Assembly: GCA_029260735.1 (NCBI GenBank)
Contig: JAJDCR010000077.1
Span: 1-64,000, forward strand
Reading direction: 5' to 3'
DNA: 64,000 nt
Source: Planctomycetota bacterium
Lineage (GTDB): Bacteria > Planctomycetota > Uabimicrobiia > Uabimicrobiales > Uabimicrobiaceae
Shown here: positions 1 through 64,000 of the stretch, piece by piece
How the letters are laid out: each line of letters opens with the position of its first letter
Numbering within the stretch: position 1 is the first letter of the stretch
Notes under the pieces: model-generated
The model's database searches: none
Seen by the model: only the letters and a program-made list of their open reading frames with translations
What the model was told of the DNA's origin: nothing
Translations under genes and position numbers: made by a program

Positions 1-467
1 TTTTTTAGGGAACCCAGAACTCAGAATCCAGAATTCAGTAGAAAAATAGAAAAAAAGGCATCCCTATGGGGTTTTTGGATTTTCCTACTGGATTCTCCTA
101 AGAAACTTCAATATCTATGAGAGTTGTACCAGGATAAAATCGTGAGTCGGTTCGTAATCTTAATCGTAAATCGTAATCGTAATCTTTTCTTTTTTTTCGA
201 TTACGAGTACGATTAAGATTACGATTACGAACCGACTCACGAGCTACGAAAAGCTCAAAGTTTCTTCCACTTTTTACCCCGAAGCGAAGCCGGGGTTCGA
301 TGCTGACTACTGGATTCTAGATTCCATCTTACTTAACTTACAGCCCGATTTAAAAAAAGAAAAAACGTATCTTTTTCACTGCTGAAAGTGGGAGAAAATA
401 TTTACCTTATGTCTTTAGGGTCTTCTAAGTAACCTTGCAAAACAAAGAATAAAAACTCACCCCTAGC
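1..467. other. gene-free stretch downstream of the giant NRPS
   Basis: No convincing gene is seen. The stretch holds short related words built on AATCCAGAATTCAGTAG and its complement (around 24-40, 85-97 and 305-320), a small hairpin with 6-bp arms ACCCCG/CGGGGT at 276-296, and the large hairpin listed separately at 141-241. No clear rho-independent terminator for the synthetase is visible on the minus strand. The window edge cuts off whatever lies further downstream of the NRPS, including any thioesterase or reductase gene. Confidence 0.6.
141..241. repeat. about 100-bp near-perfect hairpin built from CGTAAT-type hexamers
   Basis: The left arm (141-185) starts CGTGAGTCGGTTCGTAATC and the right arm (198-241) ends in its complement, GAACCGACTCACG. 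The arms are separated by a T-rich loop. Both arms consist largely of repeated CGTAAT/ATTACG hexamers, so arm lengths can vary by slippage. The layout resembles the intergenic palindromic repeats that are abundant in some planctomycete and verrucomicrobial genomes; that comparison is from memory. It could act as a transcript end for the NRPS, but there is no T-tract after the stem. Confidence 0.75.
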
Positions 468-3400
468 CTAATCGCCCAAAAGCTTATCCACATCATCATC
501 GGAAAGCCCTTCGAGCTCTGCGAGCATAGCCGAAAGATCGTCCTCTTCTAAATCTTGGGCGTCTTGTTGGACTAAGAGAAGAGCTAGTTCTGCAATGGTC
601 GGAGATTCAAAGACACTACGCAAAGGAAGCTCTTGCCCAAAACAACTTTGGATATGGGCGATTACTTGAGCTACATTGAGAGAGTGTCCTCCTAGCTCGA
701 AGAAATTGTCATGTATTCCGACTTCTTTGACCGATAAAATTTCTTGCCAAATATGAATGAGTTCTTTTTCTGTTTGATTGCGGGGAGCTTCGTAGCTCTT
801 TTCGCGCTGGCCTTCCTCGGAGGGCTTAGGCAAAGCAGAGCGGTCTACTTTTCCACTAGGGTTGAGGGGGAGGTTATTTAAGATAACTAGATGTGCTGGC
901 ACCATGGATAGGGGCACTTGCTTTTGAAGAAATTGTCTTAGTTCGGTAAGATCTAGCTCGGTTTGTTTTTTTGGAACTAAGTAAGAAACTAGACGTTTCT
1001 CGTTTCCGAGGTCTTCTCGGGCTAGGGTAAGAGAGGTGTCTATCTGGGGGTGTTGATTCCAGAGAGCATCGATCTCTCCTAGTTCAATGCGAACCCCATG
1101 AATTTTCACTTGGTCGTCCTTGCGTCCTAAAATGAGAAGGTTGCCCTCTAGGTCGTAGCGACCTAAGTCTCCGGTATGGTAGAATATATCTTGAGGGTCT
1201 GAGTTATGAGGGTTGGGGCAGAATCGTTTCTTTGCTTCTTCGGGAGCGTTTATGTAGCCCAGAGTACGGTAAGGGGTTCGGATAATAATCTCTCCTACTT
1301 CTCCTGGGGCACAGAGTTTTTGGGCGGAGTTCAAAACGAGAGTTTGGGTTTGGGGTAAAGGCTTTCCGGCGGGCTGAATCCCGGAAGAGGGTTTTGGGGG
1401 AACGAAGTAAAAGCTCTTAATTAGAGTAGTTTCTGTCGCGCCATAAAAGTTAACGATAGAGCCGCTTTGGGGAAAAGAAGAGCGCCATTTTTCAACTAAA
1501 CTAGAAAGAAGTGGTTCTCCGGCAAAGAAAATCCAACGAAGAGAAGCTAAGTTTATATTCTCTGGTAGATGAGAAAGCCAACTTTGGGCCACTGCCGGCA
1601 CAAGGTGGAGAAAGCTAATTTTTGCTTCTTCTAACCAAGAGAGAAGTTCGCTAAAATTCAAATTTTGTTGAGCTTGCAAAGAAGGAAGGCAAAGAGTTCC
1701 TCCTGAGGTCAAAGGTAGAAAAATATCTCGCAAGACCATATCAAAAGAAAGTCCCGTTAGGAAAGCCCCTCTGTCTGTTGAAGAAATAGCAAAGGTCTCT
1801 CTTTGCCAAGCCAAAAAGTGCCCTAGCCCTTTTTGACAACCTAAAATTCCTTTGGGAACGCCCGTTGTCCCTGAAGTAAAAAAGATATAAGCTTGGTCAT
1901 TGGGTTGAACAAGAGGTAAGGCTATCTCTTGAGAAACATCCTCCTCAAAACCAGCTTCAGGAACCGCAATGACTTTAACAGACATGTCCTCCCACGGGCT
2001 TTCTTCGACTTTTCCTATCGTAAGAACATATTTGGCTTTTGCTTCTCCCAGCATCATTTTTTGTCGTAAGAGAGGAATTTGCGAATCGATGGTCAGCAAA
2101 ATACCTCTGCTTTCTAAAACTCCAATTACCGCGGCCACTAAGGGAAAGCAACGATACTCGGCCACAACAGCGACAACATCCTCTTCTTGCAGTCCTTCGC
2201 AAAGAAGCTTTTGGGTAAAAGCACTCGATGCTTGAGCCAGTCTAGCATAAGTCCAAGTTTGATTACTTTGGGAAAGAGCTATTTTATCGGGAGTTTTCTG
2301 GGCTACTTCGTGAAAAGAACGTGTAACCGGTAAGTAAAATGGCTCTGGTAGAGAAATAGCCAAATCCACTTTTGAACTGGCTAAGCTAATTTGAGCCAGC
2401 TCTTCATCGGGCTTTTGGGCCACTTCTCCGGCCAATATTTTTAGATGCTCTAAAAAATTCTTTATGGTAGAAGCGCCAAAAAGACTGCTGTTATAAACGA
2501 GGTGGCACTGAATACCTTCATTTTTTTCATGAGCATAGAGAGTTAGGTCAAACTTAGAAGGAGGAGTATAGGTATCTAAGCTTTCCATCTCAAGCCCTGC
2601 TATGTCGATCTTTTGTCCGGAAACATTTAACCAGTTAAACATCACCTGGAAAATAGGTGTGCGGCTTAAATCACGCTTAGGCTGTAGTTCTTGGACAATT
2701 TTTTCAAAAGGAAGATCTTGGTGAGTAAAAGCAGACTGAACTTTTTCTCGGACAGCTTGTAAAAACTCTCGAAAGCTCCATCTTTCACAAACACGGGTAC
2801 GTAGAACAATAACATTAACAAAGAAGCCGATGAGTTTTTGGACTTCTATCCTCTCCCTGTTTGCCACAGGGCTTCCCACCGCAATATCATCTTGCCCGCT
2901 ATAACGATGCAAAAGCTCTTGGAAAAGAGCAAGTAAAACCGTAAAAGGAGTTGTTTCTTCTTCTTGGGCTATTTTCTTAAGAAGAGCAACCACCTCAGGA
3001 GGAAGAAAAAGGCTTTCTCGCTTTCCCGAGTAGTTTTCTAGAGAACGCCGAGGAAAATCATGAGGAAAGGCTAAAGGAGACACTCCCGCAAGCTCCTTCT
3101 TCCAATAGTTAACTTGTTTTTCTAAAACAGAGCCTTGGAGCCAATTGTGTTGCCAATGAGCATAGTCCAAATACTGCACAGGAAGCGCTTCTAGAATTGG
3201 CTCTTGTTTTTCTCGATAAGATTGGTATAGAGTGGTTAAATCCTCTAAGAAAATTTCAATCGACCAAGCATCTGAGATAATATGGTGCATTGTCAAAAGG
3301 AAAATATGCTCTTGTTCGTTAATATGCAAAAGAGTCATACGAAAGAGAGGAGTATGGTTCAAATCAAAAACTTTTGTCGCTTCTATTTGGCTCAACTCTT

Positions 3401-6400
3401 TCACTTTATTTTTTTGCTCTTCACTCGCGAGAGTAGAGAAATCATGTATAACCAAGGGGAGATCTATCGTTTCTTCAATTTTGACGTAGGCTTGCCCTTC
3501 TTTTTCCCCAAAAGAAAGGCGCAAACTCTCGTGGCGTTTTATGACTTGTCTTAGCGACTGGCTTAAGGTTTCTTCACAAAGCAGCCCTTTAATTCGCACA
3601 GCCATTGGTATATTGTAAGCCGAGGATTCTTTATCCATCTGAGCCAGAAACCAAAGACGATTTTGGGCAAAAGAGGGCCGGAGGAAATCTTTTCGAGAGA
3701 TAACCTCCATCGAAGGCTCCTGAGAAAACTCCGTTTCCTTAACCAAAGCGGCTAACTCGGCAATAGTTTGGTGTTGAAAGACCTCGCGCGTAGAAAGAGC
3801 TAAACCCTCTTTTTGGGCTTGGGCTGCCATCCGTATACTCAGAATAGAGTCTCCCCCTAGCTCAAAAAAGTTATCGAATACCCCCACTTTCTCTTGCCGG
3901 AGTACCTTTTCCCAAATACGAGTTAATTTGGTTTCTTGGTCATCGCGTGCTGGGACATAGTCTTTTGTTCGAATTCTTTCTCCCTCTTGTGGTGTCGGTA
4001 AACGTTTTCGATCCAGTTTTCCATTAGGAGTCAGAGGTATCGTATCAATCACTAAAAAATAAGAAGGTATCATATACTCAGGTAAACGAGTTTTCAAAAA
4101 TTCGCGCCCAAAAGTGCTCGGGTTTTTACGGAAATCTTGCTCCTCTGAAGAAATTTTAGAATAAATCTCTGGAGAATTTTTTGGTGCAGTTAAAAGATAA
4201 GCGAGTAATCTTTTCTCTCGAACATTATTTTGCTCATTAAACTCTTGGGCAATAACAATTGCTTCCGAAACCATCGGATGTTGTTTCAAGGCACTTTCGA
4301 TTTCACCAAGCTCGATGCGAAACCCTCTGACTTTCACTTGGTCATCCAAACGACCGAGAAATTCAATATTGCCATCTCTCCAGTAGCGGGCTCTATCCCC
4401 TGTGCGGTAGAGACGTTTTCCCTCTTGAGAAGAAAAAGGGTCCGGAATAAATTTTTCACTTGTCAAAACCGCATCATGATAACCTAAGGCAAGACATTCT
4501 CCTCCAATATAAAGGTCTCCGGCCACGCCCAGTGGACAAGGATGGAGGTGCTGGTCAAGAATATGATAGCGGGCATTATCAATAGGCTTTCCATAAGGAA
4601 TGCTTTTCCAGTCTGCCGGAATATTATCAACAGCGTAGAAGTTCGACCAAATGGTTGCCTCAGTGGCTCCTCCCAGACTAATAACCTTAGCCTCAGAAAA
4701 AGCTTTCTGTATTTGAGAAGGTAAGCTTGTCGGAATCCAATCTCCACTTAGAAAAACTAAGCGCAGAAAAGATCTATCTTCATTTTTCTCCAATTGATCT
4801 AAGAAAGGTACAAGCTGAAGAAGAGCGGCCGGCGCTGAATCCCAAAAAGTAATATTTTCCTGACAAAGAATTTGCAAAAGTTTTTCAGGGTCCTGAAGTT
4901 CTTCGCGAGAAGCTAATCGAAGAGTAGCTCCTGCTCCTAAGGTCCCAAAAACATCATAAACCGAAAGATCAAAGCAAATCGAAGTGAGAAAAAGAAGGGT
5001 ATCTCCAGGCCCCACTTTGAACTCTTGGTTAACCCAATTAATAAGATTTGCCACAGGTCGATGCTGGACAACCACTCCCTTCGGAGTTCCTGTCGAACCT
5101 GAGGTAAAAATGACATAAGCTAAATCCGCAGGGTCTTGAACTCGAAGAGGATTCAGATGAGATAGATTTTGCCACTTTTCTGGGGTAATCACCTCTGCTT
5201 CTAGAGAAGAAAGTTCTTTTTCAGGATAATCGACAAGAAAAACACAGAGATGACTGGAAAACAATTCGTCTATCTCTGAGGCTAATTGCTCCCATTGCTC
5301 AGAGTTTGTCACTAGGTAGCCTACTTGAAGAGACTCTAGAATCCATTTGACTCGTGCAATCGGATAATTTGTTTCGAGAGGGACGTATGCTCCAGAAGAT
5401 TTAACAATTCCCAACAAAGAGGACACTAAATCAGAGCTGCGATTTAGCCATATCCCCACAAAAACATTACGCTCTACTCCTTTTTCTTGAAGAATATGAG
5501 CTATTTTGTTACTTGTTTCATTTAACTCTTCGTAGCTAAAGATGTTAAAACCATCGTCCAGTGCAATCGCTGTCGGAGTTTTATCGACCTGCTTTTCAAA
5601 AAGATCGGCCAAAGATACCTCAGGAAAAGTTTTTTCCGTTTGATTCCAAGCATGGACAATCCTCTGCTCTTCTTTTTGGGTAAGCAAAGATAATTTTGCC
5701 AAAGAGTGGTCTTCTAAGCCTATCATACTTTCGATAACTTGTTGAAAATGTATCAGTAAATCATCGATATCTGAGGCAAGAAAAATTCGTTGGTCATAGA
5801 TAATATGAATATCAATGCTCTCTCCAGGAACAACTAAAACAGTCAAAGGAAAGTTGGTTTTTGTGACAATATTAATATCATAGATCTCTGTTCCTAGCTT
5901 TTTTCCTACCCCGGCGGATATAGGATAGTTTTCATAAACCAGAATGCTCGCAAAAAGATCCTGTTCTGGCTCAAGGGAACTCATCTTCTTGATTTCTGCC
6001 AAAGAGCTGTGCTCGTAAAAGCGATGCTCCAGATTTTCTTTTTGGATTGTCTGAAGAAAAGAATGGAGTTTCATCGGGCCAGCAACATCAACCTTCAGAG
6101 GAAGCGTATTGATAAACAACCCTATCATTTTATCGATACCATTCAAATCTGCTGAACGTCCCGAAACAGTGACTCCAAAAACAACTTCGTTTTGTTGGCT
6201 ATAGCGACTAAGAAGTATCGCCCAAGCTCCTTGAAAACAAGTATTCAAAGTAACTTGACAATTCTTCGATGTTCGACTTAGGGAGGAAACCATTTCCCTC
6301 GGCAGAGTAAGAGAAGACCGCAGATAAAGATCTTCACTTGATTTTTTTATTTGAGATTTCTCTATTCCCAGTCTAGTCGGTTCTTCAAAAGAGTGGAGAT

Positions 6401-9400
6401 ATTTTCTCCAATAAGCAGCCATATTCTCTTGCTCTTGTTTTTGCTCTTGTTTTTCCAACCAAGAAACGTAGCTGTGGTATTGGTGAGGAGACTCTAAATG
6501 ACATTGACCTGTCTTCAGTAAATCTTGGTAGCAAAAGAGAACTTTTTCTAAAATAAGAGGCATCGACCAACCATCCACCAAAAGATGGTGGGTATTCCAT
6601 ACGACTTGGTATTCTTCCGAAGAAAAGCGAATCAACCACAAACGAACAAGAGGAGCTTTGTCCAAAGCAAACCCTTTTTTCTCCTCTTCTAAACAAAGAA
6701 GTTTTAGCTTTTCCTCTTGCTCTGCTCCCGAAAAAGAAGACCAATCTAGCTCTTTTCCTGGAAAGGGAACTTCTTTCTGAACAATTTGCAAAGGAGGAGA
6801 AACTTCGCGCCAAACAAAGAATGTCCTTAAAATCGTCTCTGCTTTCATGACTTCTTCCCAAGCTCGAAAAAACAACTTGGCCTTTAAGCCCTTCATTTTG
6901 AAGCGCACATGCTCAAAGTAAATTCCCGCATCTGGCTCTAGTAAGGTATGAAAAAGCATCCCTTGCTGCATGGGAGTTAGCGGATAGATATTTTCTGCAC
7001 ACTCTAAAAGAGAAGCAAGCGCCTCCCTTTCTTCCTCTTTCAGAGTTAAAAGAAAGGTTTTCTTTTCGTCCGGCGAAATTTCTCTCTCGAAATCTTCCTC
7101 TTTCTTCTTTTCTTTGGTCGAACTATTTAGGGCCAACTGAGCAATGGTAGAGTGAAGAAAGACATCTTGGACCGAAAGTTGGATTCCTCTTTGCTTGGCT
7201 TGGCTAACAATTTGTATGCTTAAGATAGAATCCCCGCCCAGCTCAAAAAAGTTATCCTGAACTCCAATGTTTTCAAATCCAAGAACATTCTTCCAAATCT
7301 CCCAGAGTGCTGTTTCCTTCTCTCCTTCTGGAGCCACTTTTGCGCCAACCGAGAGGATGCCTTCGCTAGGTTCCGGTAAGCGTTTGCGATCGACTTTTCC
7401 ATTTGCCGTAATCGGAATCTGTTCTAAGAAAACATAGAAAGCCGGAACCATATACTCAGGCAAGCGTTCTTTTAAATAACTTCGCAATTCTTCGCTGGTA
7501 ACTTGTTCCCCTGGAGTAGAGACAATATAAGCAACTAAACGTTTATCATGACGATTCTTTTCCTGAGCAATCACAACCAGTTCGGAAACATGTTCATGTT
7601 GGCTAAGAACAGATTCGATTTCTCCTAGCTCAATACGGAAACCTCGCACCTTAACTTGGTCATCCAAACGTCCGAGAAACTCCATTGTTCCATCGCTCCA
7701 GTAGCGAGCACGGTCTCCTGTTCGATAAAGACGTTTTCCTTTTTCAGAGGAAAAAGGATCAGGAAGAAATTTTTCGCTACTCAGCTCAGGAGCATTTATG
7801 TAACCCGAAGCCAAACACTCTCCCCCAATATAAAGATCCCCCGATACTCCGACAGGAGAAGGGTGCAGGTCTGTCCCCAAGATATGGTAGCGGGCATTTT
7901 GAATAGGGCGACCATAGGGAATACTTGTCCAAGAAGGATCCACTTCTTCAATCGGATAAAAGTTCGACCAAATAGTCGCTTCGGTTGCTCCTCCTAAACT
8001 AATAACTTGAGACTGCAAAAAGGTACTCTGAATCTTTAGAGGTAAGCTCAAAGGAATCCAGTCTCCGCTTAAAAAGACTAGCCGCAAAGAGCTTTTTTGG
8101 GCCAAATCAGAATCAAAAAAACTGCTTACCTGCTGGAGGGCAGCGGGAGCAGAGTCCCAAAAAGTAATGGGTTCTTCGCAAAGAATAGAGAATAGATGAG
8201 ACGGATCTAGAACATCCTCAGCCGTAGCCACTCGAATGGAAGCTCCTGTTGCCAAAATACCAAAAACGTCATAGACCGATAGGTCAAAGCAAACAGAGGT
8301 AATAAAAAGAACCTGGTCTTTTTCATTGACAGAAAAACTTTGGTTAACCCAGTCAATAAGATTTGCCGCAGGTTGGTGGCGAATCATCACTCCCTTCGGG
8401 TTACCAGTCGAACCAGAGGTGAATATTATGTAGGCAAGCTCGTTAGGACTTATCTTTAAATCCAAGTCAGAAAGAGCTATATTTACCTGTTTACCTTCTT
8501 GGTGAACTAAAATCTCATCAGTGAACTCTTGGGTTTCAGAAACTTCTTCGCTATCCCAGCAAACGACATGGCGAAGCTTATCCAAGGTAGGTAAAAGACC
8601 CGATAATTTTTCCAACTGGCCATTTTCGGTAAGTAAATACTCGATTTCGAGGGAGCGGAGAATATACTCTATTCGAGCTAAGGGAAAATGCGGCTCCATA
8701 GGGACATAAGCCGCTGCTGCCTTGCTAATCCCCAGTAGCCCAGAAACTAAGTAAGCCGATCTACTCAAAAGAACGGCGACTAGTTTTTTTTCCGCTCCTA
8801 AAGAATAGAGCTTGTGGGCAAGTTGATTAGCTTCTTGATTAAGCTCAAAGTAAGTCAAGCTTCGAGAGAAATCTCTGACAGCAAGAGCATGAGGAAGTAG
8901 CTTGACTTGTTTTTCAAAAGGCTCGTGAAGGCAAAAATCTTTCACTTCCCTTTTTGTTTGGTTCCAAGAATAGAGAATTTTTTCTCTCTCTTCCTTGGAC
9001 AAAATGTCAATTTCACTTAGGGGTTTGTCCATTTTATAACAAACTTCTCTCAAAGCTTGTTCCAAGTGCCGCAAGAGCTGTTGGATCATCTCAGAGTGAT
9101 ATAGTTTAGTGTCATAAAGAAGAGCTAAACGCATCTCTCCTACAGGATGCACAAGTAAGGTAAGAGGATAATTCGTTTTTTCGACAACCTCCAAATCGCG
9201 AACCCGGATAATCGTTTCTTCACTCACATTATCAACGATAGGGTAGTTTTCAAAAACCATAATGCTCGAGAAAAGTTCTTGGTCTTTCGGAATATCACAC
9301 TGCTTCTTAATTTCGACAAGTGAGCTATGAGCATAGTCTTGATGCTCGGCATTATCCCATTGAATGCGATTTAAAAACTCTAAGGTAGTTTGCTCAGAGT

Positions 9401-12400
9401 CCACTTTAACGCGAAGAGGTAAAGTGTTGATAAAAAGGCCTATTGTGTTTTCTATATCGGGAAGATCAATGGAACGTCCTGAGACAGTAATCCCAAAGAG
9501 AACATCTTTATCTTGGCTATACCGATGTAAAACAAGAGCCCATGCTCCTTGGATCAAAGTGTTCAAAGTAAGTTTATTGTGATGAGCAATGTCATTGAGA
9601 TGATCTAACTCAGAGATTTCCCATTCCACCCAATGGCTTTCGTAAGAACTAGGATCTTCTTCTTTACTTGGTTTCTCTACTCCTAGCTGAGTGGGCTCAC
9701 TAATTCCGGCAAGGTATTCTTTCCAGTATCGATCGACCTGCTCATAGTCTTGTTCTTGTAGCCAAGCAATATAATCTCGATAACGACGGGAAGCCAAAAA
9801 TGCACAGTCCTGTCCCTTAGCAAAAAGATCATAGAGAAAGAAAACCCGCTGGACAATAATAGGTAACGACCAACCATCTAAAATTAAGTGATGAGAATTC
9901 CAAATCACTTGATACTCTTCTTTTCCCAGAGAAATCACAAAAAAGCGCATCAGGGGAGCTTTTTCTAAATCAAAACCTTTCTCTTCCTCTTCCTGGCACA
10001 AATTAGCCAAGGCATTTTCTTGTTCTTCGGGAGACAAGTGACTCCAATCCAATTCAAAAAAAGGAATCTCGGCCTGCTTTTGAACCAATTGGAGAGGCTC
10101 AGACAAATTTTCCCAAATAAAGGCCGTGCGTAAAACAGTTTCTTGCTCAACTAACTTACTCCAAGCTTTATAAAAAGCTTCGCTCTGTAAATTATCTACG
10201 CGAAATCGAATGTGCTCAAAGTAGACACCACTTTCCGGCGAAGCCAAGGAGTGGAAGAGCATCCCTTTTTGCATAGGGCTGAGAGGGTAGATGTCCTCCA
10301 GATGAGGGTAGTGCATTTCCAAATCACTCAATTGATCTTGATTCAAAGAAGCCAAAGAGAAATCGGAAGGAGTATAGCCCCCGGCACCATCTTCTTGGCA
10401 ATGGCTAATAATTTGGATAAGAGATTTTTCATAGAGATGAGCTAAATTTTCGATACTAGATTCTCGATGTAAATTAGCACTGTACTGGAAATCCAACTGG
10501 AGCTTTTCTTCCACCACTTTCGCTTGGATCGCTAAGCGATGAGGCCTTCTTCCTTGCAAGCTGTGAAATGAACCGATGGAAAGATCTGAGAGTCCCTCAT
10601 AAAAAGAATCTCCGGTCAACTGATACTGACCTAGATAATTAAAAACCAACTCCGCTCTCTGCAAAGAAAGTTCCTCACGAACAGAAGAAGAGTTCCCCAT
10701 ATAACGCCATAAACCATAGCTAATTCCTTGGTCAGGAACTCGGTGTAAGCACTCTTTCACTTCTTTAATCACTCTGCCGATGTCTTTTGCCGATAAATCT
10801 TTTTTACTTAACAATACAGGGTATAAGGAGGTAAACCACCCCAGGCTTCGGCTTAAGTCCATATCTGCATTAAACTCTTCTCGGCCGTGGCTTTCTAAAT
10901 CGATTAACCAATTGCTATCTTCTCCCTTCCATTCGTCTAAGGCAAACAGCAAAGCCGTTAGCAATAAATCAGGAACTTGGGTATGGTAAACAGACACAGT
11001 TCGCTTAAGCAAAGCTTCCGTTAAATCCTTCTTTGCTTTCCAAACAACAGATCTTTGAGAGGACTCTCGATTTTGTCCTTGCAAAAAGTCAAGAGGAATA
11101 AGTCCCCAAGGTTTACGATGACTAGCTTTTAACCAAAAATCAATTTCTTTTTGCCAAGATTTTTGATCTTGACTTTGCTTTTGCATCTCTTCGGCCCAAG
11201 CAAGAAAGGAAGTCGTTTTCGAAGGGAGTTCTACTTTTTGTCGGGCATAGAGCTCTCGATACCCTAAAGACAAATCCTCTAATAAAATGCGCCAGGAAAC
11301 TCCGTCAATAACAAGGTGATGAATAACAAGTAATAGAAGCCCCTCCTCTGAAGATAAAGAAAAATAATGGGCCGCAAATAGTTTTCCTTCTCCAATTCTT
11401 AAGCTTTTTTGGACTTGTGTGGCTATTTTATCCACTTGTTCTTGGATAGCTTCTTCTTCTAAATTTTCCAAGCGACTATGTGTCAAGGGAGGAGGAGATA
11501 CCTGGGGGAGAATTTCCTGGAACCAAGTTCCTTTTTCCTGCCAATAACGCGTGCGAAGCATATCATGGTGCTCGACAACTTGCCTCATGATTTCTTTTAA
11601 ATGCGATAGTTCTATTTTTTTCACATCAAGGAGAAGACCTTGGTTCCAGTGATCAGGATCGGGAAGGCTTTGAGAAAAAAACCAATGCTGGATAGGGGTC
11701 AGAGGAACGCGGCCCGAAATAGAACGCTGCTCCTCCACTTCTCTCTCCGCTTTTTTGGCAACTTGGGCCATCTCGGCAATCGTTTGGTGTCGAAAAATAT
11801 CTCTAGGAGCTAAAGAAATTCCCTGGGCTTTTGCTCGGCTAACAATTTGAATGCTAAGAATAGAGTCTCCTCCCAGCTCAAAAAAGTTATCCATAATCCC
11901 CACTTGAGGCACCTTGAGGACATCTTGCCAAATTTCTGCCAAAATCAACTCTGTCTTACTACGAGGAGAAATAAATTGCTTTTCTGAAAGCATTTTACTT
12001 TCAGGCTCTGGAAGTGCTTTTGTCGCTACTTTTCCACTCGGGGTTAGAGGTATTTCCTTTATTTTTATAAAAGCACTTGGGGTCATGTACTCAGGAAGTC
12101 TTTCTCTCAGAAAAGTACGTAAGTCCGAAAGAGAAATCTCCGCCACTTCAGGAAATTTACTTTTGGCAGACTCTACTGGCATTTCTGTCGGAACAAAATA
12201 AGCAATAAGACGTTTTTCTCGGCTTTGCTTCTCTTCTCGTGCCACCACAACGGCATCGCGAATCTTGGGGTGCTGAAAAAGAACTGCTTCGATTTCTCCT
12301 AGCTCTATACGGAAACCACGAACTTTAACTTGGTTATCTTTTCGTCCTAAAAACTCCATATTGCCATCCGACCACAGGCGAGCTCGATCTCCTGTTTTAT

Positions 12401-15400
12401 ATATCTTCTTCCCCTCTTCATGAGAAAAAGGATCGGCAATAAACTTTTCTCCCGTTTGAGCAGGGTCTTGAATATAGCCATCGGCAAGACAATCTCCTCC
12501 AATATAGAGGTCACCCGCCACTCCAATGGGACAAGGATTTAAGTAGGTGTCCAAAATATAGTAGCGAGCATTTTGAATGGGTTTGCCATAAGGAATGCTC
12601 GACCAATGAGGTTTTACTTTTCCTATCGGATAAAAATTAGACCAAATGGTCGCCTCGGTTGCCCCTCCCAAACTAATTACTTGGGCTTGAGGGAAATTGG
12701 CTCTAATTTTGTCTGGTAAAGTAATCGGAATCCAATCACCACTCAAAAAGACAAGCCGAAGAGGATGATTAGCCGAGCGAGACTCATGAAGAAAAGTAGT
12801 TAGTTGTTGCAGAGCAGCTGGAGCAGAGTCCCAAAAAGTAATCGATTCGTCATCTAAAATAGAGAGAAGTTTTTCTGGGTCTTGGATATCTTGACGAGAT
12901 GCTATTCTCAAAGAGCCTCCCGCCGCCAAAAGTCCAAAAATATCATAGACTGAAAGGTCAAAGCAAAAGGAAGTAATAAAGAGAACGCGATCTTCTGAGC
13001 CAATCGAAAAAGTTTGGTTCACCCACTCGATTAAGTTCACAACTGGTTGGTGCCGAACCATAACCCCTTTGGGAGTACCCGTCGAGCCAGAAGTAAAGAT
13101 AACGTAGGCTAAATGGTCTACAGAAATAGAAAAAACAAGGTTATCCTCCCCCATTGCTTCCCAATCTTCTCGCGAAGAAACAGTAGCTCGCCCGGAAAAG
13201 TCTGTAATTAGTTTTGAGCGGATAAATCTAGATTCTTCATCTAGGCAAATAATCTCCCCTAAAAAATCTAAATCATGGCGAAGCGAGGATATTTTTTCCA
13301 GCAAATCACTTTCCGTGATTAAAAAGCGTACTTTTAAATTATTCAATATCCACTGCAAGCGAGCTTTAGGAAAGTTAGTTTCTAAAGGAACATAGGTTCC
13401 TCCTGCTTTCAAAACTCCCATTAAACCGGCAATGGAATCCAAGTTACGCTCGACATAAATTCCGACAAAATCACCGTTTTCAACCCCCAGAGATTTTAGA
13501 TAGCGAGCGATTTGGTTAGCTTGGGTATTAAGCTTTTCATAGCTAAGATAGTTATGGTCTTGGATAACGGCAATACGCTCCGGGCCAATTTTTACTTGTT
13601 CTTCAAAGAGTTCATGAATAAGCCGAGTAGAAGAATAGGGAGCTTTCGTTTGGTTGCAAGTATCGACCAGAAAGGTTTTTTCTTCTGCATTGAGAAAATC
13701 TAAGCGGCCAATTTGTTTTTGAGGATTATCCAAAATACTTCTCAGGAGAGCCAGAAAGTGATCTCTCATCCTCTCTATCGTACGAAGTTTAAAAAGATCG
13801 GTATTGAATTCCCAATAGCCCGATATTTTCCCCTCGTTTTCCGTTAGGCTAACTGTGAGATCAAACTTAGCAATCGTTTGGGCGAAATCAAAATGACTTA
13901 TCTCCACACCTGGTAGAGAGCTATTGCCCAGAGGAGTATTTTGGAGAACAAACATCACTTGAAAGAAAGGCGTTTGGCTCAAGTTACGTTCCGGTCGAAG
14001 AACATCGACAACTTTTTCAAAAGGAAGATCTTGGTGGTCATAAGCCGACAAAGTATTTATTTTAACCTTCTGCAAGAGGTCAACAAAACTCTGCTCAGGA
14101 GAAACCCGCGCTCGTAAAACCAGTGTATTGACAAAAAAACCAATCAAGTTTTCGATTTCTCTACGGTTACGATTCGCAATAGCGGAGCCCACATTAAAGT
14201 CTTTTTGCCCGCTATAGCGGTAAAGCAAAGTTTCAAACGCAGCCAAGAGAGTCATAAACAAAGTGACCCCTTGAGTTTCGCTTAAGTAATAAAGAGAAGA
14301 AAGTAAGTCTTGGTCCATTTCCAGATAGCATCTATCTCCCCGGAAAGTTTGATCGGCTGGCCGAGGGTAGTCAGCAGGAAGATTCAACCCTGTGGCCGCT
14401 TGGTCGAGATTTTTTCTCCAATAATTGAGTTGCTCCTCCAGAACCTCTCCTTGGAGCCAGTTTTTTTGCCAATGAGCAAAGTCGGCATACTGTATATTTA
14501 AGCTCTCCAGCTCAAGTTTTTGCTCGCTAGTTAAAGAGCAATATACTTTTGTGAATTCATTGAGAAGAATGCCCAAAGACCAAAGGTCAGCAATAATATG
14601 GTGAATATTCAAAAAAAGAACTGCTGATTCTGAAGAGAGACGAATCAAAGAGATACGTAAAAGACAATCTTTTTCTAAAGAAAATGTCTTTTGGGCTTCT
14701 CTTTGGCAGATTTTCTCAGCTTCTTCATTTGCTTTATCCCAAGGTAAATGAGAGAGATCCTCTACAGAAAGGGACCAACTTCTTTCTTTTTGGATATATT
14801 GCCGAGCCTGTCCTGAATTTGAGTCCATAGTAAAATTTGTGCGCAAGCTCTCGTGACGTTTGATAATATATTGAAAGGCTTTTTCGACTTTATCAACTTC
14901 TAAACTTCCTTCCCAAAGAAGTGCGTGGGTGATATTGTAAGCAATGTTTCCTGAATCTAGCTGATCGAGAAACCATAGTCTTTCCTGGGCAAAAGAAAGA
15001 GGACAAAGCTCTTCTTGAGGACGAGGTTTTATCTTCGGAGCAACTGTTTTGCGAGACAGAGCTATATGCTCTGCCAAACCGGCAATGGTGGGGTACGTAA
15101 AAAAATCCTTCAGCCGCACTTCCACTTGAAAATGCTCTCGAATGCGCGAGATGAGTTGAGTTGCAAGAAGAGAATGCCCTCCTGCTTCGAAAAAATTATC
15201 TTCTATTCCTAATTTATCTTTACCGAGGATTTCTTGCCAAAGAGAAGCTAACCAAGACTCCGTTTCATTACGAGGCGCTAGATAAGAATCTTCCTTATTA
15301 GAACGTTTCATTATCAACAAGGCTTGGCGATCCACTTTACCACTAGGAGTTAAAGGAAATTCTCTTAATTCTGTAAAAAGAGACGGTATCATATAGAGAG

Positions 15401-18400
15401 GCAAACTCTGTCCTAAGAAATTCCGTAGTTTCGGTAAAGAAATCTTTGCTGATTCTGAGACCCCTTCTCCTACTTCAACTTCTTCCCCTAACTTAACTTC
15501 TTCCTCTGCTTCAACTTCTTTTCCGACAAAGTAGGCCAAGAGAATTTGTTCTTCGGGGGAGAAAAGAACCACTGCTTTAGAGATAGAAGGAAAACTTTCT
15601 AGGCAAAGCTCAATTTCACTTAGCTCCACTCTAGCTCCGTGAATTTTGATCTGATGGTCTACTCTTCCTAATACCTCTAAGCCACCATCTGCCTGGTAAC
15701 GCCCTCGGTCTCCTGTATAATAAAGAAGATCTTTCGTATCATTGGTCCAAGGGTTTATAACAAAACGACTTTGCCCTAGGGGATCGTTAATATAGCCCAT
15801 TGTCCGGTAAGGAGTTCGAATAACAATCTCTCCGACTTCTCCGATAGCACAGATTTGTTTTCCCTTTGAGAGAACCAAAGCTTGAGTTTGGGGAAGAGGA
15901 AAACCCGCTGGTTGAATTCCTGAGAGAGAAGGAGAAGGGACTCGGTAAAAAAACTTGATCAAGGTCGTTTCCGTTGCCCCATAGAAATTAACAATCTCAC
16001 CCGAAGTAGAAAAAGTATTCCGCCAACTTTCAACAAAAGAATGAGCCAGAGGTTCCCCTGCCAGGAAAAGCCAGCGTAAATTTTGCATCGTAATGTCATC
16101 AGGGCGATAGCGAAGCCAATTTTGGGCTACGGAAGGAACCAAGTGAACAAAAGTAATCTTCTCTCGCTCTAACCACTTTAAGGTTTGTGAATCTCCTCTT
16201 TGCTCATCTTCTGGTTGCAAATAAAGAGTCGCTCCGCTCGTCAGAGGAAGAAAAATATCTCGCAAAACCATGTCAAAAGAAATACCTGTGAGTAAAGCCC
16301 CCCGATCATCCGGACGAATAGCAAAGGTTTCTCTTTGCCAAGCCATAAAGTGAGCCAAGCCTTTATGCCAACCTAGAATTCCCTTAGGCACTCCTGTTGT
16401 TCCCGAAGTAAAAAAAATGTAAGCGGGATCATCACCGGTTATCGTCGCTGTTTTTGAGTTTTCAGAAGAAGTTTTTTCTTTTTCGTCTTGCTCTAAAGCA
16501 GAGTCATCTGTGTTCTTAGAAAGAAGGTCCCCTTGCCAAGAAATGAGGCCCATTTTCAGACCACTTTGCTCCATCCACAAATCTTCTTCCTTTAAATCTC
16601 CCTCATAAAGAATATAACTAGCCTGAGCTTCTTCCAACATAATTCGTTGCCGTTGAGGAGGAATTTTTCGATCAATCGTAAGAAGAATCCCGACAGTCTT
16701 AAGTGTAGACAAAACTCCAACGACCAAACCCATTGAACGAGAAGCAGATAGAGCAATCACATCTCCTTTTTCTATCCCTTCTTTTTCCAGAAAGAAAGCC
16801 AGTTTAGAAGCTTTCTCAAAGAGTTCTTTGTAGCTAAGAATAAGGCCACCTTGAGAAAGCGCAACACTACCGGGAGCTTTTTGAACCCACTCTTCAAAGG
16901 TATCTAAAACCAAAGGATAATTTTCTTCTCCTAAAGTAAGCTTAGGATCAGGAAGAAGAGTTTCGTCAAAAGTTGTTTTTAAGCTATACTCATTAAGTAA
17001 ACGAGAAGGATTTGTTATTACCTGCTCCAAGACAGATTGAAACTGCTCCAGTAATCGGGCAATGCTGCTTGGCTTATAAAGCGCAGTACTGTACTCCAAA
17101 ACACATTCCAACCCTTGAGAAACCTCCCACCAATAAAAACTCAAATCAAACTTAGAGGTTTGTCCTGTAAAAGGAAAGGGCTCTACTTGGGTCGAACCAA
17201 GATTGACCTGAGGAAGCTGTATATTTTGATAAACAGCCATCACTTGAAAGAGAGGAGCGTGGCTAAGATCTCGGGGAGGACTCACTCGCTCCACTACCTT
17301 TTCAAAAGGAACATCTTGGTTTTCGTATGCCTCTAAAGTTGTCTTTCTCACTTTCTGAAGAAGGCCCAAAAAAGTATCTTCTTCAGATACAAAAGAGCGA
17401 AGAACTAAGGTGTTGACAAAGAAACCGACCATACTTTCGGTTTCTTCTCGGTTCCGATTAGCTATAGCCGTTCCCAAGTTGATGTCTTCTTGGCCCGATA
17501 AACGAGCCAGGATAATTTGAAAAGCACTCATCAGGGTCATAAAAAGCGTGACCCCTTCTTTCTTGGACAACTCCTTGAGCTTTTCTAAGACACTGGCAGA
17601 CAAAACGATTTTTTCTTGGCTTCCCTGGTACCCGGCCTCTTTCGGGCGAGGATAATCCGTGGGAATGGTGGAAATTTTAGCACTATTTCGGAGTTGCTTC
17701 TCCCAGTAATCTAACTGCTGAGGGAAGATTTTTTCTGCCAATTGAAAGCGCTGCCAATAAGCAAAATCCTGATAGCGATAGGCCAAAGAAGGGAGAAGAG
17801 GTACTTCCTGAGCTTGATAAGCTTGGTAAACGAAAGAGAATTCTTGAGTTAACACCCCTAAACTCCAACCATCGGCAATAATATGGTGGAGATTCAAAAA
17901 AAGAACGTGCTCTTCTTCTGCTAAACGAAGAAGAGTTAGTCGGGTCAGAGGCTTATTTTTCTCTAAACGGAAAGGTTTAGAAATTTCTCTTTCTATCCAC
18001 TTACGCGCTTGAGTTTGTGGATCTTTTGTTTGGTCCAAAGGGACAATTTCCAGAGACGTTTCTCGGCGAGGTAAAATCTTCGCTTTTACTTCACGGCTTT
18101 CTCTCTCTTCTCTATAAAAAACGGTGCGCAAACTCTCATGCCTTTGCTCTAAGAAGCCCCAAGCTTTTTCTAATAATTTATAGTGACAGACTCCTTTTAA
18201 ATGTATAGCTCCTGGTACATTGTATTGGGGACTTTCTGGGGCCAGCTCCATTAAAAACCATAAGCGCTCTTGAGAAAGAGAAAGGATTCCTTCTTTTTCA
18301 GAAGAAACTCGAGAAAGAGAAGAGTAAGAAGAATGAGTGAGTTTCTCAATAAGTAAAGATTGCTCCGCAATAGTCGAGTGCCGAAACAAGTCGGAGAGAG

Positions 18401-21400
18401 AAATGCTAACAGCAAATTTTTTCTGAAGCCGAGAGACTAACTGAGTGGCCAAAAGGGAATGCCCTCCTGCCTCAAAAAAATTATCTTCTATCCCTAGCTT
18501 ATCTTTTTGCAATAGTTCTTCCCAAATAGCCACGAGTTGAGATTCTTTTTCGTTTCGAGGAGGAACATAGGATTCTTCTCCTCCCGGCCGAGGCATTTGC
18601 AATAAAGCTTCTCGGTCGACTTTTCCGCTAGGAGCTAAGGGAAACTGGGGAATCATCGTAAAAATAGAGGGCACCATATAGAGAGGAAGACTATGAGCAA
18701 GAAAATTTCGCAATTTTTGTTTCGAAACAGACTTTGTCTCTCGAACAATCAGATAAGCCAAGAGGATTTGCTCTTCCGGGGAAAAAATAACAACGGCTTT
18801 GGCAATAGAAGGAAATTTTTCTAGCCAAGATTCAATCTCTCTCAGCTCTACCCGAGCTCCATGAATTTTAATCTGGTGGTCTATCCGCCCCAAAACCTCT
18901 AAGCTACCGTCCTGATGAAAGCGACCTTTGTCTCCCGTGAAGTACAGGAGATCTTGAGGATCTTTTCGCCAAGGGTTTACGACAAAATTGCTTTGTTCAG
19001 AAGATTCATTGATATAGCCTACTGTGCGAAAAGGAGTTCGAATGACAATCTCTCCCACTTCACCCAGTGCGCAAATTTGCCGAGCCTCGGAAAGAATGAA
19101 AGCCTGAGTATGAGGTAGAGCCTCTCCTACCAATTGAACTCCAGGACAAGGAGGGTAAGGAACAGACTGAGAAAACTGGATTAAGGTAGTCTCGGTTGCT
19201 CCGTAAAAATTAATGACTTCTCCCGATTGAGGAAAAGCATCGCGCCAATTTGTTACCAGAGAGTAAGTAAGGGGCTCTCCCGTTAAAAAGAGCCAGCGTA
19301 AATTTGTTATATTGACTTGCTCAGATCGATAGCGAAGCCAGTTTTGGACAACAGAAGGCACCGAGTGAAGAAAGGTTATCTTTTGCTTTTCTAACCAAAG
19401 TAGAGTATTCGCATCTGAACTTTGTTCACTTTCTGGTTGCAAACAAAGGGTCGCTCCACTTGTGAGAGGGAGAAAAACATCGGTTAAAACCATGTCAAAA
19501 GTAATCCCCGAAAGCAAAGCTCCTCTATCTTCTGAGGTAATAGTAAAGGCCTCTCGTTGCCAAGTGATAAAATGAGCTAAGCCCTTATGCCAACCTAGAA
19601 TTCCTTTCGGAACTCCGGTAGTACCTGAAGTAAAAAAAATGTAAGCGGACTCATTTCCCAACAAAGTCTCTGCGCTAAAGGAAGAAAAATTTTCTTTTTG
19701 ATTTATTTCAGGCGAGTCTGCTCCCGAAGAAAAAACATCCCCTTGAGAAGAAACATGCCACCGTTTAAGACCAAGCTCCTCTAACCACCGGTCTTCTTCT
19801 CTTAACTCTCCTTCATATAGGATAAAACTAACCTTTGCTTCTTTTAGCATCGTTTGCTGACGTTGGGAGGGAATTTTTTGGTCTATCGCGAGAAAAACTC
19901 CTTTCGCTTGGAAAGTGGCGAGCATTCCAACGACCAAACCAACAGAACGCGAAGCAAATACCGCAACAACATCACCTTGCTTCACTCCCTCTTCTCTTAA
20001 ATACTGAGCCATAGACGATATTTTCACCGCCAGATCTTGGTAATTTAAGGAAAAATCTCCTTGAGAAAGAGCTGTGTTCAAAGGGGTTTCCCCAACCCAG
20101 CGGGCAAACTGTTCCATTACTGACGGGTACTCAGGCTCGGGTATAGGAAGTTCAGGCTGAGGTAAAAGAGCTTTATCTTCCTCTGTTTTTAAGCTGTACT
20201 CTCTACATTCCCTGGAAGGATCAAGAACAACTTGTTCGAGAACCGATTGAAATTGCTGAAGAAGACGTTTTGCACTCTCTTTTCGATAGAGAGAAGTGCT
20301 GTACTCTAAAGTACACTCTAACCCCTCCGCTGTTTCCCACCAATAGAAACTGAGATCAAACTTGGAAGTTTGTTCCTCAAAAGGAAAAGGCTCCACTTGA
20401 GTAGCCCCTAAATCCATCTGAGGAAGAGGTATATTTTGCTGGACAATCATCACCTGAAAAAGCGGAGCGTGGCTCAAGTTGCGTGGGGGGCTGACTCTTT
20501 CGACCACTTTTTCAAAGGGGACATCTTGGTTTTCGTAGGCTTCTAAAGTTGTTTCTTTCACTCGGCTTAAAAGGTCATCGAATGTATCACCATGAGAAAG
20601 ATAAGAACGAAGAACCAGAGTGTTGACAAAAAAGCCCACGATATTTTCAAGCTCTTCTCGGTTACGATTGGCAATCGCTGTTCCTAGATTTATATCTTCT
20701 TGGCCAGTTAAACGAAAGAGAATGATTTTGAGAACGCTCACCAAAACCATAAAAAGAGTAACCCCTTCTTTTTGAGAAAACTCTTTTAGCTTTTCCTGTA
20801 AAGGCAAAGGCAGAATAATTTTTTCTTGCCGTCCTCTATGCTCTTCTTCGAGAGGTCGGGGGTAATCGGTAGGCACAGTAGAAAGCTTCGGACTATTTTT
20901 TAGCTGTTTCTCCCAGTAGTTCAGTTGAGAAGGGAATACCTTTTCGGCCAAATGAAAGCGCTGCCAATAGGCAAAATCTTGGTAGCGATAGGCCAAAGGA
21001 GGAAGAGAAGGAGTTACTCCAGCCTGGTAAGCTTGGTATACTTGAGAGAGTTCTTGGGTCAATATCCCTAAACTCCAGCCATCGGTAATGATATGATGGA
21101 GGTTCAAAAAAAGTACATGGTCTGCGCTGCCTAACTGAAGTAAAGTTAATCGAGCAAGAGACTCTTGGCTCTTAAAATCAAAAGGACGGGAGATTTCTTT
21201 TTCTATCCATTTTTGCGCTTCTACCAGGGGTTCTTTTTCTTGACCAAACCCTATCATATTCAAAATCATTGGTTCAGGGGAAAGAATAAGCGCTTTGAGT
21301 TCATCTGTTTCCTGCTCTTGTTTATTATCACTTGCTTCGGAGTCAGGCTTAGAAAATACAGTGCGCAAACTTTCATGACGTTTTCGGAGAAAATTCCAAG

Positions 21401-23687
21401 CCTTTTCTAAAAGTTTATCGTCGCAATCTCCTCGTAGACGAATAGCTCCGGGAACATTGTATTGAGAGCTATCGACAGAGAGCTCTGTCAGAAACCACAG
21501 CCGTTGCTGAGAAAGGGAGAGAATACCTTCTTTTTCCTGAGGAATTTTTTCCAGTGGAGAGTGTAAAGAATACTTCCGCTTTTCGATCAACTGAGATTGC
21601 TCAGCGATGGTGCTGTGCCGAAATAGATCCGAGAGAGATATAGAAACATCAAACTCTTGTTGCAGTCGAGAGAGCAATTGAGTGGCTAAGAGAGAGTCTC
21701 CTCCGCAAAGAAAAAAGCTCTCATCCCGCTCGATTTTTGGTCTTTGAAGCAAGCTCCTCCAAATACCCATAACGACGTTCTCTTCTGATTTTTCAAAACT
21801 ATCGGAAGTAGAAAATATTTCCTCGCTTATGCGGTCTTGCTCTTCTAGTAAAGTTGTATTTTCCCAAAGATTACTTGCTAAGACTGACAGAGTTTCATCA
21901 AGAAAGGCTTTTTTGCAAGCATGGCGCTGAATCTTCCCACTAGAAGTTTTTGAAATCGTCCCTGCTCGGATCAAGACGACGGCATAGAGTTGTAGTTGTT
22001 GCTCTTCTGCGACGGCTTGGCGGATAGTCTCTATGAGAGGAGAAAAATCTTGGGCAAATTCTCTCCTGACTTCCTGAATAACAACCAGTTGCTCTTCGCT
22101 GTCCTTCTCAACAGAAAAAGCAGCTGTGCATCCAGGTCTCAGGGCAGGATGGCTTCTTTCTACGGTCAGTTCTATATCTTGGGGATAAAAATTTCGGCCT
22201 CGAACAATGATTAAATCTTTCTGGCGTCCGGTAACATAAAGTTCTCCTTGGTGTAAGAACCCCAAATCCCCTGTTTTGAGAAAAGATTTTTCCTTCCCAG
22301 GAACTTGTGCCTGAAAGCTACTCACGCTCATTTCCTCTTTTTTCCAGTAACCAGAGGCGACATGTTGACCGGAAACCCATATTTCTCCAATCTCTAGGGG
22401 GGCTAAAGGGGTTCCTTTTTTAGGATCAACAATAAGTAGTTCTTGCTCAAGAAGACTTTTCCCTGCTCCGATTAAGGTTCTCACCTTCTCTGTGTTTTTC
22501 TCCCCTAAAACAGCTTTTCCTTCCTGGAGAGAAACCTCTTCCACTGATAGAGAAACAACATCTTCCTCTTTTTCTCCTCCACTCACGATAAGACTTGCTT
22601 CGGCCAAACCATAGCAAGGATAAAAAGCCCGCCGGGAAAAACCACAACCAGAGAAAGCTTCTGTAAAACGCTCCAAAGTTTCTTCTCGAACCGGCTCCGC
22701 TCCGTTAAAGGCAACTTGCCAAGAACTCAGATCTAAATTTGCTTTGTCTTCAGGCGTTACTTTGCGCACACATAGATCGTAAGCAAAGTTAGGCCCTCCG
22801 CTCGTGGTCGCTTGGTAATGAGAAATAGCTTGGAGCCAGCGCAAAGGTTTTTCGAGAAAATCCAAGGGAGACATCAGAATGCAAGGCCGCTGTAAATACA
22901 AAGGCTGCAAAACATTACCAATCAATCCCATATCATGGTAAAGGGGGAGCCACCCGACAACGATCGTTTTTTCATTATGACCAAAAGCCTTCTCAATCAT
23001 TTTTTCATTGTAGAGAAGATTCTTATGGCTAAGCATAACTCCCTTAGGGTCTCCGGTCGAACCAGAAGTATATTGAAGAAAAGCTAAATCTTCGGGAGAA
23101 ATAGAAGGAGATTTCCACGAAAGAGCTTGCTTTGCATTCAGTTTATTCGTAGCAATCCAAGGCAAGGAATGAAAATCATAAAGGTGCGAGCGAGAGATTT
23201 TTTCCCCTAGCTTCTTTCCCAGTCCTTGCAAAAGAGGGATTTTTTCGAGCATTCCGGCAATTTTTCCCTGTTGCATCAAAAACTTCATCATCGTTAAGAT
23301 CGGGCGGGTCGTTAAAATAGCAGAAGTTTGAGCATCTTGGGCAATCGTTTGGAGACGAGGTAAACTTCTTTCCAAACGATGAGGATCGGGAGGATAAGCA
23401 GGAACAGCGACAACACCACTATAAAGACAGCCAAAAAATGCCGCGATAAAATCTAGCCCCGGAGGATATAAAAGAAGAGCTCTCTCGCCTGGTTTCATCG
23501 TTCTTTGCAAAGTAACAGCAATGCTACGTGCTTGCTCATCCAACTGCGAATAGGTAAAACGCCCTCCTTCCTTCTCACCTTTATCTAGAAAGGTGTAAGC
23601 AGTGGCATCAGGGGCACCTTGGGCTCGACTTTGAAGAAGCTCCACTAGATGAGAAAAAGAATGGGAATTCGAAGCTGTCCGACTCAT
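468..23687 (-). CDS. giant lipopeptide synthetase: FAAL-ACP plus six NRPS modules
   Basis: One 7739-residue multifunctional enzyme. Residues 1 to about 600 are a fatty acyl-AMP ligase (YTSGSTGDPKG near 207; the FAAL-diagnostic KDLIIVRGRNFYPQDIE), followed by an ACP (GGDSLL, about 664). Six modules follow. C motifs (HHxxxDxWS) lie near 866, 1936, 3032, 4601, 5704 and 6804. A-domain A3 motifs lie near 1356, 2429, 3532, 5092, 6197 and 7274. Carrier serines lie near 1741, 2836, 3940, 5484, 6611 and 7666. An epimerase (HHLVIDGVSW near 4126, VFNYLGQY) follows PCP3. The protein ends about 70 residues after the last PCP serine in an acidic tail (LEGLSDDDVDKLLGD), with no thioesterase or reductase. 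Inferred product: an N-acyl hexapeptide with a D-residue at position 3. A3, A4 and A5 share an identical Cys-like pocket; A1, A2 and A6 form a second related group of unknown substrate. The ATG start sits 12 nt after an AAGGT ribosome-binding sequence. An SDR gene lies 74 bp upstream on the same strand. Confidence 0.97.
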   Translation of the reverse strand: MSRTASNSHSFSHLVELLQSRAQGAPDATAYTFLDKGEKEGGRFTYSQLDEQARSIAVTLQRTMKPGERALLLYPPGLDFIAAFFGCLYSGVVAVPAYPPDPHRLERSLPRLQTIAQDAQTSAILTTRPILTMMKFLMQQGKIAGMLEKIPLLQGLGKKLGEKISRSHLYDFHSLPWIATNKLNAKQALSWKSPSISPEDLAFLQYTSGSTGDPKGVMLSHKNLLYNEKMIEKAFGHNEKTIVVGWLPLYHDMGLIGNVLQPLYLQRPCILMSPLDFLEKPLRWLQAISHYQATTSGGPNFAYDLCVRKVTPEDKANLDLSSWQVAFNGAEPVREETLERFTEAFSGCGFSRRAFYPCYGLAEASLIVSGGEKEEDVVSLSVEEVSLQEGKAVLGEKNTEKVRTLIGAGKSLLEQELLIVDPKKGTPLAPLEIGEIWVSGQHVASGYWKKEEMSVSSFQAQVPGKEKSFLKTGDLGFLHQGELYVTGRQKDLIIVRGRNFYPQDIELTVERSHPALRPGCTAAFSVEKDSEEQLVVIQEVRREFAQDFSPLIETIRQAVAEEQQLQLYAVVLIRAGTISKTSSGKIQRHACKKAFLDETLSVLASNLWENTTLLEEQDRISEEIFSTSDSFEKSEENVVMGIWRSLLQRPKIERDESFFLCGGDSLLATQLLSRLQQEFDVSISLSDLFRHSTIAEQSQLIEKRKYSLHSPLEKIPQEKEGILSLSQQRLWFLTELSVDSSQYNVPGAIRLRGDCDDKLLEKAWNFLRKRHESLRTVFSKPDSEASDNKQEQETDELKALILSPEPMILNMIGFGQEKEPLVEAQKWIEKEISRPFDFKSQESLARLTLLQLGSADHVLFLNLHHIITDGWSLGILTQELSQVYQAYQAGVTPSLPPLAYRYQDFAYWQRFHLAEKVFPSQLNYWEKQLKNSPKLSTVPTDYPRPLEEEHRGRQEKIILPLPLQEKLKEFSQKEGVTLFMVLVSVLKIILFRLTGQEDINLGTAIANRNREELENIVGFFVNTLVLRSYLSHGDTFDDLLSRVKETTLEAYENQDVPFEKVVERVSPPRNLSHAPLFQVMIVQQNIPLPQMDLGATQVEPFPFEEQTSKFDLSFYWWETAEGLECTLEYSTSLYRKESAKRLLQQFQSVLEQVVLDPSRECREYSLKTEEDKALLPQPELPIPEPEYPSVMEQFARWVGETPLNTALSQGDFSLNYQDLAVKISSMAQYLREEGVKQGDVVAVFASRSVGLVVGMLATFQAKGVFLAIDQKIPSQRQQTMLKEAKVSFILYEGELREEDRWLEELGLKRWHVSSQGDVFSSGADSPEINQKENFSSFSAETLLGNESAYIFFTSGTTGVPKGILGWHKGLAHFITWQREAFTITSEDRGALLSGITFDMVLTDVFLPLTSGATLCLQPESEQSSDANTLLWLEKQKITFLHSVPSVVQNWLRYRSEQVNITNLRWLFLTGEPLTYSLVTNWRDAFPQSGEVINFYGATETTLIQFSQSVPYPPCPGVQLVGEALPHTQAFILSEARQICALGEVGEIVIRTPFRTVGYINESSEQSNFVVNPWRKDPQDLLYFTGDKGRFHQDGSLEVLGRIDHQIKIHGARVELREIESWLEKFPSIAKAVVIFSPEEQILLAYLIVRETKSVSKQKLRNFLAHSLPLYMVPSIFTMIPQFPLAPSGKVDREALLQMPRPGGEESYVPPRNEKESQLVAIWEELLQKDKLGIEDNFFEAGGHSLLATQLVSRLQKKFAVSISLSDLFRHSTIAEQSLLIEKLTHSSYSSLSRVSSEKEGILSLSQERLWFLMELAPESPQYNVPGAIHLKGVCHYKLLEKAWGFLEQRHESLRTVFYREERESREVKAKILPRRETSLEIVPLDQTKDPQTQARKWIEREISKPFRLEKNKPLTRLTLLRLAEEEHVLFLNLHHIIADGWSLGVLTQEFSFVYQAYQAQEVPLLPSLAYRYQDFAYWQRFQLAEKIFPQQLDYWEKQLRNSAKISTIPTDYPRPKEAGYQGSQEKIVLSASVLEKLKELSKKEGVTLFMTLMSAFQIILARLSGQEDINLGTAIANRNREETESMVGFFVNTLVLRSFVSEEDTFLGLLQKVRKTTLEAYENQDVPFEKVVERVSPPRDLSHAPLFQVMAVYQNIQLPQVNLGSTQVEPFPFTGQTSKFDLSFYWWEVSQGLECVLEYSTALYKPSSIARLLEQFQSVLEQVITNPSRLLNEYSLKTTFDETLLPDPKLTLGEENYPLVLDTFEEWVQKAPGSVALSQGGLILSYKELFEKASKLAFFLEKEGIEKGDVIALSASRSMGLVVGVLSTLKTVGILLTIDRKIPPQRQRIMLEEAQASYILYEGDLKEEDLWMEQSGLKMGLISWQGDLLSKNTDDSALEQDEKEKTSSENSKTATITGDDPAYIFFTSGTTGVPKGILGWHKGLAHFMAWQRETFAIRPDDRGALLTGISFDMVLRDIFLPLTSGATLYLQPEDEQRGDSQTLKWLEREKITFVHLVPSVAQNWLRYRPDDITMQNLRWLFLAGEPLAHSFVESWRNTFSTSGEIVNFYGATETTLIKFFYRVPSPSLSGIQPAGFPLPQTQALVLSKGKQICAIGEVGEIVIRTPYRTMGYINDPLGQSRFVINPWTNDTKDLLYYTGDRGRYQADGGLEVLGRVDHQIKIHGARVELSEIELCLESFPSISKAVVLFSPEEQILLAYFVGKEVEAEEEVKLGEEVEVGEGVSESAKISLPKLRNFLGQSLPLYMIPSLFTELREFPLTPSGKVDRQALLIMKRSNKEDSYLAPRNETESWLASLWQEILGKDKLGIEDNFFEAGGHSLLATQLISRIREHFQVEVRLKDFFTYPTIAGLAEHIALSRKTVAPKIKPRPQEELCPLSFAQERLWFLDQLDSGNIAYNITHALLWEGSLEVDKVEKAFQYIIKRHESLRTNFTMDSNSGQARQYIQKERSWSLSVEDLSHLPWDKANEEAEKICQREAQKTFSLEKDCLLRISLIRLSSESAVLFLNIHHIIADLWSLGILLNEFTKVYCSLTSEQKLELESLNIQYADFAHWQKNWLQGEVLEEQLNYWRKNLDQAATGLNLPADYPRPADQTFRGDRCYLEMDQDLLSSLYYLSETQGVTLFMTLLAAFETLLYRYSGQKDFNVGSAIANRNRREIENLIGFFVNTLVLRARVSPEQSFVDLLQKVKINTLSAYDHQDLPFEKVVDVLRPERNLSQTPFFQVMFVLQNTPLGNSSLPGVEISHFDFAQTIAKFDLTVSLTENEGKISGYWEFNTDLFKLRTIERMRDHFLALLRSILDNPQKQIGRLDFLNAEEKTFLVDTCNQTKAPYSSTRLIHELFEEQVKIGPERIAVIQDHNYLSYEKLNTQANQIARYLKSLGVENGDFVGIYVERNLDSIAGLMGVLKAGGTYVPLETNFPKARLQWILNNLKVRFLITESDLLEKISSLRHDLDFLGEIICLDEESRFIRSKLITDFSGRATVSSREDWEAMGEDNLVFSISVDHLAYVIFTSGSTGTPKGVMVRHQPVVNLIEWVNQTFSIGSEDRVLFITSFCFDLSVYDIFGLLAAGGSLRIASRQDIQDPEKLLSILDDESITFWDSAPAALQQLTTFLHESRSANHPLRLVFLSGDWIPITLPDKIRANFPQAQVISLGGATEATIWSNFYPIGKVKPHWSSIPYGKPIQNARYYILDTYLNPCPIGVAGDLYIGGDCLADGYIQDPAQTGEKFIADPFSHEEGKKIYKTGDRARLWSDGNMEFLGRKDNQVKVRGFRIELGEIEAVLFQHPKIRDAVVVAREEKQSREKRLIAYFVPTEMPVESAKSKFPEVAEISLSDLRTFLRERLPEYMTPSAFIKIKEIPLTPSGKVATKALPEPESKMLSEKQFISPRSKTELILAEIWQDVLKVPQVGIMDNFFELGGDSILSIQIVSRAKAQGISLAPRDIFRHQTIAEMAQVAKKAEREVEEQRSISGRVPLTPIQHWFFSQSLPDPDHWNQGLLLDVKKIELSHLKEIMRQVVEHHDMLRTRYWQEKGTWFQEILPQVSPPPLTHSRLENLEEEAIQEQVDKIATQVQKSLRIGEGKLFAAHYFSLSSEEGLLLLVIHHLVIDGVSWRILLEDLSLGYRELYARQKVELPSKTTSFLAWAEEMQKQSQDQKSWQKEIDFWLKASHRKPWGLIPLDFLQGQNRESSQRSVVWKAKKDLTEALLKRTVSVYHTQVPDLLLTALLFALDEWKGEDSNWLIDLESHGREEFNADMDLSRSLGWFTSLYPVLLSKKDLSAKDIGRVIKEVKECLHRVPDQGISYGLWRYMGNSSSVREELSLQRAELVFNYLGQYQLTGDSFYEGLSDLSIGSFHSLQGRRPHRLAIQAKVVEEKLQLDFQYSANLHRESSIENLAHLYEKSLIQIISHCQEDGAGGYTPSDFSLASLNQDQLSDLEMHYPHLEDIYPLSPMQKGMLFHSLASPESGVYFEHIRFRVDNLQSEAFYKAWSKLVEQETVLRTAFIWENLSEPLQLVQKQAEIPFFELDWSHLSPEEQENALANLCQEEEEKGFDLEKAPLMRFFVISLGKEEYQVIWNSHHLILDGWSLPIIVQRVFFLYDLFAKGQDCAFLASRRYRDYIAWLQEQDYEQVDRYWKEYLAGISEPTQLGVEKPSKEEDPSSYESHWVEWEISELDHLNDIAHHNKLTLNTLIQGAWALVLHRYSQDKDVLFGITVSGRSIDLPDIENTIGLFINTLPLRVKVDSEQTTLEFLNRIQWDNAEHQDYAHSSLVEIKKQCDIPKDQELFSSIMVFENYPIVDNVSEETIIRVRDLEVVEKTNYPLTLLVHPVGEMRLALLYDTKLYHSEMIQQLLRHLEQALREVCYKMDKPLSEIDILSKEEREKILYSWNQTKREVKDFCLHEPFEKQVKLLPHALAVRDFSRSLTYFELNQEANQLAHKLYSLGAEKKLVAVLLSRSAYLVSGLLGISKAAAAYVPMEPHFPLARIEYILRSLEIEYLLTENGQLEKLSGLLPTLDKLRHVVCWDSEEVSETQEFTDEILVHQEGKQVNIALSDLDLKISPNELAYIIFTSGSTGNPKGVMIRHQPAANLIDWVNQSFSVNEKDQVLFITSVCFDLSVYDVFGILATGASIRVATAEDVLDPSHLFSILCEEPITFWDSAPAALQQVSSFFDSDLAQKSSLRLVFLSGDWIPLSLPLKIQSTFLQSQVISLGGATEATIWSNFYPIEEVDPSWTSIPYGRPIQNARYHILGTDLHPSPVGVSGDLYIGGECLASGYINAPELSSEKFLPDPFSSEKGKRLYRTGDRARYWSDGTMEFLGRLDDQVKVRGFRIELGEIESVLSQHEHVSELVVIAQEKNRHDKRLVAYIVSTPGEQVTSEELRSYLKERLPEYMVPAFYVFLEQIPITANGKVDRKRLPEPSEGILSVGAKVAPEGEKETALWEIWKNVLGFENIGVQDNFFELGGDSILSIQIVSQAKQRGIQLSVQDVFLHSTIAQLALNSSTKEKKKEEDFEREISPDEKKTFLLTLKEEEREALASLLECAENIYPLTPMQQGMLFHTLLEPDAGIYFEHVRFKMKGLKAKLFFRAWEEVMKAETILRTFFVWREVSPPLQIVQKEVPFPGKELDWSSFSGAEQEEKLKLLCLEEEKKGFALDKAPLVRLWLIRFSSEEYQVVWNTHHLLVDGWSMPLILEKVLFCYQDLLKTGQCHLESPHQYHSYVSWLEKQEQKQEQENMAAYWRKYLHSFEEPTRLGIEKSQIKKSSEDLYLRSSLTLPREMVSSLSRTSKNCQVTLNTCFQGAWAILLSRYSQQNEVVFGVTVSGRSADLNGIDKMIGLFINTLPLKVDVAGPMKLHSFLQTIQKENLEHRFYEHSSLAEIKKMSSLEPEQDLFASILVYENYPISAGVGKKLGTEIYDINIVTKTNFPLTVLVVPGESIDIHIIYDQRIFLASDIDDLLIHFQQVIESMIGLEDHSLAKLSLLTQKEEQRIVHAWNQTEKTFPEVSLADLFEKQVDKTPTAIALDDGFNIFSYEELNETSNKIAHILQEKGVERNVFVGIWLNRSSDLVSSLLGIVKSSGAYVPLETNYPIARVKWILESLQVGYLVTNSEQWEQLASEIDELFSSHLCVFLVDYPEKELSSLEAEVITPEKWQNLSHLNPLRVQDPADLAYVIFTSGSTGTPKGVVVQHRPVANLINWVNQEFKVGPGDTLLFLTSICFDLSVYDVFGTLGAGATLRLASREELQDPEKLLQILCQENITFWDSAPAALLQLVPFLDQLEKNEDRSFLRLVFLSGDWIPTSLPSQIQKAFSEAKVISLGGATEATIWSNFYAVDNIPADWKSIPYGKPIDNARYHILDQHLHPCPLGVAGDLYIGGECLALGYHDAVLTSEKFIPDPFSSQEGKRLYRTGDRARYWRDGNIEFLGRLDDQVKVRGFRIELGEIESALKQHPMVSEAIVIAQEFNEQNNVREKRLLAYLLTAPKNSPEIYSKISSEEQDFRKNPSTFGREFLKTRLPEYMIPSYFLVIDTIPLTPNGKLDRKRLPTPQEGERIRTKDYVPARDDQETKLTRIWEKVLRQEKVGVFDNFFELGGDSILSIRMAAQAQKEGLALSTREVFQHQTIAELAALVKETEFSQEPSMEVISRKDFLRPSFAQNRLWFLAQMDKESSAYNIPMAVRIKGLLCEETLSQSLRQVIKRHESLRLSFGEKEGQAYVKIEETIDLPLVIHDFSTLASEEQKNKVKELSQIEATKVFDLNHTPLFRMTLLHINEQEHIFLLTMHHIISDAWSIEIFLEDLTTLYQSYREKQEPILEALPVQYLDYAHWQHNWLQGSVLEKQVNYWKKELAGVSPLAFPHDFPRRSLENYSGKRESLFLPPEVVALLKKIAQEEETTPFTVLLALFQELLHRYSGQDDIAVGSPVANRERIEVQKLIGFFVNVIVLRTRVCERWSFREFLQAVREKVQSAFTHQDLPFEKIVQELQPKRDLSRTPIFQVMFNWLNVSGQKIDIAGLEMESLDTYTPPSKFDLTLYAHEKNEGIQCHLVYNSSLFGASTIKNFLEHLKILAGEVAQKPDEELAQISLASSKVDLAISLPEPFYLPVTRSFHEVAQKTPDKIALSQSNQTWTYARLAQASSAFTQKLLCEGLQEEDVVAVVAEYRCFPLVAAVIGVLESRGILLTIDSQIPLLRQKMMLGEAKAKYVLTIGKVEESPWEDMSVKVIAVPEAGFEEDVSQEIALPLVQPNDQAYIFFTSGTTGVPKGILGCQKGLGHFLAWQRETFAISSTDRGAFLTGLSFDMVLRDIFLPLTSGGTLCLPSLQAQQNLNFSELLSWLEEAKISFLHLVPAVAQSWLSHLPENINLASLRWIFFAGEPLLSSLVEKWRSSFPQSGSIVNFYGATETTLIKSFYFVPPKPSSGIQPAGKPLPQTQTLVLNSAQKLCAPGEVGEIIIRTPYRTLGYINAPEEAKKRFCPNPHNSDPQDIFYHTGDLGRYDLEGNLLILGRKDDQVKIHGVRIELGEIDALWNQHPQIDTSLTLAREDLGNEKRLVSYLVPKKQTELDLTELRQFLQKQVPLSMVPAHLVILNNLPLNPSGKVDRSALPKPSEEGQREKSYEAPRNQTEKELIHIWQEILSVKEVGIHDNFFELGGHSLNVAQVIAHIQSCFGQELPLRSVFESPTIAELALLLVQQDAQDLEEDDLSAMLAELEGLSDDDVDKLLGD

Positions 23688-23736
23688 GAAGTTTTTTACC
23701 TTTGTTGCGTTATTAAGTCAAAAAATAGAATGCAAG

Positions 23737-23761
23737 AACTAAAGTTTGTTTACCTTTAGTT
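23737..23761 (-). terminator. weak hairpin after the SDR gene
   Basis: An 8-bp perfect stem AACTAAAG/CTTTAGTT with a 9-nt loop begins directly after the SDR stop codon on the minus strand and is followed by a T-rich run. It could be a weak terminator or attenuator between the SDR gene and the giant NRPS gene, 50 bp further on. It could also be read through so that both genes form one operon. Confidence 0.4.
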
Positions 23762-24454
23762 TTACCAAGAAATGGCTTCCCCGTCATAATTGAGAAAATT
23801 GCCTGAATCACCCAAACTAGATTCTTCGATAACTTTGCGCATGTTCTGAACACTATCAACCGTAGTAAGTAAAGCATGCGGCCCTCCCATGTCTGTCACG
23901 ACCCAGCCTGGGTGAATAGAGAGTACAATAACTCCTCGGTCTTTTAGGTCTATTGCCATGCTCTTGTGGACGCAGTTTACCGCCGTTTTACTGGACCGAT
24001 AGAGATAAACTCCTCCGCTTGTGTTATCAGTAATACTTCCCATTTTGCTTGTAATCGTAGCAATAACTTTTTTTTCCCCTGCTAAAAGATGAGGAAGAAA
24101 GGTTTCTGCCATTTTTAAAGGAGCTAGAGTATTTGTTTGGAAGGTTTCCAACCAAAGTTTGTGGTCTGTTTCCCCAAAACGTTGTTTGTCTCCCCCATAA
24201 ACTCCGGCATTGTTAATCAGAACATCGACTGCTTTTTCTCGAAGCTTCTCTCCCAACTCTGTAACTTGATCATAGTTTGTCACTTCGAGTCCAAAAATAT
24301 GAACCTGAGGAAAAGATGTCGCTAAGCTTTGAAGCTCCTGTGATGCTTCAGGCTTACGACAACAAGCGGAGACTTCGTGACCATCTTTTGCGTATTGTCT
24401 TACGAACTCTAAACCAATGCCACGATTGGCTCCCGTAATTAAAACATGTGCCAT
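23762..24454 (-). CDS. short-chain dehydrogenase/reductase (C-factor/CsgA-like)
   Basis: A 230-residue classical-type SDR. The NAD(P)-binding motif TGANRGIG is at residues 7-14, NNAG at 81-84, a serine-bearing TSKMGS segment at 135-140 and the catalytic YRSSK at 152-156. The remark HPGWVVTDMGG after the active site is typical of SDRs related to the myxobacterial C-factor. It should be a soluble NAD(P)H-dependent oxidoreductase; the substrate cannot be told from sequence. It lies immediately upstream of, and in the same direction as, the NRPS gene, so a tailoring or precursor role is possible. Generic SDRs are also common housekeeping genes. The STPK gene upstream is divergent, leaving a 128-bp promoter region between them. 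Confidence 0.9.
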   Translation of the reverse strand: MAHVLITGANRGIGLEFVRQYAKDGHEVSACCRKPEASQELQSLATSFPQVHIFGLEVTNYDQVTELGEKLREKAVDVLINNAGVYGGDKQRFGETDHKLWLETFQTNTLAPLKMAETFLPHLLAGEKKVIATITSKMGSITDNTSGGVYLYRSSKTAVNCVHKSMAIDLKDRGVIVLSIHPGWVVTDMGGPHALLTTVDSVQNMRKVIEESSLGDSGNFLNYDGEAISW

Positions 24455-24582
24455 TTTTTTACCTTTTTACTAGAATTCTCTTCTCAAAAATAATCAAGAA
24501 TCTCTTCTTGCATACTATAAACAAGTCATTTATACTAAACTAGAATGTTTTTGTCAAAGCAGTTTTAGGTTAAGGAACCCCA

Positions 24583-27072
24583 ATGGCAACGGAAGTAATC
24601 TCGGACGGACAAGGCTCTTCTGATGATAGTCATCTACGCCATAATCGACTATTTTGTAAATTGGTTGCCAAAGCCAATTTTCTGACTCAAGAAATGCTTT
24701 CAGAGTGTATGCAACTTGTTGGTGACGAAAATTCTACAACAAAAATTGAACAAGTTATGGTTCAAAGAAACCTTCTTTCTCCTGACATGGTTACAGGAAT
24801 TTACCTAAAACAAGGAATTTTACGCTGCCCTTCTTGCCAAAAACGCTCTAAAATCCCCAAGAAACTTCCTAAAAGAGCTCGGTGCCCCCACTGCAAAATA
24901 GTTTTCAATATCCCCCATGCCTACCCTTTTTTAGATCTAAAAGTAGCTCCTGAAATAAAAGACCTCTGTGGAACAGAGTTAGGAGCATACAAGGTTCAAT
25001 ACTGCTTAGGGGCAGGAGGGATGGGAGAGGTTTATCGGGCGATTCATATTCGTCTTAACAGAGCTGTTGCTTTGAAAGTCCTTCCTCCTCACTTAGCTCG
25101 CCAACATCAATATATTGAGCGTTTTACGAGGGAAGCAAGGATGGCAGCCCAAGTTACCGACAAACATCTCGTACAAATGTATGATGTCGGAGAGGATAAT
25201 GGAATCCACTATATTGCCATGGAGTTTATTGATGGAGCTCCTCTCAACCAATATGTTCCCAAAGATAAGGGAATTAAACTACACCGAGCCTTGCAAATTT
25301 TAAAAGAGAGTGCCATGGGGCTAGGAACTCTTCATGATAAAGAAATTCTTCATCGAGACATAAAACCAGATAACATCCTTGTCACTTCAGACGAAATAGC
25401 AAAACTGACCGATTTTGGTTTAGCAAAAGAGTCGGGAGACTCGGGAGAAGCCCTCACTCAAACAGGTGTTTTGATTGGTACGCCTTACTATATGGCTCCG
25501 GAACAATGTTTAGGAAAAAAGGCCACAAAACAAAGCGATATCTACTCCTTGGGAATGACCTTTTATTTTATGCTCCAAGGAGGACTTCCTTTCACAGGAG
25601 GAAATCCCTTAGAAATCATTGGCCAAAGAATGAATAACCCTTCTCCTTCTTTGCCAAAACACATACCCGCAATTGTCCAAAACGTCTACAAAAAGATGAT
25701 CGCCGAAAGACCTCGAGAACGCTACCGCAACACCCAAGAGTTAATTCGAGATGTCAACCGTCTAATTTCAAAAGACATAGTTATTGACTCGCCTGCTCAG
25801 CAGATTTTGTCCTCCAAGGTAAAAATTGGGATCATTACTTCTATTGTCTCTATTCTCCTTGTTCTTTCTATTATTGGTATATCTCGCAAAATGCGTCAGA
25901 CCAAAAAGCCTCCGACCTCTTCTCAAAAAATTGTTAGTCTCATAGAAAATCCAGAAGAGAAAACAAAAAAGCCACAAAAAGAAAATAAGGAAGAAAATAA
26001 GGAAGAGAGCAAAGAAGAAAATAAAAAAGAAGAACCTCCTTCCCAACCAAAGGAAATTTCTCAAAAAACAGAGAAAAAAGAATCTCCCGACAAAAAAGGG
26101 GAAAATATTCCAGAGAAACCCCTTATTGATCACAATTTATTGTTTAATCAGCTCAAGAAAGAACTCAGCACCCTTCCTAAGCTAGAAAATAAACTCACAC
26201 GGCTTTTAGAGTTTCGAGTCCAGTATCCGCAAACACCTTATCGTACACAAGTGTTTCACTTAATCAAAAAAATCCAAGAACGAATAGTTCTCCGCCGCAA
26301 AACAGAAAAATACCTAGATGAGGTCGCAAAAAATAAGATGGAGATTCTAACTCAGCCCAACAGAGAAAAATTACGCTGGGAGCCTCCGCGAGAAATACGC
26401 CTACTGCTTCTTTCTCCTGACTATAAGAAAAAGGCTATGCAACTACACCAAGAGCTGGTTTTACTAGAAAATATTGCCCTTTCTATCCAAGAAGGAAATT
26501 ACAAAAAGGCCGAGAAAACAGCCAAAACTCTTCTTCCCCTTTTGAAAAAGTCTGAAAAAAAGAAACTGGAGACTTTTCTAAAAACAAAAGAAAGATCTGC
26601 CCAGCAAAAAAAGCAAAAAGAAGAAATCCAAAATGCTTGGACTGGAATCCAAGAAAATGTCGAAAATTACCTAGGGAAAAGACAATACAGCCAAGCTCGT
26701 AAACATATCCGCAAAGCCAAGGGTTCTTTAAAAGAACTGAGCAAGTATAAAGGATATCAAGATCTAATAGAAATGATCCAAGGAGAAGAAGAAATCATTT
26801 TTCTTCTCGAAAAATTCTGGTATCATTTCCGATTCAATGTCTTCAAAACACTAGGCCCAGGAGAGCAAATCACCCCTCGCACCATGTCCGTTTTAGACAT
26901 TATGAAAAAAGTCGAGTCCATGCCCAATTGGCCCGATAAAAAAGTACAAGTGGGCTGGTTTTATCTCTTTGAGGGTCAAGTCGAAAAAGCCCAAGGAGTA
27001 TTAGGAAAACATTACCTCCCCTCTTCCAGTTTAGCTAAGCTCTGGGAAAGACACTACCAAAGCTTAAAGTAG
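24583..27072 (+). CDS. membrane-anchored Ser/Thr protein kinase with N-terminal zinc ribbon
   Basis: An 829-residue Hanks-type kinase. Residues 1-80 are an uncharacterised alpha-helical region. Residues about 84-110 form a CxxC...CxxC zinc ribbon (CPSCQKRSK, CPHCKIVF). The kinase domain spans about 135-400, with glycine loop GAGGMGEVYRA near 143, catalytic HRDIKPDN near 256, DFGLAK near 275 and APEQ near 304. A single transmembrane helix at about 411-433 follows, then a Lys/Glu-rich spacer and a predicted extracytoplasmic helical region with TPR-like or coiled-coil character. All catalytic residues are present, so it is probably active on cytoplasmic targets and senses through the C-terminal part. 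A good ribosome-binding site (AAGGA) precedes the ATG. Such zinc-ribbon kinases are typical of planctomycete-like genomes; the partner is unknown. Confidence 0.94.
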   Translation: MATEVISDGQGSSDDSHLRHNRLFCKLVAKANFLTQEMLSECMQLVGDENSTTKIEQVMVQRNLLSPDMVTGIYLKQGILRCPSCQKRSKIPKKLPKRARCPHCKIVFNIPHAYPFLDLKVAPEIKDLCGTELGAYKVQYCLGAGGMGEVYRAIHIRLNRAVALKVLPPHLARQHQYIERFTREARMAAQVTDKHLVQMYDVGEDNGIHYIAMEFIDGAPLNQYVPKDKGIKLHRALQILKESAMGLGTLHDKEILHRDIKPDNILVTSDEIAKLTDFGLAKESGDSGEALTQTGVLIGTPYYMAPEQCLGKKATKQSDIYSLGMTFYFMLQGGLPFTGGNPLEIIGQRMNNPSPSLPKHIPAIVQNVYKKMIAERPRERYRNTQELIRDVNRLISKDIVIDSPAQQILSSKVKIGIITSIVSILLVLSIIGISRKMRQTKKPPTSSQKIVSLIENPEEKTKKPQKENKEENKEESKEENKKEEPPSQPKEISQKTEKKESPDKKGENIPEKPLIDHNLLFNQLKKELSTLPKLENKLTRLLEFRVQYPQTPYRTQVFHLIKKIQERIVLRRKTEKYLDEVAKNKMEILTQPNREKLRWEPPREIRLLLLSPDYKKKAMQLHQELVLLENIALSIQEGNYKKAEKTAKTLLPLLKKSEKKKLETFLKTKERSAQQKKQKEEIQNAWTGIQENVENYLGKRQYSQARKHIRKAKGSLKELSKYKGYQDLIEMIQGEEEIIFLLEKFWYHFRFNVFKTLGPGEQITPRTMSVLDIMKKVESMPNWPDKKVQVGWFYLFEGQVEKAQGVLGKHYLPSSSLAKLWERHYQSLK

Positions 27073-27180
27073 GGACTGTCCTCATTCAGCTTTTTTGTTC
27101 CCGTGTGTGAGAAGCTAGAAGTATAATTTTTTATCCTATTTCTTATTGCATAACATGGTAGGCTGAATGAGAACATCCCC
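27072..27180. repeat. MITE-like element 1, about 110 bp with related terminal inverted repeats
   Basis: The ends are GGGACTGTCCTCATTCAGC (27072-27090) and the complement-like GCTGAATGAGAACATCCCC (27162-27180). The inverted ends match at 15 or more of 19 positions. The left end overlaps the stop codon of the kinase gene. The interior contains a short segment (TTTTTTGTT..GTGTGAGAAGC) that recurs near 37750. There is no coding capacity. Confidence 0.6.
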
Positions 27181-27311
27181 TTACGAGTAAAATCAAAAAC
27201 AGAAAAACAAACAAAATTTGAATTATTTATCTTCCTAGCTTATTAAAAACACGTAATTATTATGTTATTGAAAGAGTTTTGGAAAAATTCTCTTTTTAAG
27301 TTTTACCTGTA

Positions 27312-27421
27312 AGGGCGTGTTTTCATTCAGCCATTTAACGCCTTAGCAATACTGTACTTAAAGTAGTGCCCTTACTATTACTAAAGAAATACAAAAAATA
27401 AGCTGAATGAGGACACGCCCT
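27312..27421. repeat. MITE-like element 2, 110 bp with 20-bp terminal inverted repeats
   Basis: The ends are AGGGCGTGTTTTCATTCAGC (27312-27331) and GCTGAATGAGGACACGCCCT (27402-27421), matching at 18 of 20 positions when inverted. The termini are clearly related to those of the element at 27072-27180 and the total length is the same, but the interiors differ. No clear target-site duplication is seen. This second copy runs into the apparent 5' end of the next gene, which argues for starting that gene at 27443 and not at the ATG inside the repeat (27407). Confidence 0.65.
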
Positions 27422-27442
27422 AAAATAACGGATTCCCTCCTT

Positions 27443-28579
27443 ATGAATGACTCTAATTCTCCCAAAACATCCTCCCGTATTCCAGCAATTGACTGGATGC
27501 GAGGAATTGTTATTATTTTGATGACCATAGATCATGCTTCCATGTGCTTCAATAGTGATCGACTCGTCAGCGATGCCTATTTTCTTTACAAACCAGGAAC
27601 ATACTTAGATCCGGCCCAGTTTTTCACTCGATGGATCACTCATCTCTGCGCCCCTGCTTTTGTTTTTTTAGCCGGAGTTTCTCTAGCGATAAACATCGAA
27701 AAACGAGTTTCTCAAGGCGAAAACTCAAAGTCAATAGACCAGTACATTCTAAGCCGAGGCCTTGTCATTTTCATCATAGAAATAGCCTGGATGTCTTTGG
27801 TCTTTCCCGGAAAACACATTATCCTCCAAGTTTTATATGCTATTGGAATTAGTTTTATTTGCATGATTCCTCTTCGTCGTCTTAGAACAAGCTGGATTTT
27901 CTTTATTGCATTGGTTGCCATATTTTTCAACGAACTCCTCGCTGGTCTTTTTATTCACTTGAATGGCGGAGAAATATCTGTCCCTATCGCTCTATTTTTG
28001 AGTGGGGGAGTTTTTGAGTATTTTATAGTCGGATATCCCCTATTTCCTTGGCTAGGAATAATGCTCTTAGGCTGGGTTCTAGGAAAGTTTTTACTCTACC
28101 AATCTTTTCAACATTCTCCCGAAAAAATTCTCCTTTTCGGAGGCTCTCTTTTTTTTCTCCTTTTCTTAGTCATCCGAGGCTTTAACGGCCTTGGTAATAT
28201 GCTTCTTTTGCGCGACAACCACTCCCTTATCCAGTGGCTTCATGTCAGTAAATACCCTCCTAGCGCATCTTACATAACACTAGAGATCTCTCTAATGGCC
28301 TTCCTTTTAGCTTTTTGTTTTTCCATCCAGCGCTTAAATGAAAAGCCTATCAACAAAAAAAACCCCCTATACGTCTTCGGCCAAAGCGCTCTCTTTTTCT
28401 ACGTCATCCACATTCATTTACTTGCGGTAGTGGCTAAAGCTCTCGGAATGTACGAAAAATCAGGATTGCTTTCTACTTATGTAGCAACAGTACTTCTAAC
28501 AATAGCCCTCTATCCTCTCTGTTTGCTCTACCGAAAACATAAAACCTCTCACCCAAAGAGTTGGCTACGTTTTATTTAG
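27443..28579 (+). CDS. HGSNAT/DUF1624-type multi-pass membrane protein
   Basis: About 378 residues with at least eight hydrophobic segments. The N-terminal pattern IDWMRGIVIILMTIDH followed by a membrane segment with APAFVFLAGVS is the hallmark of the heparan-alpha-glucosaminide N-acetyltransferase catalytic family and the related acyltransferase-3 group. Family members transfer acyl groups across the membrane to sugars; here the acceptor is unknown. The reading frame stays open back to an ATG at 27407, but that ATG lies inside a terminal inverted repeat, so the second ATG (27443) is preferred. No strong ribosome-binding site is seen for either. It is a single gene, with repeats on both sides. 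Confidence 0.85.
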   Translation: MNDSNSPKTSSRIPAIDWMRGIVIILMTIDHASMCFNSDRLVSDAYFLYKPGTYLDPAQFFTRWITHLCAPAFVFLAGVSLAINIEKRVSQGENSKSIDQYILSRGLVIFIIEIAWMSLVFPGKHIILQVLYAIGISFICMIPLRRLRTSWIFFIALVAIFFNELLAGLFIHLNGGEISVPIALFLSGGVFEYFIVGYPLFPWLGIMLLGWVLGKFLLYQSFQHSPEKILLFGGSLFFLLFLVIRGFNGLGNMLLLRDNHSLIQWLHVSKYPPSASYITLEISLMAFLLAFCFSIQRLNEKPINKKNPLYVFGQSALFFYVIHIHLLAVVAKALGMYEKSGLLSTYVATVLLTIALYPLCLLYRKHKTSHPKSWLRFI

Positions 28580-28643
28580 CGTCCTGCTGAGCAGAGGATG
28601 TGCCTAGATTACTTTGGTTTTATGGTCGCGTAGCGACGAAGGG

Positions 28644-29065
28644 ACGTAGCCAGGACATTTATGCCTAACTTTTATACACATAATTTTGTAATTTAATTTT
28701 TACTTTTGTAGCTTGATTTAACAGCCTGCAAAGGTATATGTTTCAGCGCGTCCCCCCCCGTTCGTTCCTCACGGTTCCCCCCAAAGGGGGAACAAAAAGG
28801 GTTTTCAAAGATACGAAAGTTTTTTGTTGGCGTATAATCCCATTTTCTAGGGCTAGATACATAAGAAAAAAAAATACGTAAACCCACTTCTTACGAATAC
28901 AGACAAATCCTTTTTGTCCTCCCTTTGGGGGGGACGCGAGGAACGAGCGGGGGGGACACGCTGAAAATAAAGACTCAAGCCAGGTTTAGCATATGCTACA
29001 AAAGTAAAAAATTAAATTACAAAAATTATGTGTATAAAAGTTAGGGTTGAAACCCCTGGCTACGT
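28644..29065. repeat. 422-bp fold-back (long imperfect palindrome)
   Basis: The outer arms, 28644-28712 and 28995-29065, are nearly perfect complements over about 65 bp. They start ACGTAGCCAGG and end CCTGGCTACGT, with the matching middle TAACTTTTATACACATAATT. An inner pair of arms contains runs of C on the left (TCAGCGCGTCCCCCCCC, about 28741-28757) and of G on the right (about 28945-28975), both next to GTTCCTC/GAGGAAC words. The centre (about 28810-28900) is unpaired. The surrounding 28580-29210 has no gene and also holds small hairpins (GTCGCGTAGCGAC at 28626, ACTGCTCCGCAGT at 29072). It looks like a non-autonomous fold-back element. Confidence 0.8.
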
Positions 29066-29210
29066 TCCCCCACTGCTCCGCAGTGAATACCTTTCACCCT
29101 CGCATGGTATTTTGGATCTCTAGAAAAAAAATATTTGACTACAAGTCCAGAAAAGATGAGAATGAGATAGGTAAACATTTATACGTTCAATAACAAAAAG
29201 AGGAATCCAC

Positions 29211-29957
29211 ATGATGACATCTAAAAATATATTATTTTGTTTTCTGATAGTTGGGATGCTCTGGATTTCAACAAGCACTTTGACCAACGCAACGCCGATT
29301 AATCTCGACTCAGGCGGTCTATTAAGGGATATTATCCGGCAAGATGGTTTCGATCAGGAATCGGCCATATCTCCCACTTTGCCCCTAAACACAACAAATA
29401 CAATCGCAAATTCACCTGGACCTAGCTTTTCTTCCAGCACCTACAATTTTAATTCCGATAATAACAGTGCTAACTTTAATGTTAGTCTAAGCCAACTGAG
29501 GAAAGGCAGCTTTAGCGGTAACATTGCCCGTTCTCGCGGAACCATTATCTTCACTCCCACCACCGATGTCCTCTATGAAATTTCCGGTAACTACCAAATG
29601 TCAGGAGACCAAAGGACGTTCTTTCAGGTTTTCCTCCAAGACACAAGTGGTCTGCTCTTCAATAATTTTCAAGACAGTAGATCCACTCTAAATGAATCTT
29701 TTACCCTAGGAGAACAAGGAGGAGATTTTAATAACACTCTTGTCGGTAGCACGGCAGGTATTCTCACGGCAGGAACCCAGTACACATTTGTCTACGATGC
29801 TTTTATCCAAGAGTTTCCTAGCTCAGGTGTAAACACCTCTTCTATAGGGACAATAAGCCTTAATCTCGAAGCAACTGTACCCGAGTTTAGCACTCTCTCT
29901 TCTCTCTTTATTGCCCTGTGCTTTTGCTCTTTTTTTATGCGAAGAAAAACATCCTAG
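29211..29957 (+). CDS. PEP-CTERM-type exported protein
   Basis: A 248-residue protein. An N-terminal signal peptide (about residues 1-28, ending near TNATP) precedes an Asn/Ser/Thr-rich beta-type domain. The C-terminus has the architecture of a PEP-CTERM sorting signal: a VPE-STL box, a hydrophobic helix, then the basic tail MRRKTS. The usual Pro after VPE is Phe here (VPEFSTL). Proteins of this type are processed by an exosortase and released to the cell surface or matrix; no exosortase gene lies in this window. The ribosome-binding site AGAGGAA precedes the first of two consecutive ATGs. The following P-loop gene starts 7 bp after the stop. Confidence 0.85.
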   Translation: MMTSKNILFCFLIVGMLWISTSTLTNATPINLDSGGLLRDIIRQDGFDQESAISPTLPLNTTNTIANSPGPSFSSSTYNFNSDNNSANFNVSLSQLRKGSFSGNIARSRGTIIFTPTTDVLYEISGNYQMSGDQRTFFQVFLQDTSGLLFNNFQDSRSTLNESFTLGEQGGDFNNTLVGSTAGILTAGTQYTFVYDAFIQEFPSSGVNTSSIGTISLNLEATVPEFSTLSSLFIALCFCSFFMRRKTS

Positions 29958-29964
29958 AAAAAGT

Positions 29965-30489
29965 ATGGATTTATCTGAAGCAAAAACAATCTTAGTCGTG
30001 GGGTGCAGTGGAGGTGGGAAATCGACCTTAACCCAAATTCTTTCCCAGAAATACGATCTACCAGCCGTTCATCTAGATATTTACTTTTGGCAACCAGGAT
30101 GGACCATAACCCCGATGGATAAATGGCGGGAAAAAGTAAAAGAGCTTACAAACCAAGATAAATGGGTAATGGACGGAACTTTTTCGGAGTCTTTCGACCT
30201 TCGCTTTCCAGCGGCAGACAAAATTATTATATTAAAATTGCCTCGGTTGGTATGCTTGTATCGAGCCATCACAAGAGTTTTTAAATATAGCAAAAAAGAT
30301 CGCCGGCCAGATATGGCTGAAGGATGTGATGAAACGTTTGATTTTAAGTTTTATCAATACATTTGGACTTACGATAGGAAAGTTTTTCCTAAAATTACCA
30401 AAGCCATCGAGGTTTATAATTGCGAGAAAAAGGTCGTTTATTTAAAAAGCCATGAAGAGGTGGAGTTTTTTGTTCGAGGTTTGAGGTGA
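29965..30489 (+). CDS. P-loop kinase-like ATPase (topology-modulation/FlaR-like)
   Basis: About 174 residues counted from the ATG at 29965. A Walker A motif GCSGGGKSTL lies at about residues 13-22, followed by LDIYFWQPGW and WVMDGTFSE. This pattern is found in small adenylate-kinase-like proteins annotated as DNA topology modulation protein FlaR. The true nucleotide or substrate is unknown, as the family is poorly characterised. A longer frame starting at 29911 would overlap the PEP-CTERM gene and begins with an unlikely Cys-rich segment, so the internal ATG is chosen. It is probably co-transcribed with the preceding gene because only 7 bp separate them. Confidence 0.85.
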   Translation: MDLSEAKTILVVGCSGGGKSTLTQILSQKYDLPAVHLDIYFWQPGWTITPMDKWREKVKELTNQDKWVMDGTFSESFDLRFPAADKIIILKLPRLVCLYRAITRVFKYSKKDRRPDMAEGCDETFDFKFYQYIWTYDRKVFPKITKAIEVYNCEKKVVYLKSHEEVEFFVRGLR

Positions 30490-30582
30490 GTTGCGAAAAG
30501 AGCGCTATATTATTCTTTGCTCTCTTGGCCTAGGGGATTTTCTTAATTCGGCGTACAAATATTCTTCTTCGGCCTATTCATG

Positions 30583-30622
30583 CCCCAGGGTTCCGTTCGC
30601 CTTTGGCTCACTTTACCCTGGG
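30583..30622. repeat. dispersed hairpin repeat, copy 1 (inverted relative to copy 2)
   Basis: An 8-bp perfect stem CCCAGGGT/ACCCTGGG encloses a 23-nt loop. Read on the minus strand, the loop carries AAAGTGAGCCAAAGGCGAAC, shared with the copy at 47349-47389 on the plus strand. Stem sequences differ between copies while pairing is preserved. It lies in the 307-bp gap 30490-30796 that otherwise holds only a small hairpin (ACACTTTCAGTGT at 30636) and no gene. Confidence 0.7.
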
Positions 30623-30796
30623 CTACTGATATGTAACACTTTCAGTGTATGGAATTTTACCGGGCGTTCTTCTTTATCGATACACTAGAACTCTCGATTA
30701 CTAATTATCTAATGGCACATCAGAAACATCCTTAAAGGATAATTTCGAAGTTTATTCCATTGAAAAGATTCTCATAACATTCTCAATGATGCAAAG

Positions 30797-33028
30797 TTAC
30801 TTGTTGCTTGATTTTTTCTGAATCTGTGCTGCCTTCTGATAAAAAAAACGTGCTTTATCCAGTTCCTTTTTCTTTTCGTAAGCAGAGCCTAAGCTTTTAT
30901 AGATATTCACATCGCGGGGGTTAATCTTGAGCGCTTTCATATAATGCTGTATTCCCTCATCTATTTTTCCTTGGCCGACTAAGAAGGCTCCGAGATATCT
31001 CAAAGTATTCGTGTTCTCGGGGTCTAGCTTCAGGGCTTCTTGGGCACAGTGAAGGGCATCTCGGAATTTACCCATTTTAACCGAAAGCATGATAATATTG
31101 TGGTAAGTAGTAACACTTTCTTCATTAAGCCGAAGGGCTTGGTAGTAATAGGTGAGCGCTCCTGGAAAATCACCTTGTCTTTCGAAAGCGACTCCGATGT
31201 TGTTATAGGCATCTGGGCTTTTTGGATCGATATCCGTTGCTTTTCTGTAAAACTCCATTGCCTTAGGAAAATCTCCTTGCTGCAAGCGTATCATTCCCAA
31301 GACGTTGTAGGTATCTACATCTTCTGGCTTGCGGAGGAGAGCTTTTTCATAAAACTCAAATGCTCTATCCCACTTGCCCTTTTGTAAAGCATAAGAGGCC
31401 AGTTTTTTCAAGAGAGCTACGCTTTTGGGGTGCCTTTGGAGAATTTTTTCATAGTAATGGTAGGCTTGGTCTATGTCTTCTCTTTTGAGTTCATAGTCGC
31501 CCAAATGCCTGTATAGTTCCCACAGCTTGGGATGATGGGGGGCCATTTTTCGGAGTTTTTCTTTTTGCCCAAGGGCCTCTTCTAATTTTCCTTGGTGGAG
31601 AGAATACAGGCTAAGATGATAGTGGCAAGAGGCGTAACGGGGCTTTAAGGCAAGGGCCTTTTCAAAGCATTCTTGGGATTTTTGGAATTCTTTTCTGTCT
31701 CCTAGTGCTACGCCCAAGTTATGATAGGCGCGAGGATTATCGGGGACTGCCTGAAGAGCACTTTCCCAGATTCTTACTTTATTCGCATAATCATTGTTCC
31801 GAAGAAAAGACCGGTAAGACAGAACAGAGATGACCAAAAATGCCAAAGCCAGGGCGAAAAAATAGCTTTTCTGGCGGGTTACTATTTTTTCTTTTCGCGA
31901 GGATAGCCAGGCATATGCAAGGCCAGCAATTAATCCGATGATTAGAGCAGAGGACAAATACACTCTTCTTTCTGCCCCCACCTCTGTCACAATCGGGACA
32001 AAACTAGAGCTGGGAGCGAGAATTAGGAAGAAAGAAAGGGGAGCAAATCCCAAATAGGGGCGATAAATATACAGTCCTAAACTCCCGAGAAAAAGTCCTG
32101 TCATTGCTAGAAAGGAAAAAATATGTTCGGAGAAAACTTCTGCCTGAGCCATGCCGTAATCAAAGACCAGAACATTTGGCCAAAAGAGGGTCTGCAAATA
32201 ATGGATAATGATATAGCTCTGGGATATTAAGTAGTCTAGAGAACTGATTTTATGAGAAAAACCTACCGAGGAACTGCGGGGGTTTGACAAGATCAATCCC
32301 AGTAAAATCAACCATGTTGCCGCCAAGCAAAGATATAGAATTTTTCGCTCTCGAAAGGTTTCTCTTAGATTTTTCCCTCCAAAAGCATAGTCGTAAAAGA
32401 AGACAAGCAAGGGGGCTGTCACCATTACCTCTTTTGTGGCCATTCCCAAAGCACAAAACACAGCGGACAGACAAAGCCAAGTTTTCTTATTCTCGCCCTC
32501 CCAAGAACGAAGTGCCGCATAAATGGTACCTAAGTAAAAAAATCCCATCAGTAATTCACTGCGTTGGGTGATGTAGTTTATGCACTCTGTGTGAATGGGG
32601 TGAACCAACCAAATCAATGCTGCCACAAAAGCCAAAGGAGAGGCTACAAAAGAAAAAGAAGAGGCTAGTCGAGGAGTGCGAAAGGTGCCTTGGATAATTA
32701 GATAGAGAAAAAAAGAGTTTAAGATATGAATAAGCAAATTGACCAAATGATAACCAAAAGGCTTGTCCCCTCCTAAAGCGTAGTTTAAGGCGAAGGAAAA
32801 ACTCAAAATGGGCCGCCCAGCGGTAGCTGATTCCCCTGACCAAAGAAAGGGCTTATAGATAGGCCACAATTCTTGAATATTCTCATTTCCCAAGAGGGAG
32901 TTATCGTCGAAGACAAAGGGGTTATTAAAGCAGTTGCTATAAACAGCTAAGCCTAGAAGCAAAATAACCCCAAAAGAAAGTCGCGGGGAAAAAAGATTAT
33001 TCTTGGAAGAGATATGGGCAAGCGTCAT
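30797..33028 (-). CDS. TMTC-like membrane protein with C-terminal TPR array
   Basis: A 743-residue protein. The N-terminal half (about 1-410) has roughly ten hydrophobic segments, with an early FVFDDNSLLGNE loop and a conserved HTECINYITQRSEL loop. This combination is typical of TMTC-like/GT-C-fold O-mannosyltransferase relatives (DUF1736 region). From about residue 425 to the end there are eight or nine TPR units (for example YHNLGVALGDRKEFQ, YNNIGVAFERQGDFPGA). The predicted role is glycosyl transfer from a lipid-linked donor, or protein-protein binding, at the membrane; the TPR part should be extracytoplasmic. It is a single gene, 100 bp from the next minus-strand gene upstream. Confidence 0.88.
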   Translation of the reverse strand: MTLAHISSKNNLFSPRLSFGVILLLGLAVYSNCFNNPFVFDDNSLLGNENIQELWPIYKPFLWSGESATAGRPILSFSFALNYALGGDKPFGYHLVNLLIHILNSFFLYLIIQGTFRTPRLASSFSFVASPLAFVAALIWLVHPIHTECINYITQRSELLMGFFYLGTIYAALRSWEGENKKTWLCLSAVFCALGMATKEVMVTAPLLVFFYDYAFGGKNLRETFRERKILYLCLAATWLILLGLILSNPRSSSVGFSHKISSLDYLISQSYIIIHYLQTLFWPNVLVFDYGMAQAEVFSEHIFSFLAMTGLFLGSLGLYIYRPYLGFAPLSFFLILAPSSSFVPIVTEVGAERRVYLSSALIIGLIAGLAYAWLSSRKEKIVTRQKSYFFALALAFLVISVLSYRSFLRNNDYANKVRIWESALQAVPDNPRAYHNLGVALGDRKEFQKSQECFEKALALKPRYASCHYHLSLYSLHQGKLEEALGQKEKLRKMAPHHPKLWELYRHLGDYELKREDIDQAYHYYEKILQRHPKSVALLKKLASYALQKGKWDRAFEFYEKALLRKPEDVDTYNVLGMIRLQQGDFPKAMEFYRKATDIDPKSPDAYNNIGVAFERQGDFPGALTYYYQALRLNEESVTTYHNIIMLSVKMGKFRDALHCAQEALKLDPENTNTLRYLGAFLVGQGKIDEGIQHYMKALKINPRDVNIYKSLGSAYEKKKELDKARFFYQKAAQIQKKSSNK

Positions 33029-33128
33029 GATTCTGTCCTATCAGATGGCCTTGTATTTTACAATGTATTTTGTTGCTTGCATTTTACAAAATCTTTTGGA
33101 GAATAATCAAAAAAAATCACCCGAAAAT

Positions 33129-33971
33129 CTAGTCTGTTTGTTTTCGATCCTGAATCTCTTGGCAAATTTTATCTTCTAGAAGAGCCAGTTCTTCCGTTGT
33201 TTTAGCTGATTGGACTTGGCTAGCATATTTTTCCTTAAGAGCAGAAGAAATCCATCCTAGAACTTTGAGCAATTCTTCAACCCGCCCTTCGATTTTGCCT
33301 TCAACTTTGCCTTCGAGTCGTCCCTTATCGGTAATTTGCTTAACAAAACTCATGAAGTTCTCCTCATTAATTTTTAGCATAATTTGCTGGATAACATTAG
33401 TATTAGGTAAATCCTGAGAGAGGATTTTCGGCCATTGCTTAAGTTGTTGATTTTTTTCTGCCTCTAAAACTTGTAGAAGAGCCAAGGCTTCTCCTTGGAG
33501 TTCATTTCGAGCTCCTCTTAGAACGAGAAAGTAAATATCCAAATCTTTCAGAAAACGGGAACGATATTTCCATTTGTTTATCGGTTCAATAGCGTATTCT
33601 TTTATGGCAAAGAGTTTTTCTGGTTTTCTGCTCGTTATAATCGTTAAGGTGGTTTCTCCTTGTAAAGACAAGTTGGCGTAATGGCTTTCCATAAACAAGG
33701 CTCTTGCGACATAGTAGCGAAAGACGTTCTCACTCAGAATCTCTCGGAAACTTTTGTACTCCAAAATATTTGCTTTTTTTAGGTGATCGAAGGGGCGGAG
33801 TAAATTGTCTTTCGGTAAATCACCTTCTGTTTCGCAGTAGTAGTCCACCTTAAAAAACTTTTGAAACTCGCGCTCTTGCTTAGATATTTTCTTTCCCGAA
33901 AGCAGAGGAAGATGTTCATCTAAGATATCTTGAATAATACCATGCCAATCTACATTCTCTTGCTTCTTCAC
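33129..33971 (-). CDS. Rpn-like/PD-(D/E)XK nuclease-family protein
   Basis: A 280-residue protein. The segment around residues 60-80 (LRPFDHLKKANILEYKS) contains a candidate ExK of the PD-(D/E)XK fold, and the C-terminal third has a Gly/Lys repeat region (KGRLEGKVEGKIEGRVEELL) seen in many Rpn/YhgA-like and DUF4351-type proteins. These families are linked to recombination-promoting or defence-related nucleases and are often present in many copies per genome. The assignment rests on pattern only. There is no partner gene next to it. The C-terminal repeat of GKVEG units suggests a slippage-prone segment. Confidence 0.65.
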   Translation of the reverse strand: MKKQENVDWHGIIQDILDEHLPLLSGKKISKQEREFQKFFKVDYYCETEGDLPKDNLLRPFDHLKKANILEYKSFREILSENVFRYYVARALFMESHYANLSLQGETTLTIITSRKPEKLFAIKEYAIEPINKWKYRSRFLKDLDIYFLVLRGARNELQGEALALLQVLEAEKNQQLKQWPKILSQDLPNTNVIQQIMLKINEENFMSFVKQITDKGRLEGKVEGKIEGRVEELLKVLGWISSALKEKYASQVQSAKTTEELALLEDKICQEIQDRKQTD

Positions 33972-34617
33972 TAATATTTTATCTCCTTTTTTTCATTTTT
34001 GCTAGGACATGTCCTAACTTTTGCTTGGATTTTTTTTATCACAGAGATATTATTTTAGCATGGAAGTGGACAAAACAGATAGCATGTGCAAATCTGTTTG
34101 TGTTTGGAACCAAAAGATTTGTGGAGCAAGAGAGTAAGATTTGGTCTAAAGGATTTGACAAAGATTCACAAGAACCTAGTTTTAGGTGAGGCACTCCGCA
34201 AGAGAATGTTCTTACGTTCCGAAGGTCGGAAACAAATATATTACCAAACAAATTTTAATAAGTATTAAAGGCTACAAGAAAATCACAGCCTAAAGACCGC
34301 CCTAGTCACTCCAGAACATCCTCTTGCTACGTTTATTTCGCTTCCGCGACAAAAAACCGAAGACAACTAAATCCTTGTAGTTCAGATTAGAGTTGCTTTA
34401 CTCTACACACTTTGTCAAGGAGAAGAAGCAGAGGCAGGATTGACAGATTTATCTATGCTATTTGGTGGCAACTAATTGCGCGTAGATTGAACATGTTTGG
34501 CCAGTAATGAATTTCTTTTTTGTAGGTGCTGATTTTCTATATTTTGCTAAAATATAGAAAAATTTTTGTGGCTCAGTTCTGGCGCAACCTGTTTGACAAG
34601 CTTGAGGATAGTAAATT
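33972..34617. other. 646-bp gene-free stretch before the CorA fusion
   Basis: No supported gene. It holds a hairpin ACAGAT/ATCTGT at 34075-34097 and a 33-bp word (34110-34142) that recurs imperfectly at 36092-36122 on the other side of the CorA-fusion gene. The remainder is A/T-rich without recognisable motifs. Confidence 0.5.
34110..34142 (+). repeat. imperfect direct repeat, left flank of CorA-fusion gene
   Basis: The core GATTTGTGGAGCAAGAGAG matches GATTTGTGGAGTAAGAGGG at 36092-36122, in the same orientation, over about 30 bp with a few differences. The two copies bracket the CorA-fusion gene, about 2 kb apart. They may be a trace of an insertion or duplication. Confidence 0.5.
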
Positions 34618-36036
34618 ATGGGTAATTCCAATTTAAGACAGTCTAGAACCGCAAACCTATTCGGTAAGATTCTTAGCAATGAAGTTTTTGGTTTTTTGGC
34701 TCTGCTGACTTTATTTCTGGCCTTTATTCCAGATATTTTTGACCTTTCCGCTCAAAGCCAGGGTCTGCTAGAATATATTGAGTTCTTAATTCTTATTATT
34801 TTTGTTATTGAGTACTGTATTTCTTTTGCAAATTCCACCGATAAAAAAGCGTTTCTCATAAATCCGTGGAGAATTCTTGATGCATTGATAATCCTATTGG
34901 GCCTGTTATCGCTGACGCCAATTCTAAATGACATGTTTCGCAACACTCCCGCATTGCGTCTTTTTCGATTTTTTCGTCTAGCTTTATTCGGCACCAAATC
35001 CAGTAGTGTAATCGTTTCAAAGTCGAAGCCAGCTATCATGGCGAACGCAATTAGTGATCAATCGATGGAGACGTTATCTTTGAAATATGGCCAGAATGCG
35101 CAATTTCAGAAAATATCTTTCGATGCAGCAATAGAAGATATTTTGTCACCGCAAGACACACTTATTCTAATTTCCAACCCTGAGAAGGGTGTACTTCAAC
35201 AAGTTGCGACTTCTCTAGAAGTATCAGAGACAATGCTGCGCAACCGGTTTTACGCATCTCATTTCCCGCGTATCGAGCGAATGGAAAATTATACAACGTT
35301 GTTTTTATGGTATCCGGTCATTCAGGATGACGAGATCAGCGGTGTGCCGACAATTGCTCGAACTGGTGTCCTTTTTGTCGGTTCAAAGAATAATTTGGTC
35401 ATTCTAACTCAGTCAAAAACGGAGCTCCCATTATCTATTGTCTCGCAGCTCAACGAGAAAGATTCTGATCAGCTTGCATTTAAATCAACATTAGCCCTTC
35501 TGAAAAACCTTAATCAAAGTTACACTCAAATCAATGACCAACTGGAAACATCACTATTTCGTATAGAGAGTCAGCATCACAATTTCGACGACAAAACATT
35601 TCTCAGCCTTACCTTTAAGTTACGCGGTGAGCTGAGCAGAGTCCGAAGCAGTTTAAAACATCTTGGTAACGTTCTCAAACAGCTTGCTGAAAAGCCCGTC
35701 GCCATCAAGTCATTCCCAACGGAACCTCGACCGGAGTTTTCTATACTAGCGGAAGATACAGAAAGCCTGCATGAGAGCATTGACTATTTATTATCGACAC
35801 TTTCCGCACTAGTTGATCTTCGTTTAAATGTATCCTCTTTTCAGCTCAATAAGGTTATGCGTTTGCTTGCATTGCTTACGGCGTTGGCATTAATCCCAAC
35901 TGTTACAGGCGGTCTTCTGGGGATGAACCTGATGGAAAGCCCTTGGCCTATATCTCTTTCGCAGGTTTCATTCGGTATTGCCGTGGGTATGATACTTTGT
36001 CTCTATTTATTTGCAGTTAAGGGCTGGTTAAAGTAA
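34618..36036 (+). CDS. voltage-sensor-like domain fused to CorA-type cation transporter
   Basis: A 472-residue protein. Residues about 25-130 hold four hydrophobic segments; the fourth has regularly spaced basic residues (ALRLFRFFRLALF), like the S1-S4 unit of ion-transport channels. From about 145 onward it follows CorA: a soluble alpha/beta part, a long helical stalk, then two C-terminal transmembrane helices with the CorA signature loop (TGGLLGMNL; GMN near 438). Normal CorA proteins are about 320-370 residues, so the N-terminal membrane domain is extra. The expected role is Mg2+ or other divalent-cation transport, perhaps voltage-tuned. Codon and residue use look unlike the neighbours, suggesting transfer. 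The start has a GAGGA ribosome-binding sequence. Confidence 0.85.
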   Translation: MGNSNLRQSRTANLFGKILSNEVFGFLALLTLFLAFIPDIFDLSAQSQGLLEYIEFLILIIFVIEYCISFANSTDKKAFLINPWRILDALIILLGLLSLTPILNDMFRNTPALRLFRFFRLALFGTKSSSVIVSKSKPAIMANAISDQSMETLSLKYGQNAQFQKISFDAAIEDILSPQDTLILISNPEKGVLQQVATSLEVSETMLRNRFYASHFPRIERMENYTTLFLWYPVIQDDEISGVPTIARTGVLFVGSKNNLVILTQSKTELPLSIVSQLNEKDSDQLAFKSTLALLKNLNQSYTQINDQLETSLFRIESQHHNFDDKTFLSLTFKLRGELSRVRSSLKHLGNVLKQLAEKPVAIKSFPTEPRPEFSILAEDTESLHESIDYLLSTLSALVDLRLNVSSFQLNKVMRLLALLTALALIPTVTGGLLGMNLMESPWPISLSQVSFGIAVGMILCLYLFAVKGWLK

Positions 36037-36091
36037 GCAGCCGCAGATGCGACATTTATGGATATGAAAGCTAGTTCTTTTGTTGTTTTGG

Positions 36092-36122
36092 CCAGAGGAT
36101 TTGTGGAGTAAGAGGGTAATTT
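36092..36122 (+). repeat. imperfect direct repeat, right flank of CorA-fusion gene
   Basis: Partner of the 34110-34142 copy, with the core GATTTGTGGAGTAAGAGGG. It lies in the 237-bp gap after the CorA-fusion gene, which otherwise shows no gene or strong terminator. Confidence 0.5.
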
Positions 36123-36273
36123 AGGAGAGTTGGTAATATAGTATTGACGGAGAGTGACGGCTTATAAGCTGCTATCGTATGTTTAGTGTGATAGAATAAT
36201 TAGGGAAAAATCTTGTTTTCTCTGTGAGATAATATTTTGAAAAATTAGTTAGTTGAGTCAGCTAGCACAAAAT

Positions 36274-36615
36274 TTAACCTTCTTCTAATTCTCTCAAAGC
36301 CTTTCGTACTGCTAACAGAATAAACGCTTGTATTTCATCATCCTCAGTGTATCCTTTTTCTGCTAGGCGTTCTCTGTCATTTATAGACAAAGCAAACATT
36401 AAACTTTCAAGTTTGTCGGTTTTTTTTGATTTACTTTGTTGATATTCTTCGACACTAGCGATTGTTACAGTGTGTTTTTTACCTTGTTTGGGCCCACCTA
36501 CAAGTATTCCTTCATTCTTTTGTTGGCCAACTCGTCGAGCTGTAACTCCCATAATGTTTCCAGCCACTTCTAGAGTCAAATGCTTATTATCTTTCGCTTT
36601 ATCTTTCTTTTTCAA
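36274..36615 (-). CDS. small HTH/excisionase-like DNA-binding protein
   Basis: A 113-residue basic protein. Residues about 12-60 (LTLEVAGNIMGVTARRVG...GGPKQGKKHTVTIASVEEY) resemble a MerR/excisionase-type winged helix that reads DNA and ends in the typical ASVEEYQQSK element. The C-terminal half is a helical, acidic region. The function is likely transcriptional control or DNA architecture; no specific family is claimed. Its upstream region carries an inverted repeat (36635-36688) that could be its operator, and a three-copy tandem repeat lies 200 bp further upstream. No partner gene sits on the same strand. Confidence 0.6.
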   Translation of the reverse strand: MKKKDKAKDNKHLTLEVAGNIMGVTARRVGQQKNEGILVGGPKQGKKHTVTIASVEEYQQSKSKKTDKLESLMFALSINDRERLAEKGYTEDDEIQAFILLAVRKALRELEEG

Positions 36616-36634
36616 TTCTTTCTTTCTAAAAAAT

Positions 36635-36688
36635 AAGCCCTTTAGTGAAACTAGCCTGTGCTAAAATTTACATTCCACTAAAGGGCTT
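36635..36688. promoter_or_regulatory. 13-bp inverted repeat upstream of the HTH gene
   Basis: Arms AAGCCCTTTAGTG (36635-36647) and CACTAAAGGGCTT (36676-36688) are perfect complements 28 bp apart, 20 bp upstream of the ATG of the minus-strand HTH gene. The spacing fits an operator pair or a leader hairpin. A second small hairpin (CGTAG/CTACG) follows at about 36720-36734. Confidence 0.45.
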
Positions 36689-36825
36689 CTGAAAAATATA
36701 TAAAATTCGATTTTACTCCTCGTAGTTAGACTACGATATGACAAATTTAAAAACACATAAATCAAAATTAATAATAATATGTAACCTGAAATTTATTAAT
36801 AAAAATATTTATCGTTCTAAATAAG

Positions 36826-37288
36826 ATGACTACAAATACTAATTGCACATAAAGTTATATAACTAAAAAATTTCTTTTTCGTTATCCTCCTTCAGCAAAG
36901 AGTAAAATATTTTTGTCTTGTTTATTCTACATTTATAGCATTGCACTATCAAAATTCACTAAATACACTTCTAAAAAAACATTAACATGACTACAAGTAC
37001 TAATTGCACATAAAGTTATATAACTAAAAAAATTTCTTTTTCGTTATCCTCCTTTAGCAAAAAGTGGAATCGTTTATATTGTTTTTCCTTTGTATATTAT
37101 GTTTATAGCATTGCACTATCAAAATTCACTAAACACACTTCTAAAAAAAACAGTAAAATGACTATAAATACTAATTGCCCATAAAGTTATATAATCAGAA
37201 AAATTTCTTTTTCGTTATCCTCCTTTAGCAAAAAGTGAAATCGTTTATATTGTTTTTCCTTTGTATATTACTTTATAGCATTGCGCTA
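36826..37288. repeat. three-copy noncoding tandem repeat, 161-171 bp period
   Basis: Copies start at 36826, 36987 and 37158, each with ATGACTA.AA.TACTAATTG; the third is shorter at its end. Each unit carries a TTTCTTTTTCGTTATCCTCCTT block and ends in TTATAGCATTGC. Copies 1 and 2 also carry a perfect 12-bp palindrome AGTTATATAACT; copy 3 has it degraded to AGTTATATAATC. No open frame runs through it. The long spacing and lack of variable spacers exclude CRISPR. The array lies between the HTH gene and the A-PCP-reductase operon. Confidence 0.85.
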
Positions 37289-37859
37289 CATTACAGAAAA
37301 TATATGATATATTTTCCAGATTTTCAATTTTCTTGCCAGTTATTCACGTGGCAACGTTACGAAGGAAGTATACCTACCAAATCGAAATTTGTCAAATATA
37401 TTTCCAAAAAAAATATAAAAAAATCCTAAACCTATACAAAGCAAATAATTACATAAAAAGAAATTTTTCTTTTTGCATTTCGATTTAGAAATACGCACTA
37501 CTTATACAATACCTGAAAAACATGCATTTAATCTAGGCCTATATTTTATAAGGTTTAGTCTCGCCAGGCAACAATAGCATTAAGTTAAGCTGTAGCCTTT
37601 GCATTTCTTTCCCCTCCGGTGGATTTTGCGTGAAATTCTTTTCTTTCTTCAACTTTAAGGCCCACTCTTTTCACTGTACCTTAAAATATGCAAATCAAAA
37701 TGCCTGTTTTTTCTTCTTATTTTTTCTATCCTTTAGTCCCCTTTAGCCCTTTTTTGTTTTCGTTTGTGAGAAGCCTGTAATAATAAATTTTTAGGGACTT
37801 CTTTTATCCTTTCACAAATCTAACTCCAACTCAGAGAGATACACTTCAACCAAAAAAAT
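37289..37859. other. gene-free stretch before the A-PCP-R operon
   Basis: No supported gene. It is A/T-rich. Around 37745-37810 there is a copy of a dispersed word (TTTTTTGTTTTCGTTTGTGAGAAGC, then an A/T run and CTTTTATCC) that also occurs at about 27091-27140 inside MITE-like element 1. A candidate promoter begins at its right edge. Confidence 0.5.
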
Positions 37860-37889
37860 TTGATCCAAAGGGACAAGATATGGTTTAAT
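37860..37889 (+). promoter_or_regulatory. candidate sigma70 promoter of the A-PCP-R operon
   Basis: TTGATC (37860-37865), an 18-bp spacer and TTTAAT (37884-37889) give a plausible -35/-10 pair, placing transcription start about 45 nt before the ATG at 37941. Pattern only; this region is A/T-rich so chance matches are common. Confidence 0.35.
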
Positions 37890-37940
37890 AAATTATTTCC
37901 CTTAACAAAACAGAATAGTAACAAGAGAAAATGGCGAATA

Positions 37941-38861
37941 ATGAAAGCTTTAGTTAAACAAAATGAAGTTGTAACGCTTCAAGATGTGACCTTGCCCCAA
38001 ATAGCAGCAAATCAAGTATTGATTAAGGTGGCTTGTGCTAGTTTATGTCGCACAGATGTGTTTGCGGCAGAAGGAAAAATTGCGACAAAAAATCCTCTCA
38101 TTTTGGGTCATGAGATGGCAGGTACAGTTGTCGAAACGGGGTCGAATGCTACTCTTTTAGTAAATCAAGAGCGGGTTACTGTCAATCCTGTGATTCCCTG
38201 CTATAGCTGTGACTTTTGTATGAGAGAGGAGTATAGTGATTGTCAAAACACTAAGTTTTTAGGGGTTTGGCTAGATGGTGCTTTTGCCGAGTACATTGCT
38301 GTTGACCAGCGCTGTGTTTATCCTATTGCCGATGACTTATCTTTTGTTGAGGCCACTTACTCTGAGCCGGTGGCTGCTTCTTTGGCTGTGATAAAGGCTG
38401 ATATTAAGCCTCAGCACTGTGGTTTAATTTATGGTGACAACCGTATCGCCCATTTGACCTTGCGCATTTTAGAAGCTCATGGTTTTGATAATGTTACGAT
38501 TCACTCTACTGGACAAAATTTAATTTTGAATCACTACGACTTCATTATTGAGACTCTTGCCACAACGAAAACGCTTAGCGATATGATTGCAGCAATTCGA
38601 CCGCGAGGTTTAATTGTTTTTAAAAGTCGCCAATACCAAGCCGTTAATTTACAACTTCATAAAATTCTTGCCAAGGAACCGCGTTTTCAAGCAGTGAACT
38701 ATGGTTGCTTTAAAGAAGCGATCCAATTGTTGAGCTCTCGTAAAATTCAGGTCAGCGATTTAATTGGACAAATGTACCGCCTAGATGATTTTGAAGAGGC
38801 TTTTCAAGATTCGCTGAAAAGCGAAGCGCGTAAATTGTTTTTTCAAATAGGAAATGCTTAA
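37941..38861 (+). CDS. zinc-dependent MDR alcohol dehydrogenase-like protein
   Basis: 306 residues counted from the ATG at 37941; an upstream in-frame start (37860) would add an unlikely 27-residue leader. It shows the medium-chain dehydrogenase layout: catalytic zinc ligands Cys36, His57-Glu58 (GHEMAG) and probably Glu142, and structural zinc cysteines 87, 90, 93 and 101 (CYSCDFCMREEYSDC). The cofactor-binding loop is degenerate, reading YGDNRIAHL at about 164-172 where family members have a Gly-rich GxGxxG. At 306 residues it is shorter than the usual 340-350. It is the first gene of a six-gene operon; the stop overlaps the next start (TAATG). The role is likely oxidation or reduction of the pathway alcohol or aldehyde, or a non-canonical activity given the altered loop. 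Confidence 0.85.
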   Translation: MKALVKQNEVVTLQDVTLPQIAANQVLIKVACASLCRTDVFAAEGKIATKNPLILGHEMAGTVVETGSNATLLVNQERVTVNPVIPCYSCDFCMREEYSDCQNTKFLGVWLDGAFAEYIAVDQRCVYPIADDLSFVEATYSEPVAASLAVIKADIKPQHCGLIYGDNRIAHLTLRILEAHGFDNVTIHSTGQNLILNHYDFIIETLATTKTLSDMIAAIRPRGLIVFKSRQYQAVNLQLHKILAKEPRFQAVNYGCFKEAIQLLSSRKIQVSDLIGQMYRLDDFEEAFQDSLKSEARKLFFQIGNA

Positions 38862-40753
38862 TGTGTGGGATTATTGCAGTAAAACTGCAGCAGGGTATTG
38901 TCGAAACAGACAAGCTACAGTTGGCCTTGGACACTTTGCATACGAGAGGTCCGGATGGGGAGGGCTTATGGCAAAGTGATTCTCGGCAAGTCGCTCTTGG
39001 TCATAAACGCCTCAGTATAATTGGTCTTGGCAATAGTCAGCAGCCGATTAGCAATGAAGACAAGACCATTCACATAGTTGTTAATGGTGAATTTTATGGT
39101 TTTGAAGAAATACGCACAAAGTTAGAGGAACAAGGCCATCAATTTCAAACCGATTCGGATAGCGAAATTGCTTTACATCTCTATGAGCAATACGGATTAG
39201 ATTGTTTAGATTATTTGCGCGGCGAGTTTGCCTTTGTTCTCTATGATGAAAAGAAAGAGCAGTTGTTTGCGGCCCGAGATCGTTTTGGGATAAAACCACT
39301 TTGCTATGCTATTGTCGAGAATAATTTATTTATTGCTTCCCAAGCGAAAGCTTTATTTGCTTTAGGAGTAGAGAAGTATTGGGATCATCAGTCGCTCTTT
39401 CACAGTTGCCATATGCAGTATGTTTTGCCCGATAGAACCTTATTTAGAGGGATAACCCAGTTGCAACCGGGTTATTTTCTAATAGCAAAGGACAAAAAAC
39501 TTACTAGCCATTGCTATTGGGATAGCAATTATAGTTCCTCTGTTAAGAACTATGATGCCAACGAATTAATCGCCCAATTTCGGGATATTTTCAGTGAAGC
39601 TGTAAAATTACGCCTACGAGCAGATGTCCCTATTTGTTGCCATTTAAGCGGAGGTTTAGATTCCAGTGCCGTTTTGGGACTAGCCGTAAAATACTCAAAT
39701 AAACCGATACCGGCTTTTTGTGTTAGCTTTAGCGAACAAAACTACAATGAATTAGCTATTGCCAAGGAAACAGCACAGTTAGTAGGAGTGCCTTTACACG
39801 TGGTGCCCATTAGCCAAGAAAAACTTATCGCTCATTTATCTGATGCTGTTTATGCGAGCGAAGGCATTGCTATCAATGGTCACCTTCCTGCCAAATATTT
39901 ACTGAATCAAGCGATTAGACAAGCGGGCTACAAAGTAGCCTTAACCGGTGAGGGTTCCGATGAAGTGGTCGCCGGTTATCCCCATTTCCGTATGGATTTA
40001 TTAAGACAGCAACAAAACCATCAAGAAATGGAAAGCTTGCAACAAAAGAACTTAGCTTCTGTCGGCATTATGCTTGCAGAGGGCAATAGCTTAAGCACGG
40101 ATGCTATTTTACAACGCTTAGCTTTTGTCCCGAGTTTTTTGCAAGCTAAGGCTAGCTTGGGTTATAAATTAAGAGGGTTCCTAAGCGAGGATTTTAAGCA
40201 GTCGTTTGTGGCAAAAGATAGTTACCGTGATTTAATGAATCATATCACTGCTGATTTGACCTCCTTTGAGCAAGTGAATCAATCTATGTATTTATGGCAA
40301 AAGACATCTCTTCCTAATTATATCTTGAAAACCCTCGGCGATGGTTGCGAAATGGCTCATAGCATTGAAGGGCGCTTGCCTTTTTTAGATCATAAATTAT
40401 TTGAATTTGTCCAGACTCTTCCTACGAATTTAAAAATCAATAAGCTTGTGGAAAAATACATTTTACGCGAAGCCACCCGCGATGTTTTAAGCGAGCGCGT
40501 TTATAAGCGGCAAAAGCATCCCTTTGTTGCTCCTCCAATAAGCGTCTTTAGCAGCCACAGCAGCCACGAAATGATGAATGATTTATTAACTAGCCAGTCA
40601 TTTTGCCATCTATCTATTTTTAACCATGCTAAGGTAGCTGAGTTACTGGCTATGTGTCAAAAAAAGGATAGCCGGCAGCAAGTTTTTGATCCCGTTCTAC
40701 TGACCATTTTATCCATTGCTATTTTAAATCAATGCTACCAACTAAAGGAATAA
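38861..40753 (+). CDS. AsnB-type glutamine-dependent amidotransferase/synthetase
   Basis: A 630-residue asparagine-synthase family enzyme. The N-terminal nucleophile Cys2 (MCGII) begins a class II glutaminase domain with RGPDGEG near 27-33. The synthetase half has the pyrophosphate loop SGGLDSSAVLG near residue 263, and EGSDEV further on. Canonical enzymes make Asn from Asp; homologues in natural-product loci amidate other carboxylates or, in the beta-lactam synthetase branch, close rings. Because Cys2 is intact, it probably uses Gln as ammonia donor. It starts inside the previous stop codon and ends 3 bp before the methyltransferase, so it is translationally coupled. A pathway role is inferred from context. 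Confidence 0.93.
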   Translation: MCGIIAVKLQQGIVETDKLQLALDTLHTRGPDGEGLWQSDSRQVALGHKRLSIIGLGNSQQPISNEDKTIHIVVNGEFYGFEEIRTKLEEQGHQFQTDSDSEIALHLYEQYGLDCLDYLRGEFAFVLYDEKKEQLFAARDRFGIKPLCYAIVENNLFIASQAKALFALGVEKYWDHQSLFHSCHMQYVLPDRTLFRGITQLQPGYFLIAKDKKLTSHCYWDSNYSSSVKNYDANELIAQFRDIFSEAVKLRLRADVPICCHLSGGLDSSAVLGLAVKYSNKPIPAFCVSFSEQNYNELAIAKETAQLVGVPLHVVPISQEKLIAHLSDAVYASEGIAINGHLPAKYLLNQAIRQAGYKVALTGEGSDEVVAGYPHFRMDLLRQQQNHQEMESLQQKNLASVGIMLAEGNSLSTDAILQRLAFVPSFLQAKASLGYKLRGFLSEDFKQSFVAKDSYRDLMNHITADLTSFEQVNQSMYLWQKTSLPNYILKTLGDGCEMAHSIEGRLPFLDHKLFEFVQTLPTNLKINKLVEKYILREATRDVLSERVYKRQKHPFVAPPISVFSSHSSHEMMNDLLTSQSFCHLSIFNHAKVAELLAMCQKKDSRQQVFDPVLLTILSIAILNQCYQLKE

Positions 40754-40756
40754 TAG

Positions 40757-41521
40757 ATGCCTTCGGAACAAAATTGGTTAAAATCTTTTTACGAATTAGA
40801 AGCACTTGCCGATTTACTTTTAGAACGCTCTAACTCCGATGAGCTAAAAAACACTTTGCAGTTTTTACAAAAGCATTTGGCGATTCAACCTGGAGACACT
40901 GTTTTCGACCAAGGGTGTGGTATTGGCAGCATTAGCATTCCCTTCGCCAAAAAAGGCATGAGAGTAATTGGAGTGGATTTATCTCAAAACTATATTGAGC
41001 GGGCGAAAAAACAAGCCCAAGAAGAGGGCTTATCTTGTCATTATCACTGCGCAGATGCCCTAGAGTTTGTAAGTGAAATCCCTTGCGATGCTGCTTGGAA
41101 CTGGTTTACCAGTTTTGGTTATAATCAAGATGACCGGGTCAATATCAAAATGCTGGAGTGTGTCTTTCGCTCTCTTAAACCAGGAGCGAAATTCGTGCTG
41201 GACTATCAGAATATCGCAAATATTATTAAGAATTTTAAAACGACTATCAAAAAAGAAGGAATAAGTGATGGGCGTAAAGTAGTTCTCACTCGCAACTGTC
41301 GTTTAAATTTTGTCACCGGGATGATCGAGCAGCAATGGAGCTATGTTTTTGTCAATGAAAAAATTGTCCGAAAGAGTTTCCTAAAAATGTATCTCCCTCA
41401 TCAGTTGAAACTTATGCTGGAGCAAGTGGGTTTTGTCGATGTCGTTATTTATGGTGATTTGGCCGAAAATGAATTGACTTCGGATAGCTCACGTTGTCTT
41501 TGTGTCACGAGGAAACCATGA
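40757..41521 (+). CDS. SAM-dependent class I methyltransferase
   Basis: A 254-residue protein. Motif I, VFDQGCGIGSISIPFAKKG (about residues 50-68), is followed by an acidic ribose-binding residue (VIGVDLS, about 73-79). These are the core of Rossmann-fold methyltransferases of the Methyltransf_25/11 type. The substrate (N-, O- or C-) cannot be told. It starts 3 bp after the AsnB stop and its stop overlaps the oxygenase start by 4 bp (ATGA). It is likely a tailoring methylation in the same pathway. Confidence 0.9.
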   Translation: MPSEQNWLKSFYELEALADLLLERSNSDELKNTLQFLQKHLAIQPGDTVFDQGCGIGSISIPFAKKGMRVIGVDLSQNYIERAKKQAQEEGLSCHYHCADALEFVSEIPCDAAWNWFTSFGYNQDDRVNIKMLECVFRSLKPGAKFVLDYQNIANIIKNFKTTIKKEGISDGRKVVLTRNCRLNFVTGMIEQQWSYVFVNEKIVRKSFLKMYLPHQLKLMLEQVGFVDVVIYGDLAENELTSDSSRCLCVTRKP

Positions 41522-42360
41522 TGATTAGTCATATTTTGCCTGAAACAGGCGAAGAGATCAGGCGTGCCGTCTATAACGGTGCGGTTTTTAAAATAACAGA
41601 TAGCGTTATCGGCCAAGATTTAGCAGCAGAGATCGGAGAAATTGTTACAAGTGAACTAGGCGAGCCTATTCGTGAGGCTCAATTTCGCTTAACGGAGGAA
41701 CAGTTTTTTCAACAAATTGGCAAGTTACGAAAAAAATTTTATAGCGAGAGTTATTTTCATGATAAATTGCGCCAAGTTATAAACCACTATGGTTTTAGCG
41801 ATAGAGAACACGCTTTTGATCCTATGCGATTGCGAGTAGTTGCTCATGAGGGTTACAAAAATCCAAGTGCGGCTCCCGTTTACTATGGCCACAGGGATAC
41901 TTGGTATGGTAATCCGCAGAATCAAATCACTTGGTGGCTTGCCTTACATGACGTCGAGGAGCAGGATACTTTTGTCTTTTATCCTGATTACTTTCATCAG
42001 GCCGTTGCGAATGATTCAGAATGTTTTGATTATGATAGCTGGACGAGCAAAAGTAAAGACCTCAAAATAGGTTGGCAAAATTCTAATTCAGGGCGTGAGG
42101 CTCTCTATCCTCAATTGCGCGAAAACCCAGAGTCTTTTGACAATGTTTATTTTTCTGCGAAGAAGGGCGATATCCTTGTTTTTGCCGGACAACATTTACA
42201 CCAAACCCTAAAAAATAATACGGGTTTAACCCGCTTCAGCATAGACTTCCGCACAGTACATTTAGAAGATCATGAGAAAGGGATCGGGATTCATAACGTA
42301 GACAATCGTTCCACAGGCTCTGCTTTAAAAGGACATATTTGGCCTCAGGAAATATCATGA
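41518..42360 (+). CDS. 2-oxoglutarate/Fe(II) oxygenase-like protein (PhyH-like)
   Basis: About 280 residues from the ATG at 41518, which has a good AGGA ribosome-binding sequence. A facial-triad candidate is HxD in YGHRDTWYG (about 125/127) plus the distal His in QHLHQTLKN (about 228), and a 2OG-anchoring Arg in RFSIDFR ten or so residues later. This fits the phytanoyl-CoA dioxygenase-like group of 2OG oxygenases, which hydroxylate, desaturate or halogenate small molecules; Asp in HxD argues against halogenation. It overlaps both neighbours by 4 bp (ATGA) and so belongs to the same operon. Confidence 0.82.
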   Translation: MMISHILPETGEEIRRAVYNGAVFKITDSVIGQDLAAEIGEIVTSELGEPIREAQFRLTEEQFFQQIGKLRKKFYSESYFHDKLRQVINHYGFSDREHAFDPMRLRVVAHEGYKNPSAAPVYYGHRDTWYGNPQNQITWWLALHDVEEQDTFVFYPDYFHQAVANDSECFDYDSWTSKSKDLKIGWQNSNSGREALYPQLRENPESFDNVYFSAKKGDILVFAGQHLHQTLKNNTGLTRFSIDFRTVHLEDHEKGIGIHNVDNRSTGSALKGHIWPQEIS

Positions 42361-45194
42361 CATTATTTACGGAAGCTTTTCGTCAAGTAGCTAAAGAACA
42401 TGGACAAAGAATCGCTATTAGCCTAGATGGTAAGCCTTTGTGGACTTACGAACAACTATACCACCGAGCCTTGTTTGTCGCAAACGAACTAAGTGATTGC
42501 GGAGTGAAAAACGAAGAAATTGTTGCCATTGCCATTAAGAAAAGCCCTGAATACATCGTTGCTATGCTCGGCACTTGGTTTAGTGGTGCCGCTTTTTTGC
42601 CATTAGATCCCTTGCTCCCAAACCAACGACAGCAATTTTTACTAAAAGATGCTAATGTTAAATTAGTTATTGCCAAAAGCCTCTGTAAATGGGACGACGT
42701 TTTGATTTGGCAATGGCGAGAGGGGGAGGCCGAGAGTGGACCAAAGATCACAGTTTCTCCAGAAAACTTGGCTTATGTTATTTATAGCTCAGGGTCAACT
42801 GGTCGGCCTAAGGGGATTGCACTAGAGCATAAGGGAATTTGTAACTTACTCTACCAGCAAATCAACGCCTTTGCCCTAGAGGAAACTAGTCGTGCTTTGT
42901 TTTACTTATCAACTAATTTTGATGCTGCGATCTCTGATATTGGCACCGCACTCTTAGCCGGAGCTAACTTATTTTTGGAATCAAATACTATTTTGCCAGA
43001 CCAACTGACATCTTTATTACGATTGCAAAAAATTAGCCACATTGATATGCCTCCATCCCTGCTCAAAGTTCTCCCTTTGCATGAGTTTCCTGATTGCCTA
43101 AAAACAATTATAATAGGAGGAGAAATTTGCCCACCCGCAATTGTCCGACAGTTTAGTCAGCGTTTTCGAGTGGTCAATGTTTATGGGCCCACTGAAACCA
43201 CCATTTGCACTAGCTTAGTTGTTTGTGACAAAGAAACTTGGACGCAGCCCTCCATTGGACAAGCACTTGATGGTGTTGATTATCAAGTGGTAGCAGAGAA
43301 TGGACAACTGGCCCAGATAGGACAATCGGGAGAGTTGTATATCTCTGGTATAGCTCTAGCACGCGGTTACATAAATCAAGATGCTCTGACCGCACAAAAG
43401 TTTATTTATTGGCAAAATCAGCGTTGCTACTGCACTGGCGATAAAATTTTAGTGACAGACACCGATCTGGTCTTTTTAGGACGCATAGATCGCCAAATTA
43501 AAATAAATGGCGTCTTAATTGCGCCAGAAGAGATTGAAGGGCAACTGCTTAAGCATCCTGATATTCATAAAGCTGCTGTTATTGAGCAGCAGCAATCATT
43601 AGTTGCTTTTATCGAAGGAGAAAAGCTCAGCCGATCACAGGTACGCGACCACTTAGAGAAACTTCTAAGTCCATGGCTATTGCCCAATTGCTATGAATTT
43701 ATCTCCCTGCCCATAACACTAACAGGGAAAGTCGATTACCAAAAATTACAAGCCCTCTCGAAGAAACAGATAAGAGAACAGCAGCATGGTTTAACGAATG
43801 AACAAAGAGTTTTAAGACAAATTTGGACTCAATTATTGGCAACGGATGTAAGTCTAGAGGACGATTTTTTTGATTTAGGTGGCGACTCCATTAAAGCTTT
43901 ACAAATGGTTGCTCTAGCCAAAGCGGAGGGACTTAATCTAAATACTTGTATGCTCCAAAGCCAGCGAACTATAGGTAATATTTTAGCCCATTTATCATAT
44001 GAACACATAGATGTTCTTGCTTGCGATTTTTTGGGTAGGGAAGCGCAAATAGCAGATAAGTTTCTCAGCTTTGCCAAAGAAAGAGCAGAAAACAGACAAG
44101 TTTCTGATCAAAATATATTGCTAACAGGTGCGACGGGTTTTTTGGGTTGCCACATTCTCTGGCAACTACTAGAAAAAAGCGACAGTGTTATCTACTGCTT
44201 AGTGAGAGGACAAAATCCAGAACATTGTCGAGAGCGATTGCTAGCGACTATGACTAAGTATTTTGGGCACGTTTCGCTAGTTGATCGAGTTGTCGTTGTT
44301 TGGGGAGATATAGCCCAACTTTATTTGGGTTTACCAGAAGAAGAGTGGAGTAAACTTAGTCGTAATGTAGGCGTGATCTATCATTGTGCTGCCGATGTAA
44401 ATTTAGTTGCCCCTTATCCAGAACTGAAGCAAGCCAATGTCACCGGAACATATGAAATACTGCGCTTGTTAACTCAGGGCTGCTATAAGTGCTTGCATTA
44501 TGCTTCGACATTATCGGTATTTGTCGCAAGTGATCAAAATCAGGGGTTACTTTTGGAAAGTGATGATCTTTGCACTACTCAAAACGTTTATGGTGGCTAT
44601 GCTCAAACAAAATGGGTTAGCGAAGTCATGCTCCGCAAATTTAGCAACTATATTCCCATATCTTTTTACCGCTTTGGTTTACTCACAGGTAATTCACAAA
44701 CAGGTTATGGCCCCGATGATTTATTAGCGATGTTTGTTCGTGGTGCTCGCCAATTAGGTTATCTCCCTCAAATGACCACAGATATTGCTCTAGACATTAC
44801 ACCTATAGACTACGCAACAAAGGCGATGGTATCCTTAGCCTCTAGTGGCTACTTTAACACCTACCATATTGCCAATGAGCAGAGTTTGTCTTTTGAGCAA
44901 TTAGTAAGTTATCTACAAAGTTTTGGAGTAAAACTAACTCTGTTAGAGCCCAAAAATTTTCGTAAAGAAATCGGCTTAGATAGTAAAAAAATAGAGCCCA
45001 CAGTAGCAGCTGCTCTTTTGGCCTTGTGCCGATTAGATCAAGCCAGTTTCCACTTAGGGAGAACTTTAGATCTATTTCAAGCAAGCAATGTAATTTTTAG
45101 CACAGAGAACAGCAAAAAAATCCTCAGCGAATTTACTTGCCCTTTGCCCAGTGAAAAACTGTTACATAGATATTTTCATCATATCTTGTCGTAA
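42357..45194 (+). CDS. single-module NRPS: adenylation-PCP-thioester reductase
   Basis: 945 residues from the ATG at 42357 (4-bp overlap with the previous stop, CAGGA ribosome-binding site). The A domain is residues about 1-480, with YSSGSTGRPKG and YGPTETTIC. The carrier serine is in LGGDSIKAL near 509. The reductase domain starts near 585 with TGATGFLG, and its active-site YAQTK is near 748. There is no C domain, so a single activated acid is loaded and reductively released as an aldehyde or alcohol. My manual pocket reading is D-A-S-D-I-G-V-I-C-K; the acidic residues at the third and fourth positions resemble pockets for basic amino acids (Lys, Orn, Arg), but this is a low-confidence guess. 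The architecture also resembles carboxylic acid reductases and Lys2. Confidence 0.93.
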   Translation: MTLFTEAFRQVAKEHGQRIAISLDGKPLWTYEQLYHRALFVANELSDCGVKNEEIVAIAIKKSPEYIVAMLGTWFSGAAFLPLDPLLPNQRQQFLLKDANVKLVIAKSLCKWDDVLIWQWREGEAESGPKITVSPENLAYVIYSSGSTGRPKGIALEHKGICNLLYQQINAFALEETSRALFYLSTNFDAAISDIGTALLAGANLFLESNTILPDQLTSLLRLQKISHIDMPPSLLKVLPLHEFPDCLKTIIIGGEICPPAIVRQFSQRFRVVNVYGPTETTICTSLVVCDKETWTQPSIGQALDGVDYQVVAENGQLAQIGQSGELYISGIALARGYINQDALTAQKFIYWQNQRCYCTGDKILVTDTDLVFLGRIDRQIKINGVLIAPEEIEGQLLKHPDIHKAAVIEQQQSLVAFIEGEKLSRSQVRDHLEKLLSPWLLPNCYEFISLPITLTGKVDYQKLQALSKKQIREQQHGLTNEQRVLRQIWTQLLATDVSLEDDFFDLGGDSIKALQMVALAKAEGLNLNTCMLQSQRTIGNILAHLSYEHIDVLACDFLGREAQIADKFLSFAKERAENRQVSDQNILLTGATGFLGCHILWQLLEKSDSVIYCLVRGQNPEHCRERLLATMTKYFGHVSLVDRVVVVWGDIAQLYLGLPEEEWSKLSRNVGVIYHCAADVNLVAPYPELKQANVTGTYEILRLLTQGCYKCLHYASTLSVFVASDQNQGLLLESDDLCTTQNVYGGYAQTKWVSEVMLRKFSNYIPISFYRFGLLTGNSQTGYGPDDLLAMFVRGARQLGYLPQMTTDIALDITPIDYATKAMVSLASSGYFNTYHIANEQSLSFEQLVSYLQSFGVKLTLLEPKNFRKEIGLDSKKIEPTVAAALLALCRLDQASFHLGRTLDLFQASNVIFSTENSKKILSEFTCPLPSEKLLHRYFHHILS

Positions 45195-45203
45195 GGATTT
45201 ATT

Positions 45204-46175
45204 ATGAAAAAAACTTCAGGAATGCTCTTGGGTAAATTTATGCCCTTGCATTTAGGCCATCTTTACCTAATTGAGTTTGCAAAAAACTATGTCGATGAGC
45301 TCTATGTTGTTGTGGGGACGATCAAGAGCGAAACGATGGAGGGAGATTTGCGCTATAATTGGGTTAGGCAAGCTTGTCCTGGTGTTAATGTAATACATCT
45401 GACAGATGAAAATCCGCAAGAACCACAAGAGCATCCCGACTTTTGGCAAATATGGTACAATAGCTTAACGCAGGTTTTACCAAATAAGCCCGATTATGTT
45501 TTTGCCTCAGAGAAGTACGGCCAGAAGCTAGCGGCAATTTTGCACGCCCAATTTGTTCCCGTTGATCAACTCCGCACCATTGTCCCGATTAGTGCTACTA
45601 AAATACGGAATGATCCAATGAAGTATTGGCAGTATATCCCTCGTCCAGTAAGACCGTATTACTGCAAGCGAGTATGTATTTTTGGCCCCGAATCTACAGG
45701 TAAGAGTACTTTAGCCTTAGATTTAGCTCATCATTTTAACACGGTTGCAGTGCCCGAGTACGCACGCACTCATTTAGAGGCAGGGGAAGGCAAAATAGAC
45801 TACAGTGATATAGCCAAGATTGCTCGGGGGCAAATGGCAAGTGAAGAGGCTTTAGCCCACAATAGCAATCGGGTAATTTTTTGCGATACCGATTTAGTTT
45901 TAACAACCATCTGGAGCGACTGGCTATTCCAAGATTGCCCCGACTGGGTTCTTGAGCAAGCAAATGAGCGCAAATACGATTTGTATTTAGTGACAGATAT
46001 TGATGTGCCTTGGGTGAAAGACCAGGTGCGCTATTTACCCAAGGAGCGGGAGTCATTTTTTAAGCGTTGTTTAGCCGAATTAGACCAGCGCGATTTACCT
46101 TACGTTGTTATTAAAGGAGACTGGGAGAAGCGTTTTGAAATGGCCATTGCAGAGGTTGAAAAATTATTTGCTTGA
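45204..46175 (+). CDS. nadR: NadR-like NMN adenylyltransferase/ribosylnicotinamide kinase
   Basis: A 323-residue bifunctional enzyme. The nucleotidyltransferase half has GKFMPLHLGH near residues 10-20 and ISATKIRNDP near 130-140. The kinase half has the Walker A motif GPESTGKST near 162-170. It lacks the N-terminal DNA-binding domain of enterobacterial NadR and is therefore a metabolic, not regulatory, version. The known activities make NAD from NMN and phosphorylate nicotinamide riboside. It starts 9 bp after the reductase gene, so it is part of the operon, which is odd for NAD salvage. It may supply cofactor or use an NAD-like precursor. Confidence 0.92.
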   Translation: MKKTSGMLLGKFMPLHLGHLYLIEFAKNYVDELYVVVGTIKSETMEGDLRYNWVRQACPGVNVIHLTDENPQEPQEHPDFWQIWYNSLTQVLPNKPDYVFASEKYGQKLAAILHAQFVPVDQLRTIVPISATKIRNDPMKYWQYIPRPVRPYYCKRVCIFGPESTGKSTLALDLAHHFNTVAVPEYARTHLEAGEGKIDYSDIAKIARGQMASEEALAHNSNRVIFCDTDLVLTTIWSDWLFQDCPDWVLEQANERKYDLYLVTDIDVPWVKDQVRYLPKERESFFKRCLAELDQRDLPYVVIKGDWEKRFEMAIAEVEKLFA

Positions 46176-46311
46176 AGAAGAATCAGATGTTCTTAAAATG
46201 ATTTTGATACACTATCTAGATCAAAGATGTAAATTTTTGGATTTGCATAAACAGTGCGTGTAAGTAAAAAAAAGTCTCTAGATTTACTCTCTAAAATGAA
46301 AGAAAAAACAA

Positions 46312-47265
46312 ATGGCACTTAAAAAAAAGAAAATGTGGTTCTGTATATCCTTGGCGATGTTAGCCATTTTAGGCTTAGTGGGCACGACAATCTACTTTTT
46401 CTTTCCTCAGTGGCTAGTCGCTCTCAACTATACAAGCTATGAGTGGCAAGCGGGAGTTAATGACAAATCTATAACCGTACAAGAGTATCAAACGAGCTAC
46501 TACCAAGGAGAAGCAGGAGAGCCCTTAGTTCTAATTCACGGATTTGGGGATAGTAAAATTTCATTTATACAATCTTCTCAGCTATTATCTTCCCACTACC
46601 AAGTAATTCTACCAGAGGTTCCCGGATTTGGAGAAACGGAGCGTAATCCTAATCGAGATTACAGCATTCGCTCTCAAGTAGAATTTTTCCACCAATTGTT
46701 TAAAAGCATCGGATTAACAAGTTTCCATCTGGGCGGCAATTCTATGGGAGGACATATTGCAACTGCTTATACTCTGGCCTATCCAAAGCAGGTAAAGAGT
46801 TTAATTTTACTGAATGCCTCAGGACTCCAAGTCAAAAAAGAACTGCCTTATCAACCACAAGGGAAACCTGTCAAAACAGTGGAAGATTTTCGTAAGTATA
46901 CCCAAGAACTTTTCTACCAAGTACCTTCGATCCCAAAACCTATTGAGGCTTACTTTGTCGCCCAATCCGCAAAAAACTTTAGCTGGTTTAATAATATACG
47001 TTCTCACATAAGAGAAGGGGACGATTACCTTCTCAACCAACGGATTGACCAAATAAAGTGCCCTACTTTAATCATCTGGGGAGATCACGACACCGTAGTT
47101 TTACCTGCTGTAGGAGAACTATATCATAAGAATATCACTGGCTCAGAGTGGATATTGCTAAAAAACTGTGGCCACCTTCCTCAATATGAACGCCCTCAAC
47201 AAACGGCGGAGTTAATCCATAAATTTTTGCTATCGCACAGCACAAATTTACCGAGTAATGAATAA
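46312..47265 (+). CDS. membrane-anchored alpha/beta hydrolase
   Basis: A 317-residue protein. A basic N-terminus (KKKK) and a hydrophobic helix at about 9-31 form a signal anchor. The hydrolase core has an oxyanion HGFG, a nucleophile elbow GNSMGG (Ser near 142), the acid in WGDHDTV (near 257) and a catalytic His in CGHLPQYERP (near 286). Family members are esterases, lipases or C-C bond hydrolases; the substrate is unknown. It stands alone, 136 bp after the NadR gene, and its composition is back to that of the left part of the window. Confidence 0.9.
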   Translation: MALKKKKMWFCISLAMLAILGLVGTTIYFFFPQWLVALNYTSYEWQAGVNDKSITVQEYQTSYYQGEAGEPLVLIHGFGDSKISFIQSSQLLSSHYQVILPEVPGFGETERNPNRDYSIRSQVEFFHQLFKSIGLTSFHLGGNSMGGHIATAYTLAYPKQVKSLILLNASGLQVKKELPYQPQGKPVKTVEDFRKYTQELFYQVPSIPKPIEAYFVAQSAKNFSWFNNIRSHIREGDDYLLNQRIDQIKCPTLIIWGDHDTVVLPAVGELYHKNITGSEWILLKNCGHLPQYERPQQTAELIHKFLLSHSTNLPSNE

Positions 47266-47348
47266 CTACACTACAAAGTCAACTTTCTCGCATATTCTAT
47301 AAAAAGAACGTCATCGAATTCTATACACCAAAGGTTATAAAATCAGCA

Positions 47349-47389
47349 CCCCAGGATAAAGTGAGCCAAAGGCGAGCGATCTCCTGGGG
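47349..47389 (+). repeat. dispersed hairpin repeat, copy 2
   Basis: An 8-bp perfect stem CCCCAGGA/TCCTGGGG surrounds TAAAGTGAGCCAAAGGCGA. It matches the copy at 30583-30622 on the opposite strand, with compensatory stem changes. It lies between two co-oriented genes, about 40 bp before the MBL gene start. Confidence 0.7.
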
Positions 47390-47427
47390 CAAAAAATAAT
47401 ATTTGCACGCCTAGTTAGGAAATCCCT

Positions 47428-48417
47428 TTGTCTCAAGAAAATTTTAAATATATCCAAAACCCTTCATTAAAAACAGTCTGGTCCCATTGGTCGGGAAATC
47501 CTACCTTCCAAGACAGGTTTTTGTACCCCGAAAAACCTTTTCGCAACTCAATAAAAAAAGTTTTACGTTGGCAGCTTTTTCCAAATCCCCAAGCGAAAGA
47601 AAAACGCCACGATTCCTGGACTCTTCCAGTGCGTAAGAATTCCGCAATTTTAGAGAGCAAAGAAGATTTTATTTTGTGGCTAGGTCATGCTACCTTCGTT
47701 TTTCAATTTCAAGGGGTTCGTTTCATTACAGACCCTGTCTTTTTTGATTTACCCCACTATCCTCGGCAAATTGAGTTTCCTTTTCCCCTAGAGAGCCTAA
47801 TAAATATCGACTATATTCTTCTCTCTCATGACCACCGAGATCATTGTGATATAAAGAGCCTGCGCCTTCTCATGAAGCAAAACCAAGCCAAGATTCTTGC
47901 TCCTTTGCATTTAGGGAGACTACTCCCATCTCTCTGTTCTCCCGACAAAATCCAAGAGGCAGGTTGGTACCAAGCATACAAAATGAAAGAGAATGAACCT
48001 GAGGTAATTTTTCTGCCTGCGCGGCATTGGTGCCGTCGAGGGTTAGGGGATTTTAACCGCATTTTATGGGGAAGCTTTCTTTTACGCACAAATAAAGGGA
48101 ATATCTATTTTGGGGGAGATAGTGCTTTAGGAGGCCATTTTGAGCAAATCGGAAAACTCTTTCCTATTGATTTAGCTATTTTAGGGGTAGGCTCCTACCA
48201 ACCTGATTACATTATGCAAGAGAGTCATATGAACCCAGAAGAAGCCACTCTTGCCTGGAAGAAACTGGGGGCCAAGACTCTCATTCCTATGCACTATGGC
48301 ACCTATGATCTAACCAATGAACCCTTAGGAGAACCGTATCGCCGAATCAAAAATTGCTTTGCCGATAAAGAGGAGTACTTGAAGATTTTGGAGGCAGGGG
48401 AAGGATTTTTCTTGTAG
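47428..48417 (+). CDS. MBL-fold metallo-hydrolase (UlaG/NAPE-PLD-like)
   Basis: A 329-residue protein with a TTG start: AGGA precedes it by about 7 bp and no better ATG follows nearby. The metal-binding motif HDHRDHCD is near residues 134-141, an early GHATF lies near 85, then ARHW, GGDSAL and PMHYGTYD. These features match the branch containing N-acyl-phosphatidylethanolamine phospholipase D and RomA/UlaG-like lactonase-fold enzymes. It is probably a soluble zinc hydrolase acting on a phospho- or lactone-type substrate that is not predictable here. There is no signal peptide. Confidence 0.88.
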   Translation: MSQENFKYIQNPSLKTVWSHWSGNPTFQDRFLYPEKPFRNSIKKVLRWQLFPNPQAKEKRHDSWTLPVRKNSAILESKEDFILWLGHATFVFQFQGVRFITDPVFFDLPHYPRQIEFPFPLESLINIDYILLSHDHRDHCDIKSLRLLMKQNQAKILAPLHLGRLLPSLCSPDKIQEAGWYQAYKMKENEPEVIFLPARHWCRRGLGDFNRILWGSFLLRTNKGNIYFGGDSALGGHFEQIGKLFPIDLAILGVGSYQPDYIMQESHMNPEEATLAWKKLGAKTLIPMHYGTYDLTNEPLGEPYRRIKNCFADKEEYLKILEAGEGFFL

Positions 48418-48588
48418 GCTTAATTTTGCTCCCAAAAAATGAAATAAAAAAAACCTTCTCCTCTCAACTCTTGGCTAAAAAAAGATCTCCCCTTATCCAT
48501 GAAATGGGTAAAATTTCATTTAGTGTAATTTCATAAAAAATGCATTAGGAATTAGGTGGATTTAAATCACAACAACAAGGTATTTTTT

Positions 48589-49128
48589 ATGAAACGGTAT
48601 ATTCAAATGGAAAAAACTAAAAATCCTCTAAAAAAGATTAATTATCCGCTTATTATCATTATCTCCGCTCTCGTTTATCTTTTTTATTCCCTTTTCGCCT
48701 CTATTTTCGAAGTTCGTCGGAACCATCCTAGCAGCTATGCTCATGGAACGGTTAAGAGTTTTTCTACAGCTGCAGCTACTTATGCTGCGAACAACGATGA
48801 GCAAATCTTTTTTGAAAATGGAACCACTGATTTTGGGGATTACTTTGCTCATGTTTCTCCTAAAGGAAGCTATGTATTCACATATTTTGCCAGTGAAAAT
48901 AGGGGGAAATATCTCTATTTTGCAACTCCTATGAATCCTGACTACGACAAATATGCTATTCTTGCCGATGAGTCCAATAAATTTTACAAAGCATACATGG
49001 ATCAGAAAACAATAGATAAGCTCCTGCGAAAAGGAGAAAATTTTGTTCGGGTAGAAGTGGACTGGACAAAAGAAGGAAGGAAGAGGATAAAAAGGATTGA
49101 TTTTGAGGAGTGGACTAGGGAATATTAG
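48589..49128 (+). CDS. small single-pass membrane protein, function unknown
   Basis: 179 residues from the ATG at 48589, or 190 from an in-frame GTG at 48556. Both have a possible ribosome-binding site, so the start is uncertain. A basic segment (KTKNPLKKINYP) is followed by one transmembrane helix (about residues 16-36 from the ATG) and an exported domain rich in aromatic residues, ending in a charged helix (KEGRKRIKRIDFEEW). The topology resembles pilin or pseudopilin-like anchors, but no cleavage motif is seen. No family is recognised. Confidence 0.6.
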   Translation: MKRYIQMEKTKNPLKKINYPLIIIISALVYLFYSLFASIFEVRRNHPSSYAHGTVKSFSTAAATYAANNDEQIFFENGTTDFGDYFAHVSPKGSYVFTYFASENRGKYLYFATPMNPDYDKYAILADESNKFYKAYMDQKTIDKLLRKGENFVRVEVDWTKEGRKRIKRIDFEEWTREY

Positions 49129-49170
49129 ACTTACAAGGAAGGTTTATCTGGAATCATTTAAAAAGCTTAT

Positions 49171-49320
49171 CTAAAACTGCTCTAAACACCATGTCCTCTG
49201 GAGGGTGAGGCTCCTGCCGAACAGGGGATGTAATTGGCCCTTGATATTTTTATCCCAGCACATCCCCGGCGCGGCAGGAGCCTTGCCCTCCAGTGAACAT
49301 AGTGTTTAGAACGATTTTAG
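49171..49320. repeat. 150-bp imperfect palindrome between convergent genes
   Basis: The left arm (49171-49230) starts CTAAAACTGCTCTAAACACC and carries GGAGGGTGAGGCTCCTGCCG. The right arm (49260-49320) carries CGGCAGGAGCCTTGCCCTCC and ends GTTTAGAACGATTTTAG. The outer and inner blocks pair with small interruptions. The GAGGCTCCTGCC core resembles palindromic repeats common in PVC genomes (from memory). It lies between the small membrane-protein gene (plus) and the beta-helix gene (minus) and may serve as a bidirectional terminator. Confidence 0.75.
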
Positions 49321-49364
49321 GCAAGACGACTTCTTCGCTTTAGTTAATCCAAGCTAACATGGCC

Positions 49365-50774
49365 CTACTCCCCTTGGCGAGGAGCAGACATTTGGGCAAA
49401 TTTCTGTTCGCATTCGCTGTAGGCGTTTGCTCCGACATTGTCTTTGCTCGGAGTGATCACCAAGATACCTACCTGGGCCTTCTCAATGACATTCTTTTCA
49501 ATTTCCGCTTCGGTTCCCGGAAAAGTCCAGATTCCGCATTTCTTGTGTTGGACAATGCGGTTTTCTTTGATGACGGCTTTACTTTCTCCGACGAGAAAAA
49601 TTCCCACTTCTCCATTTTCTTTACAAATGTTACCGATGATTTGAGGAGCAGAGGAGTCGCTACACGATATAGCCCACTTGAGATTTCCTTGAAGGATATT
49701 ATCGTTAAGTTCACCCCGGGCGTTCCCTTCATAGCGAATGCCTTCTGTGTTATTTCCAATAATATTTTTCCGAATAGTCGGGGCAGCGTTATCTCGAACG
49801 AGAATGCCGCAGACTTGGTTGCCGATAAACTTACTGTTTGTGATTTGAGATTGGTTATTACCAGAGCTGATTAGTCCCACTCTACGATGATTGCGCACTT
49901 GGTTATTGTTAAAATTAACATTACTATTGAAGATAAAAATCCCTTGCTCAGCGTTGTCATGGATATCATTACCTTCCATATCGACCTGAGAATCAAGAAT
50001 AGCAACTGTGTCTTTTCCAAAGCACTCAAAGATTTCACAATCGTGAATAACTCCTTCTGCTCCTTGAAAGAACAGAAGAGCTCCTCCGATAATAACATTG
50101 CTCCCGGAGTCAGAAAGCTCATAGGAGCCCGATTCGTTGATCGATACTTCAATGCCCGCTCCTCCAGAAATTTGACAATGCTCAAAAATTCCGTAAGCGG
50201 AAGCTCCTGAGAGAGTAATATTGTCCCAACCGGCCTCTCCTGAAATTCGGATAGGTTGGTCGGCTGTCCCTTTTGCAATAAAGTTTCCTTCGCAAATAAC
50301 ACCACATTGATCAAACTCTATTGTGGTTCCCGGCTCAAGAATAAAAGAGCCACTAGGAGAAATTTCAATACTCTCCTCGATAGAGTATTTTCCTGCGCTA
50401 AGATGAACTCTGTCGTTTATCATTGTAGGGATAGCATCACCAGGATTAAGTTCTTGGTCAAAATGATCGCTTGAGTTACTTGTGTTTGATTCCTCTTCCC
50501 ATTCTGATTCTTCTTTGCCCCAACTTGAATTTTCTTCTACTTCCTCTACTTCAGCTTTTACTTCGTTTTTTTCAGGAGTAATAACTTCTTCAATCTCAGA
50601 AAGTGGGAGAGTTTCTTCTACGGGGGAAGTTTGATTTTCTGCAACGACCAACTCATTGCTTCTATTCTCCGAGATAGGTTTGAGAGAAAACTGAAACCTA
50701 TCAAAGGGCTGCTCTTGGGAGACACAGCCCAGTAGAGTAGCTAAGAAAAGCCAAATCCATAGTTTTTTTGTCAT
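49365..50774 (-). CDS. right-handed beta-helix lipoprotein (NosD/pectate-lyase-like fold)
   Basis: A 469-residue protein. A signal peptide with lipobox LLGC (Cys near residue 17) indicates a lipoprotein. A Glu/Ser-rich spacer (about 50-110) follows, then from about 120 on a repetitive run of short Asn/Gly/Ile-rich strands (for example GISGGAGIEV, GNDIHDNAEQGIFIF-type units), typical of parallel beta-helix proteins of the NosD/PbH1 class. They bind or process polysaccharide or assist periplasmic complexes. The start overlaps the ABC ATPase stop by 4 bp (ATGA), so the three minus-strand genes form one operon. A role coupled to the ATPase, as NosD with NosF, is an inference. Confidence 0.87.
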   Translation of the reverse strand: MTKKLWIWLFLATLLGCVSQEQPFDRFQFSLKPISENRSNELVVAENQTSPVEETLPLSEIEEVITPEKNEVKAEVEEVEENSSWGKEESEWEEESNTSNSSDHFDQELNPGDAIPTMINDRVHLSAGKYSIEESIEISPSGSFILEPGTTIEFDQCGVICEGNFIAKGTADQPIRISGEAGWDNITLSGASAYGIFEHCQISGGAGIEVSINESGSYELSDSGSNVIIGGALLFFQGAEGVIHDCEIFECFGKDTVAILDSQVDMEGNDIHDNAEQGIFIFNSNVNFNNNQVRNHRRVGLISSGNNQSQITNSKFIGNQVCGILVRDNAAPTIRKNIIGNNTEGIRYEGNARGELNDNILQGNLKWAISCSDSSAPQIIGNICKENGEVGIFLVGESKAVIKENRIVQHKKCGIWTFPGTEAEIEKNVIEKAQVGILVITPSKDNVGANAYSECEQKFAQMSAPRQGE

Positions 50775-51526
50775 TCTACCGCCACCTCTTCTTCTTCTTT
50801 TTCTTCTTCTTCTGCCGTCAGTTCTAGAAAAATTTCTTCTAGGCGAGCCTCGCGTTGAAGCTTTTCCCTTAATTCCGCTAAGGTTCCTAAGACGATAAGT
50901 TCGCCTCGGTTAAAGATACCTATTCTCGTTGCCGTTTGTTCTGCTACATCCAAACTGTGAGTAGACATAAAGACAGCACCTGTTTTGGCCTGCTCTTGAA
51001 AAATATTTTTAACAATGACGGCACTGCGAGGATCAAGACCAACCATCGGTTCATCGACTATTAAAACTTGAGGCTTGTGAATTAAAGCGGAGGAAAAAAC
51101 TACTCGTTGTTTCATACCATGTGAGTAATTCTCCGTAAGTTCATCCACATAGTCTTTTAACTCAAAAAGATCGATCAAACGCTCTACTTCTCGGTTCATC
51201 TCTTTTTCGTCGATTCCATGCATCGCTCCGACAAATTTGATAAACTCACGTCCCGTTAGTTTATCATACAGGTAAGGTTGATCAGGAACATAAGCCAAAC
51301 ATTTTTTTGCCTCAATGGTCTGAGAAACCATGTCATAGCCACAAACTGTCAGTTTTCCACTAGTTGGTTGGAGAAGACCCACCAAGGACTTTATGGTCGT
51401 CGTTTTTCCCGCTCCATTAGGTCCAAGGAAAGCAAAAATCTCTCCCTTTTTGATTTCCAAACTTAGATTTTTTACCGCAATTTTCTCTCCAAAACGTTTA
51501 GAGAGGTTTTCAATTTTGATCATCAT
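50771..51526 (-). CDS. ABC transporter ATP-binding protein
   Basis: A 251-residue ATPase. Walker A GPNGAGKTT is near residues 34-42, the signature YSHGMKQR near 136, Walker B VLIVDEP near 155, and the H-loop His in STHS near 190. These are the features of ABC-2/DrrA/NosF-type ATPases that pair with a separate permease. The C-terminus ends in an acidic Glu-rich tail. It overlaps both neighbours by 4 bp (ATGA). No permease is encoded in this operon; the upstream gene encodes a single-pass protein, so the membrane partner must be elsewhere or be absent. Confidence 0.95.
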   Translation of the reverse strand: MMIKIENLSKRFGEKIAVKNLSLEIKKGEIFAFLGPNGAGKTTTIKSLVGLLQPTSGKLTVCGYDMVSQTIEAKKCLAYVPDQPYLYDKLTGREFIKFVGAMHGIDEKEMNREVERLIDLFELKDYVDELTENYSHGMKQRVVFSSALIHKPQVLIVDEPMVGLDPRSAVIVKNIFQEQAKTGAVFMSTHSLDVAEQTATRIGIFNRGELIVLGTLAELREKLQREARLEEIFLELTAEEEEKEEEEVAVE

Positions 51527-52407
51527 TGACCTTCCTTATTCTTTTTGACGGGAGTCTTTATTTTTGTGGCTTCATCTTCTTTTGGATCTCGGATAAAAGT
51601 AAAATTAAGGACTTCGTGCTTAAGGACACGGCCCTCTTTATCGACCCAAGAGCTAGAGCTAAGAAGCCCAAAGTCGGTCCGAACAACATGAACGGTATGC
51701 TCCTCTTTATTCCAAAAAAGCTCATCTTTACTTAAAACTTTTGAGCTAACTTCGCGATACTTTTGGGTAAGAGCATCAAACCAACGCATCCGAAATTCTT
51801 CCCCTACTTTTAAATTCTTGGGCACACTCACTGGCTCAAAGCTATTCATAAACATTGTTCCCGAAGGAACAGGAACTTCTCGTTTTTGCTTTTCTCCATT
51901 TTGCTCTAAGGAAAGAACAAACCGACCAGGTTTCATTTCTCCTTCGCATTGGAGGTCAAAAATATTCGACTTTAACTGAAAAAAAAGATCTTTGAGCTGA
52001 AAATCAGGTCCGACCAAAGCTCTCGACTTTAAGCCTATCACAGCTTTGTTTTCTTCTAGCTCGGGCAACCCCAACATTTTGCTTAATTGCTTCATATTGA
52101 CGCCACTGGCTTCATCGGCCTCAAGTTTGACTCTAGTGTTGAGCTCATAGGTACCATCGGGCTGAGGAATCGTAATAGACTCGATGTAACCCAGTTCTTT
52201 GACCTGACTAGAGCCATAGTAAATCAGCATTCTATCGCTCTGTGCTTCTTTTAGAGGCTTTAGTGTTTGCTCATAGCCCGTTTGATGAGTGCTGGAGAGG
52301 TAGGCAAAAAATTCTCGCCAAACAAGAGAGGAAAGCATAAAAATCCAAAAAGCAATGATGATACCCGAAATAAAAATTCTTTTTCTCTGGGGCTGGGGGG
52401 AGGTCAT
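51523..52407 (-). CDS. single-pass membrane protein of unknown function in the ABC operon
   Basis: About 294 residues from the ATG at 52407, which has AAAGGAA just upstream; an extension to 52449 lacks such a site. One transmembrane helix sits near residues 10-32, followed by an extracytoplasmic domain of mainly beta character with no family that I recognise. It is the first gene of the three-gene operon with the ABC ATPase and the beta-helix lipoprotein. A periplasmic helper or signal-domain role is possible. The C-terminus is Lys-rich. Confidence 0.75.
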   Translation of the reverse strand: MTSPQPQRKRIFISGIIIAFWIFMLSSLVWREFFAYLSSTHQTGYEQTLKPLKEAQSDRMLIYYGSSQVKELGYIESITIPQPDGTYELNTRVKLEADEASGVNMKQLSKMLGLPELEENKAVIGLKSRALVGPDFQLKDLFFQLKSNIFDLQCEGEMKPGRFVLSLEQNGEKQKREVPVPSGTMFMNSFEPVSVPKNLKVGEEFRMRWFDALTQKYREVSSKVLSKDELFWNKEEHTVHVVRTDFGLLSSSSWVDKEGRVLKHEVLNFTFIRDPKEDEATKIKTPVKKNKEGQ

Positions 52408-52689
52408 AAATGTTCCTTTTCTCGTAAGGGAACTCTGAAATCTTATCATATCTATAACTATAACATAACTATCAAGAGCAGGAGCAAGAGCAGTCAGGAA
52501 TTGTACTGTATATCAAAACGGCTTGCAACGAAAAAACTGCCAACAGTTTTTTTCCTTTTTCCTATATTTTTTTTTCGAAAAAAAAAAAGAAATTGGTTAC
52601 AATAGGAAATCTAACAAAATGTTTAGTTTATATGTTTTAGTAGATCTCTATTTATACATTTGAGAGATCTATCAAAAGGAGGACAGAGA
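52408..52689. other. divergent promoter region with an A/T hairpin
   Basis: It lies between the ABC operon (minus) and the DUF900-like hydrolase (plus). At 52531-52553 a perfect 9-bp stem AAAAAACTG/CAGTTTTTT has a CCAA loop, followed by T-rich sequence, like a terminator although no gene ends here. A second T9-CG-A9 palindrome lies at about 52568-52588. It may be a leader, a small RNA end or simply A/T-rich DNA. Confidence 0.4.
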
Positions 52690-53622
52690 GTGAAGAGAAT
52701 CATTTTTTTTGTTTTATTACTATGTTTTGTAAGCCTGAGCTTACAAGCCCAAGTCTTAGTTCGCTCAGATAATGACTGGGGTGGATTTTTAAGTAAACCA
52801 AGCGACATCGATCTGGGAGAGCTTAGATCTAAATTTCGCAGTGATTTAGATACGGTTGTCATGGTTCACGGCTTCAACAACAGCCCTAGTGGAGCCAAAA
52901 GTAGTTTTCAGGTATGTACCTCAAATTTACGCAAACATATCGGAGAGAGAAACTACGTCGGATTTTATTGGCCCTCTAATACTTTAATTGACTTTGGAAA
53001 AGCTGTTTCCAATGCCAACGAAAGTGGCCCCTACTTAGTCCACGTACTAGGAGAGATTAGTCGCTGGTACGGAAACAGTTCTCGTAAAATTCATATTATC
53101 TCTCATAGCCTAGGCGGACGTGTTCTTTTAAGCACTTTAAAACAAAATGAAATTCGTTTTGTTAAACTAGGTCAGTGCTTTAGCATGGCAGCAGCGGTTC
53201 ATTCTAATATTTACACTAAATCCTTTAGTAAAACCAATGATGCTCCTGAAAGAACTTGGGTTTATTACTCAAATGGAGATGGGGTTCTAAAATACCTTTA
53301 TGCTCTTTACCACTGGCTCTTTGAAATGAACATAGCAAGTGACTCTGATTATGACAAGTTCATGTCTTTGACTCTAGATGAAAAACTAAAGTATATGGAT
53401 GAACTTTATAAAAAACACAATAACGGTGTTGCTCCCCCAAGTTCTTTTGATCAATCATTGCTAGAAGCGATCCAAAGAAGCTCTCAGGATGCAATGGGAC
53501 TTGTCGGATGCAAACCTTTGGTTGGCAAAGTCACAAATGTAGAAGTAACTAAGTTTGTCAATGGACATACTTACTGGTCAAACTCTAAAATGATGGAGTT
53601 AATCGGGGCCAAACTACGCTAA
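52690..53622 (+). CDS. exported alpha/beta hydrolase (DUF900-like)
   Basis: About 310 residues from a GTG start at 52690, which has a perfect AGGAGG 7 bp upstream and opens directly into a signal peptide (KRIIFFVLLLCFVSLSLQA). The upstream in-frame TTG has no such site. The domain shows MVHGFNNS (oxyanion region) near residue 58, FYWPS and the nucleophile elbow SHSLGG near 140. This order is typical of the DUF900 hydrolases. It is probably a secreted or periplasmic esterase-like enzyme of unknown substrate. It is followed by a strong terminator hairpin and is thus monocistronic. Confidence 0.88.
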   Translation: MKRIIFFVLLLCFVSLSLQAQVLVRSDNDWGGFLSKPSDIDLGELRSKFRSDLDTVVMVHGFNNSPSGAKSSFQVCTSNLRKHIGERNYVGFYWPSNTLIDFGKAVSNANESGPYLVHVLGEISRWYGNSSRKIHIISHSLGGRVLLSTLKQNEIRFVKLGQCFSMAAAVHSNIYTKSFSKTNDAPERTWVYYSNGDGVLKYLYALYHWLFEMNIASDSDYDKFMSLTLDEKLKYMDELYKKHNNGVAPPSSFDQSLLEAIQRSSQDAMGLVGCKPLVGKVTNVEVTKFVNGHTYWSNSKMMELIGAKLR

Positions 53623-53627
53623 AAAAA

Positions 53628-53651
53628 TGGGGAGGGATTACTCCCTCCCCA
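53628..53651 (+). terminator. strong rho-independent-type hairpin
   Basis: A perfect 10-bp stem TGGGGAGGGA/TCCCTCCCCA with a TTAC loop starts five bases after the hydrolase stop. A run of seven Ts (53660-53666) follows after a short spacer. It clearly separates the hydrolase from the next gene. Confidence 0.75.
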
Positions 53652-53664
53652 TACACGTGTTTTT

Positions 53665-53693
53665 TTGACAAACGTTTTCTAAAACGCCATTAT
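53665..53693 (+). promoter_or_regulatory. candidate sigma70 promoter of the GT-C-like gene
   Basis: A perfect -35 TTGACA (53665-53670), a 17-bp spacer and CATTAT (53688-53693) lie about 44 bp before the ATG at 53737, just after the upstream terminator. The match is the best -35 in the intergenic regions inspected. Confidence 0.5.
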
Positions 53694-53736
53694 TTTTGAT
53701 TAGCTCTTGACAAAATTTGGACTTTTGTATATCTTC

Positions 53737-55257
53737 ATGGAAAACACTAAAACACTACAAGGAGAAACTACATTCCCTAAAAAGATTATTTTCCGCCTAA
53801 GCACCTTATTTTTACTCACCTTTTTCACTTTTCTCTATATCCATCATCAACTAGGGTTTTTGATTGGTATTGACAGCTACTACCATAGCAAAATGGGATG
53901 GATTGTTAAGAGTTATTTAGCCTTAACCGATTTTCCTTGGCTTGCCCACACTCCTTTAAAAGAAAACTTTATCAACCATCATTTTTTGTTTCATCTCCTT
54001 TTTGCCCCCTTTACATCGGGAGATTTATTGATCGGCAGCTTTTATTTTATTGCCCTAAGTTTAGCTATCCTATTTTCACTCTTTTACCTATGCTTAGAAA
54101 ATAAATCTGTCCCCTTTGCTTTTATCTTTACCATAGTTACAATTTTTTCTTCCAGCGGTTATCTCTATCGCTTAAATATGATGCGAGCTCAGCTTTGGAT
54201 GAACATATTTCTTTTAGCAATTATTTTTTGTTTACTCCAAAGAAAACTGAAAATTCTGGCCCTATTGTCTTTTTTAAGTGTTTCTGTCGTTCAGTCTTTT
54301 GTCTTAATTTACCCCATCTCGTTTCTTTACTGCTTGAGCTCTCTTATCGAAAAATACCGAGAAAATTCAAGTGAAAAAGAAGAAATAGCAGCTACATCCT
54401 GGAAACAAATTTTTACACCCTTTGGGGTAGTTGTTCTCGCGAGTATGTTCGGAATGTTTTTTCATCCTTACTTTCCCGAAGTAATCAGCTTTTACTGGGA
54501 ACATTTTGCCCAAGTAAAAAAATACGATGCTCTTAATCCTGGGGGAGAATACACTCCTTTTGCAAGTTGGGTTCTTTGGGAAGTCGCCAATATTGCTTGG
54601 TTATTTTTTGGAATAGGGACTTTCTTAGCTGTTATCAGCTCGCGTATTAGTTCAAAAACTATTTTTCTTTTTCTCAATGCTTGTTTTTTTGCTTTTTTAG
54701 TGGTGAAAGCACGGCGTTTTATTGAATATACTCCCCTTATGCTTATGTTGTTTTCAGCTTACTCTTGGTCAGATTTTCTAGCACTGTACCCTGCTCAGCT
54801 AAAAAAATATATACTTCTTCCCACTTTGCTTCTTTCTCTCTTTTTTGGACTAACTATCAACTTACCAGATTTTTTAGGCCAAGCCCGCTATGATCAAAAA
54901 GAGATTTACTCTTACGAAAAAGCTGCCCACTGGCTTTCTCAGAATGCCCCTCCAAAATCCATTGTTTTTCATCCTGATTGGGACGACTTCCCTCGACTGT
55001 TCTTTTATAATCATAGCAACTACTATATCACAGGACTTAACCCTCTTTGGATATCAAAAGAGAAACGTCAAATATATCAGCTTTTGCGAGAGGGAAAAAT
55101 CATGAACCCTGGACAAACTATTGAGAAGGTTTTCCAGGCAAGCTATGCTTTTGTCGATAGAGATCACAAAGCTTTTATTGAAAAAGCCCAAACTGACCCT
55201 CAGATGAACTGCGTTTATCGCGATGAAGTAAGCCTCATCTATGCAATTACTCCTTGA
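53737..55257 (+). CDS. GT-C-like multi-pass membrane protein
   Basis: About 506 residues from the ATG at 53737; the longer frame from TTG 53707 has no ribosome-binding site. It has roughly ten to twelve hydrophobic helices. The first extracytoplasmic loop carries acidic/His motifs (GIDSYYHSKM, KENFINHHFLFH), like the catalytic Asp-bearing loop of GT-C glycosyltransferases or STT3-like enzymes. The C-terminal soluble part (HWLSQNAPPKSIVFHPDWDD) is typical of such proteins. It may transfer a sugar from a lipid carrier; donor and acceptor are unknown. It is followed by metH 56 bp downstream. Confidence 0.7.
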   Translation: MENTKTLQGETTFPKKIIFRLSTLFLLTFFTFLYIHHQLGFLIGIDSYYHSKMGWIVKSYLALTDFPWLAHTPLKENFINHHFLFHLLFAPFTSGDLLIGSFYFIALSLAILFSLFYLCLENKSVPFAFIFTIVTIFSSSGYLYRLNMMRAQLWMNIFLLAIIFCLLQRKLKILALLSFLSVSVVQSFVLIYPISFLYCLSSLIEKYRENSSEKEEIAATSWKQIFTPFGVVVLASMFGMFFHPYFPEVISFYWEHFAQVKKYDALNPGGEYTPFASWVLWEVANIAWLFFGIGTFLAVISSRISSKTIFLFLNACFFAFLVVKARRFIEYTPLMLMLFSAYSWSDFLALYPAQLKKYILLPTLLLSLFFGLTINLPDFLGQARYDQKEIYSYEKAAHWLSQNAPPKSIVFHPDWDDFPRLFFYNHSNYYITGLNPLWISKEKRQIYQLLREGKIMNPGQTIEKVFQASYAFVDRDHKAFIEKAQTDPQMNCVYRDEVSLIYAITP

Positions 55258-55313
55258 AGAACAAGGAATACAAGAAATAAAGAAACTATAACTTAACCAA
55301 GGAGAATACACCT

Positions 55314-58300
55314 ATGAATTTGCGCTCTCGTTTAGAAGAAATACTGGCCCAGCGCATCCTTATTATTGATGGAGCAATGGGCACCATGATTCAGCGATGC
55401 AAGCTGAAAGAGTCTGACTACCGAGGAGAACGTTTTCAAAACCACCCCAGTAGCTTAGAGAATAACAACGATCTGCTTTCGATTACCCAAGCTCAGATTA
55501 TCGAGGATATTCATAACCAATACCTCGCCGCAGGTGCAGATATTATTGAAACCAATACCTTTAGTGCTACCTCTATCGCGATGCAAGACTTTGCGATGGA
55601 GGATTTGGCCTATGAGCTAAACTACGCTTCGGCAAAAATTGCCAAAAAAGCAGCTAAGGAGTGGACTCAAAAAACTCCGGATAAGCCGCGCTTTGTCGCA
55701 GGAGCGATGGGGCCAATGAACAGAACGGCTTCCCTTTCTCCCGATGTTAATGACCCCGGTTTCCGCAATGTGACCTTCGACCAACTCAGAGACGCTTACT
55801 ACGAGCAAGTCAAAGGACTTATTGAAGGTGGAGTGGATTTGCTTTTAGTTGAAACAGTTTTTGATACTCTTAATTGCAAAGCGGCCCTTTTTGCTGTGGA
55901 TCAATATCTAGAAGAAAATAACTTAGATACTCCCATTATGGTCTCAGGCACAATTGTCGACAGCAGTGGACGTACTCTAAGTGGACAAACTCTAGAAGCC
56001 TTCTGGATTTCTGTTTCCCATATGAATTTACTTTCCATAGGCCTAAACTGTGCCCTCGGAGCAGAGCAGATGAGACCATATGTAGCAGAGCTATCGAAAA
56101 TAGCTTCTTGCTATGTAAGTTGCTACCCCAATGCTGGTTTGCCAAATGAATTTGGAGAATACGATCAAACTCCAACGATTATGGCTTCTTACATGAAGGA
56201 CTTTGCCCAAAGCGGCTTTTTGAATTTTGTCGGAGGTTGCTGTGGAACAACTCCTGATCATATTCAAACGATTGCCAAAGAAGTGCAATCAGAGAAACCT
56301 CGACTACCAGCAAAAGTTTCTTCCTGCACTCAATTTAGTGGACTAGAACCTCTCAAAGTTCTTCCAGAGTCTAATTTTATTAATGTCGGAGAAAGAACCA
56401 ATATAACAGGATCTCCTCGTTTTTCTAAAATTATCCTATCGGGAGACTACGAAGAAGGACTAGCGATTGCCTTACAGCAAGTTCAAGGGGGAGCCCAGAT
56501 TATTGATGTGAACATGGATGAGGGAATGCTAGATTCCGAGGAAGCCATGAAAAAATTCATGAACCTAATCGCTTCTGAGCCAGACATTTCAAGAGTTCCC
56601 ATCATGATCGATTCTTCAAAGTGGTCTGTTATTGAGACTGGTCTAAAATGTGTCCAAGGAAAAGCGATCGTCAACTCCATTAGCCTAAAAGAAGGGGAAG
56701 AGAGTTTTAAGGAACAGGCTCGTAAGATTCGTCGTTATGGAGCTGCGGTTGTCGTTATGGCCTTCGATGAAAAGGGACAGGCGGATAACACTGAAAGAAG
56801 AAAAGAAATTTGCGGACGAAGCTACCGTATTTTGACGGAAGAAGTTGGTTTCTCCCCTTACGATATTATTTTTGACCCCAACGTACTTACGATTGGAACA
56901 GGAATTGAAGAGCATAACAACTATGCCGTTAGTTTTATTGAAAGCACTCGCTATATCAAAGAAAATCTTCCCCATGCCTTAGTCAGTGGAGGAATTAGCA
57001 ATATATCTTTTTCCTTTCGAGGAAATAATCATGTCCGAGAAGCCATGCACTCCGCCTTTCTTTATCATTCGATTAAAGCGGGGCTCGATATGGGGATTGT
57101 TAATGCGGGAATGATTACGGTCTACGAAGAAATTTCTCCTGAATTGCTGAAGCTTGTGGAAGACCTTATCTTAAATCGGAGCGAAAACGCGACCGAAGCC
57201 CTCCTTGATTATGCTGAGAAAGTCAAAAGAACAGGGCGTACAAGCGAAAAAGAAGAAGAGATTTGGCGACAAGAAAGTGTCGAAAAACGCCTAAGTCACG
57301 CCCTTGTCAAAGGAATTGTCAAGCACATAGAAGAAGACGTCGAAGAAGCCCGGCAAAAATACGATGCTCCTATTCAGGTCATCGAAGGTCCTCTCATGGA
57401 TGGAATGAATGTCGTGGGAGACCTATTTGGATCAGGTAAAATGTTTCTTCCTCAAGTGGTAAAAAGTGCTCGGGTCATGAAAAAAGCAGTCAACTACTTA
57501 ACTCCTTTCATCGAAGCGGCCAAAGAAGGCAAGTATGAAAGTGCCGGAAAAATTCTTCTGGCTACAGTAAAAGGAGACGTTCATGATATCGGGAAAAACA
57601 TTGTCGGAGTAGTTTTAGGTTGCAACAACTATGAAATCATTGACCTAGGAGTCATGGTACCTAGTGAGAAGATTTTAGCAAAAGCTCGAGAAGTAAACGC
57701 CGATATCATTGGACTAAGTGGCCTCATCACTCCGTCTTTAGATGAAATGGTTCACGTTGCTAGCGAAATGCAGCGGCAAGGCTTTACGGTTCCTCTGCTT
57801 ATTGGAGGGGCAACGACTTCTCAAATCCATACAGCGGTTAAAGTAGCTCCTCAGTACAGCCACCCTTCGATACATGTTCTAGATGCATCAAGGAGTGTTA
57901 CTGTAGTGAATCAATTGCTAGGAAAAAACAAAGAAACATACTGCCAAGAAATCGCTCAAAAGTACGAGAAAGCCCGTGATCAACATAGTGAACGACAGTC
58001 TCGTAAAAAGCTCCTTTCTTTAGATAAAGCCAGAGAGAAACGTCCTCAAACAAAATGGGAAGAAAGCCAAGTTACAACCCCTTCTTTTTTAGGAAATCGT
58101 GCCTTCGAAAAATTCTCTTTAGAAAAAATTAGGGAAAAAATCGACTGGACCCCTTTCTTCCTCACCTGGCAGATGAGAAAAAAATATCCAGAAATACTGG
58201 AAGACGAGAAACTGGGAGAAGAAGCCAGGAAACTCTTTGCTGATGCTCAAAGAATGCTCGATGAGATCACGGCAGAGGGCACCTTGGTCGCCCAAGGTGT

Positions 58301-58988
58301 TACTGGATTCTATCCCGCCAACAGTGTGGGTGATGATATTGAACTTTATACCGACGAAAGTCGAACTCAAGTTTTGACAAAGTTTCATAGCCTGCGCCAA
58401 CAAGCCATTAAAAACAACGGAGAACCAAACTATGCCTTGGCTGACTTCGTTGCCCCGAAGGAAAGTTCTGTCAAAGACTATATCGGAGCTTTTGCTGTAA
58501 CAACAGGCATAAATATTGAAAAGATCCTCGAAAAATATGAAAAAGATGATGACGACTACGGCTCTATTATGGTAAAAGCATTGGCAGATCGTTTAGCAGA
58601 AGCCTTTGCCGAGTGTCTTCATGAAATGGTACGAAAAGAACTTTGGGGATATGCCCGAAACGAAAATCTTAGTAGCGAAGAACTTATTCGAGAAAAATAC
58701 CAAGGAATCCGTCCAGCTCCTGGCTATCCCGCTTGTCCAGATCATACAGAAAAACCTAATCTGTTCAAACTTTTAGAAGTAGAAAAGAATGTCCAAATTC
58801 ATTTGACAGAAAGTCTGGCCATGTATCCCGCCTCTTCCGTTTGCGGCCTCTACTTTTCTCATCCAGAATCAAAGTACTTTGCTGTGGGAAAAATCACAGA
58901 AGATCAGCTTAAAGATTACGCAAAGCGTAAAGATATGACTGAAGAGAAAATGAGAAAATGGCTTTCTCCTAACCTTCATGAAGGATAG
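55314..58988 (+). CDS. metH: cobalamin-dependent methionine synthase
   Basis: 1224 residues, near the usual 1227. The homocysteine-binding domain begins [13 protein letters not shown], with zinc cysteines in NCALG (about 244) and GGCCGT (about 308-310). A pterin/methyltetrahydrofolate domain follows, with NVGERTN near 358. The cap and cobalamin-binding domain holds DVHDIGKN near 753-760 (the lower-ligand His). The C-terminal AdoMet reactivation domain has [12 protein letters not shown] near 1132. It methylates homocysteine to methionine with B12 as carrier. A good AGGAG site precedes the ATG. No cobalamin riboswitch is visible in the short 56-bp leader. Confidence 0.98.
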
Positions 58989-58996
58989 AGTTTATT

Positions 58997-59048
58997 AAAA
59001 ATTACAGGAAAATAGTCTTATAGCAAAAATTGTTTCCCTGTAATTTTT
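58997..59048 (+). terminator. terminator-like hairpin after metH
   Basis: Arms AAAAATTACAGG (58997-59008) and CCTGTAATTTTT (59037-59048) are perfect complements around a 28-nt loop and lie 9 bp after the metH stop. The 3' arm ends in a T run. Confidence 0.6.
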
Positions 59049-59104
59049 AAATATTTTGAACCAATACATTTTCACACTCACATTTTGCAAGAAAGGATTT
59101 TTCT

Positions 59105-60895
59105 ATGGAATCAAACTGGAGAGAACATGCTGAAGAAGCCCGTAATAATATCGATATTAATATCTTTAAAGGATACGATGTTCGAGGGGATGCTCAGATT
59201 ACAGAAAAAAGCCCCCATATTCAACTGCGCCCCGAAGATGCTTTTTTAATCGGACAAGCGATTGGATCAGAATATATTAAAAAAGGGCAAACTCCTCGTG
59301 TTTTGATTACCGCAGATCACCGTCCCTCTTCCGAGACTTTGCGAGATGCTCTCAGCGATGGTTTTGCCTCAGCAGGGGGAATGGTACAAAAGAGCCTAGA
59401 ACCAACTCCTACTGGAGCAACAAGTTGGGCAATTTTGCAAAAAAGAGACTCTTTTGATGTTTCGGTTCAAATTACAGGATCTCATAACCCGTATTACAAC
59501 AATGGTTTTAAAATTACCTGCAAGCAAAACGAAAAAGAAGAAGCAGATAAAGAAGGTATTCCACGTGCCCTTTACGGAGAACGTTTAAAAGAAGTTTACC
59601 ATCGAATAAAAAAAGGGGACGTGGTCAAAGATGGCTCTGGAGAAATAAAGGAGCTAGAAGGCCTTGTTAGCGAATATCAGAAAGCTTTTCTAGATTACTT
59701 TAAAACTCGCTTACCTCGAAAAGAATTTCGAAATTCTTTTCGGGTTATTTTAGATGCTGGTAATGGCCTAGGCTGTTATGCTGTTGACATTTTGCGAGGA
59801 CTAGGAGTAGACGTCGTAGAAATGTTTACCGAGTTAGACGGTGTTTTTCCCAATCACCCTGCAGATCCCTCAGCGGAAGAAGGCATCATTGCCGCCCAAA
59901 GAAAAGTACGAGACTTTAATAGCCGTGTTTCCGAAACGGAAAGACCTTGGATTGGCCTAGTTTTTGATGGAGATGGGGACCGCTGTGGTGTTATTGCAGA
60001 GGATGGACGAGTCCTCTATCCGGAGCGCATTCTGAGCATTTTATATCTTCGTTTTATTATCGAGAATAAAGCTGGACTACGCCTACTACACCGCTTAAAG
60101 GAAAAAGTGGGCTTGGCTTTTGATGTCAGAGGGACGGGAGTAATTTCTGATCTTATTGAGAGTTATCAAAAACAAGGAATGGGAATTACAGGAGAATACA
60201 TTCCTTGTGGCTACCCCAACCACCGATCTTATGTCAATCGTCAAATCCAACACCTAGAAAAAATCATTAAAGACCATAAGCTTTCTCCTGAAGAAGAAGA
60301 GAATCTTAGAAAAATCCAAAGGTCTTATACTTCGGCAGAATCTTCCGGCCATTTTTTTTACGCCACTTGCCAAGACTTTCCAGAAGTTGTCGTTGACGAT
60401 GGAATCTTTTCAGCCTTAAAACTACTCGAAATTATCGACTCTATAGATTCTTATGAAGCCAAGGAAGGAATCATGAGAGAGAAGAAAGAGTACCTGCTGG
60501 AAGATGTTATCAATTCTCTTGAGTGGAAGCCTGTCTCTAACGAAATTAGAGGGGCTTCTCCCTACGAAGAAGAGAAAAAAAACCAAGTTATCGAAGCAAT
60601 TACTCAAATAGTAAAACAAGAGCAAAAAAACTCTTCTTCTCGATTTAAATTTCCTATTTCGGAAATCATTGATGTAGATGGGGTTAGAGTAATGTTTAAC
60701 GATGGAAGTTTCTTTTTGGTACGTGCTTCTCAAACCTCTCCCAAATTTACCTATAAGTTTGAGGCTCCCCAACAAAAACGATTGATCGCTGTAATGAGTG
60801 AAATTATTTCTTTTTTGGAAGAGTACGAAAAAGAAGGGTTATCTACTGCTGAGTTGAAAACAGAATGGAGATTACAAAAGGGAATTACAAGGTAG
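59105..60895 (+). CDS. phosphomannomutase/phosphoglucomutase family
   Basis: A 596-residue alpha-D-phosphohexomutase. IFKGYDVRG is near residue 20, the phosphoserine loop TGSHNP near 125 (commonly TASHNP), the metal loop DGDGDR near 287, the sugar-binding GEYIPCGYPNH near 362 and SSGH near 413. The C-terminal phosphate-binding region has VRASQTSPKF. It interconverts hexose-1- and hexose-6-phosphates for surface polysaccharide or glycolysis. It is longer than the usual 450-470 residues, mainly through insertions in the middle and before the C-terminal domain. It lies 116 bp after metH behind a terminator-like hairpin. Confidence 0.92.
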   Translation: MESNWREHAEEARNNIDINIFKGYDVRGDAQITEKSPHIQLRPEDAFLIGQAIGSEYIKKGQTPRVLITADHRPSSETLRDALSDGFASAGGMVQKSLEPTPTGATSWAILQKRDSFDVSVQITGSHNPYYNNGFKITCKQNEKEEADKEGIPRALYGERLKEVYHRIKKGDVVKDGSGEIKELEGLVSEYQKAFLDYFKTRLPRKEFRNSFRVILDAGNGLGCYAVDILRGLGVDVVEMFTELDGVFPNHPADPSAEEGIIAAQRKVRDFNSRVSETERPWIGLVFDGDGDRCGVIAEDGRVLYPERILSILYLRFIIENKAGLRLLHRLKEKVGLAFDVRGTGVISDLIESYQKQGMGITGEYIPCGYPNHRSYVNRQIQHLEKIIKDHKLSPEEEENLRKIQRSYTSAESSGHFFYATCQDFPEVVVDDGIFSALKLLEIIDSIDSYEAKEGIMREKKEYLLEDVINSLEWKPVSNEIRGASPYEEEKKNQVIEAITQIVKQEQKNSSSRFKFPISEIIDVDGVRVMFNDGSFFLVRASQTSPKFTYKFEAPQQKRLIAVMSEIISFLEEYEKEGLSTAELKTEWRLQKGITR

Positions 60896-60902
60896 GAAAA
60901 CA

Positions 60903-60927
60903 AAGCTCGGCCTATTTGGCCGAGCTT
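60903..60927. terminator. bidirectional terminator between convergent genes
   Basis: A perfect 10-bp stem AAGCTCGGCC/GGCCGAGCTT with a TATTT loop lies 7 bp after the phosphohexomutase stop and 7 bp before the stop of the convergent lipoprotein gene. On the minus strand it is followed by a TTTGTTTTCC tract. Confidence 0.8.
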
Positions 60928-60934
60928 GTCAATA

Positions 60935-61441
60935 CTAACGAACGACTCTTGTATTAGGAAGAGTCGCATAAATCATCGTAGAGTTTTGGTGTAAAATATG
61001 CTGGATTTCTTTTGCTTGCTGAGGATTATTATGATCATAGCTAGTTAAAGTATAATGAACATGGCCTTGGCTAGAAAGATCAGAGTAAAGTGAACGAAAT
61101 TTTTCCATATCCTGAGGACTCTCTAAAGGAAGAATATAAACGGCCTTTATCTTTTTTCCTTTTTCTTCAAGTCTTTTTTGTAAACTCAGAGGTAGCTCTG
61201 GAAAATTATTTTTTTCCTTCTTCGCTTCATTCTCCCAGTTTAGATGAAAATTTCCCTCGGGAAAATGGGCCTCCGCCAGCTTTGTCTCACTGGGTTCTTC
61301 TAAAAACATAAGAGCATAAGGGGCATATTTCACCGCAAGGGGAAGAAGTTGCTTCATCATAGTTATAGGAGCACTCAAAAGCGAACAGCCAGAAAAAACT
61401 GTCCCGCAACATAGTAAAAGAATTATGAGATGTGCTTTCAT
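60935..61441 (-). CDS. small lipoprotein of unknown function
   Basis: A 168-residue protein. The N-terminus is a signal sequence with a lipobox ending FSGC (Cys near residue 19). The remainder is mixed alpha/beta with no family I recognise (ILPLESPQDMEKFRSLY region). It is predicted to be anchored in a membrane facing the periplasm. The thioredoxin-fold gene lies upstream on the same strand, 50 bp away, so the two may be co-transcribed. Confidence 0.7.
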   Translation of the reverse strand: MKAHLIILLLCCGTVFSGCSLLSAPITMMKQLLPLAVKYAPYALMFLEEPSETKLAEAHFPEGNFHLNWENEAKKEKNNFPELPLSLQKRLEEKGKKIKAVYILPLESPQDMEKFRSLYSDLSSQGHVHYTLTSYDHNNPQQAKEIQHILHQNSTMIYATLPNTRVVR

Positions 61442-61491
61442 AGATATCCCATTAATGTATTCAAGGAATACATTACTTCCTTTCTTAAAAC

Positions 61492-62622
61492 CTATTTTGA
61501 TTCTGATTCTAATTTTGATTTTGATTCTGAGTTAACTTGCTTAAGAATACTTTCTGCTGTGATTTTAAATGGAGTTGTAGGGTACTTATCTATTAAAGTA
61601 TTACAATATTTTTTTAACTCTTTCAATTTACGAGCATTTTTCCGCTTAAATTTTGGATCAGAAAATTCCAGGACACCATTATTAACTGTGGGTTTCATCG
61701 TATAAAAATTCATTAAAACTTTTTTTAATAATTTAGCTGACTCTAAGTTCTGCTTAAATAATTCGTCTTGGGCGAGACTTTTTTTCTCATCCTCAACGGC
61801 CAAAACTTGTTCATGGCCTTTCCAATCGAGAATAAACTCTTTACAGCGACGCTCATAATTGATGGGATCTAGTTTTTTGAAGGAAGACAACTCTTTTCTT
61901 TGACTGGAAAAATATTCATCTATACGACTTATTAAATATTTAGCATCTTCTCTCTTGTCTTCTCGATTTTCTTTCTCTAAGATTTTCTGTAAGCGAAGAT
62001 GTAAACGCCCCAATCTTTTTAAAGTAAGAAACTGGCGATACTCTGATGAAAGTGTACGAGGTTTTCGGTCTCCTAGTAATATTTTAGGATATTTTTTTAA
62101 AAGACTTGCTGCCGTCCGAAGACATTTGAACGTATCATCACCGTCAAAAACAAGTTTCCCTCCCACGTCAAAGACAAAGGTGTGAGGAATTCTGGTGACT
62201 TTTTTCTTCGTCACAAAACCTCCCAGTAAAGGGTAGGCTATGCGGTACATCTGAGCATCTTTCCAAATAGATGCATAGTCGGCGTTCTCTCCTCCAAGAG
62301 GAGCGTAAGCCCCTAAAACCATAAGATTAGCGCTTTTATTTTTTTTGTAAAAGCGAGAGAGAGTAGAGGTTTCCGCACGACTAGTCGGGTCTTCCGATGA
62401 CCACAAGTGAACAACAACTACTCGGCTCGGTAAATGTTGAAAACTAACGTCCTCTCCATAAATAACAAAGGGGTTGTACTCAGATTCTTGTAAAGTAACC
62501 TCATCATCGGCAAAAGCCAGAGAAAAAAAAGATCCTAGAAAAAAAAGAACGACAAAAAGATAAAGATAAACTTTTTTGTTTTGATTTAGAAAAAGGACAG
62601 AGTGTTTCATAAGATTCTTCAT
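61492..62622 (-). CDS. exported thioredoxin-fold protein lacking the CxxC pair
   Basis: A 376-residue protein (372 if started at the second Met). A long N-terminal hydrophobic segment (about residues 19-38) is a signal peptide or anchor, ending near AFA. Residues about 60-165 read as a TlpA/thioredoxin-like fold: VVVVHLWSSEDPTS where redox members have W-C-x-x-C, and the cis-Pro loop RIPHTFVFD near 145. The redox cysteines are replaced, so a binding and not a redox role is likely. The C-terminal half is charged and helical, ending in a Ser/Glu/Lys repeat (SESKSKLESESK) encoded by a microsatellite-like tract at 61492-61530. Confidence 0.75.
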   Translation of the reverse strand: MKNLMKHSVLFLNQNKKVYLYLFVVLFFLGSFFSLAFADDEVTLQESEYNPFVIYGEDVSFQHLPSRVVVVHLWSSEDPTSRAETSTLSRFYKKNKSANLMVLGAYAPLGGENADYASIWKDAQMYRIAYPLLGGFVTKKKVTRIPHTFVFDVGGKLVFDGDDTFKCLRTAASLLKKYPKILLGDRKPRTLSSEYRQFLTLKRLGRLHLRLQKILEKENREDKREDAKYLISRIDEYFSSQRKELSSFKKLDPINYERRCKEFILDWKGHEQVLAVEDEKKSLAQDELFKQNLESAKLLKKVLMNFYTMKPTVNNGVLEFSDPKFKRKNARKLKELKKYCNTLIDKYPTTPFKITAESILKQVNSESKSKLESESK

Positions 62623-62670
62623 TTTTTAAAAACAATTACTTTATTATTGGAAGAGTATCCCAATTTACTA

Positions 62671-62698
62671 TTTACTAGCACTTAGGGTTTTGTATAAT
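62671..62698 (+). promoter_or_regulatory. candidate sigma70 promoter of alaS
   Basis: TTTACT (62671-62676), a 16-bp spacer and a consensus TATAAT (62693-62698) lie about 80 bp before the alaS ATG. Confidence 0.4.
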
Positions 62699-62778
62699 AA
62701 ATATAAACCTATCTACCCTATATCATAACAAAAATAACCTATTATTAGCAAGTCAAAGTTTTGAAAGTGAAAGACAAG

Positions 62779-64000
62779 ATGAAAACCTCCGCTGAAATTC
62801 GCTCTGAGTTTCTTAAATTTTTTGAAGAAAAAGAGCACCAAATCGTTCCCTCTGCTCCCGTTTTCCCTCCTGATGACCCGACTCTTTTGTTTACAAACGC
62901 AGGGATGAATCAATTTAAAGATGTTTTCTTAGGAACAGGAAAACGTTCCTATCACAGGGCGGCTGATACTCAAAAATGTATTCGAGTGTCAGGAAAACAC
63001 AACGACTTAGATGTAGTAGGTCGAGATACTTATCATCATACATTCTTTGAAATGCTTGGAAATTGGTCTTTTGGAAATTATTTCAAACGAGAAGCTATTT
63101 CTTGGGCTTGGGAGCTACTCACCGAGATTTGGAAAATCCCCAAAGAAAACCTCTACGTTACTTTTTTTGAGGGAAACGTAGAAGATAACTTGCCTATGGA
63201 TGAAGAGACTAAAAAGATTTGGCAAGAAGAAACAGATATAGATCCTTCCCATATTCTTCCTTTTGGAAAAGAAGATAATTTTTGGGAAATGGGAGACACA
63301 GGACCTTGTGGTCCTTGCACAGAGATACATGTTGATTTAGGAGAAGGTGCTTCTAGTGATCCAAGTTTAGATAGTGTTAACGGTGGGGGATCACGTTTCA
63401 TTGAAATATGGAACTTGGTCTTTATTCAGTTCAATCGCCGTTCTGATAACAGCTTAGAGAGCCTACCGCTGCAACATGTAGATACAGGCATGGGGTTTGA
63501 AAGATTAGTTGCTCTATTACAGGGAAAGTTTTCTAACTACGACACTGATTTGTTCACTCCGATCATAGAGAAAATAGAATCTTTAAGTGGCTTTAAGTAT
63601 GAAAGAGGGCATTCTCCGCAAGATGTGGCTTTTCGAGTTATAAGTGACCACATAAGAGCTTTAACTATTGGCTTTTGCGATGGCATTTTGCCAAGTAACA
63701 CCCATCGAGGCTACGTTCTTCGCCGTATTCTTAGACGAGCAGCTCGTTTTGGTCGCCAGAATTTAGATATGCAAGAACCTTTTATGTATAAGTTGGTTCC
63801 TACAATTATACAAATTTTTTCTTCCATTTTTCCCGAGATGCAAAAGCGCCAAGATCATATTACCTTACTTGTCCGCACAGAAGAAGAAACTTTTGGAAAA
63901 ACACTCCAGCGAGGCTTAGAAATGTTTACTCGCCTAGTCGAGGAATTCAAAGAAAAGAATATTTCCGTTATCCCGGGAGAAAAAGCCTACGACCTCTATC
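62779..64000 (+). CDS. alaS: alanyl-tRNA synthetase, 5' part (runs off the window)
   Basis: The first 407 residues, from the ATG at 62779, which is chosen because homologues begin near this MKTSAEIRS start; a GTG lies four codons upstream. The class II core is clear: NAGMNQFKD near 41, the YHHTFFEMLGNWSFG motif near 82-96, GDTGPCGPCTEIH near 174-186, DTGMGFERL near 235 and the tRNA-contacting THRGYVLRRILRRAAR near 310. It charges tRNA-Ala. The HND insert and PCGPC region resemble the AlaRS branch shared with eukaryotes and some bacteria. The editing and C-terminal domains lie outside the window; no stop is reached. Confidence 0.97.
   Translation, partial: MKTSAEIRSEFLKFFEEKEHQIVPSAPVFPPDDPTLLFTNAGMNQFKDVFLGTGKRSYHRAADTQKCIRVSGKHNDLDVVGRDTYHHTFFEMLGNWSFGNYFKREAISWAWELLTEIWKIPKENLYVTFFEGNVEDNLPMDEETKKIWQEETDIDPSHILPFGKEDNFWEMGDTGPCGPCTEIHVDLGEGASSDPSLDSVNGGGSRFIEIWNLVFIQFNRRSDNSLESLPLQHVDTGMGFERLVALLQGKFSNYDTDLFTPIIEKIESLSGFKYERGHSPQDVAFRVISDHIRALTIGFCDGILPSNTHRGYVLRRILRRAARFGRQNLDMQEPFMYKLVPTIIQIFSSIFPEMQKRQDHITLLVRTEEETFGKTLQRGLEMFTRLVEEFKEKNISVIPGEKAYDLY

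Follow-up and report, generated by a model that had tools for sequence, protein, structure and literature searches.

The three-copy tandem array described here lies in a window of 64,000 nucleotides (the whole stretch of DNA that was analysed). A duplicated control region is the most likely explanation for it, and features of this kind are fairly ordinary. In the more specific form that we tentatively prefer, it is a locus-specific triplication of a minus-strand promoter/leader segment of about 170 bp that belongs to an adjacent orphan gene. This reading accounts for the locus specificity of the array, for the orientation of its promoter-like elements, and for the position of a strong hairpin just upstream of the gene. 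An operator array and a neutral duplication are both serious rivals to it.

Organisation of the array

Tandem Repeats Finder (TRF) placed the array at 36822-37288, with a period of 171, 2.8 copies and 87% matches, and its score of 681 is the highest in the window; the copy number comes from a draft assembly, in which such repeats may be miscounted. The array is non-coding, and is flanked by a small minus-strand gene (36274-36615) and a plus-strand ADH/AsnB/A-PCP-R operon. A 1.264-Mb sample of the same genome, made up of the window and 60 stretches, has 641 ORF-free gaps, among which the gap that holds the array ranks fourth in length. The features of the locus are these:

36274..36615, minus strand: small orphan gene with a TTG start, whose 113-aa product may be a MerR-like/HTH_17-type DNA-binding protein
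36629..36688, minus strand: strong hairpin followed by AUUUUUU, a possible intrinsic terminator or attenuator
36822..36982, minus strand: unit 1, comprising block A, a diverged spacer and block B, with a palindrome at 36853-36864
36829..36910, minus strand: core hairpin of unit 1, GAAGGAGGATAACG around an internal loop
36932..36940, minus strand: extended -10-like TGCTATAAA of unit 1
36983..37153, minus strand: unit 2, with a palindrome at 37014-37025
36990..37072 and 37161..37243, minus strand: equivalent core hairpins of units 2 and 3
37102..37110 and 37272..37280, minus strand: TGCTATAAA in register in units 2 and 3
37154..37288, minus strand: unit 3, truncated after 17 nt of block B, with block A and the spacer present and the palindrome degraded
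37333..37354, minus strand: inverted repeat TTGCCA...TGGCAA, located where a minus-strand transcript is predicted to begin (-8.4 kcal/mol, z -1.94)
37367..37395, minus strand: sigma-70-like promoter match TTGACA-17-TATACT (11 of 12), facing the small gene across the array
37941..38861, plus strand: zinc alcohol dehydrogenase-like gene, the first of the divergent operon, with its ATG read from the sequence

Repeat units beginning at 36826, 36987 and 37158, as had been proposed from the letters alone, were recovered through a common start, ATGACTA(C/T)A, with spacings of 161 and 171. Read on the minus strand, the order within a unit is block B, which contains TGCTATAAA, then the spacer, and then block A, a nested imperfect hairpin. 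Column identity within block A is 95% across 83 columns. An AAGGAGG stretch sits at the internal loop of the block A hairpin, and this 7-nt core (AAGGAGG / CCTCCTT) is identical in all three units. The spacer shows strong divergence between units 1 and 2 and little between units 2 and 3. Of the 28 differences between units 1 and 2, 21 fall inside one 40-column spacer (out of 171 columns), a degree of clustering that none of 5000 permutations reached (mean 10.4). Divergence was thus concentrated in the spacer, and blocks A and B remained similar. Constraint on the two blocks is one likely source of this pattern, with recombination as an alternative. Most of block B is missing from unit 3, which counts against the preferred reading.

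Two kinds of short plus-strand frame overlap the array. An 8-codon ORF opening with ATGACTACA... is in frame at each of the unit starts (MTTNTNCT, MTTSTNCT and MTINTNCP at 36826, 36987 and 37158, respectively), and no Shine-Dalgarno sequence precedes it in the three units. A 64-aa ORF (37235-37429) is present at unit 3 only.

Locus specificity

A genome-wide search for the unit, one of the checks suggested by the sequence-only reading, returned the array as the sole locus in the 8.7-Mb genome (174 contigs, completeness 83%). The five other unit matches measure just 19-29 nt with E of 0.03-0.7, and the best two of these, in the stretches L004 and L005, fall within open reading frames. The finding that would have undone that reading, namely the unit at thousands of unrelated sites, did not emerge. 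Outside this genome, the whole array gave nothing convincing against 58 other genomes (two further matches, of 23 and 26 nt) and no match among phages and plasmids, and an exact 22-mer of the array is absent from the genome contigs and viral contigs searched. A covariance model of the core recovers the three units and found nothing in 20 other genomes; because of the latter result, the preferred reading draws no comparative support.

Several other origins can be set aside on these grounds. A dispersed repeat or mobile-element relic was rejected, as the searches of the own genome, the 58 other genomes, phages, plasmids and 22-mer contigs all came back without copies, and the earlier suggestion of an integrated element falls with the same results. 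Iteron origins contain multiple short direct repeats of about 17-22 bp, so a period of 161-171 is the wrong length for the iteron-like origin that had also been proposed, and a Pfam scan found no replication initiator among the 16 ORFs covered (eight that included the orphan gene, and eight more). The same 16 ORFs, orphan gene included, gave no ParA/ParB, which argues against a partition site.

We then see how the array compares with others in the 1.264-Mb sample. Seven non-coding TRF rows have a period of at least 40, and four of these combine a period of at least 100 with a score above 400. The array in the window is the sole one of the four restricted to its own locus; the sequences of the other three (L124 12235-12779, L122 18726-19129 and L122 17623-17867) recur across the sample.

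These comparisons bear on the possibility that the array is a functionless relic, now in slow decay, of a segment that was duplicated in tandem twice within an intergenic region that is AT-rich and unusually long. Such a history fits the lack of conservation in relatives, the decay of the palindrome and the truncation of unit 3, and agrees with the folding data given below, where there is no covariation and nothing exceptional in stability. The genome does contain other long-period arrays, but those that are non-coding and score above 400 are dispersed families and not single-locus duplications. Neutral decay also sits poorly with the way in which units 1 and 2 diverged, unevenly and with blocks A and B kept. 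On balance we regard a neutral origin as rather unlikely.

Two dispersed repeat families were observed in the genome, some copies of which are arranged in tandem or occur in both orientations (L122 17354-19226 and L124 12235-12779, with further examples in L039, L095, L096 and L042). Near-identical genes occur at L004 1264-2286 and L005 1258-1955, the L005 copy being divided into two ORFs. We take these to resemble Rpn/PDDEXK transposase-like proteins, and a gene in the window (33129-33971, minus strand) may be of the same kind.

The palindrome and the small protein

The palindrome AGTTATATAACT is perfect in unit 1 (36853-36864) and unit 2 (37014-37025) and takes the form AGTTATATAATC in unit 3, in agreement with the sequence-only reading. 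A search of the 8.7-Mb genome, likewise suggested there, located it at just the two array sites. A control string, the palindrome reversed but not complemented, occurs four times in the same genome, and a difference of two sites against four says little by itself. One correction is needed: the 12-bp palindrome is a portion of a longer imperfect inverted repeat of about 65 nt, and it lies in the 3' arm of the block A hairpin. The AAGGAGGATAACGAAAAAGAAA stretch is intact in all three units, and the palindrome in just two.

The small gene scores as coding, with 0.261 per codon. Of 937 chunks from real genes, 90% score below this value, and of 1850 wrong-frame chunks all but 0.16% do. No relatives of its product were found in 58 other genomes, in genome and viral contigs, or among plasmids and phages, and no Pfam or NCBIfam family was matched at threshold; the weak Pfam rows obtained (E 0.012 and 0.087) are to unrelated families. 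A weak match to PHROG 57 (terminase small subunit) covers residues 14-66 with E 0.055. Residues 12-61 were also compared with an HTH_17 profile, built from 15 segments of the same genome that were taken from 19 matches. This gave a score of 19.1 (P 0.0028), which 0 of 100 shuffles reached (best shuffle 15.0), at an HHsuite probability of only 11%. A single-sequence structure model, of unusable confidence (pLDDT 43.9), shows no HTH. The gene had earlier been called an HTH gene. Its coding character is borne out, and the HTH assignment is weakly supported. Block A was also considered as a copy of the start region of the small gene, and this was rejected since a score as high as that of the shared GAAAAAGAAA was obtained for 12% of 600 control starts.

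An operator array was one of the possibilities raised in the earlier account. In such an array a MerR-like/HTH_17-type product of the small gene would bind each unit at AGTTATATAACT and at half-sites related to it, would repress its own promoter, and may control the divergent ADH/A-PCP-R operon, in the manner of BldC-like proteins on repeated sites. Some of its elements hold up: the array is specific to the locus, its palindrome is confined to it within the whole genome, and the coding gene adjoins a divergent operon. The HTH_17 alignment, with no shuffle as high, and the PHROG 57 match are consistent with a DNA-binding product, but the protein matches no family at threshold and its structure model contains no HTH. 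An operator array should present the same site in every repeat, and the palindrome is perfect in two of three units, broken in unit 3 where AAGGAGGATAACGAAAAAGAAA is not; its rarity means little alone. We judge an operator array to be unlikely. A repeat of 161-171 bp, far longer than a protein site, sets the locus apart from the BldC-type systems, as do its weakly supported HTH and its putative protein binding. The locus does resemble these systems (PMC5859096) in that repeated DNA adjoins a gene for what may be a small MerR-like protein.

Promoter-like elements and the leader

The gap between the small gene and the operon (36616-37940, 1325 bp) contains exactly three extended -10 motifs, one in each unit and all on the minus strand; the plus strand of the same gap has none. 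The three TGCTATAAA motifs are one motif multiplied by duplication, and so are not independent. In units 1 and 2 only, a TTGATA -35-like hexamer is found at -35 distance from a later -10-like hexamer. The best sigma-70-like match in the gap is on the minus strand, with 11 of 12 positions compared with 9 on the plus strand. A score of 11 of 12 was also reached in 15 of 200 whole-gap shuffles, and this promoter match (37367-37395) is suggestive only.

An inverted repeat had been reported ahead of the small gene, and it is real: its 16-nt arms (36635-36650/36673-36688) are 94% complementary and finish in a perfect 13-bp end. On the minus strand it gives a hairpin that no other in the region matches in strength (-27.2 kcal/mol, z -5.73, range -5.73 to -6.10), ending about 14 nt ahead of the start codon. 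A terminator-like hairpin with a U-run (36688-36629, minus strand) is found directly before the coding sequence; it was overlooked by our terminator scan, which takes loops of 3-8 only. The predicted minus-strand leader as a whole (36620-37360) is more stable than each of 20 shuffled versions (z -3.03), with contributions from the repeats and the terminal hairpin.

Under the promoter/leader reading, block B of each unit would provide a start site at the extended -10-like TGCTATAAA on the minus strand, and block A would form an imperfect leader hairpin carrying a strong SD-like AAGGAGGATAACG devoid of a start codon. Transcripts from the unit starts, and perhaps from the possible TTGACA/TATACT promoter at 37395-37367, would produce a long leader towards the small gene, which would run into the strong hairpin and U-run just ahead of it. 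There the RNAs may end as non-coding products, or the gene may be attenuated. The effect of triplication would be to place more start sites and more leader hairpins ahead of the gene. Leader attenuators ahead of regulator genes are a known kind of system, and the locus is like them in having a strong hairpin and U-run directly before a start codon, but unlike them in its lack of a recognised aptamer, Rfam family or covariation.

RNA folding and the Shine-Dalgarno-like stretch

Whole units are close to shuffled sequences in stability, with z values for units 2, 1 and 3 of -0.45, 0.26 and -2.34 on the plus strand and -0.32, 0.51 and -1.20 on the minus strand; unit 3 on the plus strand is the exception. 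The core hairpins gave z values of -2.05 to -2.94 (minus) and -1.93 to -2.74 (plus), and because these are similar the core fold cannot choose between the strands. Among 1948 GC-matched folds from gaps of the same genome, 6-13% are as stable as the cores. We see no covariation in the core, as 0 of 23 pairs change on both sides, and 2 of 68 cells break pairing. No Rfam family was found in 36000-38000 at E up to 1, nor any intrinsic terminator inside the units in the scan with loops of 3-8.

The SD-like AAGGAGGATAACG in block A has no ATG, GTG or TTG at initiation distance. A small peptide made from this stretch was rejected for that reason, and also because no start-to-stop frame there is common to the three units; if ACG is taken as a start (by eye), the frame has about 21 codons in unit 1, but 6 in each of the other two. 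Just 3 of 202 ORFs have GGAGG in the 20 nt that precede their first ATG, but AAGGAGG has 27 occurrences in the ORF-free gaps of the sample (25 if gaps at stretch ends are left out), three of them within the array, and so is not unusual by itself. A CsrA sponge acting via AAGGAGGA was rejected, as CsrA was not found in this genome at its 83% completeness, in a search whose control was positive in 3 of 14 named genomes.

It is very doubtful that the units are tandem sibling sRNA genes, each acting in trans through the SD-like stretch or, from the plus strand, through a CCUCCUU anti-SD stretch. What speaks for such genes is the promoter-like element in every unit and the unchanged AAGGAGG / CCTCCTT core, but no unit has its own intrinsic terminator, no Rfam family was matched up to E 1, and whole-unit energies are near those of shuffles. 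A precedent is available in the NmsRA/NmsRB tandem sibling sRNAs of Neisseria meningitidis, which carry anti-SD motifs (PMC5362039). The two systems share similar intergenic tandem units, a promoter-like element per unit and CCUCCUU on one strand; the present array, known from sequence alone, differs in its missing per-unit terminator, its unexceptional structure and its lack of relatives anywhere searched.

A bolder version of the promoter/leader reading holds that the start-codon-less SD hairpins bind idle 30S subunits, and that termination at the terminal hairpin before the orphan regulator depends on how many units are occupied. We consider this a long shot; if true, the locus would be a ribosome-sensing attenuator with copy-number gain. 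If the leader reading itself is true, the locus shows on a small scale, and cleanly, how a promoter/leader unit has been multiplied before an orphan gene and beside a probable biosynthetic operon; if it is false, the array is an ordinary intergenic duplication. A literature search on planctomycete small RNA and intergenic tandem repeats found nothing. The lineage has little regulatory data, and strand, start sites and attenuation are all directly testable.

Gene neighbourhood

Beyond the ADH gene, the divergent operon continues in the order AsnB, methyltransferase, PhyH, A-PCP-R. The full row in the window (37941-46175, plus strand) comprises the alcohol dehydrogenase, an asparagine synthase, a methyltransferase, a PhyH-type oxygenase, an A-PCP-reductase, and a nucleotidyltransferase/AAA_28 gene that is presumably NadR-like, and is probably a small biosynthetic cluster. 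At the limit used, no protein in five relatives or elsewhere in the genome was more than 35% identical to the A-PCP-R protein; the matches obtained besides the window's own are adenylation-type and 31-35% identical. On the other side of the orphan gene, the product of 34618-36036 (plus strand) is a fusion in which an Ion_trans domain precedes a CorA domain, and no match to this CorA neighbour was found at 1e-20 in five relatives of the same order. A single ORF of 7739 aa (468-23687, minus strand), predicted to encode a giant protein, takes up more than one third of the window.

Follow-up and report, generated by a model that had tools for sequence, protein, structure and literature searches.

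A compact six-gene operon built around an A-PCP-R module and a NadR-type enzyme recurs across bacterial phyla

The finding of a gene for a NadR-type enzyme next to that of a stand-alone NRPS module raises the question of whether the genes around them specify a single pathway and, if so, what NadR contributes to it. The window that we analysed is a stretch of 64,000 nucleotides from a Planctomycetota bacterium, in which six genes on the + strand follow one another between positions 37,941 and 46,175. The first (37941..38861) is an open reading frame for a zinc-dependent MDR dehydrogenase of 306 amino acids (PF08240, E 1e-25), joined through a TAATG junction with a 1-bp overlap to the gene for an AsnB-type glutamine-dependent amidotransferase (38861..40753; 630 amino acids; TIGR01536, E 9e-133). 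After a gap of 3 bp there follows a SAM methyltransferase (40757..41521; 254 amino acids), assigned from Pfam, alignment, a structure model and Foldseek against the PDB, and then an Fe(II)/2OG oxygenase of the PhyH type (41521..42360; 279 amino acids; PF05721, E 2e-6), these two genes sharing an ATGA overlap if the in-frame ATG at 41518 is taken as the start. A second ATGA overlap leads into the A-PCP-R module (42357..45194; 945 amino acids; Pfam AMP-binding, PP-binding and NAD_binding_4, with MxcG as the closest NCBIfam model), and 9 bp separate this from the NadR-type NMN adenylyltransferase/ribosylnicotinamide kinase (45204..46175; 323 amino acids; TIGR01526, 303.6 bits, E 2e-90). The initial annotation had described six coupled genes with stop/start overlaps or gaps of 3–9 bp, and the open reading frame coordinates agree with this, as do Pfam and NCBIfam with the family calls for all six proteins.

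The catalytic motifs of the enzymes are intact. The MDR protein has the catalytic zinc ligands (the C of LCRTD, GHE and EP) and the structural Cys cluster, and its Rossmann glycine motif is degenerate; (L/I/V)CxTD, GHE and xEPx are conserved in its orthologues, a few of which have lost the structural Cys cluster. AsnB carries the N-terminal Cys2 and an SGGLDS PPi loop, its orthologues conserving MCGI, LSGG(L/I)DS and GEG(S/A)DE. The methyltransferase has a distinctive motif I, DQ(C/G)CGxG, and its model (pLDDT 94.6) is closest in the PDB to the small-molecule N-methyltransferases CcbJ, CypM and CgnL, with the C-methyltransferase PsmD also matched. In the 2OG oxygenase, as expected for a PhyH-type enzyme, the HRD...H triad (H124, D126 and H227) is accompanied by the 2OG-binding R238, all of them invariant in 33 sequences; judged from these residues the triad is of the hydroxylase type rather than the HxG/A type of halogenases. 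The oxygenase model (pLDDT 94.7) is closest to PtlH, MysH, SptF and SnoK.

A first scan, anchored on the 2OG oxygenase, gave 33 loci. All six genes were adjacent in 21 of these, in seven gene orders, several with inverted genes, and most of the partial loci stop at contig ends; where the set was divided between two contigs of one genome, both halves were present. A second anchor, the methyltransferase, gave eight further loci in Myxococcota, six of them complete, one lacking NadR and the other lacking both NadR and MDR. Six weaker methyltransferase matches were accompanied by no other core gene, except for one remote MDR match. A search that began from NadR found a further locus among Legionella relatives (G425) with MDR, AsnB, methyltransferase, A-PCP-R and NadR, and no 2OG gene nearby. 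Linkage of the six genes is thus beyond chance. The carriers belong to Planctomycetota, Acidobacteriota, Myxococcota, Verrucomicrobiota and Pseudomonadota, with single MAGs labelled Cyanobacteriota and Actinomycetota in addition, and complete copies are found in the isolates Sulfidibacter corallicola M133, Acanthopleuribacter pedis KCTC 12899 and planctomycete TBK1r. Since the six genes travel together in about 30 bacteria that are only distantly related and represent at least five phyla, we conclude that they are almost certainly a coherent unit that builds one small molecule. Natural-product clusters mostly have a narrow range or a variable gene content, and a compact set with this distribution, a single apparent substrate and a core enzyme of the NAD type is unusual; the methyltransferase and 2OG profiles from the present analysis can be used to find more copies.

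Within the unit the distance matrices of MDR, AsnB and A-PCP-R correlate with one another (r 0.78–0.82), whereas the NadR and 2OG distances follow the other genes weakly (r 0.14–0.34 for NadR), indicating independent exchange of genes. The suggestion that the composition of the operon differs from both flanks did not hold: the GC content of the six genes (0.40–0.43) lies within the range of the flanking genes (0.36–0.43), their codon-usage distances overlap, and the only AT-rich stretch is intergenic DNA upstream, with about 31% GC at 36–38 kb. Acquisition of the block, which composition therefore cannot be used to argue, is nevertheless plausible because of its patchy distribution, the same-family genome G001 lacking the 2OG, methyltransferase and NadR genes.

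Several other associations were considered and rejected. No evidence links the block to a giant NRPS at 468–23687, which is encoded on the opposite strand at a distance of 14 kb, and no seventh family recurs convincingly around the six genes. Viral matches amounted to four remote 2OG hits of 26–29% identity; the sole match to anti-phage defence was of the methyltransferase domain to mads_2; and plasmid matches with 2OG and A-PCP-R as queries were 27–34% and 30–33% identical, respectively. Rfam gave no element in the 30–50 kb region.

The A-PCP-R protein has the features of a reductive-release module, namely the A core motifs, the PCP serine within LGGDS and a thioester reductase with TGxTGxLG...YxxxK (TGxxGxxG and YxxxK in general form), and these motifs are present in nearly all aligned orthologues. 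Its pocket code is DASDIGVIC(K), and D-A-S-D-x-G-x-x-C was found in 39 of the 39 A domains that could be read, which implies one substrate. The best NCBIfam match over the whole protein (488 bits) is to MxcG, the lysine-loading, reductively releasing enzyme of myxochelin synthesis, with which it shares a C-terminal thioester reductase and the pocket residues D235, A236, D278, I299 and G301 (DAEDIGTVV in MxcG). In contrast to MxcG, however, it has no condensation domain, S replaces E239, and no catechol or siderophore genes lie nearby; as the score also falls far below the NF038078 cut-off of 2300 and the C-A-PCP-R architecture is missing, an assignment as MxcG was dismissed. Tyrosine codes share residues with the cluster pocket too. 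Because the residues are held in common with the MxcG lysine code and overlap with those of Arg and Gln codes (PMC12283262), the pocket code was not taken as decisive for the substrate. Single-module A-PCP-R enzymes such as carboxylate or amino-acid reductases and Lys2-like proteins have the same domain order and the same activation, loading and reductive-release motifs, but the module described here is embedded with AsnB, methyltransferase, 2OG oxygenase, MDR and NadR genes and has an invariant code that we did not find in the literature searched.

We then asked whether NadR, the member of the set that had puzzled the initial annotation, belongs to the pathway. The protein has the HxGH and SxTxIR motifs of the adenylyltransferase and a Walker-A kinase domain, all conserved in orthologues, and aligns with the NadR structures 8x7f and 1lw7, with which it has both catalytic domains and their motifs in common. 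It differs from known NadR in lacking the HTH domain, in scoring below the TIGR01526 cut-off of 341.15 (as do the other cluster NadRs), in its linkage to an NRPS and in forming a clade of its own with moderate support (63/95), next to which the second, unlinked NadR of G083 is placed. A housekeeping role was rejected, as the host genome already encodes a NadD and few relatives of the host possess NadR (7 of 119). NadR is single-copy in most cluster genomes, and three genomes encode an A-PCP-R protein that is extended at its C-terminus by a kinase domain of the NadR type. We conclude from the rarity of a second NadR, the presence of NadD in the host and the fusions that NadR is a core member of the cluster, and the proposal that all six genes serve one pathway is supported. 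Genes related to NAD also adjoin about four to five of some 43 loci: NrtR is divergent from MDR in L028 and L038, with tandem palindromes AATAGTGGC-N5-GCCACTATT between the two in L028; an ADP-ribosylglycohydrolase gene directly follows NadR in L038, with a weaker match in L104; and a NADAR gene lies beside L051 and inside L192. The chemistry of the cluster may be tied to NAD. However, NrtR and the glycohydrolase also flank an ordinary NadR in L110 and few loci are involved, so that part of this context could be generic NAD salvage.

The cross-phyla unit, the catalytic residues and the single pocket come from sequence and genome comparison; the reaction steps proposed here draw on the chemistry of the families. 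The A domain would activate one alpha-amino acid whose side chain is polar or cationic (Lys-, Orn- or Arg-like, Gln-like or an amino-aromatic acid being candidates) and load it onto the carrier, and the R domain would use NAD(P)H to release it as an amino aldehyde, for which either cyclisation or reduction to the amino alcohol is conceivable. The MDR enzyme may carry out a further redox step, AsnB would convert a carboxylate to an amide with glutamine as donor, and the methyltransferase, probably acting on nitrogen, and the 2OG oxygenase, by hydroxylation or desaturation, would tailor the product. NadR would phosphorylate and possibly adenylylate an intermediate, or regenerate an N-ribosyl or NAD species used by the pathway. 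Reductive release with tailoring is very probable. The reading that we favour overall, and consider somewhat probable, is that one amino acid is reduced to an aldehyde and tailored, and that the intermediate is phosphorylated or adenylylated, or NAD serves as a building block. That NadR works on a pathway intermediate rather than merely remaking NAD is a tentative proposal, which could about as easily be wrong as right. More doubtful still is a NAD-like dinucleotide as the product, in which an amino-acid-derived heterocycle or amino alcohol, reductively released, amidated, methylated, oxidised and phosphorylated, is coupled to AMP by the dedicated NadR; if true, at least five phyla would contain a pyridine-nucleotide-like cofactor or antimetabolite of a new class.

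A potential explanation that would give NadR a different task is that NAD is itself a building block or ADP-ribosyl donor, a cluster enzyme coupling NAD or an N-ribosyl nucleotide with the unit that derives from the amino acid, NadR restoring the nucleotide pool and an ADP-ribosylglycohydrolase or NADAR protein trimming the product. The sbz cluster is not known to use an A-PCP-R and NadR set. There is a precedent for NAD as a biosynthetic building block in SbzP, which uses NAD and SAM for altemicidin and has homologues in several phyla (PMC11610977), and the two systems would have in common a specialised pathway linked to NAD and a spread over several phyla; the conservation of NadR with both domains intact and the NrtR, glycohydrolase and NADAR neighbours would also fit. 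On the other hand, Pfam found no PLP-enzyme domain, and hence no cyclase of the SbzP type, among the six proteins, most loci lack glycohydrolase and NADAR genes, and the NRPS fusion involves the kinase domain without the adenylyltransferase. We regard this explanation as possible at a rather low probability. Distinctly less likely is that NadR is a passenger or does no more than supply or restore NAD(P) for the dehydrogenase and the reductase domain, in which case the product would be an amino aldehyde, alcohol or cyclic imine with plain tailoring. By family, both the R and the MDR domains use NAD(P)H, and the poor agreement of NadR distances with those of other genes would suit a passenger, but NadR has been kept through rearrangement in every complete locus, in most cases with no second NadR in the genome, and its kinase domain is fused to A-PCP-R in three genomes. 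Genes for cofactor synthesis are, moreover, not commonly known in reductive-release clusters. Whichever role NadR has, the block is a defined, testable set for learning how specialised metabolism joins NAD chemistry and how widespread NAD-linked natural products are.

That the product has already been described under another name, which our searches failed to match, appears improbable. The literature searched, for the most part papers outside subscription, returned only unrelated clusters and none that joined NadR or its enzyme names to such a biosynthetic cluster or printed the A-domain code, and the genome paper of the Sulfidibacter strain states that its exact metabolites still need study. 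With synteny kept in unrelated taxa and no product found in this literature, the suspicion of a new pathway in the initial annotation is upheld, and the six-gene pathway is apparently both widespread and undescribed. Finally, the product might stay inside the cell as a protective or cofactor-like metabolite instead of being secreted as a natural product. This is in keeping with the single pocket code and fixed gene set across phyla, and no exporter, resistance or immunity gene and no extra tailoring genes recur around the loci. We consider it unlikely, however, as the distribution is patchy and many of the carriers have large genomes rich in biosynthetic clusters; close relatives do without the cluster, and its product is therefore not essential.

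The operon (window 37941-46175, plus strand) lies on contig C149 of an 8.7 Mb Planctomycetota genome. The gene overlaps and short gaps given in the initial annotation were borne out by the ORF coordinates, and domain and family matches agreed with the families it had named: an MDR dehydrogenase, an AsnB-type amidotransferase, a SAM methyltransferase (MT), a 2OG oxygenase, an A-PCP-R NRPS and NadR. Motifs were intact in MDR (zinc ligands), AsnB (Cys2 and the SGGLDS loop), 2OG (HRD...H and Arg), A-PCP-R (carrier serine and YxxxK) and NadR (HxGH, SxTxIR and Walker A). The claim that operon composition is unlike that of the flanks was not supported; only the upstream intergenic region is AT-rich. 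This stretch contains three direct repeats of approximately 127 nt (36812-37270; 161 and 171 bp apart, 62-93% identity), which had no Rfam match.

Close relatives of the 2OG oxygenase are encoded in two genomes of the host phylum (52% and 47% identity), and an alignment of these three sequences was scanned against 85,000 genomes, giving 33 loci. The six genes occur together in unrelated taxa, the support that the initial annotation had asked for: all six were inside the fetched stretch at 21 of the 33 loci, in seven arrangements. The window order was seen in 14, the others having 2OG or MT relocated, or genes inverted. The remaining 12 lacked one to four genes, in most cases because the contig ends there. 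By record title the loci belong to Planctomycetota, Acidobacteriota, Myxococcota, Verrucomicrobiota and alpha- and gamma-Pseudomonadota, along with single MAGs labelled Prochloron and Actinomycetota, both of which may be binning errors. More distant 2OG relatives (28-36%; L022-L026, L203) were seen in planctomycetes and on rhizobial plasmids, with no other cluster genes near the planctomycete ones. A radical-SAM/SPASM-type protein, called by eye from CxxxxC and C-terminal cysteine motifs, adjoins the cluster at L021/L031 (G213).

To determine whether this linkage was an artefact of the 2OG anchor, we used MT and NadR as two other anchors. An MT profile run against 284 Myxococcota genomes clearly separated 16 strong matches (E 1e-67 or better) from weaker ones (1e-52 or worse). 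Gene content could be assessed at eight strong loci outside the 2OG set: six were complete, one lacked NadR and one lacked NadR and MDR. A ninth locus lay on a 3.3 kb contig that carried MT alone. Six weaker matches, analysed as controls, had no core gene nearby; the sole exception was a remote MDR match, 26% identical and over 7 kb distant. A NadR family search among 74 genomes, relatives of a Legionella carrier, found four NadRs, of which three are in cluster genomes. One of these three is new; here MDR, AsnB, MT and A-PCP-R surround NadR without 2OG. In G083, from the window's phylum, the set is divided between two contigs, one with MDR-AsnB-A-PCP-R-NadR and the other with MT-2OG, with neither half lost; MT is likewise on a separate contig in G407. 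No published match to the six-gene set was found in a literature search that covered subscription papers thinly, and the cluster is undescribed in the sense of being absent from the literature searched.

NadR belongs to the cluster. It is the sole NadR in most of the 33 2OG-anchored genomes, was present in only 7 of 119 relatives, and a NadD is encoded separately in the host genome. In a tree with six other NadRs, those of the cluster form one moderately supported group (63/95). A second NadR of G083 (L105, contig 25; 46% identical), unlinked to cluster genes, groups beside them. In three genomes A-PCP-R has a C-terminal NadR-type kinase domain, and two of these also encode a full NadR.

Judged by protein family, A-PCP-R would activate, load and reductively release the substrate, MDR would carry out a further redox step, AsnB an amidation, MT a methylation (its fold is nearest N-methyltransferases), 2OG an oxidation (fold near PtlH and MysH) and NadR a phosphorylation or adenylylation. 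MDR, AsnB and A-PCP-R co-vary (r 0.78-0.82), as do MT and 2OG (0.60), and NadR does so little (0.14-0.34), which suggests that one module makes the precursor, another tailors it and the nucleotide step is separable. In all 39 A domains that could be read, the nine pocket positions are D-A-S-D-[I/V/L/T]-G-[V/C/I/A]-[V/I/L]-C (one frameshifted domain was left out), and a common substrate in all cluster copies is implied. The lysine-loading MxcG pocket reads DAEDIGTVV; the arginine (D-A/V-E-D-I/V/L-G-A-V/I-T/D) and Glu/Gln (DAQDLGVVD) consensus codes (PMC12283262) have Asp278 and Gly301 in common with the cluster pocket. From these comparisons the side chain is likely to be polar or cationic, and the pocket names no single amino acid.

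An alternative is that NAD itself might be a building block, by analogy with altemicidin (PMC11610977). Also in keeping with NadR as part of the cluster, an NrtR-type regulator is divergent from MDR in Sulfidibacter corallicola (L028) and one Polyangiaceae genome; at the Polyangiaceae locus no more than about 20 bp separates the NadR end from the start of an ADP-ribosylglycohydrolase gene. Two further loci carry a NADAR gene, in a Kangiellaceae genome about 80 bp upstream of MDR and in a myxococcote between NadR and A-PCP-R. Between NrtR and MDR of S. corallicola (L028:6071-6139) are two tandem perfect palindromes (9-5-9, AATAGTGGC-N5-GCCACTATT type) that appear operator-like. However, NrtR and a glycohydrolase also occur at an unrelated NadR locus, so such neighbours should not be over-read.

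Downstream of the operon on the same strand (46312-48417) are alpha/beta hydrolase and metallo-beta-lactamase-fold genes, flanking families not seen to recur at other loci. The window also encodes a protein in which Ion_trans channel and CorA-type magnesium transporter domains are fused (34618-36036) and one 7739-aa NRPS-type ORF (468-23687, minus strand), and the host genome has dozens of A-domain matches.
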